From positions 1-64,000 of the forward strand of contig JAFPYX010000025.1 of the NCBI GenBank assembly GCA_017417585.1: a stretch of DNA of 64,000 nt, written 5' to 3'. Positions 1 through 64,000 of the stretch are shown piece after piece. Position 1 is the first letter of the stretch; every line of letters begins with the position of its first letter. Position numbers and translations under genes: made by a program. The notes beneath the pieces are model-generated. The model was given only the letters and a program-made list of their open reading frames with translations, had not been told where the DNA came from and did no database searches. The stretch comes from Victivallales bacterium (GTDB lineage: Bacteria; Verrucomicrobiota; Lentisphaeria; Oligosphaerales; Oligosphaeraceae).

Positions 1-339
1 CACTCCAGTTGCCCATTGGCGAAACCTGATGCCTCTCTTTGAATTAACTCGATAGCCAACCGAAATAATCATATCAAGGCTATAGAATTCCACAGAACGC
101 TCTACCCATCTTTCACCTTCCAAGCGAACTATTCGAAAAAATCGAATAGTTGATTCAGCTGGCAATTCCTCATCATTCAAAATATTCTTGACATGGTAGT
201 TTATGGTGTTGACTTTGACCGAAAACAATTCGGCCATCTGGCTCTGCGTGAGCCAAACCGTCTCGTTTTCGAGGCGGACCTCCAGCCGGATGGTCTCGTC
301 CGGCTGATAGACGATGATCTCGTTCTTGGATTCTGGCAT
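1..339 (-). CDS. RhuM-family protein, partial (runs off left edge)
   Basis: Reading the minus strand from the ATG at 339 gives an open frame to the window edge. It begins MPESKNEIIVYQPDETIRLE, the same start as the genes at 1185 and 2082, then a different recognition stretch (LFSVKVNTINYHVKNIL) and the family motif FYSLDMIISVGYRV. It is the last gene, in transcription order, of the tandem RhuM array. RhuM-type proteins carry a KilA-N/HTH-like N-terminal part thought to bind DNA; their role is not known. The C-terminal half lies outside the window, so whether it keeps the PLD-like tail of its paralogues cannot be seen. Confidence 0.8.
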   Translation of the reverse strand, partial: MPESKNEIIVYQPDETIRLEVRLENETVWLTQSQMAELFSVKVNTINYHVKNILNDEELPAESTIRFFRIVRLEGERWVERSVEFYSLDMIISVGYRVNSKRGIRFRQWATGV

Positions 340-357
340 GATGGCGTTCCTTTGGGA

Positions 358-1185
358 CTACGGCAGACGGTCGAGGAGTTCCTTCGCAGGGAGTTCCATT
401 CGCGAGAAGGCGAAGAGGGACTTCCCAAGGTCCTTGAGCGATGCGCCGATGTGATAGACGGTGGCGTCGTCCAGAATCAGGAAGCGGTCGTGGGCACCCT
501 CGTAGGCCTTGATGACGACAGGCGGGTATTGCGCGTTGTAGTGCTGGAGGTCAAGCCGTAGTTTCCTGCTGAAGTGTTTGGTGTAGATGATGGCGGATAC
601 GCCGGGGGCGCGTCCGCCGAGCATGGTCAGCACGCTCTCGTCGATATAGTTGTCGACGAGCACCAGGGACTTCTGCGCACTTTTGATCAGCTTGAGCGCG
701 GTCGCGTAGGCATCGCAGATCTGGCCCTCGAAGAGCACGCCCTCCACTGGCGGCAGCGCGGTCTTGAGAACCACGCCAATCAGTTCCTCCGCCTTAGTCA
801 TGCGATTCTCCAGACGGTCCAGGCGGTCGTTGACCGCATAGCCGCGCAGGAGGTAGTCTTTCAGAATACTGGTAGCCCAACGACGGAACATCGTGCCACG
901 CAATGATTTGACCCGATATCCAACGGAAATGATGACATCTAGATTGTAGAGGGTCAAAGGACGTCCGCGTCGAATATTATGCAGAATTTGCATATTATTC
1001 GGCACATCGACTTCTCCTTCTTCAAATGCATTCTTGATGTGTCTTGTAATGACGGATTGGTCACGTTGAAACAGGATACACATTTGTTCTTGCGTGAGCC
1101 ACACGGTGTCGTTCTCGAGGCGGACTTCGAGGCGGATGGTCTCGTCCGGCTGATAGACGATGATTTCGTTCTTGGATTCTGACAT
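358..1185 (-). CDS. RhuM-family protein with PLD-like C-terminal domain (array copy)
   Basis: A 275-residue protein. Residues 1-33 are the shared array start, about 34-80 form a copy-specific winged-HTH/recognition part (LFQRDQSVITRHIKNAF), and NLDVIISVGYRVKS near residue 80 is the RhuM family hallmark. The C-terminal half (from about residue 145) ends with an HDRFLILDD element and YHIGASLKDLGKS, which resembles one HKD half-site of phospholipase-D-like nucleases with the lysine changed. It is followed 18 bp later by the next copy. AGGAA sits 8 bp before the ATG. Function is inferred only as a DNA-binding, possibly nuclease-like protein next to a defence operon. Confidence 0.8.
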   Translation of the reverse strand: MSESKNEIIVYQPDETIRLEVRLENDTVWLTQEQMCILFQRDQSVITRHIKNAFEEGEVDVPNNMQILHNIRRGRPLTLYNLDVIISVGYRVKSLRGTMFRRWATSILKDYLLRGYAVNDRLDRLENRMTKAEELIGVVLKTALPPVEGVLFEGQICDAYATALKLIKSAQKSLVLVDNYIDESVLTMLGGRAPGVSAIIYTKHFSRKLRLDLQHYNAQYPPVVIKAYEGAHDRFLILDDATVYHIGASLKDLGKSLFAFSRMELPAKELLDRLP

Positions 1186-1203
1186 GATGGTGTTCCTTTG
1201 AGA

Positions 1204-2082
1204 CTACGGCAGACGGTCGAGTAGTTCCTTCGCGGGGAATTCCATTCGCGAGAAGGCGAAGAGGGATTTCCCAAGGTCCTTGAGCGACGCGCCGATATGA
1301 TAGACGGTGGTGTCGTCCAGAATCAGGAAGCGGTCGTGGGCACCCTCGTAGGCCTTGATGACGACAGGCGGATACTGCGCGTTGTAGTGCTGGAGGTCAA
1401 GCCGTAGTTTCCTGCTGAAGTGTTTGGTATAGATGATGGCGGATACGCCTGGACTGCGGGCACCGAGCATGGTCAGGACGCTCTCGTCGATGTAGTTGTC
1501 GATGAGCACCAGGGACTTCTGCGCACTTTTGATGAGCTTGAGCGCGGTCGCGTAGGCATCGCAGATCTGCCCCTCGAAGAGCACGCCCTCCACCGGCGGC
1601 AGCGCGGTCTTGAGGAAGAGCCCGATCTGCTCGTCGTGTCGCGCGACCTTGGTCTCCAGACGATCCAGACGTTCGTTGACCGCATAGCCGCGAGTGAGAT
1701 AGTTCTTCAAGACCTGCGTCGCCCAGCGCCGGAATACCACGCCCTGGCTTGATTTGACTCGATACCCAACGGATAGTATTACGTCGAGGCTGTAATACTC
1801 TATCTGATATGTCTTCCCGTCTGCGGCAGTTGTCGCAATTTTTGCGACAACTGTATTTTGCAAGGGATTTTCAACTGTCGCAAATTTTGCGCCAGTTGAA
1901 AATTCGGAAAGCTCTTCACGCAAAGCATTCGCGATATGTTTTCCAATGGTTTTGATGTCACGTCCAAACAATTGAGCCATTTGATGCCGATTTAGCCACA
2001 CGGTGTCGTTCTCGAGGCGGACTTCGAGGCGGATGGTCTCGTCCGGCTGATAGACGATGATTTCGTTCTTGGATTCTGGCAT
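1204..2082 (-). CDS. RhuM-family protein with PLD-like C-terminal domain (array copy)
   Basis: A 292-residue paralogue of the gene at 358-1185. The first 31 residues and the last 140 or so are nearly identical to that copy, while residues about 32-100 (LFGRDIKTIGKHIANALREE, then a long insert before YYSLDVILSVGYRV) differ completely. The DNA of this middle part is visibly richer in A and T than both ends. The PLD-like tail has HDRFLILDD and HIGASLKDLGKS. It is 18 bp from each neighbouring copy, so the array is probably one transcript. The role is unknown; the layout suggests swapping of DNA-recognition parts on a fixed effector. Confidence 0.8.
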   Translation of the reverse strand: MPESKNEIIVYQPDETIRLEVRLENDTVWLNRHQMAQLFGRDIKTIGKHIANALREELSEFSTGAKFATVENPLQNTVVAKIATTAADGKTYQIEYYSLDVILSVGYRVKSSQGVVFRRWATQVLKNYLTRGYAVNERLDRLETKVARHDEQIGLFLKTALPPVEGVLFEGQICDAYATALKLIKSAQKSLVLIDNYIDESVLTMLGARSPGVSAIIYTKHFSRKLRLDLQHYNAQYPPVVIKAYEGAHDRFLILDDTTVYHIGASLKDLGKSLFAFSRMEFPAKELLDRLP

Positions 2083-2100
2083 GATGGTGTTCCTTTGAGA

Positions 2101-2332
2101 CTATGGCAGACGGTCGAGGCGGTCGTTGACCGCATAGCCGCGCAGGAGGTAGTCTTTCAGAACATTGGTTGCCCGACGACGGAACATCGTGCCACGCAAT
2201 GATTTGACACGATATCCAACGGAAATGATGACATCCAGAGGATAGAAAGCAACTGTTCGATTCGAAAAAGGAATATGCAAAAAATGCATATTGCTTTCTT
2301 TGATTAATTCACCTTCCGCAAAAACATTGGGG
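2101..2332 (-). pseudogene. RhuM-family remnant (internal deletion, 5' end lost at inserted element)
   Basis: The frame opens at the right edge of this segment with NVFAEGELIKESNMHFLHI and continues through FYPLDVIISVGYRVKSLRGT to YAVNDRLDRLP and a stop. The start of the gene is missing because the inverted-repeat element begins at 2333. The entire PLD-like domain is also missing: the segment jumps from the internal YAVNDRLDRL motif straight to the terminal LDRLP. In intact copies both places carry a CAGACGGTC-AGG stretch, so the loss fits recombination between those short repeats. It is unlikely to be functional. Confidence 0.75.
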
Positions 2333-2810
2333 AGTTATATCGTTAACTTGCCTTGAAACTTTTTTCCCGCGAAACACGCGAAACACACGAAAGGGAACCC
2401 TCCCCGGCAGGCGAAGCCGCTCCGGAAGAGTGCCCGGAGGTGACACGGAAGACGCCGCCGGTCCGAAAGGCAGGCCTTTTGCCCGTCGTCCCCTCCCGCG
2501 TCTCGCCGTCCGCTTCGCGGCCGCCGGCTTTGCCTGCCCAGGCCGCAGTTCACGGCGTCGAATGGTCGACTTTTGGGGATGCATGTCCCCGGCGCGGCAC
2601 GAAGTGACATGCGCGGCCATCCGGGAGGGCGGCGACAGAAAGCGGACTTTCCAGGCGGTGACCTCCAGGATGGCCGCACGGGCCGCCTTTTGGACGGACC
2701 GCAGAGGGACAGGCAGCGATTTTTCCGTGTGTTTCGTGTGTTTCGCGGGAAAATCCCCATTGGCCATGACTGTGTTGGGAAGATTATGGCGGCAAGTTAA
2801 CGGTATAATT
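2333..2810. mobile_element. Inverted-repeat (MITE-like) element, class A ends
   Basis: The segment ends in inverted repeats: AGTTATATCGTTAACTTGCC on the left and the complement of AATTATACCGTTAACTTGCC on the right. Just inside is a second inverted pair, CCCGCGAAACACGCGAAACA against TTTCGTGTGTTTCGCGGG. The interior of about 400 bp is GC-rich and holds no convincing gene. Two elements at 30423 and 32730 share the inner arms and part of the interior but carry other outer ends. No transposase is visible, so any mobility would depend on enzymes encoded elsewhere. It lies between two RhuM gene fragments. Confidence 0.7.
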
Positions 2811-3089
2811 CCCATTGGAAAAGGGCTGAACTCGTGAGATTCGTCGCGAACCTTCCTGTTGAACTTGTGCAATTTTTGCACAGGTTGAAGTCTCTGAAAG
2901 TTCTCCCGTTCGGTAGATGTTCCTGATGTGGCGACTAATTACACTTCGGTCAACGTCGAAAAGTTCGCCAATTCGGCTTTGCGTGAGCCACACGGTGTCG
3001 TTCTCCAGGCGGACTTCGAGGCGGATGGTCTCGTCCGGCTGATAGACGATGATCTCGTTTCTTTCGGGAAGGGCGGACGGGTGAGCCAT
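2811..3089 (-). pseudogene. RhuM-family remnant (N-terminal part, cut by inserted element)
   Basis: The frame starts MAHPSALPERNEIIVYQ, joins the shared array start (ETIRLEVRLENDTVWLTQ) and continues with a copy-specific recognition part, LFDVDRSVISRHIRNIYRTG. It then runs into the inverted-repeat element at 2810 and stops inside it. The segment on the other side (2101-2332) carries a different copy of the same region, so the two pieces come from two genes rather than one split gene. This is the most upstream member of the array in transcription order. Confidence 0.7.
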
Positions 3090-3119
3090 TATGATGGTGA
3101 CAAGGGTGGACGGAGAGGT

Positions 3120-3147
3120 GTCACCCCGTCTGCGTTGACGGGGTGAC
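3120..3147. terminator. Perfect 11-bp hairpin between defence operon and RhuM array
   Basis: GTCACCCCGTC (3120-3130) and GACGGGGTGAC (3137-3147) are exact complements around a six-base loop. It lies 30 bp before the first RhuM start codon and 370 bp after the TIR gene. No strong T-run follows on either strand, so it may be a regulatory stem or a weak terminator separating the two units. Confidence 0.45.
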
Positions 3148-3514
3148 AGGCGATACTATAGCCGTCGGCAACCCTGTCGTCAATAGATTTATCTCTCACC
3201 AGCGCAAATACATAGAAAAGGATAAAGAAGCGCGGTTTGCGAAGATTTCCCAAACTTTCCTGAGACTTCCTGTGACTTTGAAGAGCCTGAAGATGATGGT
3301 CAATCCAGAACCGCTCGAAAGCCAGGGACAGGTGTCAGGATTACAGTCGCATTCTTTTGTTTGTCAGTCAATAGATGGTTGCCTTGGTGACCAACGAAAT
3401 GATGGTCTTGTGCTCATTGCTGTATGTATTCATTGTTTTACCAAGTTTGTTTCCATTTTGTTCCTGATTGCAACAAAATCGAATATTTATCCAGCTAGAC
3501 CAGTCATTTTCCCT
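3148..3514. other. Gene-free gap
   Basis: Between the hairpin and the end of the TIR gene no reading frame with family signals was seen on either strand. The open frame on the plus strand here continues antisense into the TIR gene and has no ribosome-binding site or recognisable motif. The stretch probably contains the promoter of the RhuM array. Confidence 0.4.
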
Positions 3515-4309
3515 TCATTGAAACTTTTCGCAAAATGCTTTTGCCTGCGCTATCCAACCTGCAAATGTGCTAGGCATGTGGTAGAATTCCAACAACTCCT
3601 CATAAAGAGAAGTTAATGCCGTTATATCATTCAATTTTTCGGCTGCCTTATCGTTAATCAACCAGCCGACGCGTTCTTCTTCCAAATCTGGAAATACGTA
3701 AGCTTTGATTTTCTTGTCGATTGCCCATACCGCACCCATTTCGTTTAAACAAATTTCACTTTCTTTGTAATTCCTCGATACCAAAAGTATGGCAAAATCA
3801 ACAAAGTTGACATTCGTCTGAATATGCTTGCGAAGGTCTTCGCCGTTCTTGATTTTCATGCCATCTATCGATGTGCAGAAGATATCGTTTTGCGACAGTC
3901 CACCGCCTCTAGTCAGCAATGTTACAAAAGCATCGACGATTGCCTTGTCTCGGGACGAATGACTAATAAATACTTTCTTACAAGTTCCTTTGTCCTCGGA
4001 AACCTTTTTCTTTGGCATCAGTTCACATGAATTAATAATCACATTAAGATTATCCAAATCTCGTACCAGTAGACCTAGCCCATAAATGTTAATTCCTTGT
4101 CCCATCACACAACTTGCACTATCCGAAGAAAGAAACTGTTTTTGTGATGCAAAATCATCAGGTAAAGCATTAACTAAAGCACCTACCTCATGGAATAATG
4201 GCTGAAGCGATTGATATAGTATATTAGGCATAATTAGCGACATATTCTTCAGTGCGGATTCTTTGAGCCGCATACATGTCGCTAGAATTGTTCTGTAATC
4301 CTCTTGCAT
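3515..4309 (-). CDS. TIR-domain protein (putative NADase effector), last gene of defence operon
   Basis: A 264-residue protein. Residues 1-105 are an uncharacterised helical part. Residues about 112-225 form a TIR domain: KVFISHSSRDKAIVDAF at the start, DFAILLVSRNY in the centre, then SEICLNEMGAVWA, where Glu190 sits at the position of the catalytic glutamate of NAD-cleaving TIR domains. Bacterial TIR proteins commonly deplete NAD+ or make cyclic ADP-ribose variants when a partner senses phage. It follows the 275-residue gene by 18 bp in the same direction and is the natural candidate for the killing effector of the distal module. The NADase role is inferred from the motif. Confidence 0.85.
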   Translation of the reverse strand: MQEDYRTILATCMRLKESALKNMSLIMPNILYQSLQPLFHEVGALVNALPDDFASQKQFLSSDSASCVMGQGINIYGLGLLVRDLDNLNVIINSCELMPKKKVSEDKGTCKKVFISHSSRDKAIVDAFVTLLTRGGGLSQNDIFCTSIDGMKIKNGEDLRKHIQTNVNFVDFAILLVSRNYKESEICLNEMGAVWAIDKKIKAYVFPDLEEERVGWLINDKAAEKLNDITALTSLYEELLEFYHMPSTFAGWIAQAKAFCEKFQ

Positions 4310-4327
4310 TAACTCTCCTTTAAAAAC

Positions 4328-5155
4328 TTACTTTGTTCCCTTGCTCTGTCGGCGTACCGCACCTATCCGCTTATGCGATTCTTCCTGTTTGGAAAGTTCA
4401 ATCAGCAACAATGCTGTGCGGTATGTATCATCATACAATATTTCCAAATCCGTGTCGGTCATCGAATTAAGAAAATCTTTTTTGTGGGTTCCTTCTTTAT
4501 TATTGTGTCTGATGTTTAGATTGTTAAGACAAAACGAAACATCATCCGCCAACTCATGCAACTGGCCAGACAAATCATTTCGCTTTTGCAATGTGGGTTC
4601 AATGAAATCCCCTATCTGTTTTAGGAGTTTCCGTTTGCCCTCTAATTTACCCTTCATATCAAGTCGGTTGTATTCAAGTATCGCTTTTGCCGTTACCTTG
4701 TCATCAATGTCTTCAATTACACTAGAGGCTAAAGCATCTTTTTTAATAACTGTCCAAAAACCATTGTCGTCTTTTATTCTTTTATAGCCTGTTTTATTGA
4801 GAATGATATCTATATTTTGAAGACATTGTCTCATTACTTGTTCTGCTTCTGGTGGAAAAAAGCTATTATATCCCTCAAAACATGAATCTATAATGTTTAC
4901 AATGACTTCACAATAAAACAACAAACCATCTAACTCTGTTGTATTCCAATAATGTGAGCATCCGTTGAAAAAATCATCGATATCTGTGAATGTTCCACGA
5001 ATTGAACTTGAGCGGAACGCTTCTGCAAGGAATAGTTTAAGTGATACCATGCCTTTATTGCTATAGAAATATGTTTTCTCAAAAATAGTCTGTAATCTGA
5101 TTCTTTCTTGCTGAAAATCAGATATTTCTTCCTGAAGTAAATCTATTAAATGCAT
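4328..5155 (-). CDS. Uncharacterised helical protein of the defence operon
   Basis: A 275-residue, charged, mostly helical protein with no domain I can name. The stretch CLNNLNIRHNN near residue 215 resembles the R-x-x-N/H patterns seen near the ends of some HEPN or abortive-infection proteins, but this is weak. A strong AAGGAG lies before the ATG. The start overlaps the end of the 50-residue frame (5146-5298) by 10 bp, and the TIR gene follows after 18 bp, so it is probably translated with both. A sensor or middle subunit linking the SMC-like ATPase to the TIR effector is possible but unproven. Confidence 0.7.
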   Translation of the reverse strand: MHLIDLLQEEISDFQQERIRLQTIFEKTYFYSNKGMVSLKLFLAEAFRSSSIRGTFTDIDDFFNGCSHYWNTTELDGLLFYCEVIVNIIDSCFEGYNSFFPPEAEQVMRQCLQNIDIILNKTGYKRIKDDNGFWTVIKKDALASSVIEDIDDKVTAKAILEYNRLDMKGKLEGKRKLLKQIGDFIEPTLQKRNDLSGQLHELADDVSFCLNNLNIRHNNKEGTHKKDFLNSMTDTDLEILYDDTYRTALLLIELSKQEESHKRIGAVRRQSKGTK

Positions 5156-5298
5156 GTTCTATCTCCTTCCTTCTTGGCCATGCCGTCCCGTATTGAGTCC
5201 CCAGGAACGAGTTCTGTTCCCCATATGTATTTCTGGAGTTCACCTGCATGGTTTTTAAATTGCCAAATTCGTTTCACGGGGGCGGATGGGTAGTGCAT
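5146..5298 (-). CDS. 50-residue protein translationally coupled to SMC-like ATPase
   Basis: The frame begins at an ATG that shares one base with the TAA of the ATPase gene (TAATG) and reads MHYPSAPVKRIWQFKNHAGE onward to a stop inside the first codons of the 275-residue gene. Both junctions are typical of coupled translation. The composition is protein-like (many charged and aromatic residues) and no other gene occupies the 140 bp. I know no family for it. Three-part ABC systems often have a short middle component at exactly this position, which is the most useful comparison. It could also be a chance frame. Confidence 0.55.
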   Translation of the reverse strand: MHYPSAPVKRIWQFKNHAGELQKYIWGTELVPGDSIRDGMAKKEGDRTCI

Positions 5299-7337
5299 TA
5301 CTCAAGATTACATTTAAGCAGGCGGCTTTGCGTGTCTGTCGCATCAAGTTTACAGATTAACCATGGTTCCTTTTGCAGTTCCTCTGGCGGCGGCTCGGTT
5401 GTCGTGATGATGTATTGGAAATTGGGATTGTCATTGGAGGCTATCTCTATGTCGTGCATTAACTTGAAATAGCCGAGATAGATTGATCTAGTAACGTCGG
5501 ATACACGAGGTCCGTCATGAATCAGAATGCGAGGATGCGTCCCCTTGCCTATGACAGAATAGATCATTGTAGCGATGTCAAAGCAGATATTCTTGACAGC
5601 ATCAAGTGCAGCACTTTGGAGCTCAGCTGAATGATATGATGTTTCCAATCTGATATTACCATCATTGAGTTTAACTCGTCCCACTACCTTTTTCCCAAGA
5701 ACAAAGCGAATGACATTGTTATATAGTACGGAAAAATCATTAGTCGAATAAGCGATCTCATTTCGATATGCAGATATCTCAGCAGAACATTTCTTTTTGT
5801 CGTCATCATATTGATTCTTTTCAGTAGTTATTACATCCAATCTCTGGTTGTCTCTTTGATATCGGGTTATGGCCTCCAGTTTGTTACCTTCCTCTGCCGC
5901 ACGTTGATTTCGTTTTATGTTGATAGCATTGCAGAAGTCATTGAGTTTATTATCTGCATCTTCATATTCCTTCTTCAATGTCATTACATGGTCTTGTTCC
6001 TCGCTGAGGAATTGACAGAACTTTTTAAGTTCTTCAGCACGATCACTTACCTTATCTTGAATATCCGCCCGTCCAATAAGTAGGTTTTCTTTTGATGCTG
6101 TATCCTCGGGCTTGGTATGTTGCGCCGCCCATGGACAATGATGTTCTATAGCAATCTTCATGGGCACACAGCAGTATTTACGTGTCGGATGCTGTTGCGC
6201 AGCTGTTTGAATTTCATCCAACTGTTCATCAGAAAAGTCACTGCCAGAAGTTTGGGTCATTTTCTTCAATTCAATAAAATTTCTTTTGTCTTGCCTGTAT
6301 TTTCGCAGGGCCGCATTGTATTCTTCGGCTGCCCGTTGAAATTCGAACCAAGTATTGTCACGTTCTTTGAGCAACCGTTGGTACTCTTGTTCATCATTTT
6401 GGTCGATACAATATGTTGACAATCTACGCTTGCATTCCTCCAACTTGGCAGTGATATATAATTGGTCCATTGAAGAATCTTCTGCATCATCGTTGCAAAT
6501 GCGACGAAGCCTGTCACGGTCCTCCTGCAAGACGTAAGTCAATATTTCCTGCTGTGATTTAGCATTTTTAATTTTTTGTTCCAACTCTTCCTGACGTGCA
6601 AGTAATTCGCTTTCCTTTGCAACAATGCCAGAAATCAACGAGCGCATAACCAACATGGCTGATTTCTGATTTAGCACAGGTGAGTTGGCAGCACTCAACG
6701 AATTGTCTCTCCATTCGACTAACTTGGTATATTGGCTATCTTGGTCGCGAGTAAAAAGCGGAAGCAGGTGATAGAAGGTGAGTTGAGATTGTCCAGGCAA
6801 TTTGTTAAGAGTAGATATATCATCTTGCAGGGATGACAATGCTTCCTTGAATGATTCGTATTTCCCCCGTTGTGACTCACTATTGAGAAACAAATCTATC
6901 GATGAAGTCTGCATCGAAAAACCATGATATCCAGCAAAAGGTCTGGCAACACACCAATCTATACCCTTCAATCTAAAATGTCCCACTACATATCCTTCTG
7001 GATATTTATGAAAGATAGCTTCACGCAATTGCTCGTTGCCATAGTTACTTTCTCCAAGGAGATAGCGAATCATTCGACAGAGCGTTGTTTTGCCAGTTGC
7101 GTGCCCGGCAATCCTTTGGTCGTCTTCTGCATGGTACTCATTCGGAGGTATTGCCCAGACAATGTTAAGGCCTTTCCTAAAATTGATGCGTCTGATTTCA
7201 CTTTCAGGTTCAGGGGAAAACTTTGAGAGAAAACGCACTTCACATATCCAGAACAAAGGTTCTGGACGTTCGGAACTGATTTCCAATTCCGTGAAACTGG
7301 CATTGTCCAGCGGGAAGAGAAATTCGCTATGCGGCAT
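5298..7337 (-). CDS. SMC/ABC-type coiled-coil ATPase of the defence operon
   Basis: A 679-residue protein from the ATG at 7337, chosen because CAGGAGAG precedes it; an upstream in-frame start lies deep in the previous gene. GHATGKTTL at residues 78-86 is an altered Walker A. A long charged coiled-coil middle (about 230-530) follows, and the C-terminal half has RILIHDGPRVSD as the Walker B/D-loop region and IITTTEPPP near the switch position. This is the layout of SMC/Rad50-like ATPases, close in style to the ATPase component of ABC-three-component and DUF2326-type systems. It overlaps the helicase gene by 11 bp and is coupled to the next small gene by TAATG. The likely role is DNA or damage sensing that licenses the downstream proteins; this is inference. 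Confidence 0.75.
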   Translation of the reverse strand: MPHSEFLFPLDNASFTELEISSERPEPLFWICEVRFLSKFSPEPESEIRRINFRKGLNIVWAIPPNEYHAEDDQRIAGHATGKTTLCRMIRYLLGESNYGNEQLREAIFHKYPEGYVVGHFRLKGIDWCVARPFAGYHGFSMQTSSIDLFLNSESQRGKYESFKEALSSLQDDISTLNKLPGQSQLTFYHLLPLFTRDQDSQYTKLVEWRDNSLSAANSPVLNQKSAMLVMRSLISGIVAKESELLARQEELEQKIKNAKSQQEILTYVLQEDRDRLRRICNDDAEDSSMDQLYITAKLEECKRRLSTYCIDQNDEQEYQRLLKERDNTWFEFQRAAEEYNAALRKYRQDKRNFIELKKMTQTSGSDFSDEQLDEIQTAAQQHPTRKYCCVPMKIAIEHHCPWAAQHTKPEDTASKENLLIGRADIQDKVSDRAEELKKFCQFLSEEQDHVMTLKKEYEDADNKLNDFCNAINIKRNQRAAEEGNKLEAITRYQRDNQRLDVITTEKNQYDDDKKKCSAEISAYRNEIAYSTNDFSVLYNNVIRFVLGKKVVGRVKLNDGNIRLETSYHSAELQSAALDAVKNICFDIATMIYSVIGKGTHPRILIHDGPRVSDVTRSIYLGYFKLMHDIEIASNDNPNFQYIITTTEPPPEELQKEPWLICKLDATDTQSRLLKCNLE

Positions 7338-10300
7338 GGGCGTACTCTCCTGCTTGGGCTGAATTAATGAAAGATGAATGCTTTTCCTGGAACACAGCAA
7401 AGGTATTCAACCAGCGGTTTATTGGTCTTTCTGGCATGGATGGTGCACTGCGACGAATTTCAAGGATTGCAGCGTTCGCATAGTATGCATCCATGACGGC
7501 GTCTTCGGAAACACCTACATCCTCAATTAGTGTCACCTGCAAATCTTTAGAAACGCTGATTTCATGGCGGTCAATCATATGCATGAGCGTTTGCAGCAAC
7601 TCTTCGTTCGGAGCAATGGCATCGGGATAGGCTTTTGTCCATTCCTGTGCGCCAACATCGCTGGATAAAGCCTTGCCAATATCTTTTGGTTCGCGGAGAA
7701 TGCTCCAGCCCGATACCAATTGTTCAAGCGACATGGTTTTACGTTCATTTTGCAGGAGGAATGATGTTATCAACGTCTGCAAATAAGTGTTTCGACTACT
7801 CTTGGCCGTCGTTGACCTTTGATGGGAATCCATGCAGCCAATCTTCTTGAACATGTTTTCCATGCAATCTTGATGTTCAAGGCAAAGCACGTTGCGTTCC
7901 AGCCACTTGTCTTTGTCAGTTCCAGGCCATTTCAGACGGAGGTCTGCTGGCTTTGTGCCCGACATGATGAAAGAATTCAGGATGACCTTCTTGCCACCAG
8001 GCTGTGGCATAGTTGCCTCCCGCTCCTTGATTGTCTGATAGAAGAGGATTTTGGGGTCATCAAAAGGAACGTTGACCAGTCCTTTCGGGTCAATGAAATT
8101 GATATATTGTCTGGTGGGCGTGTCTATCCAAAGGATGTAATCTGGATAGAAATTGCCTGCTTCAAAGAATCCCATGCCAACCTTGCTCTTATTGCGCAAA
8201 AGGTAAAGATTCTTGCCACTGAAGTCAGCGACATGCACATCCATATAGTTTTTGAGTAAATCGACAAAGCCTTTCTCGTCCTCGTTAAGTGAAATCGGTG
8301 ACACCTGTATTTTTAATGATGATCCTTTTATGCAAATCAACGGAGCATACAGGTGGTTACGAAAGTCAAATGCCAGAAGGCGTTGCTTAAAGACTTTTTC
8401 ATATTGAGCAAGGCCACGATCTTTCTCAAGAATTTTTTCAATGTCATCAAGGAAGGCTTCGAGTGCGTCGCCGGTTGGATCATCAGAATTATCCCTTGTG
8501 TAGGTAATATGGTAGCCATCAACAGGGAAATTGGCATCTTTGGATGTCAGGAGCTGATAGGTCATGAATGGACTTTCCCATGCGTTTTTATAATGCGTGT
8601 AAAAGCGGTCCATGTAGTTTTTCAGCACGAGTGTCGCGTACTCATTCATGGCCAACAAATTTTCAAAAGAACCAAGTTGGATGTGGTTTTTAGGGATAAT
8701 AAGCTGGTAAAGTCCTTCTGTCCGCAAAATCTCCTTCAATCTATTCTTGTCAATTGTAATGTTGAAAAATCCCTTTTCATTCTTATGAAGCTCAAGTTCA
8801 AAGAAAATGGCATCATAGTTAAGGTAATCAAGTGCTTCGTCCGGTATTGTATGAGTTTCGCTAAGTGCAGTTCTTTCAAGGTTATAAGTGGAATCAATGG
8901 TCTGGACTTTGGCACGACAATCAATAATGATTTTGCTTTTGGTGATATACGTCATCAAATCAGCATCGGGAACGTCGAAAAGCAAACGTGCAGATTGCTT
9001 GCGGAAATCCTTGCCGGGAGCAACTCGGATAACGTGGAGATGAAGCCCCATTATTTCATTCAAACGATTAATAACAGGGAGCCGGAACTCAAAGACATTA
9101 TCATTTACAGGAAGCTCTTCAACTTGCAGATAGTTCCGGAAGTCTTCCATATATTGGGCTTTAATGCCAAAAATAGTCAACGTCTCCAAAACATGCAGAT
9201 GATTGGGAGGGGTAATGCTCTTGAGGCGAGAACTTCGTTTCAGGCAACCTTGGAAGCCACGCAGCCGCACGCCACGTCCGAAGAGCTGGATGGCCTGACT
9301 TCCCTCGCCTTTTGCAAAATTTATGAGTCCCATCGTGGAAACTCGCCAACTGTTCCAGCCTTCTGTAAACTTGCGTGAACCAATCAGGATGTTGATTTTT
9401 GATTCTTTGTTGTTGATACTGCGGAAGAAGGAATAGGAAACAAATTCCTCGTCTTTGCCGATGATTCCTTTGTCCTCGCACATTTTGCGTAATTTTGCAG
9501 TGTCGCCAATGCTGATTACCCCAAAGTACTCACCATCGCCACCTACGCGGAGAGCTATTTCGCCTTGAATTTGTTTCAGTGTCACAACCTGAAGACGAGG
9601 CTCATCCGCAGTTGTGGTAGAATTGAAAACAAGCCGAAGGATATCCATGTAGATGGCTTCAACATCCAGTTCCAAAGTGCCGAATAAATCGCGCAACGGC
9701 TGGAACACTGTCGAAAAGAGTTCATTGCCATTGCCATCGACCAATCCTGTATCATCAGCAAACAAAGCATTGATTCGTGCAATACTTTTGGTCTTATTCC
9801 GCAGAAACTGGTCAAGGAAGGCAATGACTTCCTCAACATCCGTCAATTCTGCTTCCGTCGTACTGGCTGTAACGCGATTGCCGACATAGACCAGAAGCGG
9901 ACGTTCAACCATGTATGCCGCGAAATCGGATTTATCTTCCTGGAATACCTTGACTTGCTGGTAAAATGAGAGCAGACACCCAACGAGATAAATCTGTCTG
10001 GACTCCTCATCGATTCCGCTACGAAGGTTGTAAATGCGGTAGTCCTTGCCATAGCCATCGTCATAGAAGAATTTATAGGAGTAGTCCATGATGATGGAAC
10101 GTCCGTATTCTTCCATCAACTTTTTCTCCTCTGCGGCCTTGCCTGATTTCAATGCCTGTTTGAAAGTGGCGGAGTATTCAAAGGCAAAGCCGTTGGCCGA
10201 AAGTCTGGTCCGATAATCATACCAGACATTACCAGACATTCCACGATGGCCCTCGTCAACCAGTACAAGGTTATTCTGCTCAAATTGGTCAACTGAGACG

Positions 10301-11070
10301 GTCTTGACCTTGCCCTCCTCCTTCAACTTGTTCATGTCGATGACCAAGACGTCCGCCTGGTGCAAATTGATGGTGTCTTCCTTATGGAACAAGGTTGCCG
10401 ATATGTTGGATAGTTTCAATTCCTCCAAATGCTGATTGGACATGTTCTCATTTGGGGCAAGAACAATTATCTTGTTGATTGCCAAATGATTGTTCTGATG
10501 CCTTGCCCGATTCAAGTAGTGCATGAACTGAAGTATGTTCATGTGCATCAGCAATGTCTTTCCGCTGCCCGTGGCGCACATGAATGCCAGCTTATTCAAG
10601 CCATCTTCCGTAAAATGGGGGATACTTAGCCGGAAGAAGGATTCAGCGGTTATCTTATCCAAATACGCATTCAGTTCATCAACAAACGCTTTTTTGTCGG
10701 AGAAATAGCGGTCGAGAAAGATTTCAGTGAAAAGCAGGGAAAGGTACTGGAAGTATTTCCATGTCAGGCCACCACGCTTTTCGGCAATCTGTCTTGTATG
10801 GCGCATGATGTTCTCATCGTAGATCCGCAGCCGCTCCACAGGAATCTGGCACTTCATGATTTCCGCTTTCCAGGCCAGCCAGCGGTAGAAGTTGCTGTTC
10901 TGGTTTTCATCCAATCCTTCTGATTCTTTGAAGTCATCCGGCAAACCAGACAGGCTGTTTTTCTTGAAGACACCGCTGTCTATGCCCAGAATGTGCAGAA
11001 AATAACGGAAAAGCACCAGCTGTTCGCCAAAGGTAACAGGAGCTTCTTTCTTCTTCAGTCTGGTGCCCAT
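7327..11070 (-). CDS. DEAD/DEAH helicase with C-terminal nuclease-like domain (type III Res-like)
   Basis: A 1247-residue protein. ATGSGKT at 166-172 is the Walker A, VDEGH at 271-275 the DEAH-box variant, and QLFGRGVRLRG near 600 helicase motif VI. Around residues 975-1000 the sequence FYPDYILWIDTPTRQY then FIDPKG has the spacing of a PD-(D/E)xK nuclease site as in Res subunits of type III restriction enzymes. Type III Res acts with a Mod methyltransferase; a Mod-like gene lies four genes upstream in this operon. The last 200 residues are an extra helical tail of unknown role. It starts 2 bp after the DUF4276 stop codon. Confidence is high for the helicase and moderate for nuclease activity. 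Confidence 0.85.
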   Translation of the reverse strand: MGTRLKKKEAPVTFGEQLVLFRYFLHILGIDSGVFKKNSLSGLPDDFKESEGLDENQNSNFYRWLAWKAEIMKCQIPVERLRIYDENIMRHTRQIAEKRGGLTWKYFQYLSLLFTEIFLDRYFSDKKAFVDELNAYLDKITAESFFRLSIPHFTEDGLNKLAFMCATGSGKTLLMHMNILQFMHYLNRARHQNNHLAINKIIVLAPNENMSNQHLEELKLSNISATLFHKEDTINLHQADVLVIDMNKLKEEGKVKTVSVDQFEQNNLVLVDEGHRGMSGNVWYDYRTRLSANGFAFEYSATFKQALKSGKAAEEKKLMEEYGRSIIMDYSYKFFYDDGYGKDYRIYNLRSGIDEESRQIYLVGCLLSFYQQVKVFQEDKSDFAAYMVERPLLVYVGNRVTASTTEAELTDVEEVIAFLDQFLRNKTKSIARINALFADDTGLVDGNGNELFSTVFQPLRDLFGTLELDVEAIYMDILRLVFNSTTTADEPRLQVVTLKQIQGEIALRVGGDGEYFGVISIGDTAKLRKMCEDKGIIGKDEEFVSYSFFRSINNKESKINILIGSRKFTEGWNSWRVSTMGLINFAKGEGSQAIQLFGRGVRLRGFQGCLKRSSRLKSITPPNHLHVLETLTIFGIKAQYMEDFRNYLQVEELPVNDNVFEFRLPVINRLNEIMGLHLHVIRVAPGKDFRKQSARLLFDVPDADLMTYITKSKIIIDCRAKVQTIDSTYNLERTALSETHTIPDEALDYLNYDAIFFELELHKNEKGFFNITIDKNRLKEILRTEGLYQLIIPKNHIQLGSFENLLAMNEYATLVLKNYMDRFYTHYKNAWESPFMTYQLLTSKDANFPVDGYHITYTRDNSDDPTGDALEAFLDDIEKILEKDRGLAQYEKVFKQRLLAFDFRNHLYAPLICIKGSSLKIQVSPISLNEDEKGFVDLLKNYMDVHVADFSGKNLYLLRNKSKVGMGFFEAGNFYPDYILWIDTPTRQYINFIDPKGLVNVPFDDPKILFYQTIKEREATMPQPGGKKVILNSFIMSGTKPADLRLKWPGTDKDKWLERNVLCLEHQDCMENMFKKIGCMDSHQRSTTAKSSRNTYLQTLITSFLLQNERKTMSLEQLVSGWSILREPKDIGKALSSDVGAQEWTKAYPDAIAPNEELLQTLMHMIDRHEISVSKDLQVTLIEDVGVSEDAVMDAYYANAAILEIRRSAPSMPERPINRWLNTFAVFQEKHSSFINSAQAGEYAHAA

Positions 11071-11072
11071 GA

Positions 11073-11756
11073 TTACTCCTCTTCTTGAAGGGCTTCAATA
11101 GCCGACAACCATTCGTTGAACAACGGGCATTTTTCACGCATTGTATCAAGACCAATCTTATGGGCAATCGCAATGCCATCAGTTGTTTTGGAATAGTCTG
11201 GTTTCCACTGCTCCAAACGCTTTGATGGAGCTGTGTTCGGGCTATTGTTGATTTGTTCTGGATTGCCACATTCCTCAAGCACATGTTCCACTGTTGTAGT
11301 AGAAACGCCCATTTCGTCAGCTAAGATTTGACTATTGCTGAAAAGTAGTGCCTCAAATTCATGGACGGCCATGTAAGGGAGAAAGCGTTGCTTTATATTG
11401 AGTTTATCTGAGTCCCTTTCTTTTTCAAGTTCGGCTGTTGCAGCTTGATTTAATATGTCAGCAATTTGTTGTGGCGGGGAATTTGCCGGAATGCTCTCCT
11501 TATTGGGCCATTCCTTAAGACCATAATAATCTACAAAGTAAGAGACATGTGTTGCTTCTTTTCCTTTAAGATGGCTTAATACATCCCTTTTAACGCGTTC
11601 AAACTTCACATCTCCACCATTCTGTCCTTTTTTGGTAAGAACGGTAGGCTTGATAACAATACTCCTGGTTTTGAGAAAAGGGGCCACTATTTCCTTGATG
11701 AACTTTTCCTCTGTTTGCCCCTCCACAACTACTTTGACAATTACTTGCTTACTCAT
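11073..11756 (-). CDS. DUF4276-type protein paired with AAA ATPase
   Basis: A 227-residue protein beginning MSKQVIVKVVVEGQTEEKFI; this ATG is preferred over one six codons earlier because GGAGGGA precedes it. The opening VEGQTEEKF, the central HEFEALLFS and the C-terminal PSKRLEQW are hallmarks of DUF4276. This family is usually encoded beside an AAA ATPase and is thought to be TOPRIM-like, with the glutamate of the VEGQTE motif as a metal ligand. It overlaps the ATPase gene by 8 bp. The pair parallels ATPase/TOPRIM-type abortive systems such as PARIS or OLD-type proteins; that functional parallel is inference. Confidence 0.8.
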   Translation of the reverse strand: MSKQVIVKVVVEGQTEEKFIKEIVAPFLKTRSIVIKPTVLTKKGQNGGDVKFERVKRDVLSHLKGKEATHVSYFVDYYGLKEWPNKESIPANSPPQQIADILNQAATAELEKERDSDKLNIKQRFLPYMAVHEFEALLFSNSQILADEMGVSTTTVEHVLEECGNPEQINNSPNTAPSKRLEQWKPDYSKTTDGIAIAHKIGLDTMREKCPLFNEWLSAIEALQEEE

Positions 11757-12873
11757 GGACAGTCCCTCCCTCAATCACGTTTTTCGTCCAGAGTTCTCCA
11801 ACGGAGTAATCATCAAGCCAGGTGGTATAATCCTCCTCCTTTAGCCGTTCAAAAGTTGATGCGCCGTCTTGCCGCCTGGCGACGATAATGTCTTTTAGAG
11901 CAAACTGGTCAATTAAGAGAGGCGATTGCGTCGCAACGATGACTTGTGTTTTCTTGGCGGCAGAGGAAATCATCTCCCCAAGAATTTGAATGGCCTCTGG
12001 ATGCAGGCCCAATTCTGGTTCATCAATCACAATAGTTGTCGGGGGATTGGGTTGCAATAAAGCAGTTGCGAGGCAAATGAATCGAATGGAACCATCGGAA
12101 AAATGGTAAGGCTGCATAGGATAGTCTGTTCCTTTTTGTTTCCATGTCAGCTTAACCTTCCTTGCTTCACCCATCTGGATAACATCCAACGAAAAGTCAT
12201 CAAAAAAGGGAATGACAAGCTGAATTGCATTTCTTATCTTTTCGTAGCACTTTGTCTCATTTTCGCGCAAATACAACAAAAATGGTGCGATGTTGCTCCC
12301 ATCTTCTCTAAGTTTTTTACAATCTTCCACTATTTCTGAACGGCGCATCGGCGCATTTTCCCCCGTGTCATGAAAATGATAAACCATCCATTGGGATATG
12401 GCATCATAGACAAAATACCCTACACCATTCCAGTTCCCATCCCACGATGACTCGTTTTTTTGCTCGGCAAGTCTGCTTTCCAATGACGGACTTCCGTATG
12501 TTTTCCAGTTAAAATCCTTATATTTTCTTTCCTCAGTGAGCAACATTTCTTCTGAAACAGTTGAAGACATTGTGAAACGATAGAAATTCGAGCCATCAGA
12601 ATAAGCACTATTTGAGGAAAATTCAAATTCAACACTGATTGCAGGAGTTTCCTTCAACCCATGAAATGGAAATGCATCTGCCCCGCCATTCATCTTTATG
12701 TAATTCTGAAATGCTCCCTGTGACATGGCAAGCAGCATTTTGAAAATCTGTATAAAATTGCTCTTGCCAGCACCATTGGCACCGACGATGACATTGAGAT
12801 TATTAAGCTCAAAATCCTTAAGCTCTCTTATGGACTTGAAGCCCTCAACAGAAATGCGTTTTATTGCTCCCAT
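11749..12873 (-). CDS. AAA_21-type ATPase (OLD/RecF-like)
   Basis: A 374-residue protein. GANGAGKSNF at 31-40 is the Walker A following the typical opening ISVEGFKSIRELKDFELNNL. The C-terminal part has the signature region SDGSIRFICLATALL, Walker B TIVIDEPELGLHPEA and QVIVATQSPLLIDQF, the arrangement of AAA_21/RecF-like ATPases without a coiled coil. It starts one base after the methyltransferase gene ends and overlaps its DUF4276 partner. Such ATPases usually restrain or trigger the partner protein in defence. Its place inside a restriction operon suggests a back-up response when restriction is blocked, though nothing in the sequence proves that. Confidence 0.85.
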   Translation of the reverse strand: MGAIKRISVEGFKSIRELKDFELNNLNVIVGANGAGKSNFIQIFKMLLAMSQGAFQNYIKMNGGADAFPFHGLKETPAISVEFEFSSNSAYSDGSNFYRFTMSSTVSEEMLLTEERKYKDFNWKTYGSPSLESRLAEQKNESSWDGNWNGVGYFVYDAISQWMVYHFHDTGENAPMRRSEIVEDCKKLREDGSNIAPFLLYLRENETKCYEKIRNAIQLVIPFFDDFSLDVIQMGEARKVKLTWKQKGTDYPMQPYHFSDGSIRFICLATALLQPNPPTTIVIDEPELGLHPEAIQILGEMISSAAKKTQVIVATQSPLLIDQFALKDIIVARRQDGASTFERLKEEDYTTWLDDYSVGELWTKNVIEGGTVHE

Positions 12874-12874
12874 A

Positions 12875-15800
12875 TTACGCCTCCTCGAACATCCGTTCCT
12901 TGAATTCCGGTTCGATCATGCGGACCTTCCAAGTTTCATCGTCCTTGCGGAGATTCTCCACATTGTTGTCGCCATTGACATAGATGATGGAGAACTCACG
13001 GTCGGCGGGATTGATGCGGTAGCGGGCAAAATAGGCGTCCAAAGCCGCGTTGCTTTCCTTGAGATTGTCACTGATGTTGCGCCAGATGATGAGCACCCGT
13101 TGCCCGTCGCGAAGCGTTCCTTCCACTTGGCGGAAGGTGTATTTCCCATTCGCATCGGAAACAAGTTCCACAGCGCCCTCGTATTCGCCATTGGCTTGTG
13201 GAACCGCGTTGAAGGAACGCCTGGCGAAAATACGCTTGACCGTCAGACCTATCAGATAATTGAAAGTCTCCACCAAATCCACTGCGGTCTTCTTTGTCTC
13301 ATTCTTCTCCGTGATGTTCAGCTGGTAGTTGAATGGCTCCTTGAACGCCTCCAAGTTCAGAATACTCCCCGTGGCGTCCAAGTCAAGAATGTACTTCAGC
13401 AAATACTCATCACCAAAGAGTGAAAGCATTCCCTGTGTGCGCTCTTCATCTGGCAATTCAATGTTCGAAAGCGCATCCTCGTAGGATTCCAACGATAGGT
13501 ATTTGAAACAGTGCGAAATATCTATTTTTTTAAGTCTAGGAAGAATATAATCAAAAAACTGATTTCCCATTTCAACACCAATCCAGCGTCGTTTCATTTT
13601 TGACGCAACAGCCATTGTTGTTCCACTTCCAGCAAAATAATCCATGATATAATCATTATTTTGAGAAGATACGTTAATAACTCTAGTTAACAAAACTTCT
13701 GAATTTTCTGTTGAAAAACCTGTTGAACTGGAATAACCAGCAATATCCATCCAATTAGTATCAAGTATCTGTTTGTTTGTTGCTTCGACACGATATTGAG
13801 GAGTGGCTTCTGCACAACCACATTTGGGACAAACTGACCAAGTGCCTTCCGTATGGATAAAAGAACATTTTTTACATTGTAGTCGAATCCTTTTAGTCAT
13901 AACCATTTCATCCATTCTCTCTTGTGAAAATTTAAAATGTGCATCTCTTTTATATGGATAGAAAGTCTTACCAAAAAGAATCCTTTCTGGTGGATTTCTA
14001 AAACCAGCAGAATCATCAGTGCGTCGCCAATATGCTTCTCGAGGTTCTTTTAAATATAAATATGGATCAATATAATAACTATCAAATGATTTGAAATACA
14101 AGAATAATGAATCATTTGCAAGTGGCAAAGTAATTCTTCCCTGTTCTGTAACATTTTTGCGAATCCTTTGCACCAACAATTCAGCTTGAAGCAGATCATT
14201 TGAGAATACAGAATTACCAATAAATCTGACAAGATGATTTCCATTATAGTCACATCTAATAAACTGCATTCCATTATTACATAATAAATCATATGACATT
14301 TTTAATCTATCATATAATAAGGATGCCCAAGTAGAGTCTTTATAATCAGTCCTATACAAAAAGTCTCCATTTTCTTTAAGATTAAAGGGAGGATCAATAT
14401 AAATTGATTGTATTCTCCCCTTAAATAAGTTATATAATAAATTTAGAGCATTAAAATTCTCTGAATGGATAAGCAAACCATCGCACTGTTCATCGAAATC
14501 ATCGATGGTGGCGATAAGTCTTTCTTTGAAATCATCCGAGAAGAACTTCGTGTCTAGGACAAGATTCGATTGCTTTTTCAGAAACTCTATAGAGGACAAT
14601 GGCGTCGCCAAATCAAATGTTCCATTCTTCTCCTTTTTCAAATCTGCATTTTCTATCCAAACAAGTTTTTCGTCTGATAAATCACAGGCGTAGGCAACAT
14701 CGTGCTTTTCGTCAAAATAGACAGTGATATCTGTAACGGGAAGCGTCACATTATCCCAAGTGAAACCATTGCCAAACTCGACATCGCAAAAGCCCAATTT
14801 AGCCCATTCCTGCCATTGCGGCTGATTTTTCGCAATCTCTTCATAGAACGTTTCCGGCACGCGGTCGAGTGTGATGCAGTAGTTGGTAGAGACGACGAAC
14901 TTCTTCTTCAGCCAAAGTTTCTTTTGGAAGTTTTCGATTTGGGAGAGGAAGTCGATGATGACCTTGCCGACGCGCTTGATGGCCCGTACCTGCGCCATCC
15001 AACTGGCGACTTGTTTTTCGTTGGTGGTATCGACATCATCCAAGTGCATGACTTCATTCTTGATGTAGAAATCCAATTCGCGGGAAAGGAAGCCGCCCAA
15101 GTCCTTGTGGATGAAATAGTCGAAGGTGTTTTTCGCGACGTATGCCTTGAGATGCTTGCCCAGAAGCGTCAATGATTTCTTCGGGTCCTGCGAGATGGGA
15201 TTCAATAAAAACAGTAGCGGTTTGCATTCATTGGCAATCCACGTGGTGATGCGCTTCTCATTGTCCGTGGCATAGTCGAACTTCTTGTCTGCTGGAATGT
15301 CAAACGTGAAGCGGATGAAGAGTTCTTTGCGTTCCGCGTCGAATTCAAAGGTTTTGATGTCAGGCTGCTCCTGTGTCTCGTTGTAGAGCATGAAGACGCG
15401 TTTGGAATCGGCGGATTCCTTGTTGTTGTTCTGTTCCGTCGTGGCGTCCACAAGCCGAAAGTGAATCGTATAGCCCTCGGCCACGAAGGTGTAGTCCTTG
15501 AAGTTCTCGCTTGTCTTGATGTAGTATTGGTCCTGATTTGCCCAGTAGAGCTTGACTTCCTCCCCCTCGTAGGGAATGGCATAGACACCTTCCTTGTAGC
15601 GGCGCTTGGAGATGAAGTCTCCTTCTTCATAGTAGCGGCTGAAGAAGCTCAAGAGGTGGGAATAGACATCCGCCTCCAAACCTGACAAATCGACGCCTTT
15701 GGCAAGTTGCGTCTTCAGGTCGGCATACTCTTTAACCATCGGAATCGCCTGGGGCAAGGCCGCAATCGCCGCTCCATCCCCCAACTGTTTTTCGATTTCG

Positions 15801-16033
15801 AGAATGCGTTTTTCGATTTCAGTAGTGTCTGCCGCAAATGGCGCCAATGTCTCCTGAACTCTTTTCGGCAGGCCTTCGGAGAGAAATTTCTCTATCTCCT
15901 TCTTCCGAATATTCATGATGCGGTAGATGCCAAAGTCCAGGTCGGCCTTGTCAATCTCAAAGATTTCCCGCAGGCGTTCTATCAGTCGATTGAGTTGTTC
16001 GGAAGCATTCATGGTCATTCCCTTGTCATTCAT
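12875..16033 (-). CDS. Adenine-specific DNA methyltransferase, Mod-like (beta class)
   Basis: A 1052-residue protein with an extended N-terminal region of about 520 residues. The SAM/catalytic core follows: IYIDPPFN near residue 546 is catalytic motif IV and DYFAGSGTTMAVA near 795 is the SAM-binding motif, in the IV-before-I order of beta-class N6-adenine enzymes. Between them lies a target-recognition part with a four-cysteine zinc-ribbon pattern (CKKC, then CPKCGC, about 715-740). The DNA coding for about residues 520-845 (13.5-14.5 kb) is much AT-richer than both flanks, as if exchanged. The gene shares an ATGA overlap with the SNF2 gene; an internal ATG at 16012 with AAGGGA is an alternative start. 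It presumably marks self DNA for the Res-like helicase. Confidence 0.9.
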   Translation of the reverse strand: MNDKGMTMNASEQLNRLIERLREIFEIDKADLDFGIYRIMNIRKKEIEKFLSEGLPKRVQETLAPFAADTTEIEKRILEIEKQLGDGAAIAALPQAIPMVKEYADLKTQLAKGVDLSGLEADVYSHLLSFFSRYYEEGDFISKRRYKEGVYAIPYEGEEVKLYWANQDQYYIKTSENFKDYTFVAEGYTIHFRLVDATTEQNNNKESADSKRVFMLYNETQEQPDIKTFEFDAERKELFIRFTFDIPADKKFDYATDNEKRITTWIANECKPLLFLLNPISQDPKKSLTLLGKHLKAYVAKNTFDYFIHKDLGGFLSRELDFYIKNEVMHLDDVDTTNEKQVASWMAQVRAIKRVGKVIIDFLSQIENFQKKLWLKKKFVVSTNYCITLDRVPETFYEEIAKNQPQWQEWAKLGFCDVEFGNGFTWDNVTLPVTDITVYFDEKHDVAYACDLSDEKLVWIENADLKKEKNGTFDLATPLSSIEFLKKQSNLVLDTKFFSDDFKERLIATIDDFDEQCDGLLIHSENFNALNLLYNLFKGRIQSIYIDPPFNLKENGDFLYRTDYKDSTWASLLYDRLKMSYDLLCNNGMQFIRCDYNGNHLVRFIGNSVFSNDLLQAELLVQRIRKNVTEQGRITLPLANDSLFLYFKSFDSYYIDPYLYLKEPREAYWRRTDDSAGFRNPPERILFGKTFYPYKRDAHFKFSQERMDEMVMTKRIRLQCKKCSFIHTEGTWSVCPKCGCAEATPQYRVEATNKQILDTNWMDIAGYSSSTGFSTENSEVLLTRVINVSSQNNDYIMDYFAGSGTTMAVASKMKRRWIGVEMGNQFFDYILPRLKKIDISHCFKYLSLESYEDALSNIELPDEERTQGMLSLFGDEYLLKYILDLDATGSILNLEAFKEPFNYQLNITEKNETKKTAVDLVETFNYLIGLTVKRIFARRSFNAVPQANGEYEGAVELVSDANGKYTFRQVEGTLRDGQRVLIIWRNISDNLKESNAALDAYFARYRINPADREFSIIYVNGDNNVENLRKDDETWKVRMIEPEFKERMFEEA

Positions 16034-18933
16034 TTCAACGTCCAGTGCAAGACGAACAGAGGTTGCTCTGTAACAGTCTGGACGAGCTTCTTTTTCAGTG
16101 CGGAAAGAATTTGTGCACGTTTGGCTTCGGCGGCATCCTCCACGGCATCAATGTTACGACGTGCCTTGGAAAGTTTTTTCTCCAATTGCGCAGCCAGTTC
16201 CGTTGCCTCTGTCTGTTCCGTCAAATTGGCTGCATTTTCGATGGCGCGCCTGGCCGCCTTAAGTTCGGCACGAATGGTGTCAACGGTATGCTGCGCTGCC
16301 TTCACCTGGTCATCCTGCCAGCGTTCCAATTGTGCCTGGCGTTCTTTGAAAAGTTTGTTGGATGTCTCCAGCTCTCGTTGTGCCGTGGCATTGGAGAGCA
16401 AAGACGCCTCCTTTTGCAGACGTGCTTCCACGTCTGGGGTAATACTGTGAGGCTCTCCCATGGCGCCATCCAGGCTGAAGAATTGTTCCAGAACATCCGT
16501 TGGAATGCTTTGCCTGTCTTCCGTGAAACCGGAGAAGAGAAGAGAATCTTCCGTGTCGATTCCTTCGGCGATTCGCTTGTTCAGAAACATCCAGCCGGAT
16601 TTTCCCTTCATTTGCTCCAGCACGGATATTTTCCCATGATAACCGGAAATGTCAAATGTCACATCGCACACAGGCGGATGAAGCTGAGATGCTGCATTTA
16701 GGCACCAATTGCCCAATTCACAGTTGGTACGATAAATGTGGCCGTACTCCTTATTCTCTCCTTTGTCCTCATTTCTTCGCAAATCCGACTTTGGCTTCAA
16801 TGCATAGAGGCCAGCGGGAATATCTTCCTCTGGAGGTTGACGCAAAGTGAAGGTCAATGCTTCGTCATTGAAATCCGCACGTTCTTTCAGCATGAATTCT
16901 GTAAGACGCCAGAATTTGCGACCATATTCACCTAGGCAATCCAGCGCCTCGTCATAGTCGATTTTCAGGATTTGACGTACCGAATCGTCAAAGTTTTCCA
17001 GTACCTGGCGTCGCGTCTGCCGCATTTTGTCATTGATTTCCGCTTCAAGTTCGGCCTGAAGCTGGTCAAATCTCGCCTGGATTTCCTCCTCTGTGCGACA
17101 TTGTTGGTAGAGCTCCAAAATCTTGCGCTCCAGTCCAACGCCGCTTTCCAACTGGCCAAGCACTTCATCGGAAGCTCCGAATACCCCATTGAACAACCGG
17201 AATTTGCTCGTCAGCAATTCATAGACACGTTTATCGGCTGCATTCCTTTCATTGAGGAAGTTGATGACGACCACGTCGTGTTTCTGCCCATACCGATGGC
17301 AACGGCCAATCCGCTGTTCGATGCGCTGCGGATTCCACGGCAGGTCATAATTGATGACAAGAGAACAGAACTGCAGGTTGATTCCTTCTGCTCCGGCTTC
17401 AGTCGAAATCATGATTTTTGCCTTGGTGCGGAAGTTCTCCACCAAGGCATGGCGCATCATGATGGCCTTGCTGCCTTCCGTATTCACTTCTGAATTATAG
17501 CGGTTGTCGGCCATGAACTCCGTATAAATCATTTCGGCAACAGGGTCTTTCTTGCCGCCGCCTGAATAGCAGACAACTTGTCCTTTGTATCCATGCTGCT
17601 CAAGATAGGTTCGCAGATAGTACATGGAGCGACGTGATTCCGTGAAGATGACCGTTTTCTCCTCTGCGCCTAGTTCGCGCATTTTGGTCCAGCCTTGCTG
17701 CAGTGCAGTCAACAGGCTTTCCGTTTTCGTGTCCACAGTGACGTCATACGTCATGTGGATAAAGTGGTCCAGTTCATCTATCTCCTTCTGGAGTTTCTTC
17801 ATGTCAATAACTTTGTGATTTTCTTCAGGAGGCTCTTCATCCTCCACTTCATCATCCAGAAGTTCGGTTTCGTCAAGATAATCATCCAGTGCATCCACGT
17901 CCAGCAAGACATCTTCTGGAATGTCCTCATCTTTGTTTTCGTCCCGCAAGGCAATCAATCTGGCCTTGATTGCCTCCAAAGTACTACGCAATGCGTTCGT
18001 GCTGGATGCCAAAAGCTTTCGCACGACGAGTGTAATCAACTGGCGTTGCCCCTGGGGGAAGGCATAGCAGTCCTGTTGTTGAAGAAAACGAGATACAGCA
18101 TCATAGAGTCTTTGCTCTGCTTCCTGGGGGATAAAACGCATGGTAAGCAGGCGGCGTTCTGTATAGCGGATGTATTCCGCCACATCCTTGCGCAGAGTGC
18201 GTCGGCAAAAGGATGCCAGTCGCTTACGTAGCCCTTCGATATCTCCGCCAGCATTGGCATACATGTTACGGAAACTCGGCAGGTCGGGAAACATCTCTTC
18301 GTCAATGAGGGTGGCAATGCCATATAGCTCAGACAACGAGTTCTGCAAAGGGGTTGCTGTGAGAAGAATCTTCCGACGTTCGCTTAAAGCCCAGCGCAGA
18401 CGTTGACCGATTTTGCTGCTTTGACGATATGAATTGCGCAATTTGTGAGCTTCGTCGATTACAACCAGCGACCATTCTATCGCTCGTAAATCTTCCGCCA
18501 TTTTGCTTGCGAAATGATAAGATGTAATGATGATATCATTTGTTGAAAATGGCCTAGGTCTCCCGTTTCGCGTCGCTTGATTATATGACTTGGCATCAAG
18601 TATTGTTGCTCTAAGGTTGAATTTATCCTCCAATTCAACCTGCCATTGCTTACGTAGTGATGCAGGACAAATGACCAGTAAGTGCCGTTTCCTTTCAGCA
18701 TTGAACTGACATAGCACCAAGCCAGCTTCAATCGTTTTTCCAAGACCAACTTCATCGGCAAGCAGAACCCCTTTGGAAATTGGAGAATGCATCGCAAATA
18801 GGGCAGCTTCAACCTGATGCGGGTTTAAATCCACCGATGCGTCAAAGAGGGATTGACTCAGACGCTCCAGCCCCTCTCCACCACGACGCGTTAGCTCGTT
18901 GGCAAAATAAATTGCATGGAAAGGAGTAATCAT
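16030..18933 (-). CDS. SNF2-family helicase
   Basis: A 967-residue protein. DEVGLGKTIEAG (60-71) is the Walker A of SNF2 ATPases and VVIDEAHKLRN (157-167) the DEAH box; TATPLQN and the helicase C half with EGINLQFCSLVINYDLPWNP and QRIGRCHRYGQ follow. An acidic insert (DDEVEDEEPPEE) lies between the two lobes. The C-terminal 300 residues are a coiled coil (RAELKAARRAIENAANL). SNF2 proteins of this layout occur in DISARM-like and other methylase-linked defence loci, where they probably translocate on DNA. It overlaps the HTH gene before it and the methyltransferase gene after it by 4 bp each. Confidence 0.9.
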   Translation of the reverse strand: MITPFHAIYFANELTRRGGEGLERLSQSLFDASVDLNPHQVEAALFAMHSPISKGVLLADEVGLGKTIEAGLVLCQFNAERKRHLLVICPASLRKQWQVELEDKFNLRATILDAKSYNQATRNGRPRPFSTNDIIITSYHFASKMAEDLRAIEWSLVVIDEAHKLRNSYRQSSKIGQRLRWALSERRKILLTATPLQNSLSELYGIATLIDEEMFPDLPSFRNMYANAGGDIEGLRKRLASFCRRTLRKDVAEYIRYTERRLLTMRFIPQEAEQRLYDAVSRFLQQQDCYAFPQGQRQLITLVVRKLLASSTNALRSTLEAIKARLIALRDENKDEDIPEDVLLDVDALDDYLDETELLDDEVEDEEPPEENHKVIDMKKLQKEIDELDHFIHMTYDVTVDTKTESLLTALQQGWTKMRELGAEEKTVIFTESRRSMYYLRTYLEQHGYKGQVVCYSGGGKKDPVAEMIYTEFMADNRYNSEVNTEGSKAIMMRHALVENFRTKAKIMISTEAGAEGINLQFCSLVINYDLPWNPQRIEQRIGRCHRYGQKHDVVVINFLNERNAADKRVYELLTSKFRLFNGVFGASDEVLGQLESGVGLERKILELYQQCRTEEEIQARFDQLQAELEAEINDKMRQTRRQVLENFDDSVRQILKIDYDEALDCLGEYGRKFWRLTEFMLKERADFNDEALTFTLRQPPEEDIPAGLYALKPKSDLRRNEDKGENKEYGHIYRTNCELGNWCLNAASQLHPPVCDVTFDISGYHGKISVLEQMKGKSGWMFLNKRIAEGIDTEDSLLFSGFTEDRQSIPTDVLEQFFSLDGAMGEPHSITPDVEARLQKEASLLSNATAQRELETSNKLFKERQAQLERWQDDQVKAAQHTVDTIRAELKAARRAIENAANLTEQTEATELAAQLEKKLSKARRNIDAVEDAAEAKRAQILSALKKKLVQTVTEQPLFVLHWTLK

Positions 18934-19139
18934 GGCTGCTCTTCAATATGGAGGGGCGAACGACGCTTCTGGATGCTATCCAACCATGTATCGACTTCCT
19001 CTTTTCTAAACAACCATTTCTTCCCGATTCGAACAGCAGGCATCTGCTTGGTTTCTATCCAACGGTAGATAGTATCTTTGCTGACGTTCAAATACTTTCC
19101 GACGTCTTCAACTTTCCATAGACTTTCGTCAGAATTCAT
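18930..19139 (-). CDS. Excisionase-type helix-turn-helix protein, first gene of defence operon
   Basis: A 69-residue protein of the HTH_17/MerR-like excisionase family: LWKVEDVGKYLNVSKDTIYR, RWIETKQMPAVRIGKKW and FRKEEVDTWL match the family pattern end to end. AGGAA lies 10 bp before the ATG. Its stop overlaps the SNF2 start by 4 bp, so it is co-translated with the defence genes rather than with an integrase. It could be the operon's own regulator or a DNA-targeting subunit; no integrase gene is present in the window. Confidence 0.85.
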   Translation of the reverse strand: MNSDESLWKVEDVGKYLNVSKDTIYRWIETKQMPAVRIGKKWLFRKEEVDTWLDSIQKRRSPLHIEEQP

Positions 19140-19185
19140 TGCTGATGTTTCCTGCGTTAAAAATCAATTGAAACAAATGTAACAT

Positions 19186-19213
19186 AATATATATTTAGCA
19201 TTGAAAATCCCAA
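19186..19213 (-). promoter_or_regulatory. Probable promoter of defence operon
   Basis: On the minus strand TTGGGA and TATATT lie 16 bp apart, with the second box about 47 bp before the start codon of the HTH gene. The surroundings are very AT-rich. Only one start region is needed, because no other gap in the ten-gene operon exceeds 18 bp. Confidence 0.4.
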
Positions 19214-19316
19214 GCCCCTAATCGTCATTCTTTTTGGATTCTGCCTTATTTTGCTATTTATTACTATTTATTGCTATAATGACAGGCAAAAATCTTTGTT
19301 TCTTAGTGGTTTCAGT

Positions 19317-19365
19317 AAACAGCACACCCGCCAAATGGGCGAAGCCATTGGCGGGCACGCTGTTT
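19317..19365. repeat. Long imperfect hairpin upstream of defence operon
   Basis: AAACAGCACACCCGCCAA (19317-19334) pairs with TTGGCGGGCACGCTGTTT (19348-19365) with two mismatches around a 13-base loop. It is in the 630-bp gene-free gap between the HTH gene and the DUF4143 ATPase gene and may be a terminator or a REP-like element. Apart from this stem, the terminator at 19539 and the promoter, nothing recognisable was seen in that gap. Confidence 0.5.
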
Positions 19366-19538
19366 GCAATCTTCAAACTGTTTTTCACTCTCAATAGTTG
19401 TCATGATTTGTCAATGTTTGGCATGTTTTGCTGGCAGGTGTCCATGTGGGCCATGCGGGAAGTGCGTCAATGCGAAAAACGGCCCCCTTTGAGGGGCTTT
19501 TGCCATTCATGGATATAGATCCCTGAAAATACCTTCGT

Positions 19539-19572
19539 GCCCGAGGGGGGCTCCCTGGGAGCCTTTTCGGGC
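19539..19572. terminator. Nested stem-loop, probable terminator
   Basis: GCCCGA and TCGGGC enclose GGCTCCC-T-GGGAGCC, followed by TTTT on the plus strand. It lies 200 bp beyond the stop of the DUF4143 ATPase gene and can end transcription coming from that side. Confidence 0.5.
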
Positions 19573-19770
19573 ATTTCAACTCAAAACCGACCCGTTTTTT
19601 GCTTCCCGCGGAGCGTTCTCTGAAAGCCCTCGCTGTTGGGCTGAAAACGACGATGCGGTCATTTCCCGCCGCTGCTCAACGGGACCCTTTCTTGACGCGT
19701 CGGACGGTATGCTTGGAAAAATAAGGCTGAGCGTTTCTGTGCAGGGGAAGTGGTCGTTAGCAGCATCATA

Positions 19771-20964
19771 TCATCCGAGCAGCCAGTCCAAGGCATTGAG
19801 TTTGCGGATGCCGTCGATGTTGTCGGCGGGGTCTTCGTCCAGGGTGAGGAGGAACTTGGGATGATGGTCGCGGATTTTGCCGAAAGGTGCGAGTTCTCGC
19901 TCCAGGGTTGCGTGGTCGCGGACGGTGGCGGCGACCTGGTAGTATTCCGTCCCGTTGGCGTTTTCCGCCACGAAATCCACCTCCAGGGAACCGACCTTGC
20001 CGATATGCACCTTGTATCCGCGACGGAGCAACTCCAGGAAAACGACATTCTCCAGGATGTGGCCGACGTCCTGCGAACGCCCTGAAAGGAGATGTCGGCG
20101 GAGACCGACATCCACCACGTAGTACTTCTCCAATGTCTTCAGCAACTGCTTGCCCTTCACATCGTATCTCTCCGCCTTGTAGATGAGGAAACATTCCAGC
20201 AACGCGTCCAAATACCTCTCGATGGTCCTCGAATCGGACTTGCGTCCGTCGGAGGTCAGCGCTCCGGCGATTTTCCGCGTAGAGAGTTCGCTGCCGATGC
20301 TGTCGAACACGAACTTCGTCACGCTGTCCAGCATCAGCGGGTCGGGGATTTTCCGCCTCTGGGCGATGTCCTTCAGGAGGATGGTGTTGTAGAGTCCCTC
20401 AAGGTAGTCCTCCAGTTCCCGTGGCGTGTCCAGCAATTCTCCTGCGTATGGGAAGGAGCTTTTGCCGACATATTCGGCATACAGGCGTGAGCGTTCCCCA
20501 TCTCCGCGCATTTCCACAAATTCACGGAACGACAGCGGGAGCATCTTGATCTCCACATAGCGTCCCGAAAGCAGGGTGGCAATTTCGTGGGAGAGGAGAT
20601 TCGCATTTGAGCCAGTGATATAGATGTCCACGTCAGGGCGAATGTAGATGCTGTCGATGACCTCGGGAAAATCCTCGCACAACTGCACCTCGTCCACGAA
20701 CACGTATGTCATCTCGCCTGGTTTCAGCCTGTCCTTGATGTACGAATGGAGGGCGTCGGGATTCCGCAACGGCTTGTTGTCCCTGTCCTCGAGGTTCACC
20801 GACACGATGCGTTCCGCCGGAACCCCCTGGGTTTGCAACCACTCCTGGAACATCTCCAAAAGGAACGATTTTCCACATCGGCGCACGCCAGTGACGACCT
20901 TGATGACCTGCTTGGCGCGCCAGCCACGCAGACGTTCCATGTATTCCCTGCGCTCTATCTTCAT
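19771..20964 (-). CDS. AAA_14/DUF4143-family ATPase
   Basis: A 397-residue protein. VVTGVRRCGKSFLLEMF (about 24-40) is the Walker A, YVFVDEVQLCEDF near 112 the Walker B, and DIYITGSNANLLS near 140 the sensor motif of AAA_14. The C-terminal half carries the DUF4143 pattern, with VDVGLRRHLL, GHILENVVFLELLRRGY and VDFVAENANG; the last resembles the E-x-D-F part of a PD-(D/E)xK fold. These ATPases are common in accessory regions of anaerobes and their role is unknown. A second intact member is at 23276-24529 and a remnant at 53192. Two palindromes lie upstream. Confidence 0.9.
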   Translation of the reverse strand: MKIERREYMERLRGWRAKQVIKVVTGVRRCGKSFLLEMFQEWLQTQGVPAERIVSVNLEDRDNKPLRNPDALHSYIKDRLKPGEMTYVFVDEVQLCEDFPEVIDSIYIRPDVDIYITGSNANLLSHEIATLLSGRYVEIKMLPLSFREFVEMRGDGERSRLYAEYVGKSSFPYAGELLDTPRELEDYLEGLYNTILLKDIAQRRKIPDPLMLDSVTKFVFDSIGSELSTRKIAGALTSDGRKSDSRTIERYLDALLECFLIYKAERYDVKGKQLLKTLEKYYVVDVGLRRHLLSGRSQDVGHILENVVFLELLRRGYKVHIGKVGSLEVDFVAENANGTEYYQVAATVRDHATLERELAPFGKIRDHHPKFLLTLDEDPADNIDGIRKLNALDWLLG

Positions 20965-21033
20965 TTGACCTCTCCTGTTGATGATTTTGCTGATATTGTC
21001 CTAATATACCCCAAAAACTTTAAAAATCAACAT

Positions 21034-21097
21034 AGTTTGTGGAATCAATAACACAAACTTTGTATTTTTAATGACTTTGTGTTGCCGATAACACAAA
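21034..21097. promoter_or_regulatory. Paired palindromes upstream of DUF4143 ATPase gene
   Basis: AGTTTGTG (21034-21041) pairs with CACAAACT (21052-21059), and TTTGTGTT (21076-21083) pairs with AACACAAA (21090-21097). Four copies of one TTTGTG-type half-site in alternating orientation sit 70-135 bp before the ATPase start, which is how operator pairs look. Confidence 0.5.
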
Positions 21098-21196
21098 CCT
21101 ATTGGCTTTTTCGGGCGGGGGGATAGCGTGCCCGTCGCTCTCGCTGATATCATCCCGCCACCCTTTCAGGGTTCGAGTTTTTGGGGGCGTCTGCGC

Positions 21197-21325
21197 CACG
21201 TCGGGCTTCGTGTCCTCAACCAATTCTCGGATGTTTTGCAAAAACGGCGTGAAATGCTGCTGGTGCATCACGTCAATGGCGTCATTCATCCGCAGATGTA
21301 GGTCGGAAAGGCAGAGAATCTTCAT
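21197..21325 (-). pseudogene. Truncated metallophosphoesterase start
   Basis: From the ATG at 21325 the frame reads MKILCLSDLHLRMNDAIDVM and then TPFLQNIRELVEDTKPDV. SDLHL with a following helix and KPDV strand is the first metal-binding motif of calcineurin-like phosphoesterases. The protein should continue for 200 or more residues with further motifs, but after about 43 residues the frame reads low-complexity sequence and stops. It is a 5' fragment; the rest is absent. Confidence 0.55.
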
Positions 21326-21359
21326 TTGTTTTCCGTTAGAAAGATGTTGAAATTCAATT

Positions 21360-21551
21360 TTATGAGGAAGCCTCGTTTTCATTGCCAGAGGACTCGTTTT
21401 CAGGAGGGCCCCACATTTCCTTGTAGAACATGATGTAATCAGTTATGGATACAGGATATAGCGGATAATAGTACCGATATAGCCTCTTGAATAGTCGTAG
21501 CATTTTCTCATGACAGGCGAAATCCAATAGATGGTCTAGGCATTGCTCCAC
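21360..21551 (-). CDS. Small hypothetical protein
   Basis: A 63-residue frame from a GTG, with RLYRYYYPLYPVSITDYIMF as its most distinctive part and an acidic, low-complexity tail (ENESSGNENE). It lies in the same reading frame as the membrane protein gene that ends at 21609, beyond that gene's TAG, and ends 35 bp before the phosphoesterase fragment. No family recognised; it may itself be the end of a decayed gene. Confidence 0.4.
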   Translation of the reverse strand: MEQCLDHLLDFACHEKMLRLFKRLYRYYYPLYPVSITDYIMFYKEMWGPPENESSGNENEASS

Positions 21552-21608
21552 TTCGTTCAGACTGGCCTGTTTGGTACAAAGTTCCTTGCGACGGCATCTC
21601 GCAGCGGC

Positions 21609-22145
21609 CTAAACCTCCTCTTGAAAAGGCGCGACACCAAATTCCTCCTGCAACACGATGGCCATCGGAATGCCGAGCACAATCGGGAAGATCACTTCGT
21701 TCCCAAGCACAATACAGGCGAACAAAACGGCATTCACATCCGAATAGGCAAATGCGACTGCTGGAGTTATGATGAGGGCTTCCAGGAAGGCGGCGAGAAC
21801 GATCACCACCGTATGGAAGAGCAGGTCTGGAATCGTCCTCAGTGCGAACGGATGCCTGCCATAGCGCCTCCAGAGAAACCAGACTGCGCACGGGCCGAGG
21901 AAATTTGCCGCGAAGCCCGCTAGGGAAGACCAGCGCAGGGCATTGTCGAGGAGGTCGGAAACCAGATTTCCGCAGGCGTTGGCCAGGCAGCCGACGGGGC
22001 CGTAGAAGACGCCGTATATCGCGGCGAGCGCGCTGACCGGCCGCACATTCGTGAAGCCGGGAATCAGGTTCATCGCCTTGAAGGGGATGGCAAAAAGCAG
22101 ATAGACGGCCAGCAACAGGATGAAATTGCGCAACTGACGCTTCAT
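21609..22145 (-). CDS. Integral membrane protein, ECF-type substrate-binding (S) component-like
   Basis: A 178-residue protein with about five hydrophobic segments (LLAVYLLFAIPFKAM, ALAAIYGVFYGPVGCL, FAANFLGPCAVWFL, VVIVLAAFLEALII, LFACIVLGNEVIFPIV). The GxYGVFYGPVGCLANACGN loop is the kind found in S components of energy-coupling-factor vitamin transporters. Its start overlaps the end of the EamA gene by 4 bp, so the two are co-translated. The substrate cannot be told, and no ECF ATPase or T component is nearby. Confidence 0.6.
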   Translation of the reverse strand: MKRQLRNFILLLAVYLLFAIPFKAMNLIPGFTNVRPVSALAAIYGVFYGPVGCLANACGNLVSDLLDNALRWSSLAGFAANFLGPCAVWFLWRRYGRHPFALRTIPDLLFHTVVIVLAAFLEALIITPAVAFAYSDVNAVLFACIVLGNEVIFPIVLGIPMAIVLQEEFGVAPFQEEV

Positions 22146-23056
22146 TTTCCGGCCTCCCGCTGTACCCGCTTCCCTCGGATGTCAATGATTTCCGCCAGAC
22201 TGCCGCAAAGGACCAGGACCGCCCCCAGCACGACTGTCGGCGTCAGATGGACTGGCGTGATTACGCTGGCAGGCAGGATTAGTCCCCAGACCATGGAAAA
22301 GACAATCTCCAGCGAATAGACGACGGTTGCGTTCGTGGCGGTCACATGCTTCAAGGCGATGATGTTGAGGGACAGCGCGATGGCCTCGATGAAATAGGAG
22401 TAAATGGCCCACGAGGCGACCAGCGCCCGCGACAGGGGCAGCCCGAAAAACAGACGTGGGTCCTGCCAAAGCCAGCCGAACAGGGCGAACACTCCCGTGA
22501 AGAGTTCCAGAAGGATGGCGATGGCGAGAGGGTCGTGTCTTTTGGCCATGTCGGCCAGAACGACGATGAGTACCGCCCTCAGCAGGCAGCCCCCGCCCAT
22601 CAGGGCAAGTCCGGGCAGCTGCTCGCCGCGCAGCGAAGGCCCCAGCGCAAAGATGATGCCCAGGCCGACAAGCACCACGGAAAGCAGGGTCTCCAGCCCG
22701 ATACGCCGACGGAAGCTCAGCAGCACGACTGGCAGGATGACCACGGTCATGCAAAAGGTGAACGCCCCCGAGGCGATGTCAAATGACTTGATTCCGCAGA
22801 GGTACATTGTGTTGTATGAGGCGCTCAACGCGGCAAGGAACGCGGTCTTCAGAATCAGGCGGCAGCCATCACTGCGCAGCGCCGTCAGCCCACGCCGATG
22901 AAAGGCGATAAAGAGCAGGAACGCCCCTGCAAGCGAAGTCACGCAAGCGGTCGCGAATGTCGGGATGCCTTCCGGAATGCAGGCATAGAGCACGACCTCC
23001 ATGGACCAGCACAAGGTCACGCAGAGAAGGCAGATATTGGCTTGAAGACGATTCAT
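22142..23056 (-). CDS. DMT-superfamily (EamA-like) transporter
   Basis: A 304-residue protein from the ATG at 23056 (an upstream TTG frame is less likely). Ten hydrophobic helices are visible in two similar halves, the layout of EamA transporters of the drug/metabolite superfamily, which export small molecules across the inner membrane. ATNATVVYSLEIVFSMVWG near the ninth helix fits the family. It is followed by the ECF-like gene with a 4-bp overlap. A conserved short leader frame ends 10 bp before its start. Confidence 0.8.
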   Translation of the reverse strand: MNRLQANICLLCVTLCWSMEVVLYACIPEGIPTFATACVTSLAGAFLLFIAFHRRGLTALRSDGCRLILKTAFLAALSASYNTMYLCGIKSFDIASGAFTFCMTVVILPVVLLSFRRRIGLETLLSVVLVGLGIIFALGPSLRGEQLPGLALMGGGCLLRAVLIVVLADMAKRHDPLAIAILLELFTGVFALFGWLWQDPRLFFGLPLSRALVASWAIYSYFIEAIALSLNIIALKHVTATNATVVYSLEIVFSMVWGLILPASVITPVHLTPTVVLGAVLVLCGSLAEIIDIRGKRVQREAGK

Positions 23057-23066
23057 GCGGGGATGC

Positions 23067-23156
23067 TTACAAGGATTCAGTTGTCGGAATCGAAGAATGC
23101 TCTGCAACTGAGAAGCCTTGGCTGTCCCAGAAGAAGATTTTACGGAGGAGGTTCAT
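23067..23156 (-). CDS. 29-residue leader frame of the KIFFWDAP type (copy 1)
   Basis: Reads MNLLRKIFFWDSQGF and ends 10 bp before the EamA start codon. Its sequence and the preceding GCACCAATTAGCAGATAC are shared with the copy at 27257; related frames occur at 24889 and 26833. It may be a translated upstream peptide, or the 5' remnant of a duplicated gene. No Shine-Dalgarno sequence is obvious here. Confidence 0.45.
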   Translation of the reverse strand: MNLLRKIFFWDSQGFSVAEHSSIPTTESL

Positions 23157-23275
23157 GGTATCTGCTAATTGGTGCTACGCATTGCCATTTCTTAATCTAC
23201 ATTGACTTAAGCGCTTTGTAATCGCGTGGCGCGGGATTGGCCATAAGACAGAAGGAATCAACCGCGATTCTCCCG

Positions 23276-24529
23276 CTACAAATCAAGACTGTCTGGATTC
23301 AGGAGGAAGTCCAGTATGTTCATGATGACATGGCCGTCATTGTTTCTCCACAGCAGGCCGCTGTCCCCTGCAATGACTATTTTCTTGAAAGAGTCATCTA
23401 TATGGCGCAGGGGGCGGTTCTCCTGCTCGATCTTCTCGTCATCGTACATCCTGAATGCGGACTGGATGTAGAATCTCTTGCTGCCTTGGTTGGCGACGAA
23501 ATCGACCTCCAGCCTAGTTCTGGAGTATTTGCCGTCGGGCTGTTTTGCCTGGACGGGAACGATTCCCACATCGACGCTGTAGCCACGCAGCCGGAGTTCA
23601 TTGTAGATGATGTTCTCCATCAGATGGTTCTCCTCCATCTGCCTGTAGTTGAGAAGAGCATTCCGCAGGCCAATGTCCTCGAAATAAAACTTGCAAGGCG
23701 AATCGATGTAATGACGCCCCTTGATGTCGTAGCGTCTGGCGCGATGCAGAAGAAAGGCGTTTTCAAAATACCGTCCGTAAGTGGCGATTGTATTGGGGGA
23801 GAGCGAAACCTGCTTGGCGGACTTGAATGTGTCGGCTATTTTTCGTGGACTGCACAGCGAGCCGACGGACGAGGCCAGGACGCATAGGAGTTCCTGCATT
23901 TCCTCCGAATGGTAGAGCCGGTTCCTTTCCAGAATGTCCTTTAGATAGACCTCCTGGAAAAGGCGTTGCAGATACTCTGCCTTCCCTTCGTGTTTCCGTA
24001 TGGACGCGACCATTGGCAGCCCTCCGTAGGTCAGGTACTCCCGCCAGGCATCCAGCTTCTCCCCGCCGACCGCCGAAAAATATTCATTGAATGAAAGGGG
24101 AAAGAGATGAACCTCGTCGCCGCGTCCGCGGAATTCCGTTATGACATCCGTGGAGAGAAATCTTGAATTGCTTCCCGTCACATAAACATCAAGGTTGTCA
24201 TGATGAAGGAAACTGTTGAGTACCCCCTCGAAGTCATTGACAAACTGAATCTCGTCCAGCAATATGTAGTGCATCCCGCTGTCTTTCACCCTGGAGTAGA
24301 TATAGTCCAACAACGTGTCTGGATCCCGCAGGGGGAGATTCTGGCGATCATCCAGGGCGATTCCAATGATGTGGTCATCCCCTACGCCCGATTCCAGAAG
24401 ATGTCCTCGAAAAAGCCTGAAAAGCAGATATGACTTTCCACACCGTCGTATGCCCGTCACGATTTTTATCATCGTGTTGTGCTTTCTGTCTATGAGCTTC
24501 CGAAGATACAAATTTCGCGGGATCATCAT
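23276..24529 (-). CDS. AAA_14/DUF4143-family ATPase
   Basis: A 417-residue protein from MMIPRNLYLRKL; a start nine codons earlier is possible. KIVTGIRRCGKSYLLFRLF is the Walker A region, YILLDEIQFVNDFEGVL the Walker B, DVYVTGSNSRFLSTDV the sensor and LFPLSFNEYF the family linker. The DUF4143 half shows YFEDIGLRNALLN, HLMENIIYNELRLRGY and LEVDFVANQG. It is a distant paralogue of 19771-20964 and much closer to the remnant at 53192. The function of the family is unknown. A set of inverted half-sites lies directly upstream. Confidence 0.9.
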   Translation of the reverse strand: MMIPRNLYLRKLIDRKHNTMIKIVTGIRRCGKSYLLFRLFRGHLLESGVGDDHIIGIALDDRQNLPLRDPDTLLDYIYSRVKDSGMHYILLDEIQFVNDFEGVLNSFLHHDNLDVYVTGSNSRFLSTDVITEFRGRGDEVHLFPLSFNEYFSAVGGEKLDAWREYLTYGGLPMVASIRKHEGKAEYLQRLFQEVYLKDILERNRLYHSEEMQELLCVLASSVGSLCSPRKIADTFKSAKQVSLSPNTIATYGRYFENAFLLHRARRYDIKGRHYIDSPCKFYFEDIGLRNALLNYRQMEENHLMENIIYNELRLRGYSVDVGIVPVQAKQPDGKYSRTRLEVDFVANQGSKRFYIQSAFRMYDDEKIEQENRPLRHIDDSFKKIVIAGDSGLLWRNNDGHVIMNILDFLLNPDSLDL

Positions 24530-24546
24530 GGATGCGCCCCTCCCTG

Positions 24547-24666
24547 TTTTGAGCATTTTGGCTTTGTTTGCCGTATTTGCTCAAAAAATATAGTGTTGCA
24601 GGAAAACTTTGCCACTCAAACCGTCTCTTTTTTGAGCATTTTTGCCAATAATAGCCAAAATGCTCA
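24547..24666. promoter_or_regulatory. Two inverted-repeat pairs upstream of DUF4143 ATPase gene
   Basis: TTTTGAGCA (24547-24555) faces TTGCTCAAAA (24578-24587), and TGAGCATTTT (24633-24642) faces AAAATGCTCA (24657-24666). All four share a GAGCA half-site. They begin 18 bp before the start codon and look like operators. The half-site differs from that of the other DUF4143 gene. Confidence 0.5.
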
Positions 24667-24798
24667 GCTTAAGGCGTTGCGCCCACCCCTCCTGCTACGG
24701 CGGGCCGTGGCGGGGAGCAAGGTGCCCTGGGCGATGCATCTGGTGCAGACTATCGCCGCAACTATCAGAACAATGATTTGGAAGCCGTATATGCTCAT
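24664..24798 (-). CDS. 44-residue putative single-pass membrane peptide
   Basis: Reads MSIYGFQIIVLIVAAIVCTR and continues with a basic tail (ATARRSRRGGRN). One membrane segment followed by arginines is a plausible small protein. It starts 10 bp after the leader frame at 24809-24889, the same spacing seen for the EamA gene. No family known, and chance cannot be excluded. Confidence 0.35.
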   Translation of the reverse strand: MSIYGFQIIVLIVAAIVCTRCIAQGTLLPATARRSRRGGRNALS

Positions 24799-24808
24799 CG
24801 GTAATTTC

Positions 24809-24889
24809 TTATGTGAGCGTAGTTAGTCCGAAGAACGCGTCCTGCACGGGCGCGTCCCAGAAAAAGATTTTACGGAGGCGGGGCTTCAT
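24809..24889 (-). CDS. 26-residue leader frame of the KIFFWDAP type (copy 2)
   Basis: Reads MKPRLRKIFFWDAPVQDAFF and stops after 26 codons. AAGGA lies 9 bp before the ATG, so translation is plausible. It follows the stop of the 241-residue gene by 30 bp and precedes the 44-residue frame by 10 bp. Confidence 0.45.
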   Translation of the reverse strand: MKPRLRKIFFWDAPVQDAFFGLTTLT

Positions 24890-24919
24890 GGCTTTTTCCT
24901 TGTTGTTTTCATATTCCGC

Positions 24920-25645
24920 TCAATCAGGGATAATTCTGTACTTCATGTGCCTTGCCTTGAAGTAGCAGTATCCGGGGCCTATCTTATCGACAGTCATGTC
25001 ATCGTCATCGATGAGATAAACGAATCCATCCTGCAAAATGACAGTTGAGCCAAGCCAGAAATGGTCATATTCATCTGAATGCCTGCTGGAAGTGTCATAT
25101 TCCAGATCACCCCTGAACCAGACTTCAATCTTGCAGCCCCAGGTTCCTTCAAAGAGCAGATAAAGAGTGCCATCTTCCTTTAGTTCCTCTTTTGCGATGA
25201 ATGCGTCGTGAAATCCACCAGACGCCCAGGAAAGATTGACAATATCCGCCTCCGTCTTGATTTCCGTTGTCTCTTCATATACATATCCTGCATCCATTGC
25301 ACGGCATTTGTCAAGAATCTCCTTAGGCTGTTCGTCCCTGTCCAGAAAGGAATCAAGCAGTTCCCTATTCAAAAAATCAACGCAGCCAACGCCATTTTCA
25401 TCCTTGCGCCAATTGCTCTGGTCGGCATCGATGATAATGACTTGTGGAATGATGTATTTTGTATTGGGAGCGAATGCAAGCCATTTGATCAGACGCCTCT
25501 TTTCAGCATCCCACACAATCCAATAAGGATTATGTATGTTCTGGAGATACTTCTCGTAATCATCCGTGGCCGTTATGTCCTTGTAGTAGCCAAATACTGC
25601 GGAAACATAGTACTTGCTTTCGCCTTGACGTATTATTGCGTGCAT
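24920..25645 (-). CDS. Hypothetical protein (241 aa)
   Basis: An acidic, tryptophan- and tyrosine-rich soluble protein with no signal peptide and no family I recognise. Features include FGYYKDITATDDYEKYL near residue 20 and a C-terminal beta-rich part (TLYLLFEGTWGCKIEVWFRG, YLIDDDDMTVDKIG). Such acidic single-domain proteins in accessory regions are often immunity or antitoxin-like, but nothing here proves that. It lies 63 bp after the 351-residue gene, same strand. Confidence 0.65.
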   Translation of the reverse strand: MHAIIRQGESKYYVSAVFGYYKDITATDDYEKYLQNIHNPYWIVWDAEKRRLIKWLAFAPNTKYIIPQVIIIDADQSNWRKDENGVGCVDFLNRELLDSFLDRDEQPKEILDKCRAMDAGYVYEETTEIKTEADIVNLSWASGGFHDAFIAKEELKEDGTLYLLFEGTWGCKIEVWFRGDLEYDTSSRHSDEYDHFWLGSTVILQDGFVYLIDDDDMTVDKIGPGYCYFKARHMKYRIIPD

Positions 25646-25708
25646 GTCGCCTCTTCCGTTTCTTGCTGTTTTCCCGCTACTGCCTTTTCCCTTTTTGCTT
25701 GCATTTTC

Positions 25709-26764
25709 CTAATACGGCGCGGTGATCCGCTGGTAGGCCATTCCATTGAAATCGTACAACTGCTTCGGTTCCAGCGGCAACTTCAATTCCAACGCGTAGA
25801 TTGCGCCGTTTTCGGCATAGACGATACGTTTGCGGTAGGTGTCGTACTCCGCCCAACTCCAGTCCACACCGTCCATAAGCACCTTCCCGTCGGCATCCAG
25901 AAGACAATGCCGTTCCCAGTAGATTTCATGCCAGGACTCGAAGCCGCCAGGGAATTCCTTCCGCAGAATCCACCCATTGGGAAGTGTTTTCTCATAAAAC
26001 CATCCTGGCTTGGCATTCTCCAAATAATGCCACCCATCGCGTTCCAGGCGAAAGTCATAGTCCATCATGCATTCTCCCCGAGTTCCCCAGCCTTGCTCCT
26101 TTTTCAGATAATCCGTGAGCGGAAGCTCCTTGAATCTGCGGTCCTGCACGCCTGGAATGGTCTTTGCAATCCATTCAGGCGGACGGTTGAGGTAGAACTC
26201 CCTCTCGCTTTCGAAAATACCGCCTCCATTCCATCCCGTGCCGTGCCACCAGAGGGAGAGCGCCTTGAGATAAGGAGTACGAGAGATTGCCGTCCAACTG
26301 TAGTCGTGGTAGTCGGCAGACTGCTCCATCCGTTGAAACTCCTGCCGATGTTCGTCGCGTATCAGTTTCTCCTCGTGCTCTGCTTCACGATGCTTTGCCT
26401 CGATGAAAGACTCAAAATCGGAAGTTTGATTCCTTTGCCATTCGTCATACCAATTGTAAAAGTTCCCAACCCTCCGTTCCACTTCCTCGCGGACGATTTT
26501 TTCCACAGGATTCACACGACCATACTTTGCGACGAAGTAAATCAGATGCTCTCCCTTGGGAGACAAGTCGCATCGTAGCGGATAGATGCGACCGCGCAGC
26601 CACTGCCCCAAGGCGAAGGTGTCATTGCTGCGGTCCCAGCCGATGACGGCGACCTTGTCGGACGGACCACGCCGAAAGACAACTGCATTCGGTCCCCGTC
26701 GTGCCAGAATGGCGTGCAGGCGAGCAGGAGGCTTTGCATTCTGTTTTTCCGTGTCAAACATCAT
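25709..26764 (-). CDS. Hypothetical protein (351 aa)
   Basis: A soluble protein with no domain I can name. Residues 15-75 form an N-terminal beta-rich module (LHAILARRGPNAVVFRRGPS, VAVIGWDRSNDTFALGQWL); a charged helix (EAKHREAEHEEKLIRDEHRQ) follows; the C-terminal half is rich in W, Y and G. Part of the N-terminal module is repeated as a gene fragment at 28156-28225, so the gene has relatives in this genome. A KIFFWDAP-type leader frame ends 6 bp before its start. Confidence 0.65.
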   Translation of the reverse strand: MMFDTEKQNAKPPARLHAILARRGPNAVVFRRGPSDKVAVIGWDRSNDTFALGQWLRGRIYPLRCDLSPKGEHLIYFVAKYGRVNPVEKIVREEVERRVGNFYNWYDEWQRNQTSDFESFIEAKHREAEHEEKLIRDEHRQEFQRMEQSADYHDYSWTAISRTPYLKALSLWWHGTGWNGGGIFESEREFYLNRPPEWIAKTIPGVQDRRFKELPLTDYLKKEQGWGTRGECMMDYDFRLERDGWHYLENAKPGWFYEKTLPNGWILRKEFPGGFESWHEIYWERHCLLDADGKVLMDGVDWSWAEYDTYRKRIVYAENGAIYALELKLPLEPKQLYDFNGMAYQRITAPY

Positions 26765-26770
26765 TGCTTG

Positions 26771-26833
26771 CTATTTCATTCTCCTCTGCGCGGGCGCGTC
26801 CCAGAAGAAGATTTTTAGGAGGAGGGGGAGCAT
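26771..26833 (-). CDS. 20-residue leader frame of the KIFFWDAP type (copy 3)
   Basis: Reads MLPLLLKIFFWDAPAQRRMK and stops. A strong AGGAGG lies 8 bp before the ATG, and the start codon of the 351-residue gene comes 6 bp after its stop, so re-initiation is easy to picture. It begins 10 bp after the stop of the zinc-ribbon membrane gene. Confidence 0.5.
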   Translation of the reverse strand: MLPLLLKIFFWDAPAQRRMK

Positions 26834-26843
26834 ATTTGGCCTC

Positions 26844-27257
26844 CTATTCAGTATGTTCCCAATCTGCATGGCAATATGGGCATTGATGTATGTCTGACGG
26901 CAGATTGTCTGGCATAAGCAATGCCCCGTTCTTTGAATAGGACGAATCCAAAAGCAGATATCCTATTCGTTTGCGGCATTTTGGACAGGCCAGTCCCCGT
27001 GCCTTAAAAAAGCAGCAAAGTTCTCCCAAGAAAGCAAAGCCTCCAAATACAGTGAAAAACGCTCTAAAAGCACCATTGAGTTCCAAAGAGGCAGTGAACA
27101 TTAGCCCAATGAATGCTATGACTATCGCTGGAAGGCATATCATTTGAATTCGACGCAACCGAAGGATTTGAGCCTGTATCCGTGTCTTGAATGATTTCAT
27201 TTCAGCGTCGCCCTGCGTGGGCGCATCCCAGAAGAAGATTTTGCGGAGGAGGGGCAT
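26844..27257 (-). CDS. Small membrane protein with C-terminal zinc ribbon, carrying KIFFWDAP-type start (copy 4)
   Basis: A 137-residue frame. Residues 1-19 (MPLLRKIFFWDAPTQGDAE) are the repeated leader, here in frame with the protein; an internal Met at 20 may be the original start. Two membrane segments follow (MICLPAIVIAFIGLMFTASL, FFTVFGGFAFLGELCCFF), then a soluble part with CPKCRKR and CPYCHADW, a four-cysteine zinc ribbon. Function unknown. The fusion shows that the leader is read in a natural frame in at least one case. Confidence 0.6.
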   Translation of the reverse strand: MPLLRKIFFWDAPTQGDAEMKSFKTRIQAQILRLRRIQMICLPAIVIAFIGLMFTASLELNGAFRAFFTVFGGFAFLGELCCFFKARGLACPKCRKRIGYLLLDSSYSKNGALLMPDNLPSDIHQCPYCHADWEHTE

Positions 27258-27345
27258 TGTATCTGCTAATTGGTGCTATTCATTGCTTTCCTCATATAAT
27301 CTACACCCCGTCCAGCGGTTTGCAATCGTGGGGCGCGGGAATGGC
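27258..27345. repeat. Dispersed repeat upstream of leader frame
   Basis: The 80-90 bp before the leader ATG at 27257 match those before the leader at 23156: both contain (minus strand) GCACCAATTAGCAGATAC directly before the ATG, a TGTAGATTA box further up, and a GCGCCACG-GATT-CAAA-CGCT block. The shared stretch therefore includes untranslated, promoter-like sequence as well as the leader codons. Confidence 0.55.
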
Positions 27346-27394
27346 AGATTCAAACTCTAACGGATGGCAATACCACTCATCTATTCCCTAAGCA

Positions 27395-28150
27395 TCAAAG
27401 ATTATTATATGGCATCAAGGCAGTCCAAGTGTAAAACTTGACCTTTTCCTTGAACCAAGGGTTGTTTGCGGCAGATGACTCGATGATGACTTTCCCTTGG
27501 ATGGGATCTGCGGATATCCACCTGCCATCTCCTAAAAACACCATGACATGCACCCCGTCTTCCGTAATCGCCAAATCTCCTGGGGAAAGTTCGGTCGCGC
27601 ATACGCCTGAAACAGTTCCTTCCTTTTCAAGCCACGTGACATAATTCTGGTATCCATTGGCCAACGCCTCGGCCGAGGCATCCAGCCACCAGTTTTGAAA
27701 AGCAAGTCTCAGACACCTTCTTTCGCCATAGATGAAGGCTCCTTTCAAGAGGGCATTCCTCAACGCTTTCCGTAGAAGCCCCGAACAGTCTATCCCAAGT
27801 ATGTTCTCCCCGCCCCAGACATATCGTGTGCCCTCATAGTGCCTAAGTTCGTTAACGTAAATCGTCCGCAACCCATAAGCCGTAGTATCGTCTATGCCAC
27901 CGTTTAATGAGAGATATGCAGAACAAGCAAAAACCGTCACCCCAAGGAATGCTGCGATGGCAATCGCGATTCTCGCATGTGCCTTATACAGTCTTCTCCA
28001 AGCAAGACAAAAGACCGCCAGCAAGTAAACCACCGAGGTAACAATCAAAAAACGGCACAGGAAAATGTTGACAGGCCATAAAACACAACCCATCAACACC
28101 AACAACGATAGACATATTCGATTACGTCGTTGCGGAAGCCGTATTTTCAT
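27395..28150 (-). CDS. Membrane-anchored NlpC/P60-type cell-wall hydrolase
   Basis: A 251-residue protein. Three hydrophobic segments lie in residues 12-85, then a catalytic domain: YVWGGENILGIDCSGLL near 110-126 has the nucleophile Cys of NlpC/P60 enzymes, and GDLAITEDGVHVMVFLGDG near 190-208 the catalytic His. WISADP follows at the third-residue position. The family cleaves peptide bonds in peptidoglycan stems. The N-terminal membrane segments place it at the inner membrane facing the periplasm. It stands alone on the minus strand; its upstream region is a fragment of another gene. Confidence 0.8.
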   Translation of the reverse strand: MKIRLPQRRNRICLSLLVLMGCVLWPVNIFLCRFLIVTSVVYLLAVFCLAWRRLYKAHARIAIAIAAFLGVTVFACSAYLSLNGGIDDTTAYGLRTIYVNELRHYEGTRYVWGGENILGIDCSGLLRKALRNALLKGAFIYGERRCLRLAFQNWWLDASAEALANGYQNYVTWLEKEGTVSGVCATELSPGDLAITEDGVHVMVFLGDGRWISADPIQGKVIIESSAANNPWFKEKVKFYTWTALMPYNNL

Positions 28151-28155
28151 GGTTC

Positions 28156-28225
28156 ATTTGTCCCAAGGCGAAGGTGTCATTGCTGCGATCCCAGCCGATG
28201 ACGGCGACCTTGTCGGACGGCCCCC
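28156..28225 (-). pseudogene. Fragment duplicated from the 351-residue gene
   Basis: The minus strand encodes GPSDKVAVIGWDRSNDTFAL, the same as residues 33-52 of the protein at 25709-26764, and the DNA matches almost base for base over about 70 bp. It ends just before the ATG of the NlpC/P60 gene and is not part of a larger frame. Confidence 0.75.
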
Positions 28226-28243
28226 ACGGGACATCGTTACTGC

Positions 28244-29488
28244 CTATTTTGCAGCGAGTTCGCGGGAGAGTTGGCGGACGGAGATATGGCGGGAGATGGC
28301 GTCGCAGGCTTTGGCGCCCGCGGCCTCGCCCATCATGAGGCAGTCCCCCGTGACGCGGTAGGAGGCGTGGGCGAGGAAAGAACCCGAGATGCAGCGTCCA
28401 GCCGTGAGGAGGTTTTCGATGCCGAGGGGGACGAGGGATCGGAAGGGGATGTCGAAGCCCGCATTCGGGAGATTGGTCTGTTCTGCCTTGGATGGCTCGT
28501 GGATATCGACGCCAAAATGGACGTCGCAGATGCCGTCCGCAGGATGGAATCCCTTGAGGACGTCATCGTCGGAGATGATGTATTCCCCCGTGATGCGGCG
28601 CGTTTCGCGCACGCCGATGACGGCGGGGAGTTCGAGCAGATAGACGTCGCCGAGGAGGTCGCGCACCTCGCGGAAGTAGCGCATGGCCTGCTCGACCTGG
28701 AGCATGGCCTGCTGGGTGGCGCGGGTGATTTCCTCGCCGTCCGTCCCCTTGAGGAAACGGACGTGGGTCCATTGGACGAGGGCCTGACCGCCGGGGCCAG
28801 GGAGTTTGATGATGCACGGCTTGTCGAAAGGGACGTCCTCGACGAGTTTTTGGAGATTGGCGCGGTGGCGGTATTGGAGGAGCGCATACCAGTCAATGGT
28901 GGCGTCTCGCGGATATTCCTCGCGGAGGCCGCCGATTTTGAACATCATGGTCATGGGCTGGAAAGCGCCGTCGGCGGGGCGGCCGATTTCGAAGGGGCAG
29001 CCAGCACGCGCGGCGATGTCGCCGTCGCCTGTGCAGTCGATGACGACGCTCGCCAGTATGAGCTGCTTGCCGGATTTGTTCTGGATGAAGACGCCGCGGA
29101 TGGCGTTGTCCTCCAGGTAGGGTTCGCAGGCGGTGGTATAGAGCAGGACGTCGAGTTTTGCGTCCAGCGCCATCTGGTTGAGCAGGAGCGCCATCTGGGA
29201 GGGGTCGAAGGCCATGTCCCAGAGGCCGCCCCAGGCATTGCGCTCGGCGAGTTTTTCGCGGAGTTCCTGGTTGAGGCCAGGCTTGTCGCGGTTGTCAAAG
29301 AACGGTGAGAGAAGCCCGAGAGTCCACATCCCGCCGAGTTTCCCGCCGTATTCGACCAGAGTGACGCGAGCGCCCTTGCGGGCGGCCGTCAGGGCGGCGC
29401 CAATGCCAGCAGGTCCTGCGCCCACCACCAGAATGTCACATTCATTGCGAACTGGAATCTCCAGGGTCTGGGTTACACTTCGAAGCAT
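28244..29488 (-). CDS. FAD-dependent oxidoreductase (FAD_oxidored type)
   Basis: A 414-residue protein from MLRSVTQTLEIPV, chosen for the AAGGAGAAAACG before it. VVGAGPAGIGAALTAARKGA (21-40) is the FAD-binding GxGxxG region, VTLVEYGGKLGGMWTLG the adenosine-ribose site, and VIDCTGDGDIAARAG near 160 the second FAD contact typical of this family. LTAGRCISGSFLAHAS near the C-terminus is also diagnostic. Members are often part of carbohydrate-degrading gene sets in this phylum; the substrate is unknown. The N-terminus lies close after the 239-residue gene on the same strand. Confidence 0.85.
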   Translation of the reverse strand: MLRSVTQTLEIPVRNECDILVVGAGPAGIGAALTAARKGARVTLVEYGGKLGGMWTLGLLSPFFDNRDKPGLNQELREKLAERNAWGGLWDMAFDPSQMALLLNQMALDAKLDVLLYTTACEPYLEDNAIRGVFIQNKSGKQLILASVVIDCTGDGDIAARAGCPFEIGRPADGAFQPMTMMFKIGGLREEYPRDATIDWYALLQYRHRANLQKLVEDVPFDKPCIIKLPGPGGQALVQWTHVRFLKGTDGEEITRATQQAMLQVEQAMRYFREVRDLLGDVYLLELPAVIGVRETRRITGEYIISDDDVLKGFHPADGICDVHFGVDIHEPSKAEQTNLPNAGFDIPFRSLVPLGIENLLTAGRCISGSFLAHASYRVTGDCLMMGEAAGAKACDAISRHISVRQLSRELAAK

Positions 29489-29513
29489 CGTTTTCTCCTT
29501 GTCAAGGTCTTCA

Positions 29514-30233
29514 TCATGCGTGCAAATCATTTCCAGCCATCGATTCGTATATTTCTTTGACTTCTTTCAAAAAGGCTCTGGGAGGCCTCGGTGGCATGTC
29601 TGGATAGATTTCAGGCGACAACTGAACACGATGCGCCAGTTTTGCCTTCGGGCACAACGGATTCTGTTCCTGTTTTCGAAGTTCTTCTTCATAGTTTTCA
29701 ATCATTTTTGTCAGGTAATCTGGTCTTTTGAGATACCAATTATTCTCAATATAATAAGGTGACATTACACATAGTGAATATGGGAGTTTCTCCACCTTGT
29801 TCAAATCTTCTGAATAGTACATTCTTCCATATCCAACGATGATGCGGGTTTCCAAATAGCAGTGGCAGGTCTCGTAGTCAAACCACTCATTTCCCAAAGT
29901 GTATTCTTCGCCCGTCTTTTGTCGATGCAGTTCTTTAATACAAGGAAAATTCACCACATCAAATCCATAAGCGAATCGATGCTTTAATCTTCCCTTCGAA
30001 TCATATTGATAATATTCTATTCGTTTCCACTCTGTGCCAGTGGTTTGAATCGCCTTGGTCAGCAAACCAGTCTTTGACGAATACTCATAACGCCATGCAT
30101 AGCGCTTCCCATCTTCGTCCAGATCAAAATCTTCTTTCACAATAGGCATGCAAGGCTGGGCTGAATGACTGCTCACGGAATCGATGGACATGGCTGGCAA
30201 CCCCATGTGCATAAATGTAACTCCACGATACAA
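29514..30233 (-). CDS. Hypothetical protein with YD-like motifs (239 aa)
   Basis: A soluble protein of unknown function. WRYEYSSKTGLLTKAIQ and YYQYDSKGRLKHRFAYG (residues 48-90) resemble YD/RHS-type repeats. The C-terminal part has proline-rich PDMPPRPPRAFLKE. The true start could be the Met at 8 or 15. It ends 25 bp before the FAD oxidoreductase. No stronger statement is possible. Confidence 0.6.
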   Translation of the reverse strand: MYRGVTFMHMGLPAMSIDSVSSHSAQPCMPIVKEDFDLDEDGKRYAWRYEYSSKTGLLTKAIQTTGTEWKRIEYYQYDSKGRLKHRFAYGFDVVNFPCIKELHRQKTGEEYTLGNEWFDYETCHCYLETRIIVGYGRMYYSEDLNKVEKLPYSLCVMSPYYIENNWYLKRPDYLTKMIENYEEELRKQEQNPLCPKAKLAHRVQLSPEIYPDMPPRPPRAFLKEVKEIYESMAGNDLHA

Positions 30234-30293
30234 TTCTGTTGAATGAACCAGGAGATTTTTCGTGATTCTGAGCCAAAACGACTTGTGATAAAT

Positions 30294-30403
30294 AGGGAAT
30301 AATATCGTTGAGTTAGATTGTTATTTCCCACATAATCCTACCACCCCTTCGGGGCTTTCTTGCCGCCCAAGTTTTTCACCATAACTCAACAGGATAGTTC
30401 CCT
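30294..30403. repeat. 110-bp inverted-repeat element
   Basis: AGGGAATAATATCGTTGAGT at the left (from 30294) pairs with ACTCAACAGGATAGTTCCCT at the right (to 30403) with a few mismatches. The interior has a small CCCCTTCGGGG stem and no gene. It lies in the 577-bp gene-free gap before the toroid-glycosidase-like gene, next to the element at 30423, and resembles a MITE. Confidence 0.55.
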
Positions 30404-30422
30404 ATAAATAGGTTGGCGAAAT

Positions 30423-30707
30423 CACAGCTGTCCGGTTAAAATTTCCCGCGAAGCACGCGAAATACGCGAAAAGCGCACGGCCTGTGGCAGGTGAAGCCTC
30501 TCCGGCATGAGCCGGAGGTGACGCGACATCCGTCGCCGGAGCGAAAGGGCATGCCTTTCATCCTGCGCCGTCTGCCGCGGCGGCCGTTGCGTCCGCCTGC
30601 GGGCGCGGGGGAAGGCGTGGGATGGAACTTTCTTTTGTGTGTTTCGTGTGTTTCGCGGGAAAGCCGTCCCGGTTTTCCCACATTGCAATTTTTACCGAAC
30701 AGCAGTG
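30423..30707. mobile_element. Inverted-repeat (MITE-like) element, class B ends, copy 1
   Basis: It begins CACAGCTGTCCGGTTAAAAT and ends in the complement of CACTGCTGTTCGGTAAAAAT. Inner arms TTTCCCGCGAAGCACGCGAA and GTGTGTTTCGTGTGTTTCGC are shared with the elements at 2333 and 32730. The GC-rich interior of about 200 bp (with GACGCGACATCCGTCGCCGG) has no gene. It has the same orientation as the copy at 32730 on the other side of the next gene. Confidence 0.7.
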
Positions 30708-30810
30708 TGGCGAAATAGGAACAATTCGCTATTTTGTACTCCACGTCTTGTCCCCACTTTATTGATTTCAAGGTCAATTGTCCAAGAGACGCCTGGACAA
30801 TTCGCCACGG

Positions 30811-32658
30811 TCAGCAGGGCTGAAAGAACGGCGGGCCGCCAATATCTTCAAGGAGCGTCAAGGGGATATATCCCATGACCCAGCCTGTCATCAGGCAGTA
30901 TGGTCCCCAGTCCGCGTCGTGTGCCATGCCGTGGTATTCGTCCAGATCCATATTGAATGCGCGCATCCAGGCGCCGTCAAAGCGCGGGTCGTTGCTTTTG
31001 ATTTGAATTTTCAGCAGGTAGCGGTGGACTCCCTGGTAGAGCCGTTCGATCTGGTCGGACAGCGGCTGCGGGAACCTCCCCCGCCGAAGCAGCGCCAGCG
31101 TGGCAAAGAGGTAGTTGTTGCAATATAACTGGTCGCCGATGCGGTCCAGCCCCTTGCCTGAAGCCACGCCCGCCTCCACGGCGCTGGTGCGTTCAAAGAT
31201 GTCATCCTCGCGGATGCCTCCGCAGGGCTCCTGGAGCGACTCGTAGTAGTCCAGCAGCTCCGCCAGGTGCGCCGAGCAGTCCACCCCGCCCAGCACCTGC
31301 ACACTGGCGAAAAGCAGCAGTGCTCGGCTGAGCGCATCTGGTCTGGAATGCCCCATCGCCTGGGAGGCCACTTCGACCAGTTCCGCGAACTTCAGCGCTG
31401 CCGACCGTGCCTCCGAGGAGCCGATGCACAGCAGAAAGGCGGCCATCTCGCCATAGAAGACGGGCGTTCGGCTGACCTCGCCGCCGTCTCCTTCGTCCAG
31501 AGAAAAGGTCCCCGAATACAATCCGCGCTCGCCAAGCCAGCCAAGACACGCGGCGGCGAGCCGTTCGGCGCAATCGCGGTAGCGGCGAATGCCAGTCATC
31601 CGCCAGAGATACAGCAGGCTCAGGCCGTGCCGTGCGGAATCATTGGCATAGACGACCGAGCTGTGGTCATACCAGCGCAGGAAGCCCGTGTCGTCCTGGA
31701 TATGGCGGTCCAGCAGAAAATCCGCCAACGCCGTGGCGATTTGCGTCAGTTGGGCATCGTGGGAGAATGCGCCGCATCCCGCGAAGAGCGCCGCCGTCAT
31801 CAGAATGCTGTCCGTGCGGTAATTCTGCCGTCGTGAGAAATCGGCGGACATGAACATCTCCAGAATGCCCGATGTGCCGTCGGGGCTGGGCATCAGCCCG
31901 CACCGCCGATGCCACTCGACCGCCGCGGCGAGTCCAGCGGACGCATCCGTGCCCCCAGATGGCGCGAATGGCCTAGGCCAGGCCTTCTCGAACGCCTCTT
32001 CGACCAACGCCTTTGGCGCACCCGTCAGGGCACTCCAGAGTGCGCCAAGCAGCTCTCGCCAGAATGCGTATGGACGCAGGAAGACCCCCTCGCAGGCATG
32101 GAGATTCATCATCGCAGAGACGCAGCCCTCCAGGTCGTCCAGCAAAATCGGATAACGGCGGGACGGCTCGCGGACTGGCGAAAGCACTCCGCCGAAATCG
32201 CCACCCTCGGCGAGGACTTTTCGCCCATGATTTGCATGGACGGTCGAAAGAATATAATATAAATTACTTGATTGCAGTAAGTTATTGTTACACTTAATGC
32301 AATCCTGGTTAAAATGGCACTCCCTGCCCAGCGTGAAATACGAAAACACCTCGCGCGACAGATAGTTTTTCGACGGAACTGCCTCGACATAGAGCAGGAC
32401 GCCCTTGCGCTTCCATTCCAGCAGACGATACAGCGCATCGATGCCGAGTTCCTCCGCAAGGCGCTGACCGTCGTCATAGCGGGGCATCAGCACGCAGAGC
32501 ATCCCTGGTGACGGGTTGGCCGCGAGCATGGCATCCACATCCGAGAAGGCCTCCACTTCGGCAAAATGCCCAAGAAACGACCGGAACCTCGCATTCCCGC
32601 CAGTCAGCAGGACGTATGGCTTCTGGGCGGTTGCTTCACTTTGACCGACGGCTTCCAT
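30811..32658 (-). CDS. Six-hairpin (alpha/alpha toroid) glycosidase-like protein
   Basis: A 615-residue protein without a signal peptide. The N-terminal 200 residues look like a Rossmann or amidotransferase-like part (YVLLTGGNARFRSFLGHFAE, MLCVLMPRYDDGQRLAEELG). From about residue 270 repeated helical hairpins follow, with RTDSILMTAALFAGCG, TGFLRWYDHSSVVYANDSAR and LSLLYLWRMTGIRRYRDCAE, the pattern of six-hairpin glycosidases. Catalytic residues cannot be assigned. The gene stands between two directly repeated class B elements. Confidence 0.6.
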   Translation of the reverse strand: MEAVGQSEATAQKPYVLLTGGNARFRSFLGHFAEVEAFSDVDAMLAANPSPGMLCVLMPRYDDGQRLAEELGIDALYRLLEWKRKGVLLYVEAVPSKNYLSREVFSYFTLGRECHFNQDCIKCNNNLLQSSNLYYILSTVHANHGRKVLAEGGDFGGVLSPVREPSRRYPILLDDLEGCVSAMMNLHACEGVFLRPYAFWRELLGALWSALTGAPKALVEEAFEKAWPRPFAPSGGTDASAGLAAAVEWHRRCGLMPSPDGTSGILEMFMSADFSRRQNYRTDSILMTAALFAGCGAFSHDAQLTQIATALADFLLDRHIQDDTGFLRWYDHSSVVYANDSARHGLSLLYLWRMTGIRRYRDCAERLAAACLGWLGERGLYSGTFSLDEGDGGEVSRTPVFYGEMAAFLLCIGSSEARSAALKFAELVEVASQAMGHSRPDALSRALLLFASVQVLGGVDCSAHLAELLDYYESLQEPCGGIREDDIFERTSAVEAGVASGKGLDRIGDQLYCNNYLFATLALLRRGRFPQPLSDQIERLYQGVHRYLLKIQIKSNDPRFDGAWMRAFNMDLDEYHGMAHDADWGPYCLMTGWVMGYIPLTLLEDIGGPPFFQPC

Positions 32659-32729
32659 GATGGATTCTATCGAAGACTCTGAGAAAGCAATGATTAACCG
32701 GGGGCAGTCCCCAGGTTTGTATGAAACGG

Positions 32730-33171
32730 CACAGCTGTCCGGTTAAAATTTCCCGCGAAGCACGCGAAACACACAAAAAGCACACGACCTGCGCTGAAGG
32801 TGAAGCCTCCCCGGCATCAGCCGGAGGTGACGCGACATCCGTCGCCGGAGCGAAAGGAGAGATGCCTTTCACCCTGCGCCGTCTGCCGCGTCCCGCGTCC
32901 GCTTCGCGGCCGCCGTCTTCACCTGCCATGTTCCACGACTTTCCAGTCCGCGGAAACGCCTTTCACCCGAGCGACATGAAGTGGAGCGCGAGGCCGTCCC
33001 GAAGGACGGCGCGGGAAAGCGGGCTTTCCATGCGGCGGCATTCGCGGCGGCCGTTGCGACCGCCTGCGGGCGCGGGGGAAGGCGTGGGAAGCTCCCTTTC
33101 GTGTGTTTCGCGTGTTTCGCGGGAAAGCCGTCCCGGTTTTCCCACATTGCCATTTTTACCGGACAGCAGTG
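32730..33171. mobile_element. Inverted-repeat (MITE-like) element, class B ends, copy 2
   Basis: It begins CACAGCTGTCCGGTTAAAAT and ends in the complement of CACTGCTGTCCGGTAAAAAT. It shares inner arms and most of its outer interior with the 30423 copy but has about 160 bp more in the middle, including a CCGCGTCCCGCGTCCGCTTC stretch similar to one in the element at 2333. No transposase is encoded. Confidence 0.7.
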
Positions 33172-33620
33172 ATGAAAAGGCAACTTTCACAATATAAGTG
33201 TTTGGCAAATCACTGTCGAACGGTAAAAACTGCAATACGGCAAACATGCGGTCGGCAGGGCGAGCCTGGAGGTCTCCCTTGAGGTCTGTGTGGGGGCGGC
33301 CTCAAAGACCCCTCAAAGAGGGGGGCAAAAGGGCATCATGCCCGCATGGCCTTATCCTATAGTGGGTACACCCGCCACCCCCGTCCTCCACCCCTAAGAT
33401 ACAATCGTGCCTGGAGGCCTTCATGTCAAGCCGTCATGAGCGGATTCCCGGCCAATCTAGTTTTTTCCATGATTTTCGGATGATTCGCCTGGATTCTCAA
33501 TTGTTTTTCCCGGCCAGCAGTGTTTGCAGAATATTGAAGTATGTTATAAGGGAAACCGTCCAGTATCTCCGCATTATAGCGGCATGCCTCTGTCAACATC
33601 TCATTTCCAAAAACACTTCC
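33172..33620. other. Gene-free gap upstream of DUF4091 gene
   Basis: No supported gene. It holds a CCCCTCAAAGAGGGG stem (about 33308-33322), a possible terminator, and AT-rich sequence with a TTGCAG/TATAAG pair near 33522-33548 that may start transcription of the DUF4091 gene. The open frame reaching back to 33423 lacks family signals before the signal peptide at 33621. Confidence 0.4.
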
Positions 33621-36134
33621 ATGAAACGACACTCCATCCGGCTGCTGACTGTCCTGCTGTGCGTCCTGTCCATTGCGGTCTCGGCCGCCACGTCGATTTT
33701 CACGCCGGAGACCAAAGTTACGGTGCGCACGCCGAAGACCGACACCCTGGCCATCGACACCCAGATAATCTCCGCAGAGGGCAGCACGGGACTGCGCTTC
33801 ACCACGCCGAAATACCCCGGCACGGGCGAGGAGTGGCCGGCCTTCGAGTTCAAGCCGGCCGTGACGGACTGGTCGGAATACGACCGGCTGGTCATCGACC
33901 TGGTGAACACCTCGCAGGGCGACATCCGCTTCAACATCTACATCTCCGACTCGAAGACGCCTTTCCGCGAGTATATGATGATTACCCCATCTCCATTGGG
34001 AATCAGCAATTTCCAGCGTGTGGAGGTCTCCCTGGGCCAGCTCGCCAAGTTTGTGGATCTCAAGGACATTTCGATTGTCCATTTCTTCACCGAACGGCCC
34101 AGCTGCGACGTGCAGCTCCAGGTCGCGGGGCAGGCGCTGCTGCGCCCCGGCGAAGAATTGCCGGAGTATTCGCCGGAATATCGCGAAGCCCTGAAAGCTC
34201 TGGCCGTCAAAACAATCGATGCTTCCGCCCAAACTTTGGAAGACAACTACCACGCTCTCGCCGCCCAGCAGGACGAAGAACTCCGCGCACGCCTCGACAA
34301 GGAGCTGGACAGGCTCCGCCAACGCATCCAGGTGCTTCGCGCCGAACAGGAGACCGCCGATTTCGATCCGATGCGCTACCGCGAGCGTCTGCTGGAGGCG
34401 GAGATGGCCGCGCTGGCCATCCGCCGCGTGCCATCCGTGCTGGCGTTTGAACGCAGTGCCGAGGGCGCCGGCACCGCCACGCCGGCGATGGTGGTGGGAA
34501 TTGCAGGCGGTGACGTGCGGCTCTTCCCGAAGGACATGCCGGTGGGGGCGACCGCTGCAAAGGAAGTCGCCGTCTCGCTCGCCCGGAACGAATACGAGAG
34601 TTTCCAGGTGGCGGTCTATGCCCGCGCGGCACTCAAAAATGTCGCCGTGGCCGTCGGCGACCTGGTGTCCGAAGACGGCGCGTACATTCCCTCCGGCGGC
34701 GTCACCGCGCAGGTGACCGGCTTTGTGCAGACCAAATGGCGTCCCGAAAACAATCCGGAGTATGTCGGATGGTATCCGGATCCCATCCTGAACGGCCTGC
34801 GCTCGTGTGACGTGGCCGCAGACGATCTCCAGAGCTTCTGGGTGCGCATCTTCGCGCCGCGCTACCAGAAACCCGGCCTCTACCGCGGCAAGGTGACCGT
34901 CACCGCCGACGGCCAGCCGTCCGTGGAAATCCCCCTGACGGTGAAGGTTCGCTCCTTCACCTTGCCGGACCACTCTCCTCTGCCTACCGCCATTTCGTTC
35001 AATCCGCTGCAGCAGTTCTGGGGCAATCCCGAGGCCTGGGCGCGCCTCAAATTCGCTTACGCGGACTTCCTGGCAGACTACAAGATCGACTACGACCACC
35101 TCTACTGGCCGGGCCCGCCGGACTGGGAGGTCGTTGAGCATCTGCACCGCCAGGGACGCCTCGTGGCCTTCAATCTCGGCAATGTCTTCAATGGCGGCAT
35201 CGACGAGGAGCATTTCGACGAGCAGATGGCCAAGACCATCGACCGCCTGCGCATCGCCTACGACAAGGCCAAGGCGCTTGGACTGCTCGACTACGCATAC
35301 ATCTACGGCTTCGACGAACAGTCCGAGGGCCAGTTCCCCATCCTGGAGCGCTGCGCCAAGGCGCTCAAGGAGGCCTTCCCGGAAGTGCTGACGATGACCA
35401 CCAGCTACGACCACAGCTTCGGCACGGAGACGGTGGTCAAGTCCATCGACGCCTGGTGTCCGCTCACCCCGAAATTCGACCCCGCGAAGGTCGCGGCCGC
35501 CCACGCCCAGGGACGGCTGGTCTGGTGGTACATCTGCATCTACCCCAACCCGCCATACGCCAACTGGTTCGTGGAAAGCCCCGCCATCGAGTCCCGCCTC
35601 CTCCAGGGAGCCATGAGCGCCAAATTCCAGCCGGACGGCTTCCTCTACTACATGCTGAACATCTGGAACCAGAACACCGGCATCGACCAGGCGCAGGGAC
35701 CCTACACCACCTGGAACCCCGTCGCCTACGAGACCTGGCATGGCGACGGCTCCATCTTCTACTGCGACAAGGAGTTCCGGCCCCTGCCGTCCATCCGGCT
35801 GGAGAACTTCCGCGACGGCATGGAGGACTACGCCTACGCATGCCTGCTCAAGGAGGCAATCGAGTGGACCAGGACGATTCTCGACGACGGACCAGATCGC
35901 CACCTCAGGGCCATCATGGAAAGATGGCTTGCCCAGGCCCAGGCCGCGTTGCAGGTGCCGGAGGAGCTGGTCAAAGACATGGCCGAATACTCCCACGACC
36001 CCGCGCTCCTGCATGCCTGGCGCGCGGGCATGGCCGAGGCGCTCGACGCCTGCGACTTCGCCGCCCAGCTCAACCCCTGGTCCGACCCGGACAAGCCCTT
36101 CGGGGTTCGCGGCTGGTCCGGCATGAAGCCTTAA
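33621..36134 (+). CDS. Secreted DUF4091 (GH123-like) glycosidase-like protein
   Basis: An 837-residue protein from the ATG at 33621, which opens a clear signal peptide (MKRHSIRLLTVLLCVLSIAV then SAATS). Residues about 25-180 form a carbohydrate-binding-like beta domain, 190-270 a coiled coil (RARLDKELDRLRQRIQVL), and 290-460 an immunoglobulin-like domain. The C-terminal TIM-barrel-like DUF4091 part has YIYGFDEQSEGQFP, with the paired acidic residues expected in GH123-type enzymes, and LENFRDGMEDYAYA, the most conserved motif of the family. It probably acts on host or plant glycans outside the inner membrane. It is monocistronic. Confidence 0.85.
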   Translation: MKRHSIRLLTVLLCVLSIAVSAATSIFTPETKVTVRTPKTDTLAIDTQIISAEGSTGLRFTTPKYPGTGEEWPAFEFKPAVTDWSEYDRLVIDLVNTSQGDIRFNIYISDSKTPFREYMMITPSPLGISNFQRVEVSLGQLAKFVDLKDISIVHFFTERPSCDVQLQVAGQALLRPGEELPEYSPEYREALKALAVKTIDASAQTLEDNYHALAAQQDEELRARLDKELDRLRQRIQVLRAEQETADFDPMRYRERLLEAEMAALAIRRVPSVLAFERSAEGAGTATPAMVVGIAGGDVRLFPKDMPVGATAAKEVAVSLARNEYESFQVAVYARAALKNVAVAVGDLVSEDGAYIPSGGVTAQVTGFVQTKWRPENNPEYVGWYPDPILNGLRSCDVAADDLQSFWVRIFAPRYQKPGLYRGKVTVTADGQPSVEIPLTVKVRSFTLPDHSPLPTAISFNPLQQFWGNPEAWARLKFAYADFLADYKIDYDHLYWPGPPDWEVVEHLHRQGRLVAFNLGNVFNGGIDEEHFDEQMAKTIDRLRIAYDKAKALGLLDYAYIYGFDEQSEGQFPILERCAKALKEAFPEVLTMTTSYDHSFGTETVVKSIDAWCPLTPKFDPAKVAAAHAQGRLVWWYICIYPNPPYANWFVESPAIESRLLQGAMSAKFQPDGFLYYMLNIWNQNTGIDQAQGPYTTWNPVAYETWHGDGSIFYCDKEFRPLPSIRLENFRDGMEDYAYACLLKEAIEWTRTILDDGPDRHLRAIMERWLAQAQAALQVPEELVKDMAEYSHDPALLHAWRAGMAEALDACDFAAQLNPWSDPDKPFGVRGWSGMKP

Positions 36135-36265
36135 AGTCATTGCCGATGGTTTCTTACGCCACCTCCATGCACCTTGCCAAGAAGTCCATGCCCCTACCTG
36201 TAAGCCGGAAAATCTCGGAAAAATCAGTTTTTTTGAAAAAATTTTCATAAATTATTGATTTTTGC

Positions 36266-36294
36266 TTGAAAAAAAATCAACGAGGCACTACAGT
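36266..36294 (+). promoter_or_regulatory. Probable promoter of small basic protein gene
   Basis: TTGAAA (36266-36271) and TACAGT (36289-36294) are 17 bp apart. The first box lies within a TTGATTTTT/AAAAATCAA inverted repeat. The 98-bp leader contains an interrupted CCGAC/GTCGG stem. Confidence 0.45.
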
Positions 36295-36392
36295 TAGGTG
36301 CAATGCCTCTTTTTGAGGTGTGTTTTTTACGCCGACATCACTCCGGAGGTCGGCGGAGTCTGAAGCAAAATTCATAAAAAAGGATCCTCCCG

Positions 36393-36575
36393 ATGGCCAA
36401 AGTGAATTTCTGGGATGTCAAAGCTCGCAAGATGGTCGAAGCCGAAATCAAAGACGTGGTGACCTACCCGAATGGTCGTTCCGCCGTCAAAGGCGTGACC
36501 AAAGATGGCCGCAGCCTGACCCGTTTTGTGAGCGCCGCTGATGCCGCGAAGTACAAGAAGGGTCTGAAGAAGTAA
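36393..36575 (+). CDS. Small basic conserved-looking protein (60 aa)
   Basis: Reads MAKVNFWDVKARKMVEAEIK and continues with TKDGRSLTRFVSAADAAKYK. It is lysine-rich, has no membrane segment, and has its own promoter, an AGGAT before the start and a terminator after it, all of which argue for a real and well-expressed gene. I cannot name a family. The compact beta-like composition could suit a nucleic-acid-binding protein, but that is a guess. Confidence 0.75.
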   Translation: MAKVNFWDVKARKMVEAEIKDVVTYPNGRSAVKGVTKDGRSLTRFVSAADAAKYKKGLKK

Positions 36576-36606
36576 TTGCCTTCGCAAGACTTCTGAACTG
36601 GAAAGC

Positions 36607-36650
36607 CCTTGGGAGCCGCGCTGCAAGGCAAGGCGTCCAGGGGTTTTTTC
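36607..36650 (+). terminator. Terminator after small basic protein gene
   Basis: CCCTTGG and CCAGGGG (one G-U pair) form the stem base, and TTTTTT follows directly. Confidence 0.6.
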
Positions 36651-36699
36651 ATGTCTGTGTCTTCCACAGTCCCGCAGTGCCCCTCATCCGTTCACTGGC

Positions 36700-37098
36700 A
36701 TGGTTCCGGAGAATGAGCTCCAGTTTTCCTGTGTTCACTCCAGCGGCCCTGGCGGGCAGGGAGTGAACACCTCCTCCAGCGCCGTGCAGCTGCGATTTGA
36801 CGTGACGGGGTCGCCATCCTTGTCGCCGGAGGCCAAGGAGCGGCTGCTTCGGCTGGCGGGAAGCCGTGCCACCGCCGCCGGCGAGGTCGTCATCCTGGCC
36901 GCGGAATTCCGCAGCCAGCGGCGCAACCGCGAGGCCGCCAGGCAGCGTCTCCAGGAGCTGCTCGACCAGGCCGCGGCCCCGCCCGCGCCTCGCCGCCCCA
37001 CCAAGTGTCCACGCAGCCAGAAGCTTCTTCGGCTGAAGGCCAAGCGGCTCCGTTCCGAGCGCAAGCGGACGCGCCGCACGCCAGAACGCGACGAGTAG
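36700..37098 (+). CDS. arfB: Peptidyl-tRNA hydrolase ArfB (ribosome rescue)
   Basis: A 132-residue protein. SSGPGGQGVNTSSSAVQLRF (14-33) contains the GGQ motif of class I release factors in the short form seen in ArfB/YaeJ, followed by the RLAGSR and EFRSQRRNREAARQRL helices and the basic C-terminal tail (LRLKAKRLRSERKRTRR) that enters the empty mRNA channel. It releases peptides from ribosomes stalled without a stop codon. Length is normal. It stands alone between the 60-residue gene and floA. Confidence 0.9.
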   Translation: MVPENELQFSCVHSSGPGGQGVNTSSSAVQLRFDVTGSPSLSPEAKERLLRLAGSRATAAGEVVILAAEFRSQRRNREAARQRLQELLDQAAAPPAPRRPTKCPRSQKLLRLKAKRLRSERKRTRRTPERDE

Positions 37099-37188
37099 GA
37101 TGCGGCGTCGGCGGAAGCCGTTTTGGCGGCGCCCGCCATAGCCGGTGCCATCCACGGATTCTCCTAGTTTCCCTGTTGAAGAAAAGCG

Positions 37189-38178
37189 ATGTTTTTTCCC
37201 TTATTTCTTTATGGTGTGGTGGGCTTTGCCTTGGTCGGGTGCGTGCTTGTCCTGGGCTGGGCGATAATCAAGGCGTGCCAGTTTTTCCCGTTGTGGGTGG
37301 AGGCCAAGGCGGCCGGCATTCCGTTCTCCTTCGGCACGATGTTCCGCCTCCACTTTCAGAAACTGGAGGCGAAGGACATCTTCGAGTGCCTGAAGGTCCT
37401 CAAGAAAGCCGGCATCCAGGTCAGCACGGAGGAGCTGATTGACCACAAGCTGGCCGGCGGCAGCATCACGACCGTCCGCGAGGCGGCGGTGGCCTGCGAC
37501 AAGGCGGGCGTCCGGATGGGCTTCCCCGCCATCGCGGCGCTGGACCTGGCCGGGCGGAACATCGCCAAGGCCGTTCGCGAACATGTCAATCCCGTGGTCA
37601 TCCCGTGCCCCCCGCGCCAGAAGGGCTACGAGAACGGTCTGGTCGGCGTGGCCAAGGACGGCATTTCCCTTGCTGTCAAATGCCGGATCTCCGTCCGCAC
37701 CAACCTTGAGCGCCTCATCGGGATGGCGGGCGCCGAGACCATCGTCGCGCGGGTGGGGCAGGGCATTGTGACCGCCATCGGCAATGCCGCCAGCCACCGG
37801 GAGATCGTGGAGCACCCCTCCATCATCTCCGACCAGATTCTCGCGCGCGGGCTGGACGAGGGGACGTGCTATGAAATCCTCTCGCTGGACATCGAGGACG
37901 TGACCATTTTGGACAACGTCGCCGCCCGGCTGGCGCGCGAGCAGGCCGAGGCCGCCAAGCTGATTGCGCAGGCCCAGGCGGAGGAGCGTCGTTCGCTGGC
38001 AGTCGCGGCGGGGCAGGAGATGGTCGCCAAGACCACCGAGATGAACGCGCAGCTCACCGGCGCCAAGTCGGCGATTCCCCATGCCGTGGCCAGCGCCTTC
38101 CAGCATCCGGGGGCATTGCGATCCCCGCGGCTGAAGCCATTGGTCGGCGACCAGAACAAGTGGTGCGCCCCCGGATGA
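37189..38178 (+). CDS. floA: Flotillin-like protein FloA
   Basis: A 329-residue protein. An N-terminal membrane segment (FLYGVVGFALVGCVLVLGWA) is followed by the FloA/YqfA-type soluble part: PFSFGTMFRLHFQK, VACDKAGVRMGFPAIAALDL and AVKCRISVRTNLERLIGMAG, then an Ala/Glu-rich coiled coil (REQAEAAKLIAQAQAEERRS). FloA organises ordered membrane patches in many bacteria. It is followed by the str-type ribosomal operon with its own promoter. Confidence 0.9.
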   Translation: MFFPLFLYGVVGFALVGCVLVLGWAIIKACQFFPLWVEAKAAGIPFSFGTMFRLHFQKLEAKDIFECLKVLKKAGIQVSTEELIDHKLAGGSITTVREAAVACDKAGVRMGFPAIAALDLAGRNIAKAVREHVNPVVIPCPPRQKGYENGLVGVAKDGISLAVKCRISVRTNLERLIGMAGAETIVARVGQGIVTAIGNAASHREIVEHPSIISDQILARGLDEGTCYEILSLDIEDVTILDNVAARLAREQAEAAKLIAQAQAEERRSLAVAAGQEMVAKTTEMNAQLTGAKSAIPHAVASAFQHPGALRSPRLKPLVGDQNKWCAPG

Positions 38179-38235
38179 CGGAATCCGTCGCTCCGAAGTC
38201 TTCCCGCCCCCGCGCGGCGTTTTTCCGCAACCGAT

Positions 38236-38263
38236 TTGAAATGCGGGAAAAGCGAATTATATT
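38236..38263 (+). promoter_or_regulatory. Probable promoter of ribosomal protein operon
   Basis: TTGAAA (38236-38241) and TATATT (38258-38263) are 16 bp apart in the only AT-rich stretch before rpsL. The 66-bp leader has no further frame. All genes from rpsL to rpsS follow without another terminator. Confidence 0.55.
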
Positions 38264-38329
38264 AAGCGACTACGCATTTTCACTACACTTTTTGTTTTAG
38301 TTCATAATTGCCTAGGAAACAACGTTCTA

Positions 38330-38725
38330 ATGCCTACTATCAATCAACTGATTCGCAAAGGCCGCACTGACAAGCCGCGCAAGAGCCGCGTGCGCGCATT
38401 GGCGCACTGCCCGCAGCGTCGTGGCGTCTGCATGCTGGTCACCACCCGCACCCCCAAGAAGCCGAATTCGGCGATGCGCAAGATCTGCCGTGTCCGCCTG
38501 ACCAATGGCCAGGAAGTGACCGCCTACATTGGCGGTGAGGGGCACAACCTCCAGGAACACAGCGTCGTGCTGGTGCGCGGCGGCCGTGTCCGCGACCTGC
38601 CTGGCGTGCGCTACCACGTGGTGCGCGGCAAGCTGGACACCCTGGGCATTGACAAGCGCCGCCGCGGCCGTTCGAAGTACGGCACCAAGCGGCCGAAGCC
38701 GGGCGCGGATGCGAAGAAGAAGTAA
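38330..38725 (+). CDS. rpsL: 30S ribosomal protein S12
   Basis: A 131-residue protein with the full S12 pattern: [12 protein letters not shown] start, [19 protein letters not shown] (the decoding-site loop, with the lysines linked to streptomycin resistance in wild-type form) and [14 protein letters not shown]. Located in the decoding centre of the small subunit. It is the first gene of the operon and is followed by rpsG after 29 bp. Confidence 0.97.
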
Positions 38726-38754
38726 TCCCTTGAAATAGAGGCAGGTAATTACCT

Positions 38755-39228
38755 ATGAGAAGACGTCAAGCATTCAAGCGCACGCTGATTCCGGACGTGC
38801 GCTACAACAATGAGTTGGTCGCCCGCCTGATCAACACGATCATGCTCAAGGGCAAGAAGTCCGTCGCGCAGGAAATCGTGTACGGCGCATTCGACATCCT
38901 GAAGCAGAAGCGCTCCGAGATCGAGCCGCTGGACCTGTTCCTGGCCGCGCTGGAGAACGCGAAGCCCCGTCTGGAGGTCAAGAGCCGCCGCGTCGGTGGC
39001 GCGACCTACCAGGTTCCGCTGGAAGTCCCGGCCGCCCGTCAGGTCGCCCTGGCGATGCGCTGGATCGTGACCTATGCCCGCGCCCGCAAAGGCACCGGCA
39101 TGCGCGATGCTCTGGCCGCCGAACTCCTCGACGCTTTCAACAACACCGGCAACACCATCAAGAAGCGCGACGACGTGCACAAGATGGCCAATGCCAACAA
39201 GGCCTTCGCCCACTACCGCTGGGGCTGA
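38755..39228 (+). CDS. rpsG: 30S ribosomal protein S7
   Basis: A 157-residue protein starting MRRRQAFKRTLIPDVRYNNE. Matching motifs include GGATYQVPLEV, ALAMRWIVTYARAR and KMANANKAFAHYRW. S7 nucleates folding of the 16S rRNA 3' domain. It lies between rpsL and the EF-G gene as in the classical str operon. Confidence 0.97.
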   Translation: MRRRQAFKRTLIPDVRYNNELVARLINTIMLKGKKSVAQEIVYGAFDILKQKRSEIEPLDLFLAALENAKPRLEVKSRRVGGATYQVPLEVPAARQVALAMRWIVTYARARKGTGMRDALAAELLDAFNNTGNTIKKRDDVHKMANANKAFAHYRWG

Positions 39229-39248
39229 AGCTTTGATTTTCTTTCCCG

Positions 39249-40745
39249 ATGTGTGTGTCTGATGCCATCCGAAACTTTGGCATCATTGCCCACATCGATG
39301 CCGGGAAAACCACACTTACCGAGCGCATCCTCCTGGAAACCGGGGCGGTGCGCTTTGGTGGCGCAGTGGACGAGGGAACCACGGTCAGCGACTACCTCCT
39401 GCAGGAGCGCGAGCGCGGCATCTCCATCGTCAGTTCGGCCATCACCTGCCACTGGAAAGAGTGGCAGTTCAACCTGGTCGACACTCCCGGCCACATCGAT
39501 TTCACCGCGGAAGTCGAGCGTTCGCTCCGCGTGATGGACGCCGCCGTCGCGGTCTTCTGCGGACTTCGCGGCGTGCAGGCCCAGTCCGAAATGGTCTGGC
39601 GGCGCGCCCGGCGCTACGGCCTGCCGGCCCTGGCCTTCGTCAACAAGCTTGACCGCGAGGGCGCCGACTTCGATGCCGTGGTCGCCCAGCTGGCGCGGCT
39701 CTTCGCGCCAGCCCGGCCGCTGGTGCTCACCAGGCCATTGCCGCATGGTGGCGACCTTTTGGACATCCTGGGCAGGAAAGTCATAAGTAATCCAGAGTCA
39801 ACTACTTATGACTACAGTCAGGAGCTGGCCGCGCGACGCGGCGAACTTCTGGAGCAGCTTGCCGAGACGGACGAGGAGGTCCTCAAACGCTTTGTGGCGG
39901 ACGAGGAACTCGCCGATGAAGAGCTGGCTGGCGCCATCCGGCGTCAGACGCTTCGGCTCGCGGCCGTCCCGGTCTTCGCCGGCAGCGCCGCGACGGGCCT
40001 GGGCGTTGCCCCGCTGCTGGACGCAGTGGGGAGGTTCCTGCCGGGGCCTGCCGAACGGCTTTCCTCCAGCGCCTCCAGGAAGCACTTCCCGGTCTCGCGG
40101 GAGCGTCTGAAGGCGCAGGACGGGCATGACTTCGTGGTGGCGGCAGTCGTCAAGATTGTCCGCACTGCCTGGCCGGGCGACTACGCGGTCATCCGCATCT
40201 ACAGCGGCACCCTCCGTCCCGGGGTGGTGCTTTGCGACCAGAACCGGCCGCTTTCGGGGGCCGTGGGCGCCATCTGGCGGCTCAATGCGGCCGACACGAG
40301 CGAGCTTCCCGCCGCCGAGGCGGGGGAGATCGTGGGCGTCGCCTTGGCGGATGCGGCTCCGCTGCCGGCCTTCCGCGCCGGCGACACGCTGGTCGAGGAA
40401 GGCGGCCCGCAGTTCCGCCTTGCGCGGATGCGCTTTCCGGAGCCCGTGGTCTGGGAGGTCTTCGCCCCCGCCACCGACGCCGACCGCGCTGGCCGAGGAG
40501 GACCCCACGCTGCACTTGCGGCCGGGGCCGGTCGAAGGCCAGTTCTCGGTCTCCGGCATGGGCGAACTCCATCTGGAGGTCGTCCGGGAACGCCTCCGTT
40601 CCGAACATCGCATCTTGGTCCGCACGGGCCAGCCGCAGGTCGCCTACCGCGCGACCATCGCCCGCCCAGTGCGCCTCAAACGGGAGTTTCTCAGGCAGCT
40701 CTCACCCGCCGTGGCCATCCAGGCCGCCGTGGAACTTATGCTTGA
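39249..40745 (+). CDS. fusA: Elongation factor G-type GTPase, N-terminal part (frameshift near 40485)
   Basis: The frame encodes the G domain and domain II of EF-G: IAHIDAGKTTLTERIL is G1, ERGISIVSSAIT G2, DTPGHIDF G3 and FVNKLDREGADF G4. Homology holds to about residue 412 ([20 protein letters not shown]), after which this frame reads nonsense; the remaining domains are in the +1 frame from 40483. In EF-G the lost stretch would be the short helix before LAEEDPT, and about eight codons seem missing. The place after rpsG is that of fusA, but the sequence is more divergent than the neighbours and could be an EF-G2-type paralogue. A sequencing error, a real mutation or programmed shifting are all possible. 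Confidence 0.8.
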   Translation: MCVSDAIRNFGIIAHIDAGKTTLTERILLETGAVRFGGAVDEGTTVSDYLLQERERGISIVSSAITCHWKEWQFNLVDTPGHIDFTAEVERSLRVMDAAVAVFCGLRGVQAQSEMVWRRARRYGLPALAFVNKLDREGADFDAVVAQLARLFAPARPLVLTRPLPHGGDLLDILGRKVISNPESTTYDYSQELAARRGELLEQLAETDEEVLKRFVADEELADEELAGAIRRQTLRLAAVPVFAGSAATGLGVAPLLDAVGRFLPGPAERLSSSASRKHFPVSRERLKAQDGHDFVVAAVVKIVRTAWPGDYAVIRIYSGTLRPGVVLCDQNRPLSGAVGAIWRLNAADTSELPAAEAGEIVGVALADAAPLPAFRAGDTLVEEGGPQFRLARMRFPEPVVWEVFAPATDADRAGRGGPHAALAAGAGRRPVLGLRHGRTPSGGRPGTPPFRTSHLGPHGPAAGRLPRDHRPPSAPQTGVSQAALTRRGHPGRRGTYA

Positions 40746-41247
40746 GCCGTTGCCGCCAGGCACCGGAATACAGGTGGATTTCCCCTGCCGGGAATCCGCC
40801 GCCCTGCCGCCCGATTGCCTTCAGGCCATCGAGCAGGCAGTTGACGAAGTCGTCACAGCGGGCAGCCCCTCCGGCTACCCGATGACGGATACGCGCATTA
40901 CAGTTCTAGAGGGATCCACCACTCAGGCGGAACCTTCGGAACCGGCGTTCTTAACCGCTACCCGGAACGCCCTGGGCGACGCGCTCGCACAGGCCGGGGA
41001 AGTCGTGCTGGAACCTGTGATGCGGATTGAAGTGAGTGTCCCCCAGGGGCAGGTCGGCGCCGTGATGTCCGATCTGACCGCGCGACGCGGCCGGATCGAG
41101 CAGCACGATTCCCTGGGCCTGGGAGACGCCCGCGTAGTCGCGATGGTTCCTCTTGCCGAGGTGCTCAGCTATGCATCCAGCCTCCGGTCGCTGACCGGGG
41201 GGCGGGCCGAATTCACTGCCGAGCCCGCATGCTACCGGCCCCGCTGA
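40483..41247 (+). CDS. fusA: Elongation factor G-type GTPase, C-terminal part (+1 frame)
   Basis: This frame continues the upstream gene: [34 protein letters not shown] (end of domain III), then domain IV ([34 protein letters not shown]) and domain V ([36 protein letters not shown]). The piece after the junction covers the whole translocation half without stop codons, so it is under coding constraint or only recently broken. No suitable independent start codon with a ribosome-binding site was found at its beginning. It ends 31 bp before rpsJ. Both halves together give about 665 residues, slightly short for EF-G. Confidence 0.75.
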
Positions 41248-41278
41248 GGAACTGTCAAAAAAGAAAGGAAAACACAGA

Positions 41279-41593
41279 ATGGCCAAACAGCAAACCACCA
41301 TTCGCATCCGACTCCAGGCGTTTGAGAACACCATCCTGGACCAGTCCGTCGCGGACATCGTCGGAACCGTGCGCCGCACCGGCGCGCAGGTCGCGGGGCC
41401 GATCCCCCTCCCGACCAAGATCGAACGCTTCACCGTGAACCGCTCCCCCCACGTGGACAAGAAGTCCATGGAGCAGTTCGAGATCCGCACCCACAAGCGG
41501 GTGCTGGACATCATCAACCCCTCCGCGCGAACCGTCGATGAGCTCAAGAAGCTCACGCTGCCGGCTGGCGTGGACATCGTCATCAAACTCTAA
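41279..41593 (+). CDS. rpsJ: 30S ribosomal protein S10
   Basis: A 104-residue protein with [40 protein letters not shown] and [22 protein letters not shown] precedes the ATG. Normally tuf stands between the EF-G gene and rpsJ; here there is no room for it. S10 also forms the antitermination complex with NusB. Confidence 0.97.
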
Positions 41594-41611
41594 GCCAAGG
41601 AGACATAAGCC

Positions 41612-42247
41612 ATGAAGAAAGGTCTCATCGGCAAAAAGCTCGGGATGACGCAGATCTATTCCGACAAGGGCGAGCTCGTGCCCGTCACCGTGATCGAGTG
41701 CGGTCCCTGCACCGTGGTCACCGCCAAAACCGCCGCCAAGGACGGCTACAGCGCACTGCTGCTGGCCTTTGGCAGCCGCAAAGCCAAGAACGTCAATAAG
41801 TCCATCCTGGGCAACCTCAAGCCCGCCGGACTGGACGCCAATCCCCCCGCGGTCATGAAGGAAATCCGCCTGGACGCCGACCCCACCCAGCAGCCCGGCG
41901 ACAAGCTGGACGTGGATCTCTTCGCGGTGGACGAGTTCGTGGACGTCTCCGGCCGCACCAAGGGCCATGGCTTCCAGGGCGTCGTCAAGCGCTGGGGCTT
42001 CGCGGGTGGCCGCGAGACCCACGGCGGCGCGTGGACCCGCCGAACCGGCTCCATCGGCTGCTGCGAGAAGCCCGGCAAGGTCTACAAGGGCCACAAGATG
42101 CCCGGCCACATGGGCGACAAGAACCGTACCGTGCAGAGTCTGAAGGTCGTGGGCGTCCGCCCCGAAGAGCACCTCATCCTCGTGAAGGGTGCGATTCCCG
42201 GAGCCCCCGGTGGCATCGTCACCGTCCGTAGCGCCGTCAAGAAATAA
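41612..42247 (+). CDS. rplC: 50S ribosomal protein L3
   Basis: A 211-residue protein: MKKGLIGKKLGMTQIYSDKG start, VDVSGRTKGHGFQGVVKRWG in the centre (the loop reaching the peptidyl transferase centre, with its glutamine) and GSIGCCEKPGKVYKGHKMPG. AAGGAG precedes the ATG. Second gene of the S10 block. Confidence 0.97.
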   Translation: MKKGLIGKKLGMTQIYSDKGELVPVTVIECGPCTVVTAKTAAKDGYSALLLAFGSRKAKNVNKSILGNLKPAGLDANPPAVMKEIRLDADPTQQPGDKLDVDLFAVDEFVDVSGRTKGHGFQGVVKRWGFAGGRETHGGAWTRRTGSIGCCEKPGKVYKGHKMPGHMGDKNRTVQSLKVVGVRPEEHLILVKGAIPGAPGGIVTVRSAVKK

Positions 42248-42265
42248 CGGGAGGGAGTGACAACA

Positions 42266-42898
42266 ATGGCTACCAATTTGAATGTCAAGAATCTTCAGGG
42301 TGCCGACACCGGCGCCCAGCTGGAAATCCAGGACGCCTGGATGGAAGCGGTCAAGGGCGACCAGGCCGTGAAGGACTCCGTGGTCGCGTTCCTGGCTCGG
42401 ATGCGCTCCGGCACCGCCTGCACCAAGAACCGCGCGTCGATGAGCTCCCGCAGCCAGGCCAAGCCCTGGCGCCAGAAGGGCACCGGCCGCGCCCGCTCCG
42501 GCGGCGCCTCCAGCCCCGTCTGGCGCGGCGGCGCAGTGGCCTTCGGGCCCAAGCCCCGCTCCTATGCGGTCTCCATCAACAAGAAGGTCGAGAAGCTCGC
42601 GCTCAAGCGCGCCTTCACCGACCGCGTCAACGAGGGCGATGTCATCGCCGTGGACAGCCTGGAGCTGGCCGACCACAAGACCAAGACCATGGTCGCGCTC
42701 CTCAAGGCCCTCAACGCCGGCGACAGCGTGCTGGTGCTGGTGGACGAGTACCAGGACAACCTGGACCTGGCCGCCCGCAATCTCCCGAATGTCCTGGTCA
42801 TCAAGGGAAGTGCCGTGAACACCTACCTGATGATGCTCTTCAAGAAAATCATCGTCACCCCGGCCGCCATGCAGCAGCTTGGCGCACGCCTGGTGTAA
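42266..42898 (+). CDS. rplD: 50S ribosomal protein L4
   Basis: A 210-residue protein from MATNLNVKNL; an in-frame GTG nine bases earlier is disfavoured because GGGAGG is well placed for the ATG. The family loop SSRSQAKPWRQKGTGRARSG and the RGGAVAFGPKPRSYAVSINK motif are complete. L4 lines the exit tunnel and in many bacteria represses its own operon. Confidence 0.96.
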   Translation: MATNLNVKNLQGADTGAQLEIQDAWMEAVKGDQAVKDSVVAFLARMRSGTACTKNRASMSSRSQAKPWRQKGTGRARSGGASSPVWRGGAVAFGPKPRSYAVSINKKVEKLALKRAFTDRVNEGDVIAVDSLELADHKTKTMVALLKALNAGDSVLVLVDEYQDNLDLAARNLPNVLVIKGSAVNTYLMMLFKKIIVTPAAMQQLGARLV

Positions 42899-42911
42899 GG
42901 AGGAACCCGCC

Positions 42912-43205
42912 ATGTCTAGTAACTTCAATCCCTACAGCGTGGTCTACACCGTCCTCATCACCGAGCGCGGCACCACGATGACCGAGAAGTACAACAAGTA
43001 CCTCTTCAAGGTCAATCCGAAGAGCAACAAGTACCAGATCAAGATGGCCATCGAGCAGATCTTCGAGGACGTCAAGGTCGCCGACGTGAACACCATGAAC
43101 ATGCTCGGCAAGTCGAAGCGCATGCGCAGCGCCAAGATGGGCAAGCGCCCGGACTGGAAGAAGGCCATCGTCACCCTCAAGGAGGGCAAGATCGAGCTGC
43201 TCTAG
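42912..43205 (+). CDS. rplW: 50S ribosomal protein L23
   Basis: A 97-residue protein from MSSNFNPYSVVYTV with AAGGAGG before the ATG. YLFKVNPKSNKYQIKMAIEQ, VADVNTMNMLGKSKR and WKKAIVTLKEG match L23, the docking site for trigger factor and SRP at the tunnel exit. Confidence 0.95.
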   Translation: MSSNFNPYSVVYTVLITERGTTMTEKYNKYLFKVNPKSNKYQIKMAIEQIFEDVKVADVNTMNMLGKSKRMRSAKMGKRPDWKKAIVTLKEGKIELL

Positions 43206-43253
43206 CGTCGCCTGCCGAAACACGAGTCAATCCCAACCAGAAGAGAATCCAAG

Positions 43254-44084
43254 ATGGGAATCAAAGCATACAAACCCACGTCCCCGGGACGTCGGTCGAT
43301 GGTGGTGAGCGACTTTGCGGAACTCACCCGTCGCACCCCTGAGAAATCCCTCACGGTCGGCAAGCGCTCCACTGGCGGCCGCAACAACCTCGGACGCATG
43401 ACCGTCCGCTTCCGCGGCGGCGGCGTGAAGCGCGCCTACCGCATCATCGACTTCAAGCGCTGGGACAAGGACGGCGTGCCGGCGAAGGTCGCGCACATCG
43501 AGTACGACCCCAACCGCACCTGCCGCATCGCCCTCCTGCACTATGCGGACGGCGAGAAGCGCTACATCATCGCGCCGCTCGGCCTCAAGCAGGGCGACAC
43601 CGTGATGAACGGCCCGAAGGCCGAGTTCAAGACCGGCAACTGCCTGCCCCTCGAGAACATCCCGGAAGGGCTGAACATCCACTGCATCGAGATGAAGCCC
43701 GGCAAGGGCGCCCAGATCGCCCGCGCCGCTGGCCAGTACGCCATCCTCCGCGCGAAGGAGAAGGGCTACGCGCAGGTCCGCCTGCCCTCCGGCGAAGTCC
43801 GGCTGATCAACGTCAAGTGCCGCGCGGTCATCGGCCAGGTCGGCAACCTGGAGCACGGCGACATCAAGCTGGGCAAGGCCGGCAAGGCCCGCTATCTGGG
43901 CTTCCGCCCCCACGTCCGCGGCGTCGCGCAGAACCCGGTTGACAGCCCGATGGGCGGCGGCGAAGGCAAGGCGGACGGCGGCGGGCACCCGCAGTCCCCC
44001 TGGGCCCAGCTCTCCAAGGGCTTCAAGACCCGCAAACCCAAGAAGCAGTCTGACCGCTTCATCATCTCTCGGAGGAAGAAGTAA
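43254..44084 (+). CDS. rplB: 50S ribosomal protein L2
   Basis: A 276-residue protein. [60 protein letters not shown] and the C-terminal [20 protein letters not shown] with its conserved histidine ([10 protein letters not shown]) are all present. L2 is needed for subunit joining. The stop overlaps the rpsS start (ATGT/TAATG type), showing tight coupling. Confidence 0.97.
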
Positions 44085-44350
44085 TGTCCAGAAGCATCAA
44101 GAAAGGACCATTTGTGGACGCCTCTCTCCTGAAGAAGGTGGAGAGGGTTGACACCACCAAAAAGGAGGCCATCAAGACCTGGTCTCGCCGTTCCGTCATC
44201 CTGCCGGACTTCGTCGGGCTGACCTTCGCGGTTCACAACGGCAAGAGCTTTGTGAACGTCTTCATCACGGAAAACATGGTCGGCCACCGCCTCGGCGAGT
44301 TCGCGGCCACCCGGTTGTTCCGCGGCCACGGCCAGATTTCCGGCAAGTAG
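44084..44350 (+). CDS. rpsS: 30S ribosomal protein S19, last gene of truncated S10 block
   Basis: An 88-residue protein: [40 protein letters not shown] and [19 protein letters not shown] are typical. In nearly all bacteria rplV, rpsC, rplP and more follow directly; here a terminator and a pseudopilin gene follow instead, so the rest of the block must be elsewhere in the genome. Confidence 0.97.
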
Positions 44351-44378
44351 TTCCGGATTTTCCTGGTTTCATGCAAGC

Positions 44379-44416
44379 AAGGCGCCGCCGCTTTCAAAAG
44401 CCTCGGCGCCTTTTTT
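44379..44416 (+). terminator. Strong terminator after rpsS
   Basis: AAGGCGCCG (44379-44387) pairs exactly with CGGCGCCTT (44404-44412) with a short AAAGC/GCTTT inner pairing and a T-run. It ends the ribosomal operon. Confidence 0.85.
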
Positions 44417-44500
44417 CCCCTTTGGTGGCATTGTTGCGAAGCTGAGGTCCCGCCCAGGTATGCGCTTCGTGCTTTTTGGGGAGGGAGTCCTTCAGATGGC

Positions 44501-44529
44501 TTGCTTTTTAATGTCTCTGTACCGATAAT
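44501..44529 (+). promoter_or_regulatory. Probable promoter of first pseudopilin gene
   Basis: TTGCTT and GATAAT are 17 bp apart, about 58 bp before the start codon. The other two pseudopilin genes have similar but stronger boxes at similar distance. Confidence 0.45.
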
Positions 44530-44586
44530 TACTCTGTAATTATGTTGTGCCGGTCAAATTCTCAACTTCATCCATAGAACATCACC

Positions 44587-45381
44587 ATGAAAAAGTCCTT
44601 TACCCTCATTGAACTGCTGGTGGTCATCGCCATCATCGCGATTCTGGCCTCCATGCTCCTGCCCGCGCTCGCCAAGGCGCGCGAGAAGGCACGTGCCGCT
44701 TCCTGCATCAACAACATGAAGCAGATTTCGCTGACCAACATCATGTATGGCGAGGAGTACGATGGCTATTTTACGGCCTATGTCGTGCCCTACGAGAACA
44801 CCTACAATCCCTGGCCGTGGGTGATGTCCTACCTCTACAAGGTCCCGCCGAAGCAGTTCTACTGCGCCAGCACTTCGCCCATCGGCATCGCGGGCTTTGG
44901 CGGCGGCGGCAAGCTTTACCGCGACAGTACTTTGGACAGCGCAGAGAGGACTAGTGCCCGCGGGCATCTTACCATCGGTGCGGTCATCAACCACATCGGC
45001 TGGGAATCTAGCAGTATGCACATCACCAAGCAGTCGCAGGTCATCAACGGGCAGGGGCGTCCCTCCCAGTGGGTGGTGTACATCGACACTGCGAACAAAG
45101 ACGAGAATGGTCCGAACAACAATGTGGACTACACCTGCGGCGCCACCTGCTGGGGCGAGACCTATCCCATCGCCAGCACCGGTTATAACTCCGGCTGGAC
45201 CTATTCGTGGGCATTGCGTCACGATGGCAAAATCAACACCGCCTTTATGGATGGCCATGTGTCCTCCGGGGACGTGAAAGCCGGCGAAGACTGCAACAGC
45301 CAGCCCTACCACTGGCTGCCCTTCTGGTATTACACATACGAGTTCAACCAGATGAGCGATTTCGGCGACTGGGATGCGTAA
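44587..45381 (+). CDS. Type-IV-pilin-like secreted protein (pseudopilin, H-x9-DG type)
   Basis: A 264-residue protein. [20 protein letters not shown] is a class III signal peptide, cut before the Phe by a prepilin peptidase, with Glu at +5 and a hydrophobic helix for assembly; [20 protein letters not shown] and INNMKQI complete the module found in large families in Lentisphaerae. Near the C-terminus [15 protein letters not shown] is the H-x9-DG motif. Twenty further residues end with [11 protein letters not shown], identical in the copy at 46544. Such proteins probably form short secretion pseudopili or surface structures. It has its own promoter and terminator. Confidence 0.9.
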
Positions 45382-45416
45382 TCCCTGAATAATACCGACG
45401 AGCGATTCTTCAATTC

Positions 45417-45456
45417 CGGCCGTGCGCCCTTTCGACAAGGTGTACGGCCGTTTTTT
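45417..45456 (+). terminator. Terminator after first pseudopilin gene
   Basis: CGGCCGT and ACGGCCG form the stem and TTTTTT follows. Confidence 0.75.
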
Positions 45457-45489
45457 CGTCTCTGCAAGAATTCCAGGGCATTGGATTGC

Positions 45490-45517
45490 TTGTTTTTTTC
45501 TTCCAAGTGCTTATAAT
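45490..45517 (+). promoter_or_regulatory. Promoter of second pseudopilin gene
   Basis: TTGTTT (45490-45495) and a perfect TATAAT (45512-45517) with 16-bp spacing, 61 bp before the start codon. Confidence 0.65.
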
Positions 45518-45578
45518 TATAGACGTTTATTTTTATGCCTCAAATCTTGTTGAATCATCACTTCTGGAATCAACACCA

Positions 45579-46364
45579 ATGAAAAAGTCCTTTACCTTGA
45601 TTGAACTCCTGGTGGTCATCGCCATCATCGCGATTCTGGCTTCCATGCTCCTGCCCGCCCTCGCCAAGGCCCGCGAAAAGGCCCGCGCCACCTCCTGCAT
45701 GAACAACCTCAAGCAGCTCCTTCTTGCCAATATCATGTATTCCGGCGACAACGAGGACTACTACCTGGCCGCCATGACGGATCCTGTGGAAAACACCAAC
45801 AACTACCACTACTATCCGGTCTTCCTGAAGATGAAGCTGGAACTGGGCGTGGCGCCGAAGGTGATGGACTGTCCGTCCAGCACCTACAGGGTAAGCCAAT
45901 ACCTCAACGTGAACAATGTCATGGACTACCATGCCAACCGCAAGACCGCGCAGTATTTGTACTCCTACGGCATCAACATCCTGAGCTTCGGCATCTGGAG
46001 CACCAGGGAAATCACTGACGAGCGCAAGAATGTGAACATCTCCATGATTACCGGCAACGGCGGCAGGCCCAGCATGCTGGTCTATATGGCGGACTCCACG
46101 CCCAATGCATACGAGGATACATGGCTCCACTCTGACTACACCTGCTTCATCTATCCGTGGGATGGCTATCCGGCACCGCGTGTCCTGGGCATCTACGCCA
46201 TCCGCTATATGCATGACGGCAAGGCAAATATTGCCATGATCGACGGCCATGTCGAGTCCAACGCCGGCAAGGTCACGATGGGAAGAAATCCGGATTACTA
46301 CAAGCACTGGACTCCCTGCTGGGATGGCGGCTATCGTAATGAGGACGACCCCGCACTCTGGTAA
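45579..46364 (+). CDS. Type-IV-pilin-like secreted protein (pseudopilin, H-x9-DG type)
   Basis: A 261-residue protein from [13 protein letters not shown]; the longer frame upstream covers the promoter. The N-terminal 45 residues match the other two copies except for small changes ([11 protein letters not shown]), but the middle differs, and the motif here is [15 protein letters not shown]. The C-terminus lacks the [11 protein letters not shown] end of its neighbours. It is therefore a diverged member of the family with a different surface. Own promoter and terminator. Confidence 0.9.
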
Positions 46365-46398
46365 TCCTCAACGCGGACAGATAACTTGACACTCTTCT

Positions 46399-46428
46399 GG
46401 CCGTGCGTTAGGCGCACGGCCTTTTTTT
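46399..46428 (+). terminator. Terminator after second pseudopilin gene
   Basis: GGCCGTGCG and CGCACGGCC pair perfectly around a five-base loop, followed by TTTTTTT. Confidence 0.9.
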
Positions 46429-46470
46429 GTATTTTGGCGATTCCTTTTTGCTCATTTGTAAATCATTCGT

Positions 46471-46498
46471 TTGATTTTTGGATATCCTTTCCTATAAT
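46471..46498 (+). promoter_or_regulatory. Promoter of third pseudopilin gene
   Basis: TTGATT (46471-46476) and TATAAT (46493-46498) with 16-bp spacing, 45 bp before the start codon. Confidence 0.7.
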
Positions 46499-46543
46499 TA
46501 TAATGTGTTTTAGTCTCTTATCCCTTTTTCATCAAACACACCT

Positions 46544-47365
46544 ATGAAAAAACATTTCACCCTGATTGAACTCCTGGTGGTCATCGCCATCATCGCGATT
46601 CTGGCCTCCATGCTCCTGCCCGCCCTCGCCAAGGCCCGCGAGAAGGCCCGCGCCGCCTCCTGCATCAACAACATGAAGCAGATAGCGCTGACCGCCTTGC
46701 TCTATGGCGAGGACTACGACGGTCATCTCGTCGGTTTCGTCGTACCCTACAATAGCACTGGCGCCAGCCCGTACACTCCCTGGCCGTGGATCATGACCCA
46801 CTACTACCAGCTCAACCCCAAGAACCTCTACTGCGCCAGCACTCCGACCATCGGCATCGGCGCCTTCAAGGGCGGCCATCTCTACCGCGACCCAGAGGTC
46901 TATGGCGGCAATGGTGTTGATGACGACAGAACCCACACTGCCCGCAAGAACCTCACCATCGGCGCGGTCATCTGCCATGTCGGCTGGGAATCTGGCAGAA
47001 TGCACATCACCAAGCAGTCGCAGGTCATCAATGGGCAGGGCCGTCCCTCCCAGTGGGTGGTGTATATCGACACCCCGAACCAGAATGAGATCGGCTCCGG
47101 AAATAGCCGCGACTACGGTTCCGGCGCCGATGCCTGGGGCTATTGCTGGCCCATTGCGAGCACCGGCTATGACACTGGCTGGAGATATCCCTGGGCCGCA
47201 CGTCATGACGGCAAGATCAACTGCTCCTACTTTGACGGACACGTCGGCTCCGGCGACGTGAAGCCCGGCGAGGATTGCAACACCCAGCCCTACCACTGGC
47301 TGCCCTTCTGGTATTACGAAAACGAGTTCAACCAGATGAGCGACTTCGGCGACTGGGATGCGTAA
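46544..47365 (+). CDS. Type-IV-pilin-like secreted protein (pseudopilin, H-x9-DG type)
   Basis: A 273-residue protein, a close paralogue of 44587-45381: same N-terminal module ([20 protein letters not shown]), same central [21 protein letters not shown]-x9-DG motif [15 protein letters not shown] and identical C-terminal [14 protein letters not shown]. Loops between residues 100 and 140 differ. The pair is an evident duplication. Own promoter and terminator. Confidence 0.9.
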
Positions 47366-47397
47366 GCCCTAGACAACGTCGACAAGCGAATCTCTCC

Positions 47398-47434
47398 ACG
47401 TCCGTGCGCTTTTGAGCGCACGGACGTTTTTTTT
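47398..47434 (+). terminator. Terminator after third pseudopilin gene
   Basis: ACGTCCGTGCGCT pairs with AGCGCACGGACGT around a short loop, with TTTTTTTT after it. It directly abuts the 9-bp repeats at 47434. Confidence 0.9.
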
Positions 47435-47460
47435 CCGGGTCATCCGGGTCATCCGGATTA
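47434..47460. repeat. 9-bp tandem repeat at 3' edge of four-helix-bundle gene
   Basis: TCCGGGTCA, TCCGGGTCA and TCCGGATTA stand in a row; the last unit contains the stop codon of the four-helix-bundle gene. The same 9-bp period in the same orientation occurs at the gene's other end (48161). Confidence 0.7.
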
Positions 47461-48132
47461 TTTTTCCACAAGTTTCCTCAATCTTTCCAATTCCGTTTTC
47501 AAGGCCGCATTTTCACTCTCAAGTTGTTTGATTTGCTCTCGTTGTTCTGTGCGATATCCTAGTCGGGCGGCAGTCATGCGTTCTCTAATTCCTCCTTGGG
47601 TCACAAACTCGGTGTCCTTCTTTTTAATCATAGTTTCCAGTCCTTTGTCAATCATATGTGCCAGGCAAATGGCACAATTGGCCATTTCTTCATCCTTCCA
47701 GCTCCCAAAAAAGACTTGGAAATCCGACAAGGCAGTATGTTCACGGCAATAATGGTACAATGGTTCAAAACGCGGACTGGCACCTTTCCATTCAACCAAG
47801 CCATGTGCTTTCAGATAATCGCAAAAATCTGCGAGAAGCTCCTGATTTGAACCGCGTGTAACCCCAAGCAACTTGAGTTCTTTCTCAAAGGAAGTCTGAC
47901 CATCGGAATATCCTTCGATGATGTTTTGCTTGGTAGAACGGGCGGCCTGCACCATCTGGTCAACCGTCCTATCGCCGTGATGCGGTAAAAAGCGTCGGCA
48001 GAATGCAACTGTCAGTTGATAAACTATTTCACTCCGCTTGTAAAAATTGAGTTTATGCCAATTTGTTATGCTACGAAGAACACTGGGATGTCCATCACGG
48101 TACTCCAACTCCACTTTTTGTGACCTGGTCAT
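47458..48132 (-). CDS. Four-helix-bundle protein (S23/IVP-like, suffix-domain type)
   Basis: A 224-residue protein from MTRSQKVELEYRD; a longer GTG frame overlaps the upstream gene and reads through 9-bp repeats, so it is less likely. YKRSEIVYQLTVAFCRRF, RTVDQMVQAARSTKQNIIEG and GSNQELLADFCDYLKAHG form the four-helix bundle of the 23S rRNA intervening-sequence family; NCAICLAHMIDKGLETMI is the suffix part, and a C-terminal coiled coil follows (LESENAALKTELERLRKLVE). The function is unknown; the family is linked to rRNA insertions and to retroelements. Short tandem repeats border it on both sides, as in a discrete mobile cassette. Confidence 0.8.
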   Translation of the reverse strand: MTRSQKVELEYRDGHPSVLRSITNWHKLNFYKRSEIVYQLTVAFCRRFLPHHGDRTVDQMVQAARSTKQNIIEGYSDGQTSFEKELKLLGVTRGSNQELLADFCDYLKAHGLVEWKGASPRFEPLYHYCREHTALSDFQVFFGSWKDEEMANCAICLAHMIDKGLETMIKKKDTEFVTQGGIRERMTAARLGYRTEQREQIKQLESENAALKTELERLRKLVEK

Positions 48133-48160
48133 TTGTCTTTTTCTGCTGATGTTTGATTTC

Positions 48161-48196
48161 TCCGGACTCTCCGGGCCATCCGGACCATCCGGTCTG
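48161..48196. repeat. 9-bp tandem repeat at 5' edge of four-helix-bundle gene
   Basis: Four units, TCCGGACTC, TCCGGGCCA, TCCGGACCA and TCCGGTCTG, end one base before the stop codon of the secreted protein gene on the right. The units match those at 47434. Confidence 0.7.
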
Positions 48197-48197
48197 T

Positions 48198-49088
48198 TTA
48201 CTCCACCCAAATCCACACGGCCTCGCCTGGCTGAAGGACGGCATTTTCTTCGCAGCGCTCATACTGACCATTTTGCCATCGCCAGGCAACCACTCCGGCG
48301 GCCAGCCGCACGGGGTTGTCTCCGCAGACGCCGAAGAGATTCCATTGTTGACGCCGCACGGCACCTGCTGGACGTAGTGGCTCCGGCAGGTCCGCGATGA
48401 GGGCCGCCGTCAATTCGCAGACAATTGGTTCCGTCGCGTTTCGATAGATCCAGAACGGCATGCCTACCGGCGGCACGTCGCTCTGTGAATACTGTTCCTG
48501 GTTTCCGGCAACTTGGAAGATCCCGTCGCCTAGCGATGTGAGCAAATCGCGGCTTGCCTTGTCCAATTCGCAAGGCAGGGCCATCAATGACCAGCCGGGT
48601 TGGAACGTCCATTCGAACTGCTGTGGCTGCGTGGCCTCATCCGGTGTAAGCGTCATTGTCCCCTGGGTGAATCCGACGTCATTATAGGTATAGGCCGCGC
48701 CGTCTGCGGAATTCAGCGTGCTGCTGCGGGAGAAGTTCTCCGGCGCACGTAGCGTGTAGCTCAGGATGCCATTTCCTACTGAAGGTGTGGTTTCGCCCTC
48801 GAAAAGCCAGTAGCAGGTGGTGGCGTTGTCGCCTTGCTTCATTGGAGCGCAGGGGGCTTCATTCCAGCAGGCCTCTTCCAGAAGCCATCCCTGCGGCCAG
48901 TTCTCGGAGAGCAGCCAGGCACCGGGGAGGGGTTCATCCTCTGGAAACTCTACTTCCAGGCGAACCCGCACGGCGCATTCCGCTCCAATCCGTCCTGAGG
49001 AAAACTGTCGGGTGACCATTGGAACGGCACTCCAGGCGGTTGGCGAGGAGGCGACCAGAAACAACCAGGTGATAAAGATATGGCGCAT
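48198..49088 (-). CDS. Secreted hypothetical protein
   Basis: A 296-residue protein from MRHIFITWLFLVASSPTAWS, a signal peptide; the frame upstream of this Met has no signal. The mature part is beta-rich: an N-terminal half like a cadherin or BACON-type fold (VRVRLEVEFPEDEPLPGAWL) and a C-terminal half with PGWSLMALPCELDKASRDLL and QWNLFGVCGDNPVRL, two similar blocks that look like repeats found in secreted proteins of this phylum. No enzymatic motif. It is followed directly by the 9-bp repeats of the next gene. Confidence 0.7.
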   Translation of the reverse strand: MRHIFITWLFLVASSPTAWSAVPMVTRQFSSGRIGAECAVRVRLEVEFPEDEPLPGAWLLSENWPQGWLLEEACWNEAPCAPMKQGDNATTCYWLFEGETTPSVGNGILSYTLRAPENFSRSSTLNSADGAAYTYNDVGFTQGTMTLTPDEATQPQQFEWTFQPGWSLMALPCELDKASRDLLTSLGDGIFQVAGNQEQYSQSDVPPVGMPFWIYRNATEPIVCELTAALIADLPEPLRPAGAVRRQQWNLFGVCGDNPVRLAAGVVAWRWQNGQYERCEENAVLQPGEAVWIWVE

Positions 49089-49303
49089 GGCGGGATTTCT
49101 CCTTGGAGTAGAGGCAGGCAAAGACAATCGGATGCGCCACCAATATAGGTTTTGCGAGTCAACAATCACGCCATTTGCGACTCAATCTCGGAAAAGGCGA
49201 TTCCCCATGCTTTTCCACGCTTTTCTCAAGAACCAGCTGGTTAGCACACGTGGAGTTCTGAAATCGCCTCTATATTAAGGCGCATTCCCAATCATTGACT
49301 TCT

Positions 49304-52144
<2,841 letters not shown>

Positions 52145-52172
52145 TAAATAACTTCTTGATTGTAAATAGATT

Positions 52173-53066
52173 ATGAGATTACCAAACTACCTGACGGAAG
52201 CCGACATCCGGGAACTCTGTCGCCGGGCCATCGAGGAAGACGTCGGCTCTGGCGATGCGACCACGCTGGCCATCGTGCCGGAGGGCCTGGCTACCGAGGC
52301 GCATTTCGTCACCCGGCAGGAGTGCGTGGTCTGCGGCCTGCCGGTCATTGCGGTGCTTTTCCAAATGCTGAATCCCGCCGTCACATTGACGGCGCTGGTT
52401 GCAGAGGGCACGCTAGTGCGGCCCGGCATGCGTTTGGCGACCGTCTCGGGCGATGCGCGGACCATCTTGACCGGAGAGCGCACCGCGCTGAACCTCCTGC
52501 AGCGTCTCTGTGGTATCGCCACCGTCACCCGCCGATATGTCGATGCCCTTGGGCCCGACTGCAAGACCAAGCTCCTCGACACGCGCAAGACCACGCCAGG
52601 ACTCCGCCGATTCGAAAAATACGCCGTCCTCACCGGCGGTGCCCAGAACCACCGCATCGGCCTCTATGACCGCATCATGATCAAGGACAACCATCGCGAG
52701 ATGGCCAAGCTCGTCGGCGGGCCGCACTCCATCGGCAAGGCGGTCGCCGCCTGCCGCGCCAAATATCCCGCATTGGAAATCGAGGTCGAGGCGGACTCCC
52801 TGGAGGATGTCCGCGAGGCAGCCGATGCCAATGTGGAATATATCCTGCTGGACAACATGTCCAACGAATTGATGGCCGAGGCCATCCAGATCATCGGCGG
52901 ACGTGCCAAGACCGAGGCTTCCGGCAACATCACGCTGGAGCGCCTGCCCTCCATGCGCAATCTCGGACTCGACTACATCTCCTCCGGTGCCCTCACGCAC
53001 TCCGCCAAGGCCATTGATATCGGCTTGGATATTATTGGAGGTGAGAGGTTAATTCGAAATGCGTAA
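52173..53066 (+). CDS. nadC: Quinolinate phosphoribosyltransferase (NadC)
   Basis: A 297-residue protein. EEDVGSGDATTLAIVP, GERTALNLLQRLCGIATVTR, LLDTRKTTPGLRRFEKYAV and GGAQNHRIGLYDRIMIKDNH contain the arginines, lysine and histidine that bind quinolinate and PRPP; LEIEVEADSLEDV and LDNMS give the metal site, and ASGNITLERLPSMRNLGLDY the C-terminal barrel strand. It makes nicotinate mononucleotide in de novo NAD synthesis. 28 bp after uvrA; nadA and nadB are not in the window. Confidence 0.95.
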   Translation: MRLPNYLTEADIRELCRRAIEEDVGSGDATTLAIVPEGLATEAHFVTRQECVVCGLPVIAVLFQMLNPAVTLTALVAEGTLVRPGMRLATVSGDARTILTGERTALNLLQRLCGIATVTRRYVDALGPDCKTKLLDTRKTTPGLRRFEKYAVLTGGAQNHRIGLYDRIMIKDNHREMAKLVGGPHSIGKAVAACRAKYPALEIEVEADSLEDVREAADANVEYILLDNMSNELMAEAIQIIGGRAKTEASGNITLERLPSMRNLGLDYISSGALTHSAKAIDIGLDIIGGERLIRNA

Positions 53067-53191
53067 TTCAAGAAGTCCGGCAGCTGACATAAGTCAAGGA
53101 TGAAGTTTTTCTCAGCCTTCCTGTCATGGGACGGCTGTGTACTGAAACTGTGAAAGGCCTCCAGGGCTATAGCGTCGGAAGGAATCGCGCG

Positions 53192-53296
53192 GATGCGTAT
53201 GTCTCCATTTATGATATCCTGAACGAGTTTCTTTCCCAGGGGAGGCTGGATCTATATGTCACGGGATCCAATTCGAAGTTGCTGCTGTCCGGTTAA
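53192..53296 (+). pseudogene. Remnant of an AAA_14/DUF4143 ATPase gene
   Basis: The plus strand encodes AYVSIYDILNEFLSQGRLDL then YVTGSNSKLLLSG and a stop. YVTGSNSK is the sensor motif of the family and the piece resembles residues 95-130 of the protein at 23276-24529. The coding sequence ends within the left terminal repeat of the class B element (CTGCTGTCCGGTTAA), which supplies the stop codon. Nothing of the Walker motifs or the C-terminal half remains. Confidence 0.7.
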
Positions 53297-53408
53297 AAAT
53301 CTTCGCATGAGGCGTGGCCTTCCACGCAGAGTTTGAATTATGGAGCCATCGCGCAGCGCCGCGAAGACGGGTGGGATGGGAGTTTTATAATTGCCTTGGA
53401 CAGCAGTG
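53282..53408. mobile_element. Short inverted-repeat element, class B ends
   Basis: CTGCTGTCCGGTTAAAAAT at the left and the complement of CACTGCTGTCCAAGGCAATT at the right mark the ends; the TGTCC end sequence equals that of the elements at 30423 and 32730. The interior is only about 90 bp and unrelated to theirs, and the CCCGCGAAACACG inner arms are missing. Confidence 0.55.
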
Positions 53409-53432
53409 ACCTCTACAATACACAAAAATGGC

Positions 53433-53564
53433 AGCTATATCTTTAACTTGCCTAATGGGCAAATGGGATGAATGAGACACATAGGACATCTGGGACACAA
53501 GAGGCAAGGTAATCGAAAACCACCGTCCCATTCGTCCTACGGGTCCCAATCGTCCCATTGATCC
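53433..53564. repeat. Solo class A end and 9-bp repeats in a gene-free gap
   Basis: AGCTATATCTTTAACTTGCC (53433-53452) matches the class A terminal repeat at 2333 in 18 of 20 bases, but no partner end follows. Then come GAGACACAT, AGGACATCT, GGGACACAA (about 53470-53496) and, after 28 bp, GTCCCATTC, GTCCTACGG, GTCCCAATC, GTCCCATTG (53525-53560), 9-bp units facing the other way. No gene is supported from 53409 to 53591. Confidence 0.5.
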
Positions 53565-53591
53565 GAATAGGCGTTAAATAATCCCCAAATA

Positions 53592-55292
53592 CTATTGGAT
53601 AAAACCATCATCGGCCTCAGGGACCTGGCGCAGGACGACAGGTTGTCGGTTGGGGTGCCAGGGGAGATAGTCGTTGCTGACGCGGACCGTGTTGTTTTGG
53701 AATACAACCCTCTTTGCGGAGTGTGCGTAGAGCAGCGGCACATCGAAGGTGGTGAAGCGGTTGGCCGTGACTTCGATGGTGCCATGGAGGGGCGCTTTCG
53801 GTTCGACGGATGCAGTGAAATGCGGTGCCACGGAAATCACCGCCTCGCAGAATTCATATTCGGCGGTAAGGTTGTCGATGAAGTCGTTGCCTGTGATGAT
53901 GACCTTCCCGCAGGCGCCGCTCTCGAACCACTTGCCACAGTCGCCGCAGACCAAAATCGCACAGCCATGCACGTGGTCGAAGCAGTTTTCCTCGCAACGG
54001 ACTTCGCCACGGGTGGTGAAGAGTGCACCACGGGCGCGGTTGTTGCGGACGGTGTTCCGTCGGAAGAGCACATCGGGCGTCCAAGTCGTATTTTCGATGC
54101 CCCAACGTTTGGCGGCATCCAGTTTCGGCAATGGTTCGACGGTGGTGATGCGCCAGCTCTTCGCGCCGTCCTCGGTGGGCGCGTCCACGGGAGAAATGGT
54201 CTGGATGGTCCATTCTCCGGGGAGTTCCTCCATCGTATCGGAAGAAAGGAGCCGCAGGCGGTCGCCTGGCTCGCCCCAGCGGAAGCCCCAACTCTCGTGG
54301 TGGCAGTAGGAGGCTAGCAGCGTGTGAGCATCCTCGCGGACGAGGTTGGAGAGATAGACGCCGTGGACGTTGATCGCGTCGTCGCCCATCTGCTCGAAAC
54401 GCGACTCTTCGACGCGGATGGTTCCGCGACAGCCGACGAAGTGGGTGGCGTCGGCAAGGCAGGAGAAGTAGCGCCAAGACTGCGTGGGACTGGGGACACA
54501 GGCGCAGTGCGTCAGGGTGATGTCTTCGCAACGCTGGACAAGGAAACCCATGCCGTCTGAAAAATGGATGTCAACTCCTTGAAAAACAATATTATTGGAT
54601 AAGTAGGCAAAACACGCCGGGGCCGGGCGGTGCGCATCGCGCAGAACCAGTCGCTGTCCAGCCTGGAAGCATCGGTTGGGGTGGATGAAGCGTACACGGC
54701 GCGGATCCTCCATCCGCAATGTCGGCTGCTTGGGTGCGTAGAGTTGATGGTCGGCGCAACGATAGACAAGGTGGCGATTTGCCTCGAATGGCATGCACCA
54801 GTAGGGACGGATTTCGCGGTTTTCGGCGCGGAAGACGATCCGGTTGTCCTCAAGGTGGAACTCCGCGTCTCCGCAGATTTCGCAGAGCATTTCATCGCGG
54901 GCGGCATCCGCCTCGATGACCTGAAGCTGATGGACGGAGGGGAAGGGATAGTCGATGGAGAGGTCCTCGATAGTGACATTCTGGCAATTGACCAAGGCGA
55001 TGGGCACGAGACAGCCGTGCATCGATAGTTTTGCGCCGTTGCCGCGGAGGGTGACATTTCGCACTCCTTCCAGGCGGATTGCGCAATGCTCCACCGCATC
55101 CTGCTCGTGGTTGGAGATGTGGTAGTGGAATCCCTGGGCGCGTTCGGCGAAGAAGTGGTATTCCTTTCCGGCGGTGAAGACGACCTCCTTGGGGACTTCC
55201 GGCGGTGCCACTCGCAGTTCTTCCTGCAGACGCATTGCCGCTTTTTCCGGCGAGCCACTGCGTGCAATAAAGTCGTCAAATAGCAAGTTCAT
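53592..55292 (-). CDS. Right-handed beta-helix protein, GH110-like (alpha-1,3-galactosidase type)
   Basis: A 566-residue protein with no clear signal peptide. Repeated beta-helix coils are visible: GVRNVTLRGNGAKLSMHG, NCQNVTIEDLSIDYPFPSVH, NNIVFQGVDIHFSDGMGFLV, RCEDITLTHCACVPS and VLFRRNTVRNNRARGALFTT. RFEQMGDDAINVHGVYL, with its paired aspartates, is the motif that marks GH110 and related enzymes. GH110 members remove alpha-1,3-galactose from blood-group-B-type glycans by inversion. Lack of a signal peptide suggests cytoplasmic use or a missed start. Specificity is inferred. Confidence 0.75.
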   Translation of the reverse strand: MNLLFDDFIARSGSPEKAAMRLQEELRVAPPEVPKEVVFTAGKEYHFFAERAQGFHYHISNHEQDAVEHCAIRLEGVRNVTLRGNGAKLSMHGCLVPIALVNCQNVTIEDLSIDYPFPSVHQLQVIEADAARDEMLCEICGDAEFHLEDNRIVFRAENREIRPYWCMPFEANRHLVYRCADHQLYAPKQPTLRMEDPRRVRFIHPNRCFQAGQRLVLRDAHRPAPACFAYLSNNIVFQGVDIHFSDGMGFLVQRCEDITLTHCACVPSPTQSWRYFSCLADATHFVGCRGTIRVEESRFEQMGDDAINVHGVYLSNLVREDAHTLLASYCHHESWGFRWGEPGDRLRLLSSDTMEELPGEWTIQTISPVDAPTEDGAKSWRITTVEPLPKLDAAKRWGIENTTWTPDVLFRRNTVRNNRARGALFTTRGEVRCEENCFDHVHGCAILVCGDCGKWFESGACGKVIITGNDFIDNLTAEYEFCEAVISVAPHFTASVEPKAPLHGTIEVTANRFTTFDVPLLYAHSAKRVVFQNNTVRVSNDYLPWHPNRQPVVLRQVPEADDGFIQ

Positions 55293-55349
55293 GGAAGCCA
55301 GTTATTCGTTAAAACAGATGGCACCCGGATGGAAAAAGAGATTCTATGG

Positions 55350-56456
55350 TTATTGCTTTGGGATAGCGGTGCCTGGCGCCGGGTGGGAACTGGCTGGAAG
55401 GATTTCAATGGCACCATCGCCATGCTTTACGGCGATGACCTTCTGCGCACGCAATGCGCTGATGATGGGGTCAAGGTCTGGCTTGGGGACGAAATAGCGT
55501 TTTTTCAGGATGGTCTGCAAGGCCCATATATCCGCAGGCTTCAGGCGGCCTTCCCGCAGGTCCGAGGTCAGCAGGAGAACCAGATCGCGTCGGAAACTCT
55601 TGCCTGCCGAGATGGTTGGCAGCAGGGGGCCGTCATTGGGGACCAGCGCCTCGTATTCGCTTGCATCGTACCAAATGGCCTTGCAGTGATCGCATACATC
55701 GATGTCGGTGTCTTGGGTGCCAGTCGATACTTTCAGAATGCTCATGGACGAACCGCAACTGGGGCAGACGCAGCCTGGCTGCTCGTGGAGCTTGGCCTGT
55801 CCCAACATTGCCTGGAGGCTGTTTTCATCAAACACGCCCTTCAAGGCGGACATCCGAATGAACATGCCGTTGCAGGCGGGGCAAATCTGGCAGGGTTGCT
55901 TGGCTTTGGTTCGGGAGGAGGTCAGCGGTTCGCCACAGCGGGGGCAAGTCGTCACCTTCGTCTGCGGTGAAGCAGGGCGGGCGGCTTGTGGGCGGACTTT
56001 GGGCAATTCGTAAAAACAGGTGCAGGCGGTTCGGAAACTGTCTGGCGTTTTGGCGTCGCCGAAGCCAATCACTCCCTTGCCCTCTTCGCGGATTCGGGCG
56101 GCAAGAGCGGTGAAATCGCTGTCGCTGGAGACAATGCAAATGCCGGCACAGGGACTCTTGTAGAGCAACGACATCGCGTCAATGACCAATGCGATGTCCG
56201 CGACATTCTTGTGGAGGATATTGCTGACCTGCGGGCGGGCGACCAGCCCGAATTGATGCTGTACGGCGGGCCAGCCACCGTTGCCGGAAAAGCAGCCGAC
56301 CATCCCGTAGGCACGGCGGATGATGGGGTCGCCCAGTTTGTTTACTTGCTGGAAAACCCACTCCATGGAGGAAGGACTGACATTGTCTGCGTCTATCAGG
56401 ACTGCCAGTGGCAGGGAGGCATTGCTATTGGCGGAGAAAGGTGAATTTGTGCCCAT
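55350..56456 (-). CDS. NYN-domain (PIN-like nuclease) protein with zinc ribbons
   Basis: A 368-residue protein. Residues 15-155 form a NYN domain: LAVLIDADNVSPSSMEWVF carries the first acidic residues, KNVADIALVIDAMSLLY the next, and ICIVSSDSDFTALAARIREE the S-D-x-D site typical of the Mg2+-dependent RNase fold; GFGDAKTPDSFRTAC closes it. Two zinc ribbons follow (CPRCGEP with CPACNG; CPSCGSS with CDHCKAIWYDASEYEAL, the zf-TFIIB type), then an OST-HTH/LOTUS-like C-terminal part (LVLLLTSDLREGRLKPADIW). It probably binds and cuts RNA. Single gene. Confidence 0.8.
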   Translation of the reverse strand: MGTNSPFSANSNASLPLAVLIDADNVSPSSMEWVFQQVNKLGDPIIRRAYGMVGCFSGNGGWPAVQHQFGLVARPQVSNILHKNVADIALVIDAMSLLYKSPCAGICIVSSDSDFTALAARIREEGKGVIGFGDAKTPDSFRTACTCFYELPKVRPQAARPASPQTKVTTCPRCGEPLTSSRTKAKQPCQICPACNGMFIRMSALKGVFDENSLQAMLGQAKLHEQPGCVCPSCGSSMSILKVSTGTQDTDIDVCDHCKAIWYDASEYEALVPNDGPLLPTISAGKSFRRDLVLLLTSDLREGRLKPADIWALQTILKKRYFVPKPDLDPIISALRAQKVIAVKHGDGAIEILPASSHPAPGTAIPKQ

Positions 56457-56545
56457 AATGGAGAATGGTGTGCTTTTTCAAGCGGGACGGATGCCGATTT
56501 GGCAATCTGGCGGGCGTGAAATGCGGGTTCTTCAGGGGAGTGACT

Positions 56546-58264
56546 TTATCCGCGGAAGACGGCGCCGAGCTTCTTGCCGAGGAGTGCGGCGGCGAGGAGG
56601 AAGGATGCGCCGAGGAAGACCATGGTCCAGAGGCCGAGCGCGGCGGCGAGGCTGGGGCCTTGGCCCAAGAGGCTGGAGAGTTCGTAGATTGCCTTGGTGA
56701 TGGGGAAGTAGGCGGCTTTCTGCGCAAGGATGAGGGAGTCGGAGACCTCCAGCATGGAGAAGCTGAAGGTGAGGATGGCGCCGGCCAGCAGATTCGCGGC
56801 GATGAGCGGAACGGTGATGCGTCGGAAGGTGGTCATGGGCTTGGCACCCAGCGAGGCGGCGGCCTCTTCAAAGGAGACGGAGGTCTGCTCCAAGCCCGCG
56901 ACCGCCGAGCGCACGACGTAGGGCAGGCGACGGATAGCGTAGGAGATGACCAGCAGGATGGTGGGGTTCTCGATGGGGTTTAGGAAATGGAAGAAGTCGC
57001 CCTTTTGCGTCATTGCCAGGTAGCCGAAGGCCATGACCAGCCCGGGGACGGCCAAAGGAAGCATCGCAGAGGTGTCCAGCAGCCATCGTGCGGGACCTTT
57101 TCCGCGCACGATGACCCAGGCGATGAAGACGCCCAGAATCAGCGCGATGGCCAGCGCGAAGCCCGCATAGCGCAGGCTGTTGATGATGCTGGGGACGGTG
57201 AGGTTGTGCCCCAATGCGGCATCGAAGTGGCTCGCGGTGAGCGCATTGGGCAGCACCGAGCGATACCAGCCCTTGCCGACGGCCATGCCCAGCACGCCCA
57301 GGTGAGGCAGGACGCCGATGAGCCCGACTGCCGCGAAAGGAATGACCGCCAGGATATTGCGCCACCCGCGAAGCCGCACGGGCTCCACGACACGGCCGGC
57401 CTTGCCAGACATCGCGTACGCGTCGCGTCCGAACCAGCACTTTGCCACCAGGTAAGCGGTTCCCGCGCAGAGCATCATCACCGTGACCAAGGCGTAGGGC
57501 ATGGGATTGTTTCCCATTTCACTGAGACCGAGATAGATTTGGACTGCGGTGACACGCTCGTAGTTGAACATCAGCGGGGTCCCCAGTTCGGTGAAGGACC
57601 AGATGAAGACCAAGGTACCGCCGGCGAAGATGCCGGGGCGAATCAGCGGAAGGGTGACTTTCCAGAAGCGCCGGAAGCCCGTGCATCCGTAGTCAGAGGC
57701 GGCCTCCAGGAGCATCGGGTCAACATTGGCAAAAGCGGCAACGAGGTTCAGATAGAGAATCGGGAAAAGATGCAATGCCTCCAACACGATGACCGCCAGA
57801 AGTCCTCCGGCGAACCAGTCCGGCTCTGCGCCTTCGGCAATAAAACCAAGATGGACGAGCAGTTCGTTGACGGCGCCGTAGCGCCCGAAGATGCACTGCA
57901 TGCCGAGAGCGCCCACGAAAGGCGCGAGAATCATCGGAAGCATCAGTATGCCGTTCCAGGCACCCTTGCCGGAGAAGTCGAAGCGGTCGTAGAGCCACGC
58001 CAGCGGCAACGCCAAAAGCAGCGAGAGCAATGTGGTCCCCGCCGCGATGACGAAGGAATTCGCCAGACCGCTGCGGTAGAGCGGATTGCGGAAGACCTCC
58101 GCGAGATAGAATCCGGTCAGGTGTCCGCCGCTGTCCAGCACCCCGCCGCGCAGAATCTGCCATACGGGGAAGACGAAGAACGCCGCGAAGAACGCCAGCG
58201 CCAGCGCGAGCAACAGATTATGGGCCAGGCGTCGGGGAAATTGGCCGGGAAAGTTTTTCAACAT
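56546..58264 (-). CDS. Iron(III)-type ABC transporter permease, fused two-domain
   Basis: A 572-residue membrane protein with twelve or so helices in two homologous halves. Each half carries an EAA loop that docks on the ATPase: LEAASDYGCTGFRRFWKVTL (about 215) and FEEAAASLGAKPMTTFRRIT (about 500). This double-permease form is typical of FbpB/AfuB-type ferric iron and ThiP-type uptake systems. The periplasmic binding protein and ATPase genes are not adjacent within the window: upstream is the lipoprotein on the other strand, downstream the NYN gene. The substrate is therefore uncertain. The start at MLKNFPGQF is chosen because the upstream codons are hydrophilic and unlike the family. Confidence 0.85.
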   Translation of the reverse strand: MLKNFPGQFPRRLAHNLLLALALAFFAAFFVFPVWQILRGGVLDSGGHLTGFYLAEVFRNPLYRSGLANSFVIAAGTTLLSLLLALPLAWLYDRFDFSGKGAWNGILMLPMILAPFVGALGMQCIFGRYGAVNELLVHLGFIAEGAEPDWFAGGLLAVIVLEALHLFPILYLNLVAAFANVDPMLLEAASDYGCTGFRRFWKVTLPLIRPGIFAGGTLVFIWSFTELGTPLMFNYERVTAVQIYLGLSEMGNNPMPYALVTVMMLCAGTAYLVAKCWFGRDAYAMSGKAGRVVEPVRLRGWRNILAVIPFAAVGLIGVLPHLGVLGMAVGKGWYRSVLPNALTASHFDAALGHNLTVPSIINSLRYAGFALAIALILGVFIAWVIVRGKGPARWLLDTSAMLPLAVPGLVMAFGYLAMTQKGDFFHFLNPIENPTILLVISYAIRRLPYVVRSAVAGLEQTSVSFEEAAASLGAKPMTTFRRITVPLIAANLLAGAILTFSFSMLEVSDSLILAQKAAYFPITKAIYELSSLLGQGPSLAAALGLWTMVFLGASFLLAAALLGKKLGAVFRG

Positions 58265-58635
58265 CTTTATACTCAAATGATTAGTTATGTTCTCTGCGAA
58301 GACGCCGAATGACAGGTGATTCGTGCGGAGCGGCATGGCCAAAACATGAGGCTACGCCTTGGCCGCAAAGCGACCGGGTCCCAGGAACTGTAGCCAGGCA
58401 GTCGGTTCGGTTCCTTCGGGGAGAAATATAGCTAATGGTTAATCGCTATACTATAATGCATTATAGGGGATCATGCGCGGGGTTCTGCCTATGCCAGCTC
58501 AGAACAGCGGTGTGCTTGGTTGACGGCGGAGCCGGAAATCTAGAATATAGTATATGAAAATCGTCGTTTTCAATGATACGGAATGGATTATAATTTTCTG
58601 GCGGCCGGCTTCGAGCTAACTGAACTGGAGTGACC

Positions 58636-59370
58636 ATGAGAATTCGCATGTGCCGTGAAATTCCTCGCCGCGTCGTCGTGGTTCTGTTGTTATCGTTTCT
58701 CCTGATGACTTCGGGCTGTCTGTCGGTGGCGGTGTTCCATCGGTTGGCAGTTGCGCCCAATCAGCAGCGGCTGGAGTCTTGGCGTAAACTTGATACAAAT
58801 CTGCTTGCGGGAAGTTATCTGGGGACGGAAACTCGGCAGGGCCGGAAAATGCACCGCTATTGCTTTGCGGGAATCCTCAAGGGCGATGGAAGGAAACTGC
58901 ATGTGTGCATTGACGCCGACGGGTATGGTCAGGCGGTTGCCTTCGAGGACGATGCATGCGACCTGCCAGAAGTGGCCCCTGCGTATCTGGTCTTTGACTG
59001 TCACCCGAATTATCCCAAGGAGATTGCAAGGTTGGCGGATAGAATCCAGGAACTCTCCGTCCCTGGAGACCACCCGGCGGTCCTGTGCGCGGCTCGCTGG
59101 CAGAATGACAAAATATGCGTCTTTCTGCCGGAGGACATGTCGGAGAACGGCATTGGCGACAAGACTTGGGAGGGGCCGATTGACGTGGACTGGAAGGTGC
59201 GAAGCAAGGCGAAGGCGTTTGTTCGCCCGCTCTATGCGCTGCCGGCCGCCCTGGTGTGCCTTCCAGTTGACGTTGTTCTAATGGTCGTCACAGTGGTCGA
59301 AATGCCTTTTTATCGGATAGAGGCGTGGACTTATCCCAATGTGATTGAAGCAGTCATGAACGATGACTGA
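58636..59370 (+). CDS. Hypothetical lipoprotein
   Basis: A 244-residue protein. The signal peptide (RRVVVVLLLSFLLMTSGC) ends in a lipobox (MTSGC) so the mature protein is lipid-anchored. A second hydrophobic stretch near the end (LPAALVCLPVDVVLMVVTVV) resembles the C-terminal part of YceK-like lipoproteins, a loose comparison. TGGAG lies before the ATG at 58636. Own terminator. No enzymatic motif. Confidence 0.7.
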   Translation: MRIRMCREIPRRVVVVLLLSFLLMTSGCLSVAVFHRLAVAPNQQRLESWRKLDTNLLAGSYLGTETRQGRKMHRYCFAGILKGDGRKLHVCIDADGYGQAVAFEDDACDLPEVAPAYLVFDCHPNYPKEIARLADRIQELSVPGDHPAVLCAARWQNDKICVFLPEDMSENGIGDKTWEGPIDVDWKVRSKAKAFVRPLYALPAALVCLPVDVVLMVVTVVEMPFYRIEAWTYPNVIEAVMNDD

Positions 59371-59402
59371 ACCGTTGCGAAAGGGATTGCCGGAAAACAG
59401 AA

Positions 59403-59445
59403 CCGCCCGCAGCGGGGTTAAACCCGTCGCGGGCGGAGTTTTTTT
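59403..59445. terminator. Terminator after lipoprotein gene
   Basis: CCGCCCGC (59403-59410) and GCGGGCGG (59429-59436) form a strong stem with an inner GGGTT/AACCC pair, then a T-run on the plus strand. It may also serve rplT from the other side. Confidence 0.8.
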
Positions 59446-59465
59446 GCACTGTCGCAATACAGCGA

Positions 59466-59819
59466 TTAGGCGCGGGCGGCCTTGGCTTTCTCGACGAGTT
59501 GCTTGAAGCCGTCGGGATTGGTCACGGCGAGGTCGGCCAGCATCTTGCGGTTGATTTCGACATTGGCCTTGTTGAGGCCGTCGATCAGCCAGCTGTACTT
59601 GAATTCGAGCGCGCGGCAGGCAGCATTGATGCGCTGAGTCCAGAGTTTGCGATAGACGCCTTTCTTGTCCTTGCGGCCGATATACATATAGCTCATAGCG
59701 CGATCGGTCGCGGTATAAGCCATACGGATCAGCTTGCTGCGGTTGCCGTGGAAACCTTTGGCCATTTTGAGCACGCGCTTGCGGCGGGCTCTGGAAGCGG
59801 GGGCGTTGGTTGCTCTCAT
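59466..59819 (-). CDS. rplT: 50S ribosomal protein L20
   Basis: A 117-residue protein: MRATNAPASRARRKRVLKMA, KGFHGNRSKLIRMAYTATDR, WTQRINAACRALEFKYSWLI match L20, which binds 23S rRNA early and in many bacteria represses the infC-rpmI-rplT transcript. Last gene of the thrS-infC-rpmI-rplT row, 40 bp after rpmI. Confidence 0.96.
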   Translation of the reverse strand: MRATNAPASRARRKRVLKMAKGFHGNRSKLIRMAYTATDRAMSYMYIGRKDKKGVYRKLWTQRINAACRALEFKYSWLIDGLNKANVEINRKMLADLAVTNPDGFKQLVEKAKAARA

Positions 59820-59859
59820 TGTATTAGCTCTCCAAGTTGAATGGTTGGTGGTTCACGAA

Positions 59860-60060
59860 CTACAGCCCGTAGGGGAAACAAGCCTTCATGCGGCTGTTCT
59901 CGGTGCTCTTGACCTCGGCCACCTGGCCCAGGCGGCGCTTGCGTTTGGCGCTCTTCTTGGTCAGAATGTGGCGCCCGCCCGCGCGGTTGTGCATGAACTT
60001 CCCAGTACCGGTCTGCTTGAAGCGCTTCGCGGCAGCTTTTCTCGTTTTCATCTTAGGCAT
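59860..60060 (-). CDS. rpmI: 50S ribosomal protein L35
   Basis: A 66-residue protein: MPKMKTRKAAAKRFKQTGTG start, HILTKKSAKRKRRL in the centre. It is preceded by a 180-bp gap after infC, longer than usual, which might hold an L20-type regulatory structure, though none was recognised. Confidence 0.95.
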   Translation of the reverse strand: MPKMKTRKAAAKRFKQTGTGKFMHNRAGGRHILTKKSAKRKRRLGQVAEVKSTENSRMKACFPYGL

Positions 60061-60240
60061 GGTTTTGCTTCCTATGTTGGGAGGGATGAGTCCCTCGGTC
60101 TGGCCATTGCTTTCCGATGTCGTCCGAGCTGGGGTAGAGAAAACAAACCCTTTGCCCTGCCGACGGCAACGGAACGAAAAAACGGCGATGGCACAATTCT
60201 ATACTAATTAGCAATTAAATGCAATTAGCAATTTCAGTGG

Positions 60241-60831
60241 TTAGTTGGCGGCGGCTTCCTCAGGTGTGGACTTTTCGTCCCGCGCGGGCTTTTCCGGCTT
60301 GGCAGGGCGCTCCTTTCGGAATTGCGGCTTCACCGACAGAGTGACATTGACCGCCTTGCCGAGCTGGCGCGGCGGTGCGTCCGGCGTGGAGATTTCGGCG
60401 AGTTCGGCGAGGAACCGGTTGAGCACTTCCATACCCAGATCCTTGTACGCCATTTCGCGTCCACGGAAGATGAGCAGCAGACGCACCTTGTCGCCGTCGG
60501 TCAGGAACTCCCGTGCCTTCCGGACCTTGACCGCGAAGTCATTGTCATCGATGTTGACATGGAGTTTGATCTCCTTGAGCTTCGGCTGGGCCTGTGCGCG
60601 GCGTGCCTCGCGGGCACGCTTGGCTTCGTCAAACTGGTATTTGCCGAAGTCCATGATGCGGGTGACCTGGGGCTCCCCCTTGGAGGGGACGAGCACGAGG
60701 TCCAGGCCGACGGCCTGGGCGCGCGCCATGGCGGTCTCGAAGGAGACGATGCCGACTTGGGCGTTGTTCTGGTCGATGAGGCGGACTTGATGCCCGCGCA
60801 GAAAACGATCACCGGGTCTGAGTTGCTTCAC
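60241..60831 (-). CDS. infC: Translation initiation factor IF-3
   Basis: A 196-residue protein from a GTG; IF-3 genes typically use rare start codons. VRLIDQNNAQVGIVSFETAM is the N-domain, MDFGKYQFDEAKRAREARRA the linker, IKLHVNIDDNDFAVKVRKAR and KVRLLLIFRGREMAYKDLGM the C-domain that keeps the subunits apart. A basic tail of about 30 residues (KERPAKPEKPARDEKSTPEE) extends beyond the usual end. It follows thrS by 50 bp. Confidence 0.95.
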   Translation of the reverse strand: MKQLRPGDRFLRGHQVRLIDQNNAQVGIVSFETAMARAQAVGLDLVLVPSKGEPQVTRIMDFGKYQFDEAKRAREARRAQAQPKLKEIKLHVNIDDNDFAVKVRKAREFLTDGDKVRLLLIFRGREMAYKDLGMEVLNRFLAELAEISTPDAPPRQLGKAVNVTLSVKPQFRKERPAKPEKPARDEKSTPEEAAAN

Positions 60832-60881
60832 GTTGTCCTGGGTTGGAGTTTTTGTTTTATAACAAGTTGAAAATCAACAAG

Positions 60882-62636
60882 TTATGCCTTTTCTTCGATT
60901 TCCTTCTTGATGCGTTCGAGGAAGTCGGGGACCGACATCACGGCATCCTTCTGGTAGTACTTGCCATTGCCCTTGGCACGGTCGCGGACGGAGACGGCGA
61001 CCGTGTTGTCGGCGACTTCCTTTTCGCCGACGACAAGGAGGTACGGGGTGCGAAGGAGTCCGGCGGCCTTGATTTTGGCGCCGATGGGATCTGCGGCGAC
61101 ATCCACGGAGGTGCGCAGTCCGGCCTGACGGAGTTGTGCTTCAACCTGCTTGGCGTAGTCGGCGAACTTCTCGGAGATGGAGAGTACGCGAACCTGTTCG
61201 GGCGCCAGCCAGGTCGGGAAGGCTCCGGCGTAGTGCTCGACGAGGATGCCGAAGAAGCGTTCCAGGGAGCCCAGGAGTGCGCGGTGCACCATGAAGGGCT
61301 GGTGGCGCTGTCCGTCGGCTCCGACGTATTCGAGGTTGAAGCGCTCGGGCAGGTTGAAGTCGAACTGGATGGTGGAGGTCTGCCATTCGCGGCCGATGGC
61401 GTCCTTGACCTTGAGGTCGATCTTGGGGCCGTAGAAGGCTCCGCCGCCCTCGTCCACTTCGTAGGTCATGCCTTCGGCCTTGATGGCGGCCAGCAGCGCC
61501 TCGGTGGCCTTGTCCCACTTCTCCTGGGCGCCGACGGCCTTTGCTGGGCGAGTGGAGAGGTACGCCTTGATTTCCTTGAAGCCGAAGCACTTCCAGATAT
61601 ACATGGAGAACCGGATGACCTCGCGGATTTCATCCATGATCTGCTCGGGCGTGCAGATGATGTGCGCATCATCCTGCGTGAAGCCGCGCACGCGCATGAG
61701 TCCGTGGAGGACGCCGGCCTTCTCGTAGCGGTATACCGTTCCGAACTCTGCCCAGCGGCAGGGCAGCTCGCGGTAGGAGCGCGGCTTGGTCTTGTAGATC
61801 TCGATGTGGAACGGGCAGTTCATGGGCTTGACGTAGTAGGGGTCGCCGTCAATGTCCATGCTGGAGTACATGTTCTCCTTGTAGAAGCCCAGGTGCCCGG
61901 AGGTCTCCCAGAGATTGGCGCGGCCGACGTGCGGGGTGTAGACCAGCTCGTAGCCATTCCGGTAGTGCGCGTCGCGCCAGAAGGTCTCGATGGTGTTGCG
62001 GATGCGGGCGCCCATGGGGTGCCAGCAAATCAAACCAGGGCCGATTTCCTCGTGGGTGGAGAAGAGCTCCATCTCGACGCCGATCTTGCGGTGGTCGCGC
62101 TTCTTGGCCTCCTCGACACGCTGGAGAAAGGCGTCCAGTTCGGCCTTGGAGGGGAAGGCGGTGCCGTAGATGCGCTGGAGCATCTTGTTCTTCTCGTTGC
62201 CGCGGAAATAGGAGCCGGCGATGCCGAGCAGCTTGACCGCGCCGATCTGGCTGGAGTTCTCGACGTGCGGTCCCCGGCACAGATCCACGAAATCTCCGCA
62301 GGTGTAGAGGGAGATCACGCCGTCCTCGGGGATGTCGTCCAGGCGCGAGAGTTTGTAGATCTGGCCTTTCTCCTCAAAGAACTTGCGGGCCTCTTCGCGG
62401 GAGACCTCGCTGCGCACGAAGGGAACCTTCTGGCCGATCATCTTGCGCATCGCGGTCTCGATGGTCTTGAGATCCTCGGGCACCAGATGGTGCTCCATGT
62501 CGAGATCGTAGTAAAATCCGTCGGCGGTGGCGGGGCCGATGTCGAATTTCACATCGGGCCAGAGCTTCTGGACCACGGCGGCCATGATGTGCGCCGCGCT
62601 GTGGCGGGAGATTTGCAATGCTTCGGAAGCATCCAT
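60882..62636 (-). CDS. thrS: Threonyl-tRNA synthetase lacking TGS domain
   Basis: A 584-residue protein from the ATG at 62636. It begins at the editing-domain side (ISRHSAAHIMAAVVQKLWP) and so lacks the usual first 60 residues (TGS domain). The editing/SAD domain has CGDFVDLCRGPHV with the metal cysteine and histidine. Class II motifs are MGARIRNTIETFWRDAHYRN (1), YRYEKAGVLHGLMRVRGFTQ (2) and HRALLGSLERFFGILVEHYA (3); MNCPFHIEIY carries the zinc cysteine. The C-terminal anticodon domain is complete. TGS-less forms exist and are active. Confidence 0.95.
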   Translation of the reverse strand: MDASEALQISRHSAAHIMAAVVQKLWPDVKFDIGPATADGFYYDLDMEHHLVPEDLKTIETAMRKMIGQKVPFVRSEVSREEARKFFEEKGQIYKLSRLDDIPEDGVISLYTCGDFVDLCRGPHVENSSQIGAVKLLGIAGSYFRGNEKNKMLQRIYGTAFPSKAELDAFLQRVEEAKKRDHRKIGVEMELFSTHEEIGPGLICWHPMGARIRNTIETFWRDAHYRNGYELVYTPHVGRANLWETSGHLGFYKENMYSSMDIDGDPYYVKPMNCPFHIEIYKTKPRSYRELPCRWAEFGTVYRYEKAGVLHGLMRVRGFTQDDAHIICTPEQIMDEIREVIRFSMYIWKCFGFKEIKAYLSTRPAKAVGAQEKWDKATEALLAAIKAEGMTYEVDEGGGAFYGPKIDLKVKDAIGREWQTSTIQFDFNLPERFNLEYVGADGQRHQPFMVHRALLGSLERFFGILVEHYAGAFPTWLAPEQVRVLSISEKFADYAKQVEAQLRQAGLRTSVDVAADPIGAKIKAAGLLRTPYLLVVGEKEVADNTVAVSVRDRAKGNGKYYQKDAVMSVPDFLERIKKEIEEKA

Positions 62637-62699
62637 GATCAAAGAATCCTATGGTTTCCGCGAATGTCGCGCATTCGCAAGTTTATCGTGTTCAAAGAG

Positions 62700-63296
62700 T
62701 TATTCCAGCACTCCCTTGGTGGACGGCAGTTCGTCCGCCAGAATGGGGTCGATGGCGACGGCCATCCGCAGCGCGCGTCCGAAGGCCTTGAAGATGGCCT
62801 CGAGACAGTGGTGGTTCTCTTCGCCGGCGAGCAGATCGACATGGAGCGTCATCCCTGCCGTGTTGGCGAGGGCCTGGAAGAACTCGTGGAAGAGCCGGTG
62901 GCTGATGCCGCCGGCCAATGCCTCGGGGAAGGCGCAACGCCATGCCAGGCAGGGCCGTCCGGAGAGGTCGACGACCACGCGCGCGAGCGCCTCGTCCAGC
63001 GGGACGGCGGCGCTGCCGAAGCGAGTGATCCCGCGCTTTTCGCCCAGAGCACCCTTCAGTGCCTGGCCAAGCGCGAGTCCGATGTCCTCCATGGTGTGGT
63101 GCGGGTCGATTTCAAGGTCGCCCGCGGCGTTGATTTTCAGGGCGAAGTGCCCGTGGCGCGCCATCGCGTCGAGCATGTGGTCGAAGAACGGGAGCCCGGT
63201 GGCGAGACAATTGTCCGCCGGGCCGTTGTCCAGGCAGAGCTGGATGGCGACCTTGGTCTCTTTGGTTTCTCTTTGGATGGTGGCTTCGCGGGGCAT
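62700..63296 (-). CDS. hisB: Imidazoleglycerol-phosphate dehydratase (HisB)
   Basis: A 198-residue protein: GLPFFDHMLDAMARHGHFAL and DPHHTMEDIGLALGQALKGA in the first half, repeated as SHRLFHEFFQALANTAGMTL and ENHHCLEAIFKAFGRALRMA in the second, give the paired HHxxE metal sites of the dehydratase. Sixth step of histidine synthesis. Single-domain form without the phosphatase. It stands between lpxA and thrS with no other his gene near. Confidence 0.95.
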   Translation of the reverse strand: MPREATIQRETKETKVAIQLCLDNGPADNCLATGLPFFDHMLDAMARHGHFALKINAAGDLEIDPHHTMEDIGLALGQALKGALGEKRGITRFGSAAVPLDEALARVVVDLSGRPCLAWRCAFPEALAGGISHRLFHEFFQALANTAGMTLHVDLLAGEENHHCLEAIFKAFGRALRMAVAIDPILADELPSTKGVLE

Positions 63297-63446
63297 TCGT
63301 CGAAGTTAAAAAAGTTTAAAGTCGAAAGGGCAAAGTCCTATAATATAACAGAGAATTCGCCATTTACGAATGCAAAGCGGAAAAATCTTCGGGCGGCGTG
63401 GCATTGGCGCCAAAGGGCAAAGTCCGTGCGGTCTTCCGCAGGTTGC

Positions 63447-64000
63447 TTACGCCTCGGAGTTATGCCTGGTTCCGAGGCCGGGCATGATGCCGCGTTGAGA
63501 GCCTTCCAGGAAGTCCGCGAATATCTTGACTTCGGGGAGCTGAGGCAATTCGGCGCGGATCTTGGCGATGGCGTTGGGGCGGGAGAGGCCCTCGAAGCAG
63601 GTCGCATGGATGGCGTCCTGGAGGGCCTGGCGTGTCTCGGCATTGAATCCGGCACGTCGCAAGCCGACGGCGTTGAGTCCACGGACTACGGCAAACTGCA
63701 CGAGCGAATAGGGCGGCACGTCCTGAAGAATCGCATTGCCTCCCCCAATCATAGCAAGGGTGCCGATGCGGCAGAACTGATGGATCATCACCTGGGCACT
63801 GATAAAGGCGTGGTAGCCGACCTCGACGCGCCCGGCCAGGAGCGAGGCGTTGGCCACCACCACGTCGTCGGCCAGCTGGCAGTTGTGCCCCAGGTGAGAG
63901 AAGGCCATGAGCAGCACGCGGTTGCCCACGCGGGTATGGGAGCCTTCCTCGACGCCGCGGTGGATGGTGACATATTCGCGGATGAGGCAATCCTCGCCGA
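63447..64000 (-). CDS. lpxA: UDP-N-acetylglucosamine acyltransferase (LpxA), partial
   Basis: The frame enters from the right edge with GEDCLIREYVTIHRGVEEGS and continues through LLMAFSHLGHNCQLADDVVV, hexapeptide repeats (NASLLAGRVEVGYHAFISAQ, IHQFCRIGTLAMIGGG) and the C-terminal helical part (RGLNAVGLRRAGFNAETRQA). The HLGH histidine is the catalytic base. LpxA starts lipid A synthesis, so the organism has an LPS-type outer membrane. The N-terminal third is outside the window. Gene order lpxA-hisB, same strand, 150 bp apart. Confidence 0.92.
   Translation of the reverse strand, partial: GEDCLIREYVTIHRGVEEGSHTRVGNRVLLMAFSHLGHNCQLADDVVVANASLLAGRVEVGYHAFISAQVMIHQFCRIGTLAMIGGGNAILQDVPPYSLVQFAVVRGLNAVGLRRAGFNAETRQALQDAIHATCFEGLSRPNAIAKIRAELPQLPEVKIFADFLEGSQRGIMPGLGTRHNSEA

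What the first reader, a model, noticed from the sequence alone, without database searches (positions are those of the whole stretch)
2333..2810. Family of non-autonomous inverted-repeat elements with two kinds of ends
Elements at 2333, 30423 and 32730 share inner arms (CCCGCGAAACACGCGAAA type) and GC-rich filling but differ in outer ends: GTTAACTTGCC (class A) versus CTGTCCGGTTAAAA (class B). A shorter element at 53282 and a solo class A end at 53433 add members. Combining one core with two end types is unusual for MITEs and suggests two mobilising enzymes or end capture.
Basis: seen in the sequence. Interest (0 to 1): 0.6.

Follow-up and report, generated by a model that had tools for sequence, protein, structure and literature searches.

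The report
One folded core, several transposon ends
These are small passenger transposons of a rumen bacterium in which one folded, GC-rich core is carried by the ends of at least two unrelated jumping-gene families, and the core has been swapped between end types during the history of the genus.

Summary
Elements 2330-2813, 30423-30707 and 32730-33171 share a core bounded by CCCGCGAAACACGCGAAA arms but differ in their ends.

Class A ends (231 in four genomes of the genus, 0 in the control) make exactly 8-bp target duplications; one lies ~80 bp from the only IS1595-family transposase gene found. Class B ends (120, control 0) make exactly 9-bp duplications and flank IS4-family transposase genes. 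Core-bearing copies of both classes carry perfect duplications, so two unrelated transposases most likely move homologous cargo in trans.

Many A and B copies lack the core. The core also sits behind a third end type (C), probably a fourth (D), and one copy has A on one side and C on the other. A single origin of A-ended cores is rejected (p-AU 3.6e-5): the 2333 core groups with B-ended cores.

The ~130-bp filling keeps a branched fold through compensatory changes. Its arms also occur alone, often as inverted pairs, in other phyla.

How the core changes ends is unproven; B copies with an A MITE inserted between end and core suggest one route. New variant of a known kind (mosaic MITEs).

The parts
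2330..2813 (+). Class A-ended, core-bearing element (484 bp)
   Evidence: sequence; boundaries agree with paralogue alignments of both flanks; no 8-bp duplication
2330..2352 (+). Class A left end GGGAGTTATATCGTTAACTTGCC
2791..2813 (-). Class A right end (reads GGGAATTATACCGTTAACTTGCC on -)
2366..2392 (+). Core arm CCCGCGAAACACGCGAAACACACGAAA (9-nt period)
2723..2749 (-). Core arm, inverted
2405..2540 (+). Structured module of the core
   Evidence: covariance model 94 bits (this sequence is in the model); compensatory changes
30423..30707 (+). Class B-ended, core-bearing element (285 bp) with perfect 9-bp duplication TGGCGAAAT
30414..30422 (.). Target duplication, left copy TGGCGAAAT (right copy 30708-30716)
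30445..30471 (+). Core arm
30633..30659 (-). Core arm, inverted
30485..30603 (+). Structured module of the core
   Evidence: covariance model 61.6 bits; not in the model's seed
32730..33171 (+). Class B-ended, core-bearing element (442 bp); duplication ATGAAACGG / ATGAAAAGG (8 of 9)
32752..32778 (+). Core arm
33097..33123 (-). Core arm, inverted
32794..32929 (+). Structured module of the core
   Evidence: covariance model 117.7 bits (this sequence is in the model)
33211..33522 (.). Coreless class B relative (B2 interior), ends decayed, no clear duplication
   Evidence: matches B2 elements elsewhere in the genome; sequence
53280..53408 (+). Coreless short class B element with a decayed right end
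53430..53586 (+). Coreless A1-type class A MITE with a decayed right end (the finding's 'solo end')

Best explanation
They are non-autonomous transposable elements (MITE-like) of two independent families. Class A ends are cut and joined in trans by an IS1595-family transposase (8-bp duplications); class B ends by an IS4-family transposase (9-bp duplications). Between the ends sits interchangeable cargo. One cargo, the core, is a unit of two inverted 9-nt-periodic arms around a branched, GC-rich palindromic fold, and it has moved between end sets more than once. Shown by sequence: shared core, two end sets, length-specific duplications, matching ends at transposase genes, polyphyly of A-ended cores, nested A-in-B copies. 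Inferred: trans-mobilisation by those enzymes. Least certain: the core changes ends by ectopic recombination or template switching at its near-identical arms, helped by nested insertion of one MITE beside the core arm of another.
For: Ends. Duplications: 10 of 36 A elements match at 8 bp with at most 1 mismatch (shuffled mean 0.6) and none at 9-10 bp; 10 of 20 B elements at 9 bp (shuffled mean 0.5) and none at 6, 7, 8 or 10 bp. Core-bearing copies with perfect duplications: A, G003:C32 GAGAATAC and G003:C157 TAAACTTT; B, window 30423 TGGCGAAAT and C63:30402 AGACTTCGT, G003:C42 TTTTTGTGT. Enzymes: IS1595 transposase ORF ~80 bp inside a class A end (PF12762 5e-44, NF033547 2e-58); IS4 ORFs beside class B ends with the IS4 YREK motif; two contig ends of G003 look like halves of one IS4 copy with 9-bp duplication CAGCAGCAA. 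Exchange: 2333 core closer to B cores than to the main group of A cores; tree; AU test p 3.6e-5 against one clade of A-ended cores. Nesting: A1 MITE with duplication TAAAATTT between B end and core arm at C63:56313, and a similar arrangement on C16. Same decayed A end and flank with different interiors in G002:C171 and G003:C42. IS1595: usually 8-bp duplications (PMC8101967); IS4: about 10 bp (PMC2266710).
Against: Only one IS1595 gene was found in four genomes, in a 3.6-kb composite whose two ends have no matching duplication; the class A enzyme is assigned by one end match plus duplication length. No duplication flanks the core itself and no undoubted pre-core element was found (the short copy at C68:58777 can equally be a deletion). 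No A/B hybrid-ended core was seen, only an A/C one. Assemblies are fragmented MAGs (own genome 8.5% contamination). Movement was not observed.
Confidence: 0.8

Rival explanations
1. The core is itself a mobile element (a third class) that inserted separately into A, B, C and D elements, by an enzyme that leaves no target duplication.
For: Core found behind A, B, C and D-type flanks, and one-armed near a gene stop; arms, often paired, stand alone in Planctomycetes, Acidobacteriota, Opitutae, KSB1 and others.
Against: No duplication next to the core; junctions are fixed within each end subtype; no enzyme identified; the structured module was found only in this genus among the loci held.
Confidence: 0.3
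2. Each end class captured the core once, long ago, and the cores then diverged with their ends.
For: Most A cores form one group and most B cores another.
Against: A-ended cores fall into two separate clades, one of them with B-ended cores; a single clade is rejected, p 3.6e-5.
Confidence: 0.1
3. The elements are fixed structured-RNA genes or recombination sites, not mobile DNA; the ends are conserved flanks.
For: The module keeps a fold with compensatory changes.
Against: Length-specific duplications, absence from the window's insertion points in sister genomes, dozens of copies in unrelated contexts, no Rfam match in the window.
Confidence: 0.04

Closest known systems
MITEs of prokaryotes (reviews PMC10969869, PMC2229807)
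   Same: Short, no transposase gene, terminal inverted repeats, target duplications, ends shared with an IS
   Different: Here one homologous core is shared by element families with unrelated ends; the words mosaic, chimeric and nested do not occur in the main text of PMC10969869
TIMEs: mosaic non-autonomous elements with Tn3 ends (PMC4133298)
   Same: Non-autonomous elements whose ends carry varied core modules
   Different: There one end set with many cargoes; here also one cargo with several end sets, of IS1595 and IS4 type
IS1595-family insertion sequences (PMC8101967)
   Same: 8-bp duplications; a class A end beside an IS1595 transposase gene; GG tips as in the related Merlin elements
   Different: These copies carry no gene; only one transposase copy was found
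IS4-family insertion sequences (PMC2266710)
   Same: Duplications near one helix turn; class B ends beside IS4 transposase genes with the YREK motif
   Different: These copies carry no gene; the subgroup within IS4 was not assigned
REP/BIME and ERIC-type intergenic palindromes (general knowledge; abstract of PMC2817692)
   Same: The core's paired arms look like widespread intergenic palindromes
   Different: No link to a REP-associated transposase was tested; the arms have a 9-nt period and here sit inside transposon ends

Membership tests
MITE (non-autonomous IS derivative) | Short element without a transposase gene | tested here: met
   ORFs overlapping the window elements match no family above its cut-off (best a sub-cut-off hit, E 0.0016)
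MITE (non-autonomous IS derivative) | Terminal inverted repeats | tested here: met
MITE (non-autonomous IS derivative) | Target-site duplications of fixed length | tested here: met
   8 bp for A, 9 bp for B, against shuffles; not present at 2333 itself
MITE (non-autonomous IS derivative) | Movement in trans | not testable with these tools
   needs an assay
IS1595-family derivative (class A) | Ends shared with an IS1595 element | tested here: inconclusive
   one end ~80 bp from the single IS1595 ORF; other end 3.6 kb away without matching duplication
IS1595-family derivative (class A) | 8-bp duplications | tested here: met
   family trait from PMC8101967
IS4-family derivative (class B) | Ends shared with IS4 elements | tested here: met
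   B ends on the 3' side (L026, L052, L313) and 5' side (L318, L320) of IS4 ORFs
IS4-family derivative (class B) | Duplications of about one helix turn; YREK motif in the transposase | tested here: met
   9 bp; YKRRWQIELFFKWIK; family traits from PMC2266710
TIME-COMP-like composite | Core flanked by two complete MITE copies | tested here: not met
   core-bearing A and B elements have single ends on each side
Known structured RNA (Rfam) | Match at a family's gathering score | tested here: not met
   no match in the window

The most novel reading that the evidence does not exclude
The core is a selected, folded DNA or RNA unit (a parasite of parasites) that persists by riding on several unrelated transposon end sets and exchanging ends through its arms, and these arms belong to a widespread, undescribed class of bacterial intergenic palindromes.
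Probability: 0.25. Interest if true: 0.75.

Novelty: new variant of a known kind. Interest (0 to 1): 0.52.

Why it matters
Non-autonomous transposons are usually thought of as decayed relatives of one parent. Here one folded cargo is carried by ends of unrelated families, so a cargo lineage could outlive the loss of any one transposase. It gives a tractable case for asking whether such cargo is under selection, and it draws attention to a cross-phylum palindromic motif for which no description turned up in the open literature searched.

Tried and rejected
ISAs1-family origin of class B: PF13808 absent from the own genome. ISL3 as the class A source was a first guess, dropped when the IS1595 ORF was found. 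A duplication around the core itself: none seen in any context. Coding function of the core: no family match above cut-off. Viral spread: core, A and B patterns gave 0 exact matches in viral contigs. Module in other phyla: no significant covariance-model match in 49 loci outside the genus. Literature for the motif by its letters: 0 papers.

Full report
WHAT IS THERE. The window is part of contig C95 of a 3.26-Mb draft genome. Other members of the genus appear to be Victivallales MAGs from buffalo and sheep rumen (RGIG6713, RGIG7131, RGIG8156; contig lengths and positions agree). Three elements share inverted arms of the type CCCGCGAAACACGCGAAA and a GC-rich filling: 2330-2813 with class A ends, 30423-30707 and 32730-33171 with class B ends. 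The short element at 53280 is class B without the core, and the 'solo end' at 53433 is a whole A1-type class A MITE with a decayed right end.

NUMBERS. Class A ends (GGRAATTATAYMKTTRACTTGCC, up to 3 mismatches) number 60, 71, 37 and 63 in the four genomes of the genus, 231 in all, against none for the reversed pattern. Class B ends (CACWRCTGTCCGGTWAAAA, up to 2 mismatches) number 45, 11, 20 and 44, 120 in all, against none.

MOBILITY. In a catalogue of paired ends, 10 of 36 A elements have flanks that repeat at exactly 8 bp with at most one mismatch, 6 of them perfectly; at 9 or 10 bp there are none. For B, 10 of 20 repeat at exactly 9 bp, 4 perfectly, and none at 6, 7, 8 or 10 bp. Shuffled flanks give means of about 0.6 and 0.5. 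Core-bearing elements are among the perfect cases of both classes: A in G003:C32 (GAGAATAC) and G003:C157 (TAAACTTT); B at window 30423 (TGGCGAAAT) and C63:30402 (AGACTTCGT), and also G003:C42 (TTTTTGTGT). So the core has been carried as a unit by both end sets. The 2333 copy has no such duplication; its left and right flanks match different paralogous gene copies, as expected after recombination between copies or a deletion.

SISTER GENOMES. The gene between the two window B elements has orthologues at 76% identity in all three sister genomes. None has the window's copies at the window's points, while G003 has its own B+core copy nearby with its own duplication.

ENZYMES. A class A end lies about 80 bp upstream of an ORF of 318 codons that matches DDE_Tnp_IS1595 (PF12762, 5e-44) and the NCBI IS1595 model (2e-58). 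It is the only such gene found in the four genomes, and the far end of that composite lies 3.6 kb away without a matching duplication. IS1595 elements usually make 8-bp duplications (PMC8101967). Class B ends lie beside IS4-family ORFs on their 3' side (L026, L052, L313) and 5' side (L318, L320). The ORFs carry the YREK motif, and IS4 elements make duplications of about one helix turn (PMC2266710). Two contig ends in G003 appear to be halves of one IS4 copy with the duplication CAGCAGCAA (an inference across an assembly gap).

INTERIORS ARE INTERCHANGEABLE. Class A elements carry at least three interiors: A1 with 9-nt-periodic GGGAC repeats, A2, and the core. Class B elements carry the core, B2 or B3. 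In G002:C171 and G003:C42 the same decayed A end and flank adjoin different interiors, A2 and A1.

THE CORE CHANGES ENDS. Filling similarity puts the A-ended 2333 core nearer to the full-length B-ended cores and to G002:C215 (z 31-36) than to the main group of A cores (z 6-20) (row of 2333). A maximum-likelihood tree of the module groups 2333 with A-ended cores of G001 and G003 and one B-ended core of G002 (98/97), next to the B cores (95/92), far from the main A group, which also holds D-flanked and C/A-flanked cores. One clade of all A-ended cores is rejected (p-AU 3.6e-5). The B-ended row in the 2333 group has a long branch, so its exact place is less sure than the split of the A-ended rows. 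A third end type, C (GGACAGGTTTAATTTGATGGATG with an inverted partner in L264 and L271), a recurrent flank D, and one core with A on one side and C on the other extend the pattern.

ROUTE. At C63:56313 an A1 MITE with an 8-bp duplication sits between the B end and the core arm, and C16 has a similar arrangement. Such nesting brings A ends next to the core. The steps from there to a clean A+core element are inferred, not shown. No duplication flanks the core in any context.

FOLD. The filling holds a 108-143 nt module with a closing stem and inner hairpins. On 15 cores of A, B, C and unassigned ends, 91% of cells pair, 11 of 26 pairs show changes on both sides, and none of 500 shuffles reaches these values; versions slid by 1-3 columns fall to 40-56% paired. 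Related sequences can exceed shuffles without structure, and the structure was derived from this alignment, so this is support, not proof. A covariance model finds the three window cores strongly (62-118 bits, two of them in its seed) and none significantly in 49 loci outside the genus. It also scores on the opposite strand, so RNA and DNA roles cannot be told apart.

ARMS ELSEWHERE. The 21-base arm start occurs exactly in Planctomycetes, Acidobacteriota, Verrucomicrobia, KSB1 and Neomarinimicrobiota MAGs, often as an inverted pair 60-430 bp apart without A or B ends. No paper in the library prints these letters.

VERDICT. A real, well-supported set of mosaic MITEs served by two transposase families. 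The exchange of a folded core between end types is the unusual part; its mechanism and the core's role remain open.

Noticed in passing
L248 and L258 (two Acidobacteriota MAGs): Paired CGCGAAA-type arms stand after what looks like the same gene end in both genomes, suggesting a fixed rather than recently mobile copy there.
   Followed up: no
L246, L263, L290, L297, L310 (Planctomycetales JACRIH): A multi-copy family (mostly ~150 bp) with the same arms but framed by TAGCCCGGATTATT-type sequence, possibly another end type for the same motif.
   Followed up: no
L204 (G000:C14:16413-20046): IS1595 transposase plus other ORFs between two class A ends 3.6 kb apart: a possible IS1595 element with passenger genes, without matching duplication.
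   Followed up: partly
window 33211-33522: A decayed class B element with the B2 interior lies just downstream of the 32730 element.
   Followed up: partly
window 245-2082 and 2784-3089: Repeated paralogous ORFs (copies up to 87% identical) flank the 2333 element; by eye they resemble RhuM-type genes (recalled, not tested).
   Followed up: no
window 40336-40433: ARAGORN calls a 98-base tRNA-Gly(tcc), unusually long for this tRNA.
   Followed up: no
G000:C4:42181-43125 (L314): A related IS4 element with ends CACTAGTGTCCCRTTAAAA; a close variant of this end recurs near several contig ends, so it is probably multi-copy.
   Followed up: partly
L117, L131, L135, L065 and others: Other short-period intergenic words (e.g. 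CTAATGAACGCTAATGCACGC, GGGACATATGGGACA) recur in these genomes, much like the core arms and the A1 interiors.
   Followed up: no

Follow-up and report, generated by a model that had tools for sequence, protein, structure and literature searches.

Genes found as accessories within a restriction operon are commonly taken to guard that operon, and the locus described here allows a comparative test of this view. Within the 64,000-nucleotide stretch of a Victivallales bacterium contig that was analysed (JAFPYX010000025.1; hereafter the window), an ABC-type ATPase gene and a DUF4276 gene are nested inside a restriction operon, which raises the question of whether this pair guards its host operon or is a self-sufficient passenger within it. 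The initial annotation had placed the two genes exactly between a methyltransferase (MOD) and a Res-like helicase (RES) gene and this was borne out by the gene calls: all lie on the minus strand, with 1 nt between the MOD stop and the ATPase start and 2 nt between the DUF4276 stop and the RES start (Table 1). What that annotation had not included is that the operon starts with an SNF2 helicase gene, giving the order SNF2-MOD-[pair]-RES, and that both the methyltransferase and Res are type III-like; the MTase_III and REase_III models are matched in one operon, and Mod and Res are adjacent in relatives that carry no insert.

Table 1. Features of the SNF2-MOD-RES operon and its neighbour in the window
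Feature	Coordinates	Strand	Basis
SNF2 helicase, first gene of the operon, DrmD-like	16030..18933	-	Pfam SNF2-rel_dom 1.2e-38; PADLOC DrmD 6.5e-200
MOD, type III-like N6/N4 DNA methyltransferase	12875..16033	-	Pfam N6_N4_Mtase 5e-24; PADLOC MTase_III 1.3e-156
ABC-type ATPase (AAA_21), HEC-01A, predicted sensor	11749..12873	-	Pfam AAA_21 9e-35; PADLOC HEC-01A 6.2e-135
DUF4276, HEC-01B, predicted OLD-type Toprim nuclease effector	11073..11756	-	Pfam DUF4276 6.5e-52; PADLOC HEC-01B 5e-72
RES, type III-like restriction helicase/nuclease	7327..11070	-	Pfam ResIII 2.9e-10; PADLOC REase_III 7.3e-181
MOD-RES junction, the cargo slot that holds the pair	11071..12874	-	Slot census of 72 evaluable operons
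LmuB-like SMC-type gene adjoining the 3' side of RES, a neighbour outside the pair	5298..7400	-	PADLOC LmuB 3.7e-10

The ATPase and DUF4276 genes overlap by 8 nt, the DUF4276 ATG (11756) spanning the ATPase stop (ATGAGTAA); the listed TTG start at 11774 is unlikely because relatives align from the in-frame ATG at 11756. A consensus scan for promoter-like sites serving the pair returned 24, against 18.5 (sd 5.1) in shuffled sequence, and thus distinguished no internal promoter. In RES a PD...DPK motif was spotted by eye (NFYPDYILWIDTPTRQYINFIDPKG), and MOD is a mosaic when set against its nearest relative (G208), residues 2-416 being 83% identical and residues 478-1051 only 50%, a pattern that looks as it would after a swap of the recognition part. 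The SNF2 helicase resembles DrmD of the DISARM system. Membership of DISARM was considered and rejected, since the SNF2 protein falls below the NCBIfam DrmD cut-offs (670.7 bits against DrmD_b, for which the cut-off is 950) and none of the 8 operon and neighbour proteins had DrmA, DrmB or DrmC as its best match. A literature search on the combination of SNF2, type III restriction and DrmD, with bioRxiv and most subscription journals outside its scope, found no paper. Behind RES, window positions 3515-7400 hold the LmuB-like gene, which likely starts at an ATG near 7337, then a gene of 275 aa and a TIR gene (spbK model, 1.9e-32). Together these make a Lamassu-like cluster that includes a TIR protein; in the related locus L015, too, RES is followed by LmuB.

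The initial annotation had further likened the pair to ATPase/Toprim-like pairs of the OLD and PARIS types, and both sequence and fold matches agree with this. For the ATPase, PDB sequence matches include OLD (6p74) and AriA of PARIS (8ux9). Its structure model is of no more than fair quality (pLDDT 78), and its fold matches include the ABC heads of PtuA, Rad50 and SMC as well as that of OLD. A toxin-antitoxin reading, suggested by the mention of AbiEii in the Pfam description of AAA_21, was rejected as no antitoxin-type partner was matched, the partner being DUF4276.

DUF4276 is described in Pfam only as a domain of unknown function, and a literature search on it, again with bioRxiv and most subscription journals outside its scope, found no paper. 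Searching the PDB by sequence gave nothing stronger than E 0.95. The structure model (pLDDT 90) has as its best PDB folds the C-terminal Toprim domains of OLD proteins, with a Foldseek probability of 1.00 to 6njv/6nk8 and Z scores of 8.7-9.4 (VIA: Z 9.4, 180 residues aligned), alongside archaeal PH0156 (Z 9.1), AriB of PARIS (Z 8.5 over 173 residues, 11% identity) and GajA (Z 7.5). Acidic residues are strongly conserved across 41 sequences: E12 and E16 in 39, D76 in 40, and E133 and E135 in all 41. DUF4276 is therefore predicted, from its modelled fold, to be an OLD-type Toprim nuclease with E12, E16, D76, E133 and E135 as its putative metal-site residues. Judged by the offset between the aligned ranges, the AriB counterpart of E12 would be E26, which was mutated in PMC12409363 (in excerpt). 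In L015 (positions 9554-10252) DUF4276 carries K at position 12 in place of the conserved Toprim Glu while the operon looks intact, and the effector of that locus is possibly inactive. The effector evolves faster than the ATPase between L135 and L151 (dN 0.199 versus 0.082).

The kind of pair is already known as a named candidate, HEC-01, which was reportedly defined in a preprint by Payne et al. in 2024. Both PADLOC models are matched near full length, HEC-01A over ATPase residues 3-370 of 374 and HEC-01B over DUF4276 residues 11-230 of 233, and the genes are adjacent; the two-gene order and the embedding in another defence system are likewise shared. However, the host here is a type III-like SNF2-MOD-RES operon and not Hma (helicase, methylase, ATPase), and PADLOC gave neither HmaB nor HmaC among the best matches of the operon proteins; the phrase ‘Hma embedded candidates’ comes from a table in PMC10855318, as excerpted. 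With PARIS the pair shares a separate ABC ATPase gene followed by a gene for a Toprim-fold effector, as well as the AriB-like fold of DUF4276, whereas in sequence DUF4276 matches no AriB model, only the HEC-01B models of PADLOC, and the ATPase fits HEC-01A far better than AriA (447.9 bits versus 115.6 bits, the latter at 1e-33). According to an excerpt of PMC12409363, AriA holds AriB, a tRNase, until Ocr or similar proteins bind. The OLD family (classes 1 and 2, and GajA of Gabija) also combines an ABC ATPase with a Toprim domain, and excerpted text of PMC10568477 has class 2 OLD Toprim domains cutting DNA. Unlike in that family, the two domains here are on two genes and there is no UvrD-like helicase partner. 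Accessory genes within restriction operons, there of type I, are furthermore found with PrrC/RloC and RloA/RloB, and the pair may be related to RloA/RloB-type genes. PrrC is embedded in RM loci (PMC12629846, in excerpt) and is silenced by the linked type I enzyme (PMC2610378, in excerpt). PrrC, however, is one protein, kept silent by its restriction enzyme, whereas the pair described here survives without the enzyme. That defence genes can be embedded in other defence systems has already been published (PMC12255303 and PMC12988326, both in excerpt).

A survey of homologous operons with and without the pair was carried out from a scan for MOD, which gave 79 loci, or 80 with the window, 72 of them evaluable in having MOD and RES on the contig. 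By raw gap length 42 junctions were shorter than 150 nt and 30 longer; after two loci were recounted as having no insert (L073, in which MOD is split, and L051, whose 164-nt gap holds no gene of its own), the MOD-RES junction is without insert in 44/72 and with insert in 28/72, the inserts of L060, L063 and L067 being counted from gap length alone. The pair is thus no invariable part of the operon, and the 44 operons lacking any insert at the junction show it to be dispensable for restriction, as far as gene content can tell. It accounts for seven of the 28 inserts (the window, L015, L042, L043, L062, L071 and L082), and its presence at this junction is more than chance because the same junction holds it in six other loci; in L062 a Ppl-like gene follows it. 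A PADLOC scan of 20 proteins from the MOD-RES slot revealed other defence cargo: NsnA, NsnB and NsnC in L049 and L065 (NsnC weak in L049), SoFic in L059, with whose insert those of L087 and L090 cluster, PDC-S02 in L041 and L050 (L089 clustering along), PDC-S13 also in L050, a HEC-06-like gene in L088 and an AriA/Nsn/OLD-like gene in L019. The inserts of L029, L048 and L072 gave no PADLOC match.

The operons have a second slot, between SNF2 and MOD, which is filled in 10 of the 50 loci in which both genes were seen (L088, where the SNF2 gene is split, was counted as unfilled). In L085 ATPase genes with partners occupy both slots of one operon (7091-8885 and 11966-13782), and these two ATPases are relatives of one another and of an ATPase from L091. 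A family of ~270-284 aa proteins was also observed at the MOD-RES junction of three Firmicutes (L048:13196-14014, L057:13186-13989 and L079:4325-5179) and is a candidate for further defence cargo; its L048 member, the only one scanned, had no PADLOC match.

The distribution of the pair extends well beyond this operon. In the phylum sample PF14103 was found in 57/387 genomes, 44 of them above the cut-off, and MOD in 12/387 at a threshold of 1e-60; the genome of the window has a single DUF4276 copy. Forty DUF4276 places were fetched, making 41 with the window, and an ATPase gene lies directly upstream of DUF4276 in 36 of the 39 loci with a DUF4276 hit, the other three ending at a contig edge. 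Three of these 40 places (L159, L162 and L163) were found by the Pfam model but escaped our own DUF4276 profile, and a more divergent branch of DUF4276 therefore exists. Among the matches listed, an N6 methyltransferase lies within ~7 kb in at least 9 of the 41 places (the window, L147, which is the same as L015, L133, L132, L143, L153, L126, L159 and L163), a figure to be read with the caution that part of the places are on short contigs and that the PF02384 matches were covered at their stronger end, so that a nearby methyltransferase can be missed; Pfam was run on 20 flanking proteins, hand-picked from the 40 fetched places. The settings differ: in L133 the pair sits in the SNF2-MOD slot of the same kind of operon, in L132 it is flanked by Mod and Res of a type III system of another kind, and in L126 (3122-11579), a BREX-like locus, it has a pglX-like Eco57I methyltransferase gene on one side and pglZ on the other. 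Further sets searched gave 2 loci in viral_contigs and 12 plasmid records, and none in the phage records searched. The pair thus occurs in other hosts and alone.

If the pair belonged to its host operon, the two would be expected to share a history, and the trees speak against this. The MOD tree (79 rows, quick LG+G4) left out L047 and L083, which are short, and included L133 as a carrier although its pair sits in the other slot. The pair label needs five changes on this tree, all five forced by well-supported branches. In MOD the window and L015 are sisters (support 100), and the two loci are 76% identical in SNF2, 64% in MOD, 77% in RES and 69% in LmuB, while their ATPases and DUF4276 proteins share 50% and 49%; holding the two pairs together was rejected (p_AU 1e-4). 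By these comparisons the pair does not follow its host operon. The closest operon-borne pair is that of L133, with 76% identity in the ATPase, 56% in DUF4276 and 83% in SNF2, against 42% in MOD and 40% in RES; as this pair, nearest by both genes, is also in this kind of operon, a host preference is possible. A dedicated lineage of nested pairs was tried and rejected, as on the pair tree the slot-borne pairs need six changes rather than one, although well-supported branches force only three.

The two genes of the pair have also been re-paired, as their trees conflict. From the pair tree were left out L147 (same contig as L015), L001, L002 and L014 (copies of the window or L015) and the divergent L160, L161 and L165, and from the re-pairing test additionally the fragment L158. 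The ATPase tree unites the window with L133, L135, L137 and L151 (100/99), a clade rejected by the DUF4276 data (p_AU 0.002), and the DUF4276 tree unites L015 with L135, L137 and L151 (100/99), a clade rejected by the ATPase data (0.0003), with p-values that are indicative given that the clades were chosen after viewing pairwise identities. An exchange of the effector gene between ATPase lineages would be the simplest account of this conflict, and the re-pairing suggests that sensor and effector are swappable.

The most direct view of the pair outside an operon comes from four loci in which a relic of the MOD C-terminus lies directly upstream of an intact pair (L135, 7.4e-13; L131, 8.4e-11; L151, 1.1e-10; L129, 4.8e-7). 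Such relics accompany 4 of the 33 pairs outside an intact slot, while a control of 273 windows before other genes gave a single match, to the MOD of L133, which is a real one. Downstream of the four relic-bearing pairs no start of RES could be found. In L151 an LmuB tail lies directly behind the pair, and RES and most of LmuB are therefore gone; CRISPR-like repeats were seen by eye directly behind this LmuB relic and orphaned pair (L151:1-760, around TCCCCACGTGTGTGGGGA). A MOD match at 1e-60 is absent from three of the four relic genomes, and the fourth, G191 (L135), has one on another contig. Between L135 and L151 dN/dS (NG86) is ~0.13 for the ATPase and ~0.15 for DUF4276 and both genes have therefore remained under purifying selection, though some of the period covered may date from before the restriction genes were lost. 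The relics could have arisen by decay of the operon around a pair that stayed in place, or by a move of the pair together with a fragment of the operon. In either case the nested state came first, and the pair functions, or at least endures, without the restriction operon.

Several explanations of the nesting have to be weighed against these results. That the pair is an integral or accessory subunit of the restriction enzyme would accord with its position within the operon and its near-zero spacing, but is so improbable that it can be set aside, the slot census having rejected it with 44 of 72 homologous operons free of any insert and the pair itself being without the operon in most places. 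Only slightly better placed, and still very unlikely, is a guard of the PrrC type, in which MOD or RES would bind and silence the pair until inhibition or loss of the enzyme freed the toxin. The position in the operon, the overlapping or nearly touching genes and the precedent of PrrC silenced by its linked type I enzyme (PMC2610378, in excerpt) point this way; yet it fits badly because the orphaned pairs outlasted the restriction genes, intact pairs persisting beside a MOD relic in L129, L131, L135 and L151 and three of these four genomes having no MOD match at 1e-60, and most copies of the pair, among the matches listed, have no restriction neighbour. The proposal of the initial annotation therefore stands in part: a nested OLD/PARIS-type pair that is not needed for restriction is upheld, while a guard dedicated to this restriction system is not, given that the junction also takes unrelated defence genes, that most copies of the pair lie away from any methyltransferase among the matches listed (at least 9 of 41 places have one nearby), and that four intact pairs outlived a decayed MOD.

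An autonomous pair could nonetheless serve as an alarm and be nested for that reason, answering Ocr-like inhibitors as PARIS does and backing up the restriction or BREX host to which it would be functionally matched. The AriA/AriB-like fold and gene order, the nesting in SNF2-MOD-RES, another type III system and BREX, the sensing of Ocr by PARIS (PMC12409363, in excerpt) and the proposal of PARIS-like modules in BREX loci as backup effectors (PMC12839542, in excerpt) are all consistent with this. However, at least 9 of the 41 places, a minority among the matches listed, lie near a methyltransferase, and the junction also accommodates SoFic, Nsn and PDC genes, for which a tie to anti-restriction is not evident; the role is possible but rather doubtful. 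Similarly tentative is the proposal that DUF4276 cuts phage DNA directly, in the manner of OLD or Gabija, and not host tRNA, so that the defence would be non-suicidal and complement RES; the folds that DUF4276 matches best belong to the DNA-cutting Toprim domains of class 2 OLD proteins (PMC10568477, in excerpt), but AriB, a tRNase (PMC12409363, in excerpt), is nearly as close at Z 8.5, and the fold does not tell the substrate. It should also be considered that functional synergy, instead of neutral cargo, could lie behind the repeated joint presence.

We favour, with a probability of roughly 0.6, the reading that the pair is an autonomous split-OLD (PARIS-like) two-gene defence module, carried as exchangeable cargo at the MOD-RES junction and expressed from the host operon. 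Judging from fold and family, an oligomer of the ATPase would sense a cue of infection and hold or license the DUF4276 Toprim nuclease, which would then cut host or phage nucleic acid and so halt the infected cell. By being nested the pair probably gains a promoter as well as a place within a mobile defence island, and a functional dependence on MOD or RES would not be needed.

As far as the literature was searched, novelty lies in the slot census of SNF2-MOD-RES operons, in the pairs left behind as orphans, in the exchange of partners between ATPase and DUF4276 genes and in the assignment of DUF4276 to the Toprim fold, though parts of these findings may already stand in Krishnan et al. 2020 or Payne et al. 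2024. The value of this locus for the guard question lies in its comparison set, in which the same pair is found nested, in the second slot, by itself, and left behind next to a decayed methyltransferase; these orphaned copies speak for nesting here as, in the main, the capture of self-sufficient cargo. DUF4276 gains a concrete prediction, that of an OLD-type Toprim nuclease with named residues. A wider conjecture, unlikely to hold as a whole, is that the MOD-RES junction serves as a permanent landing place for defence cargo and that the HEC-01 pair is modular twice over, moving as a whole from operon to operon and from slot to slot, with its ATPase and Toprim genes also exchanged separately. 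If true, the module would couple the sensing of anti-restriction proteins to different nucleases, and the pair would stay as an immune scar after the loss of the restriction genes.
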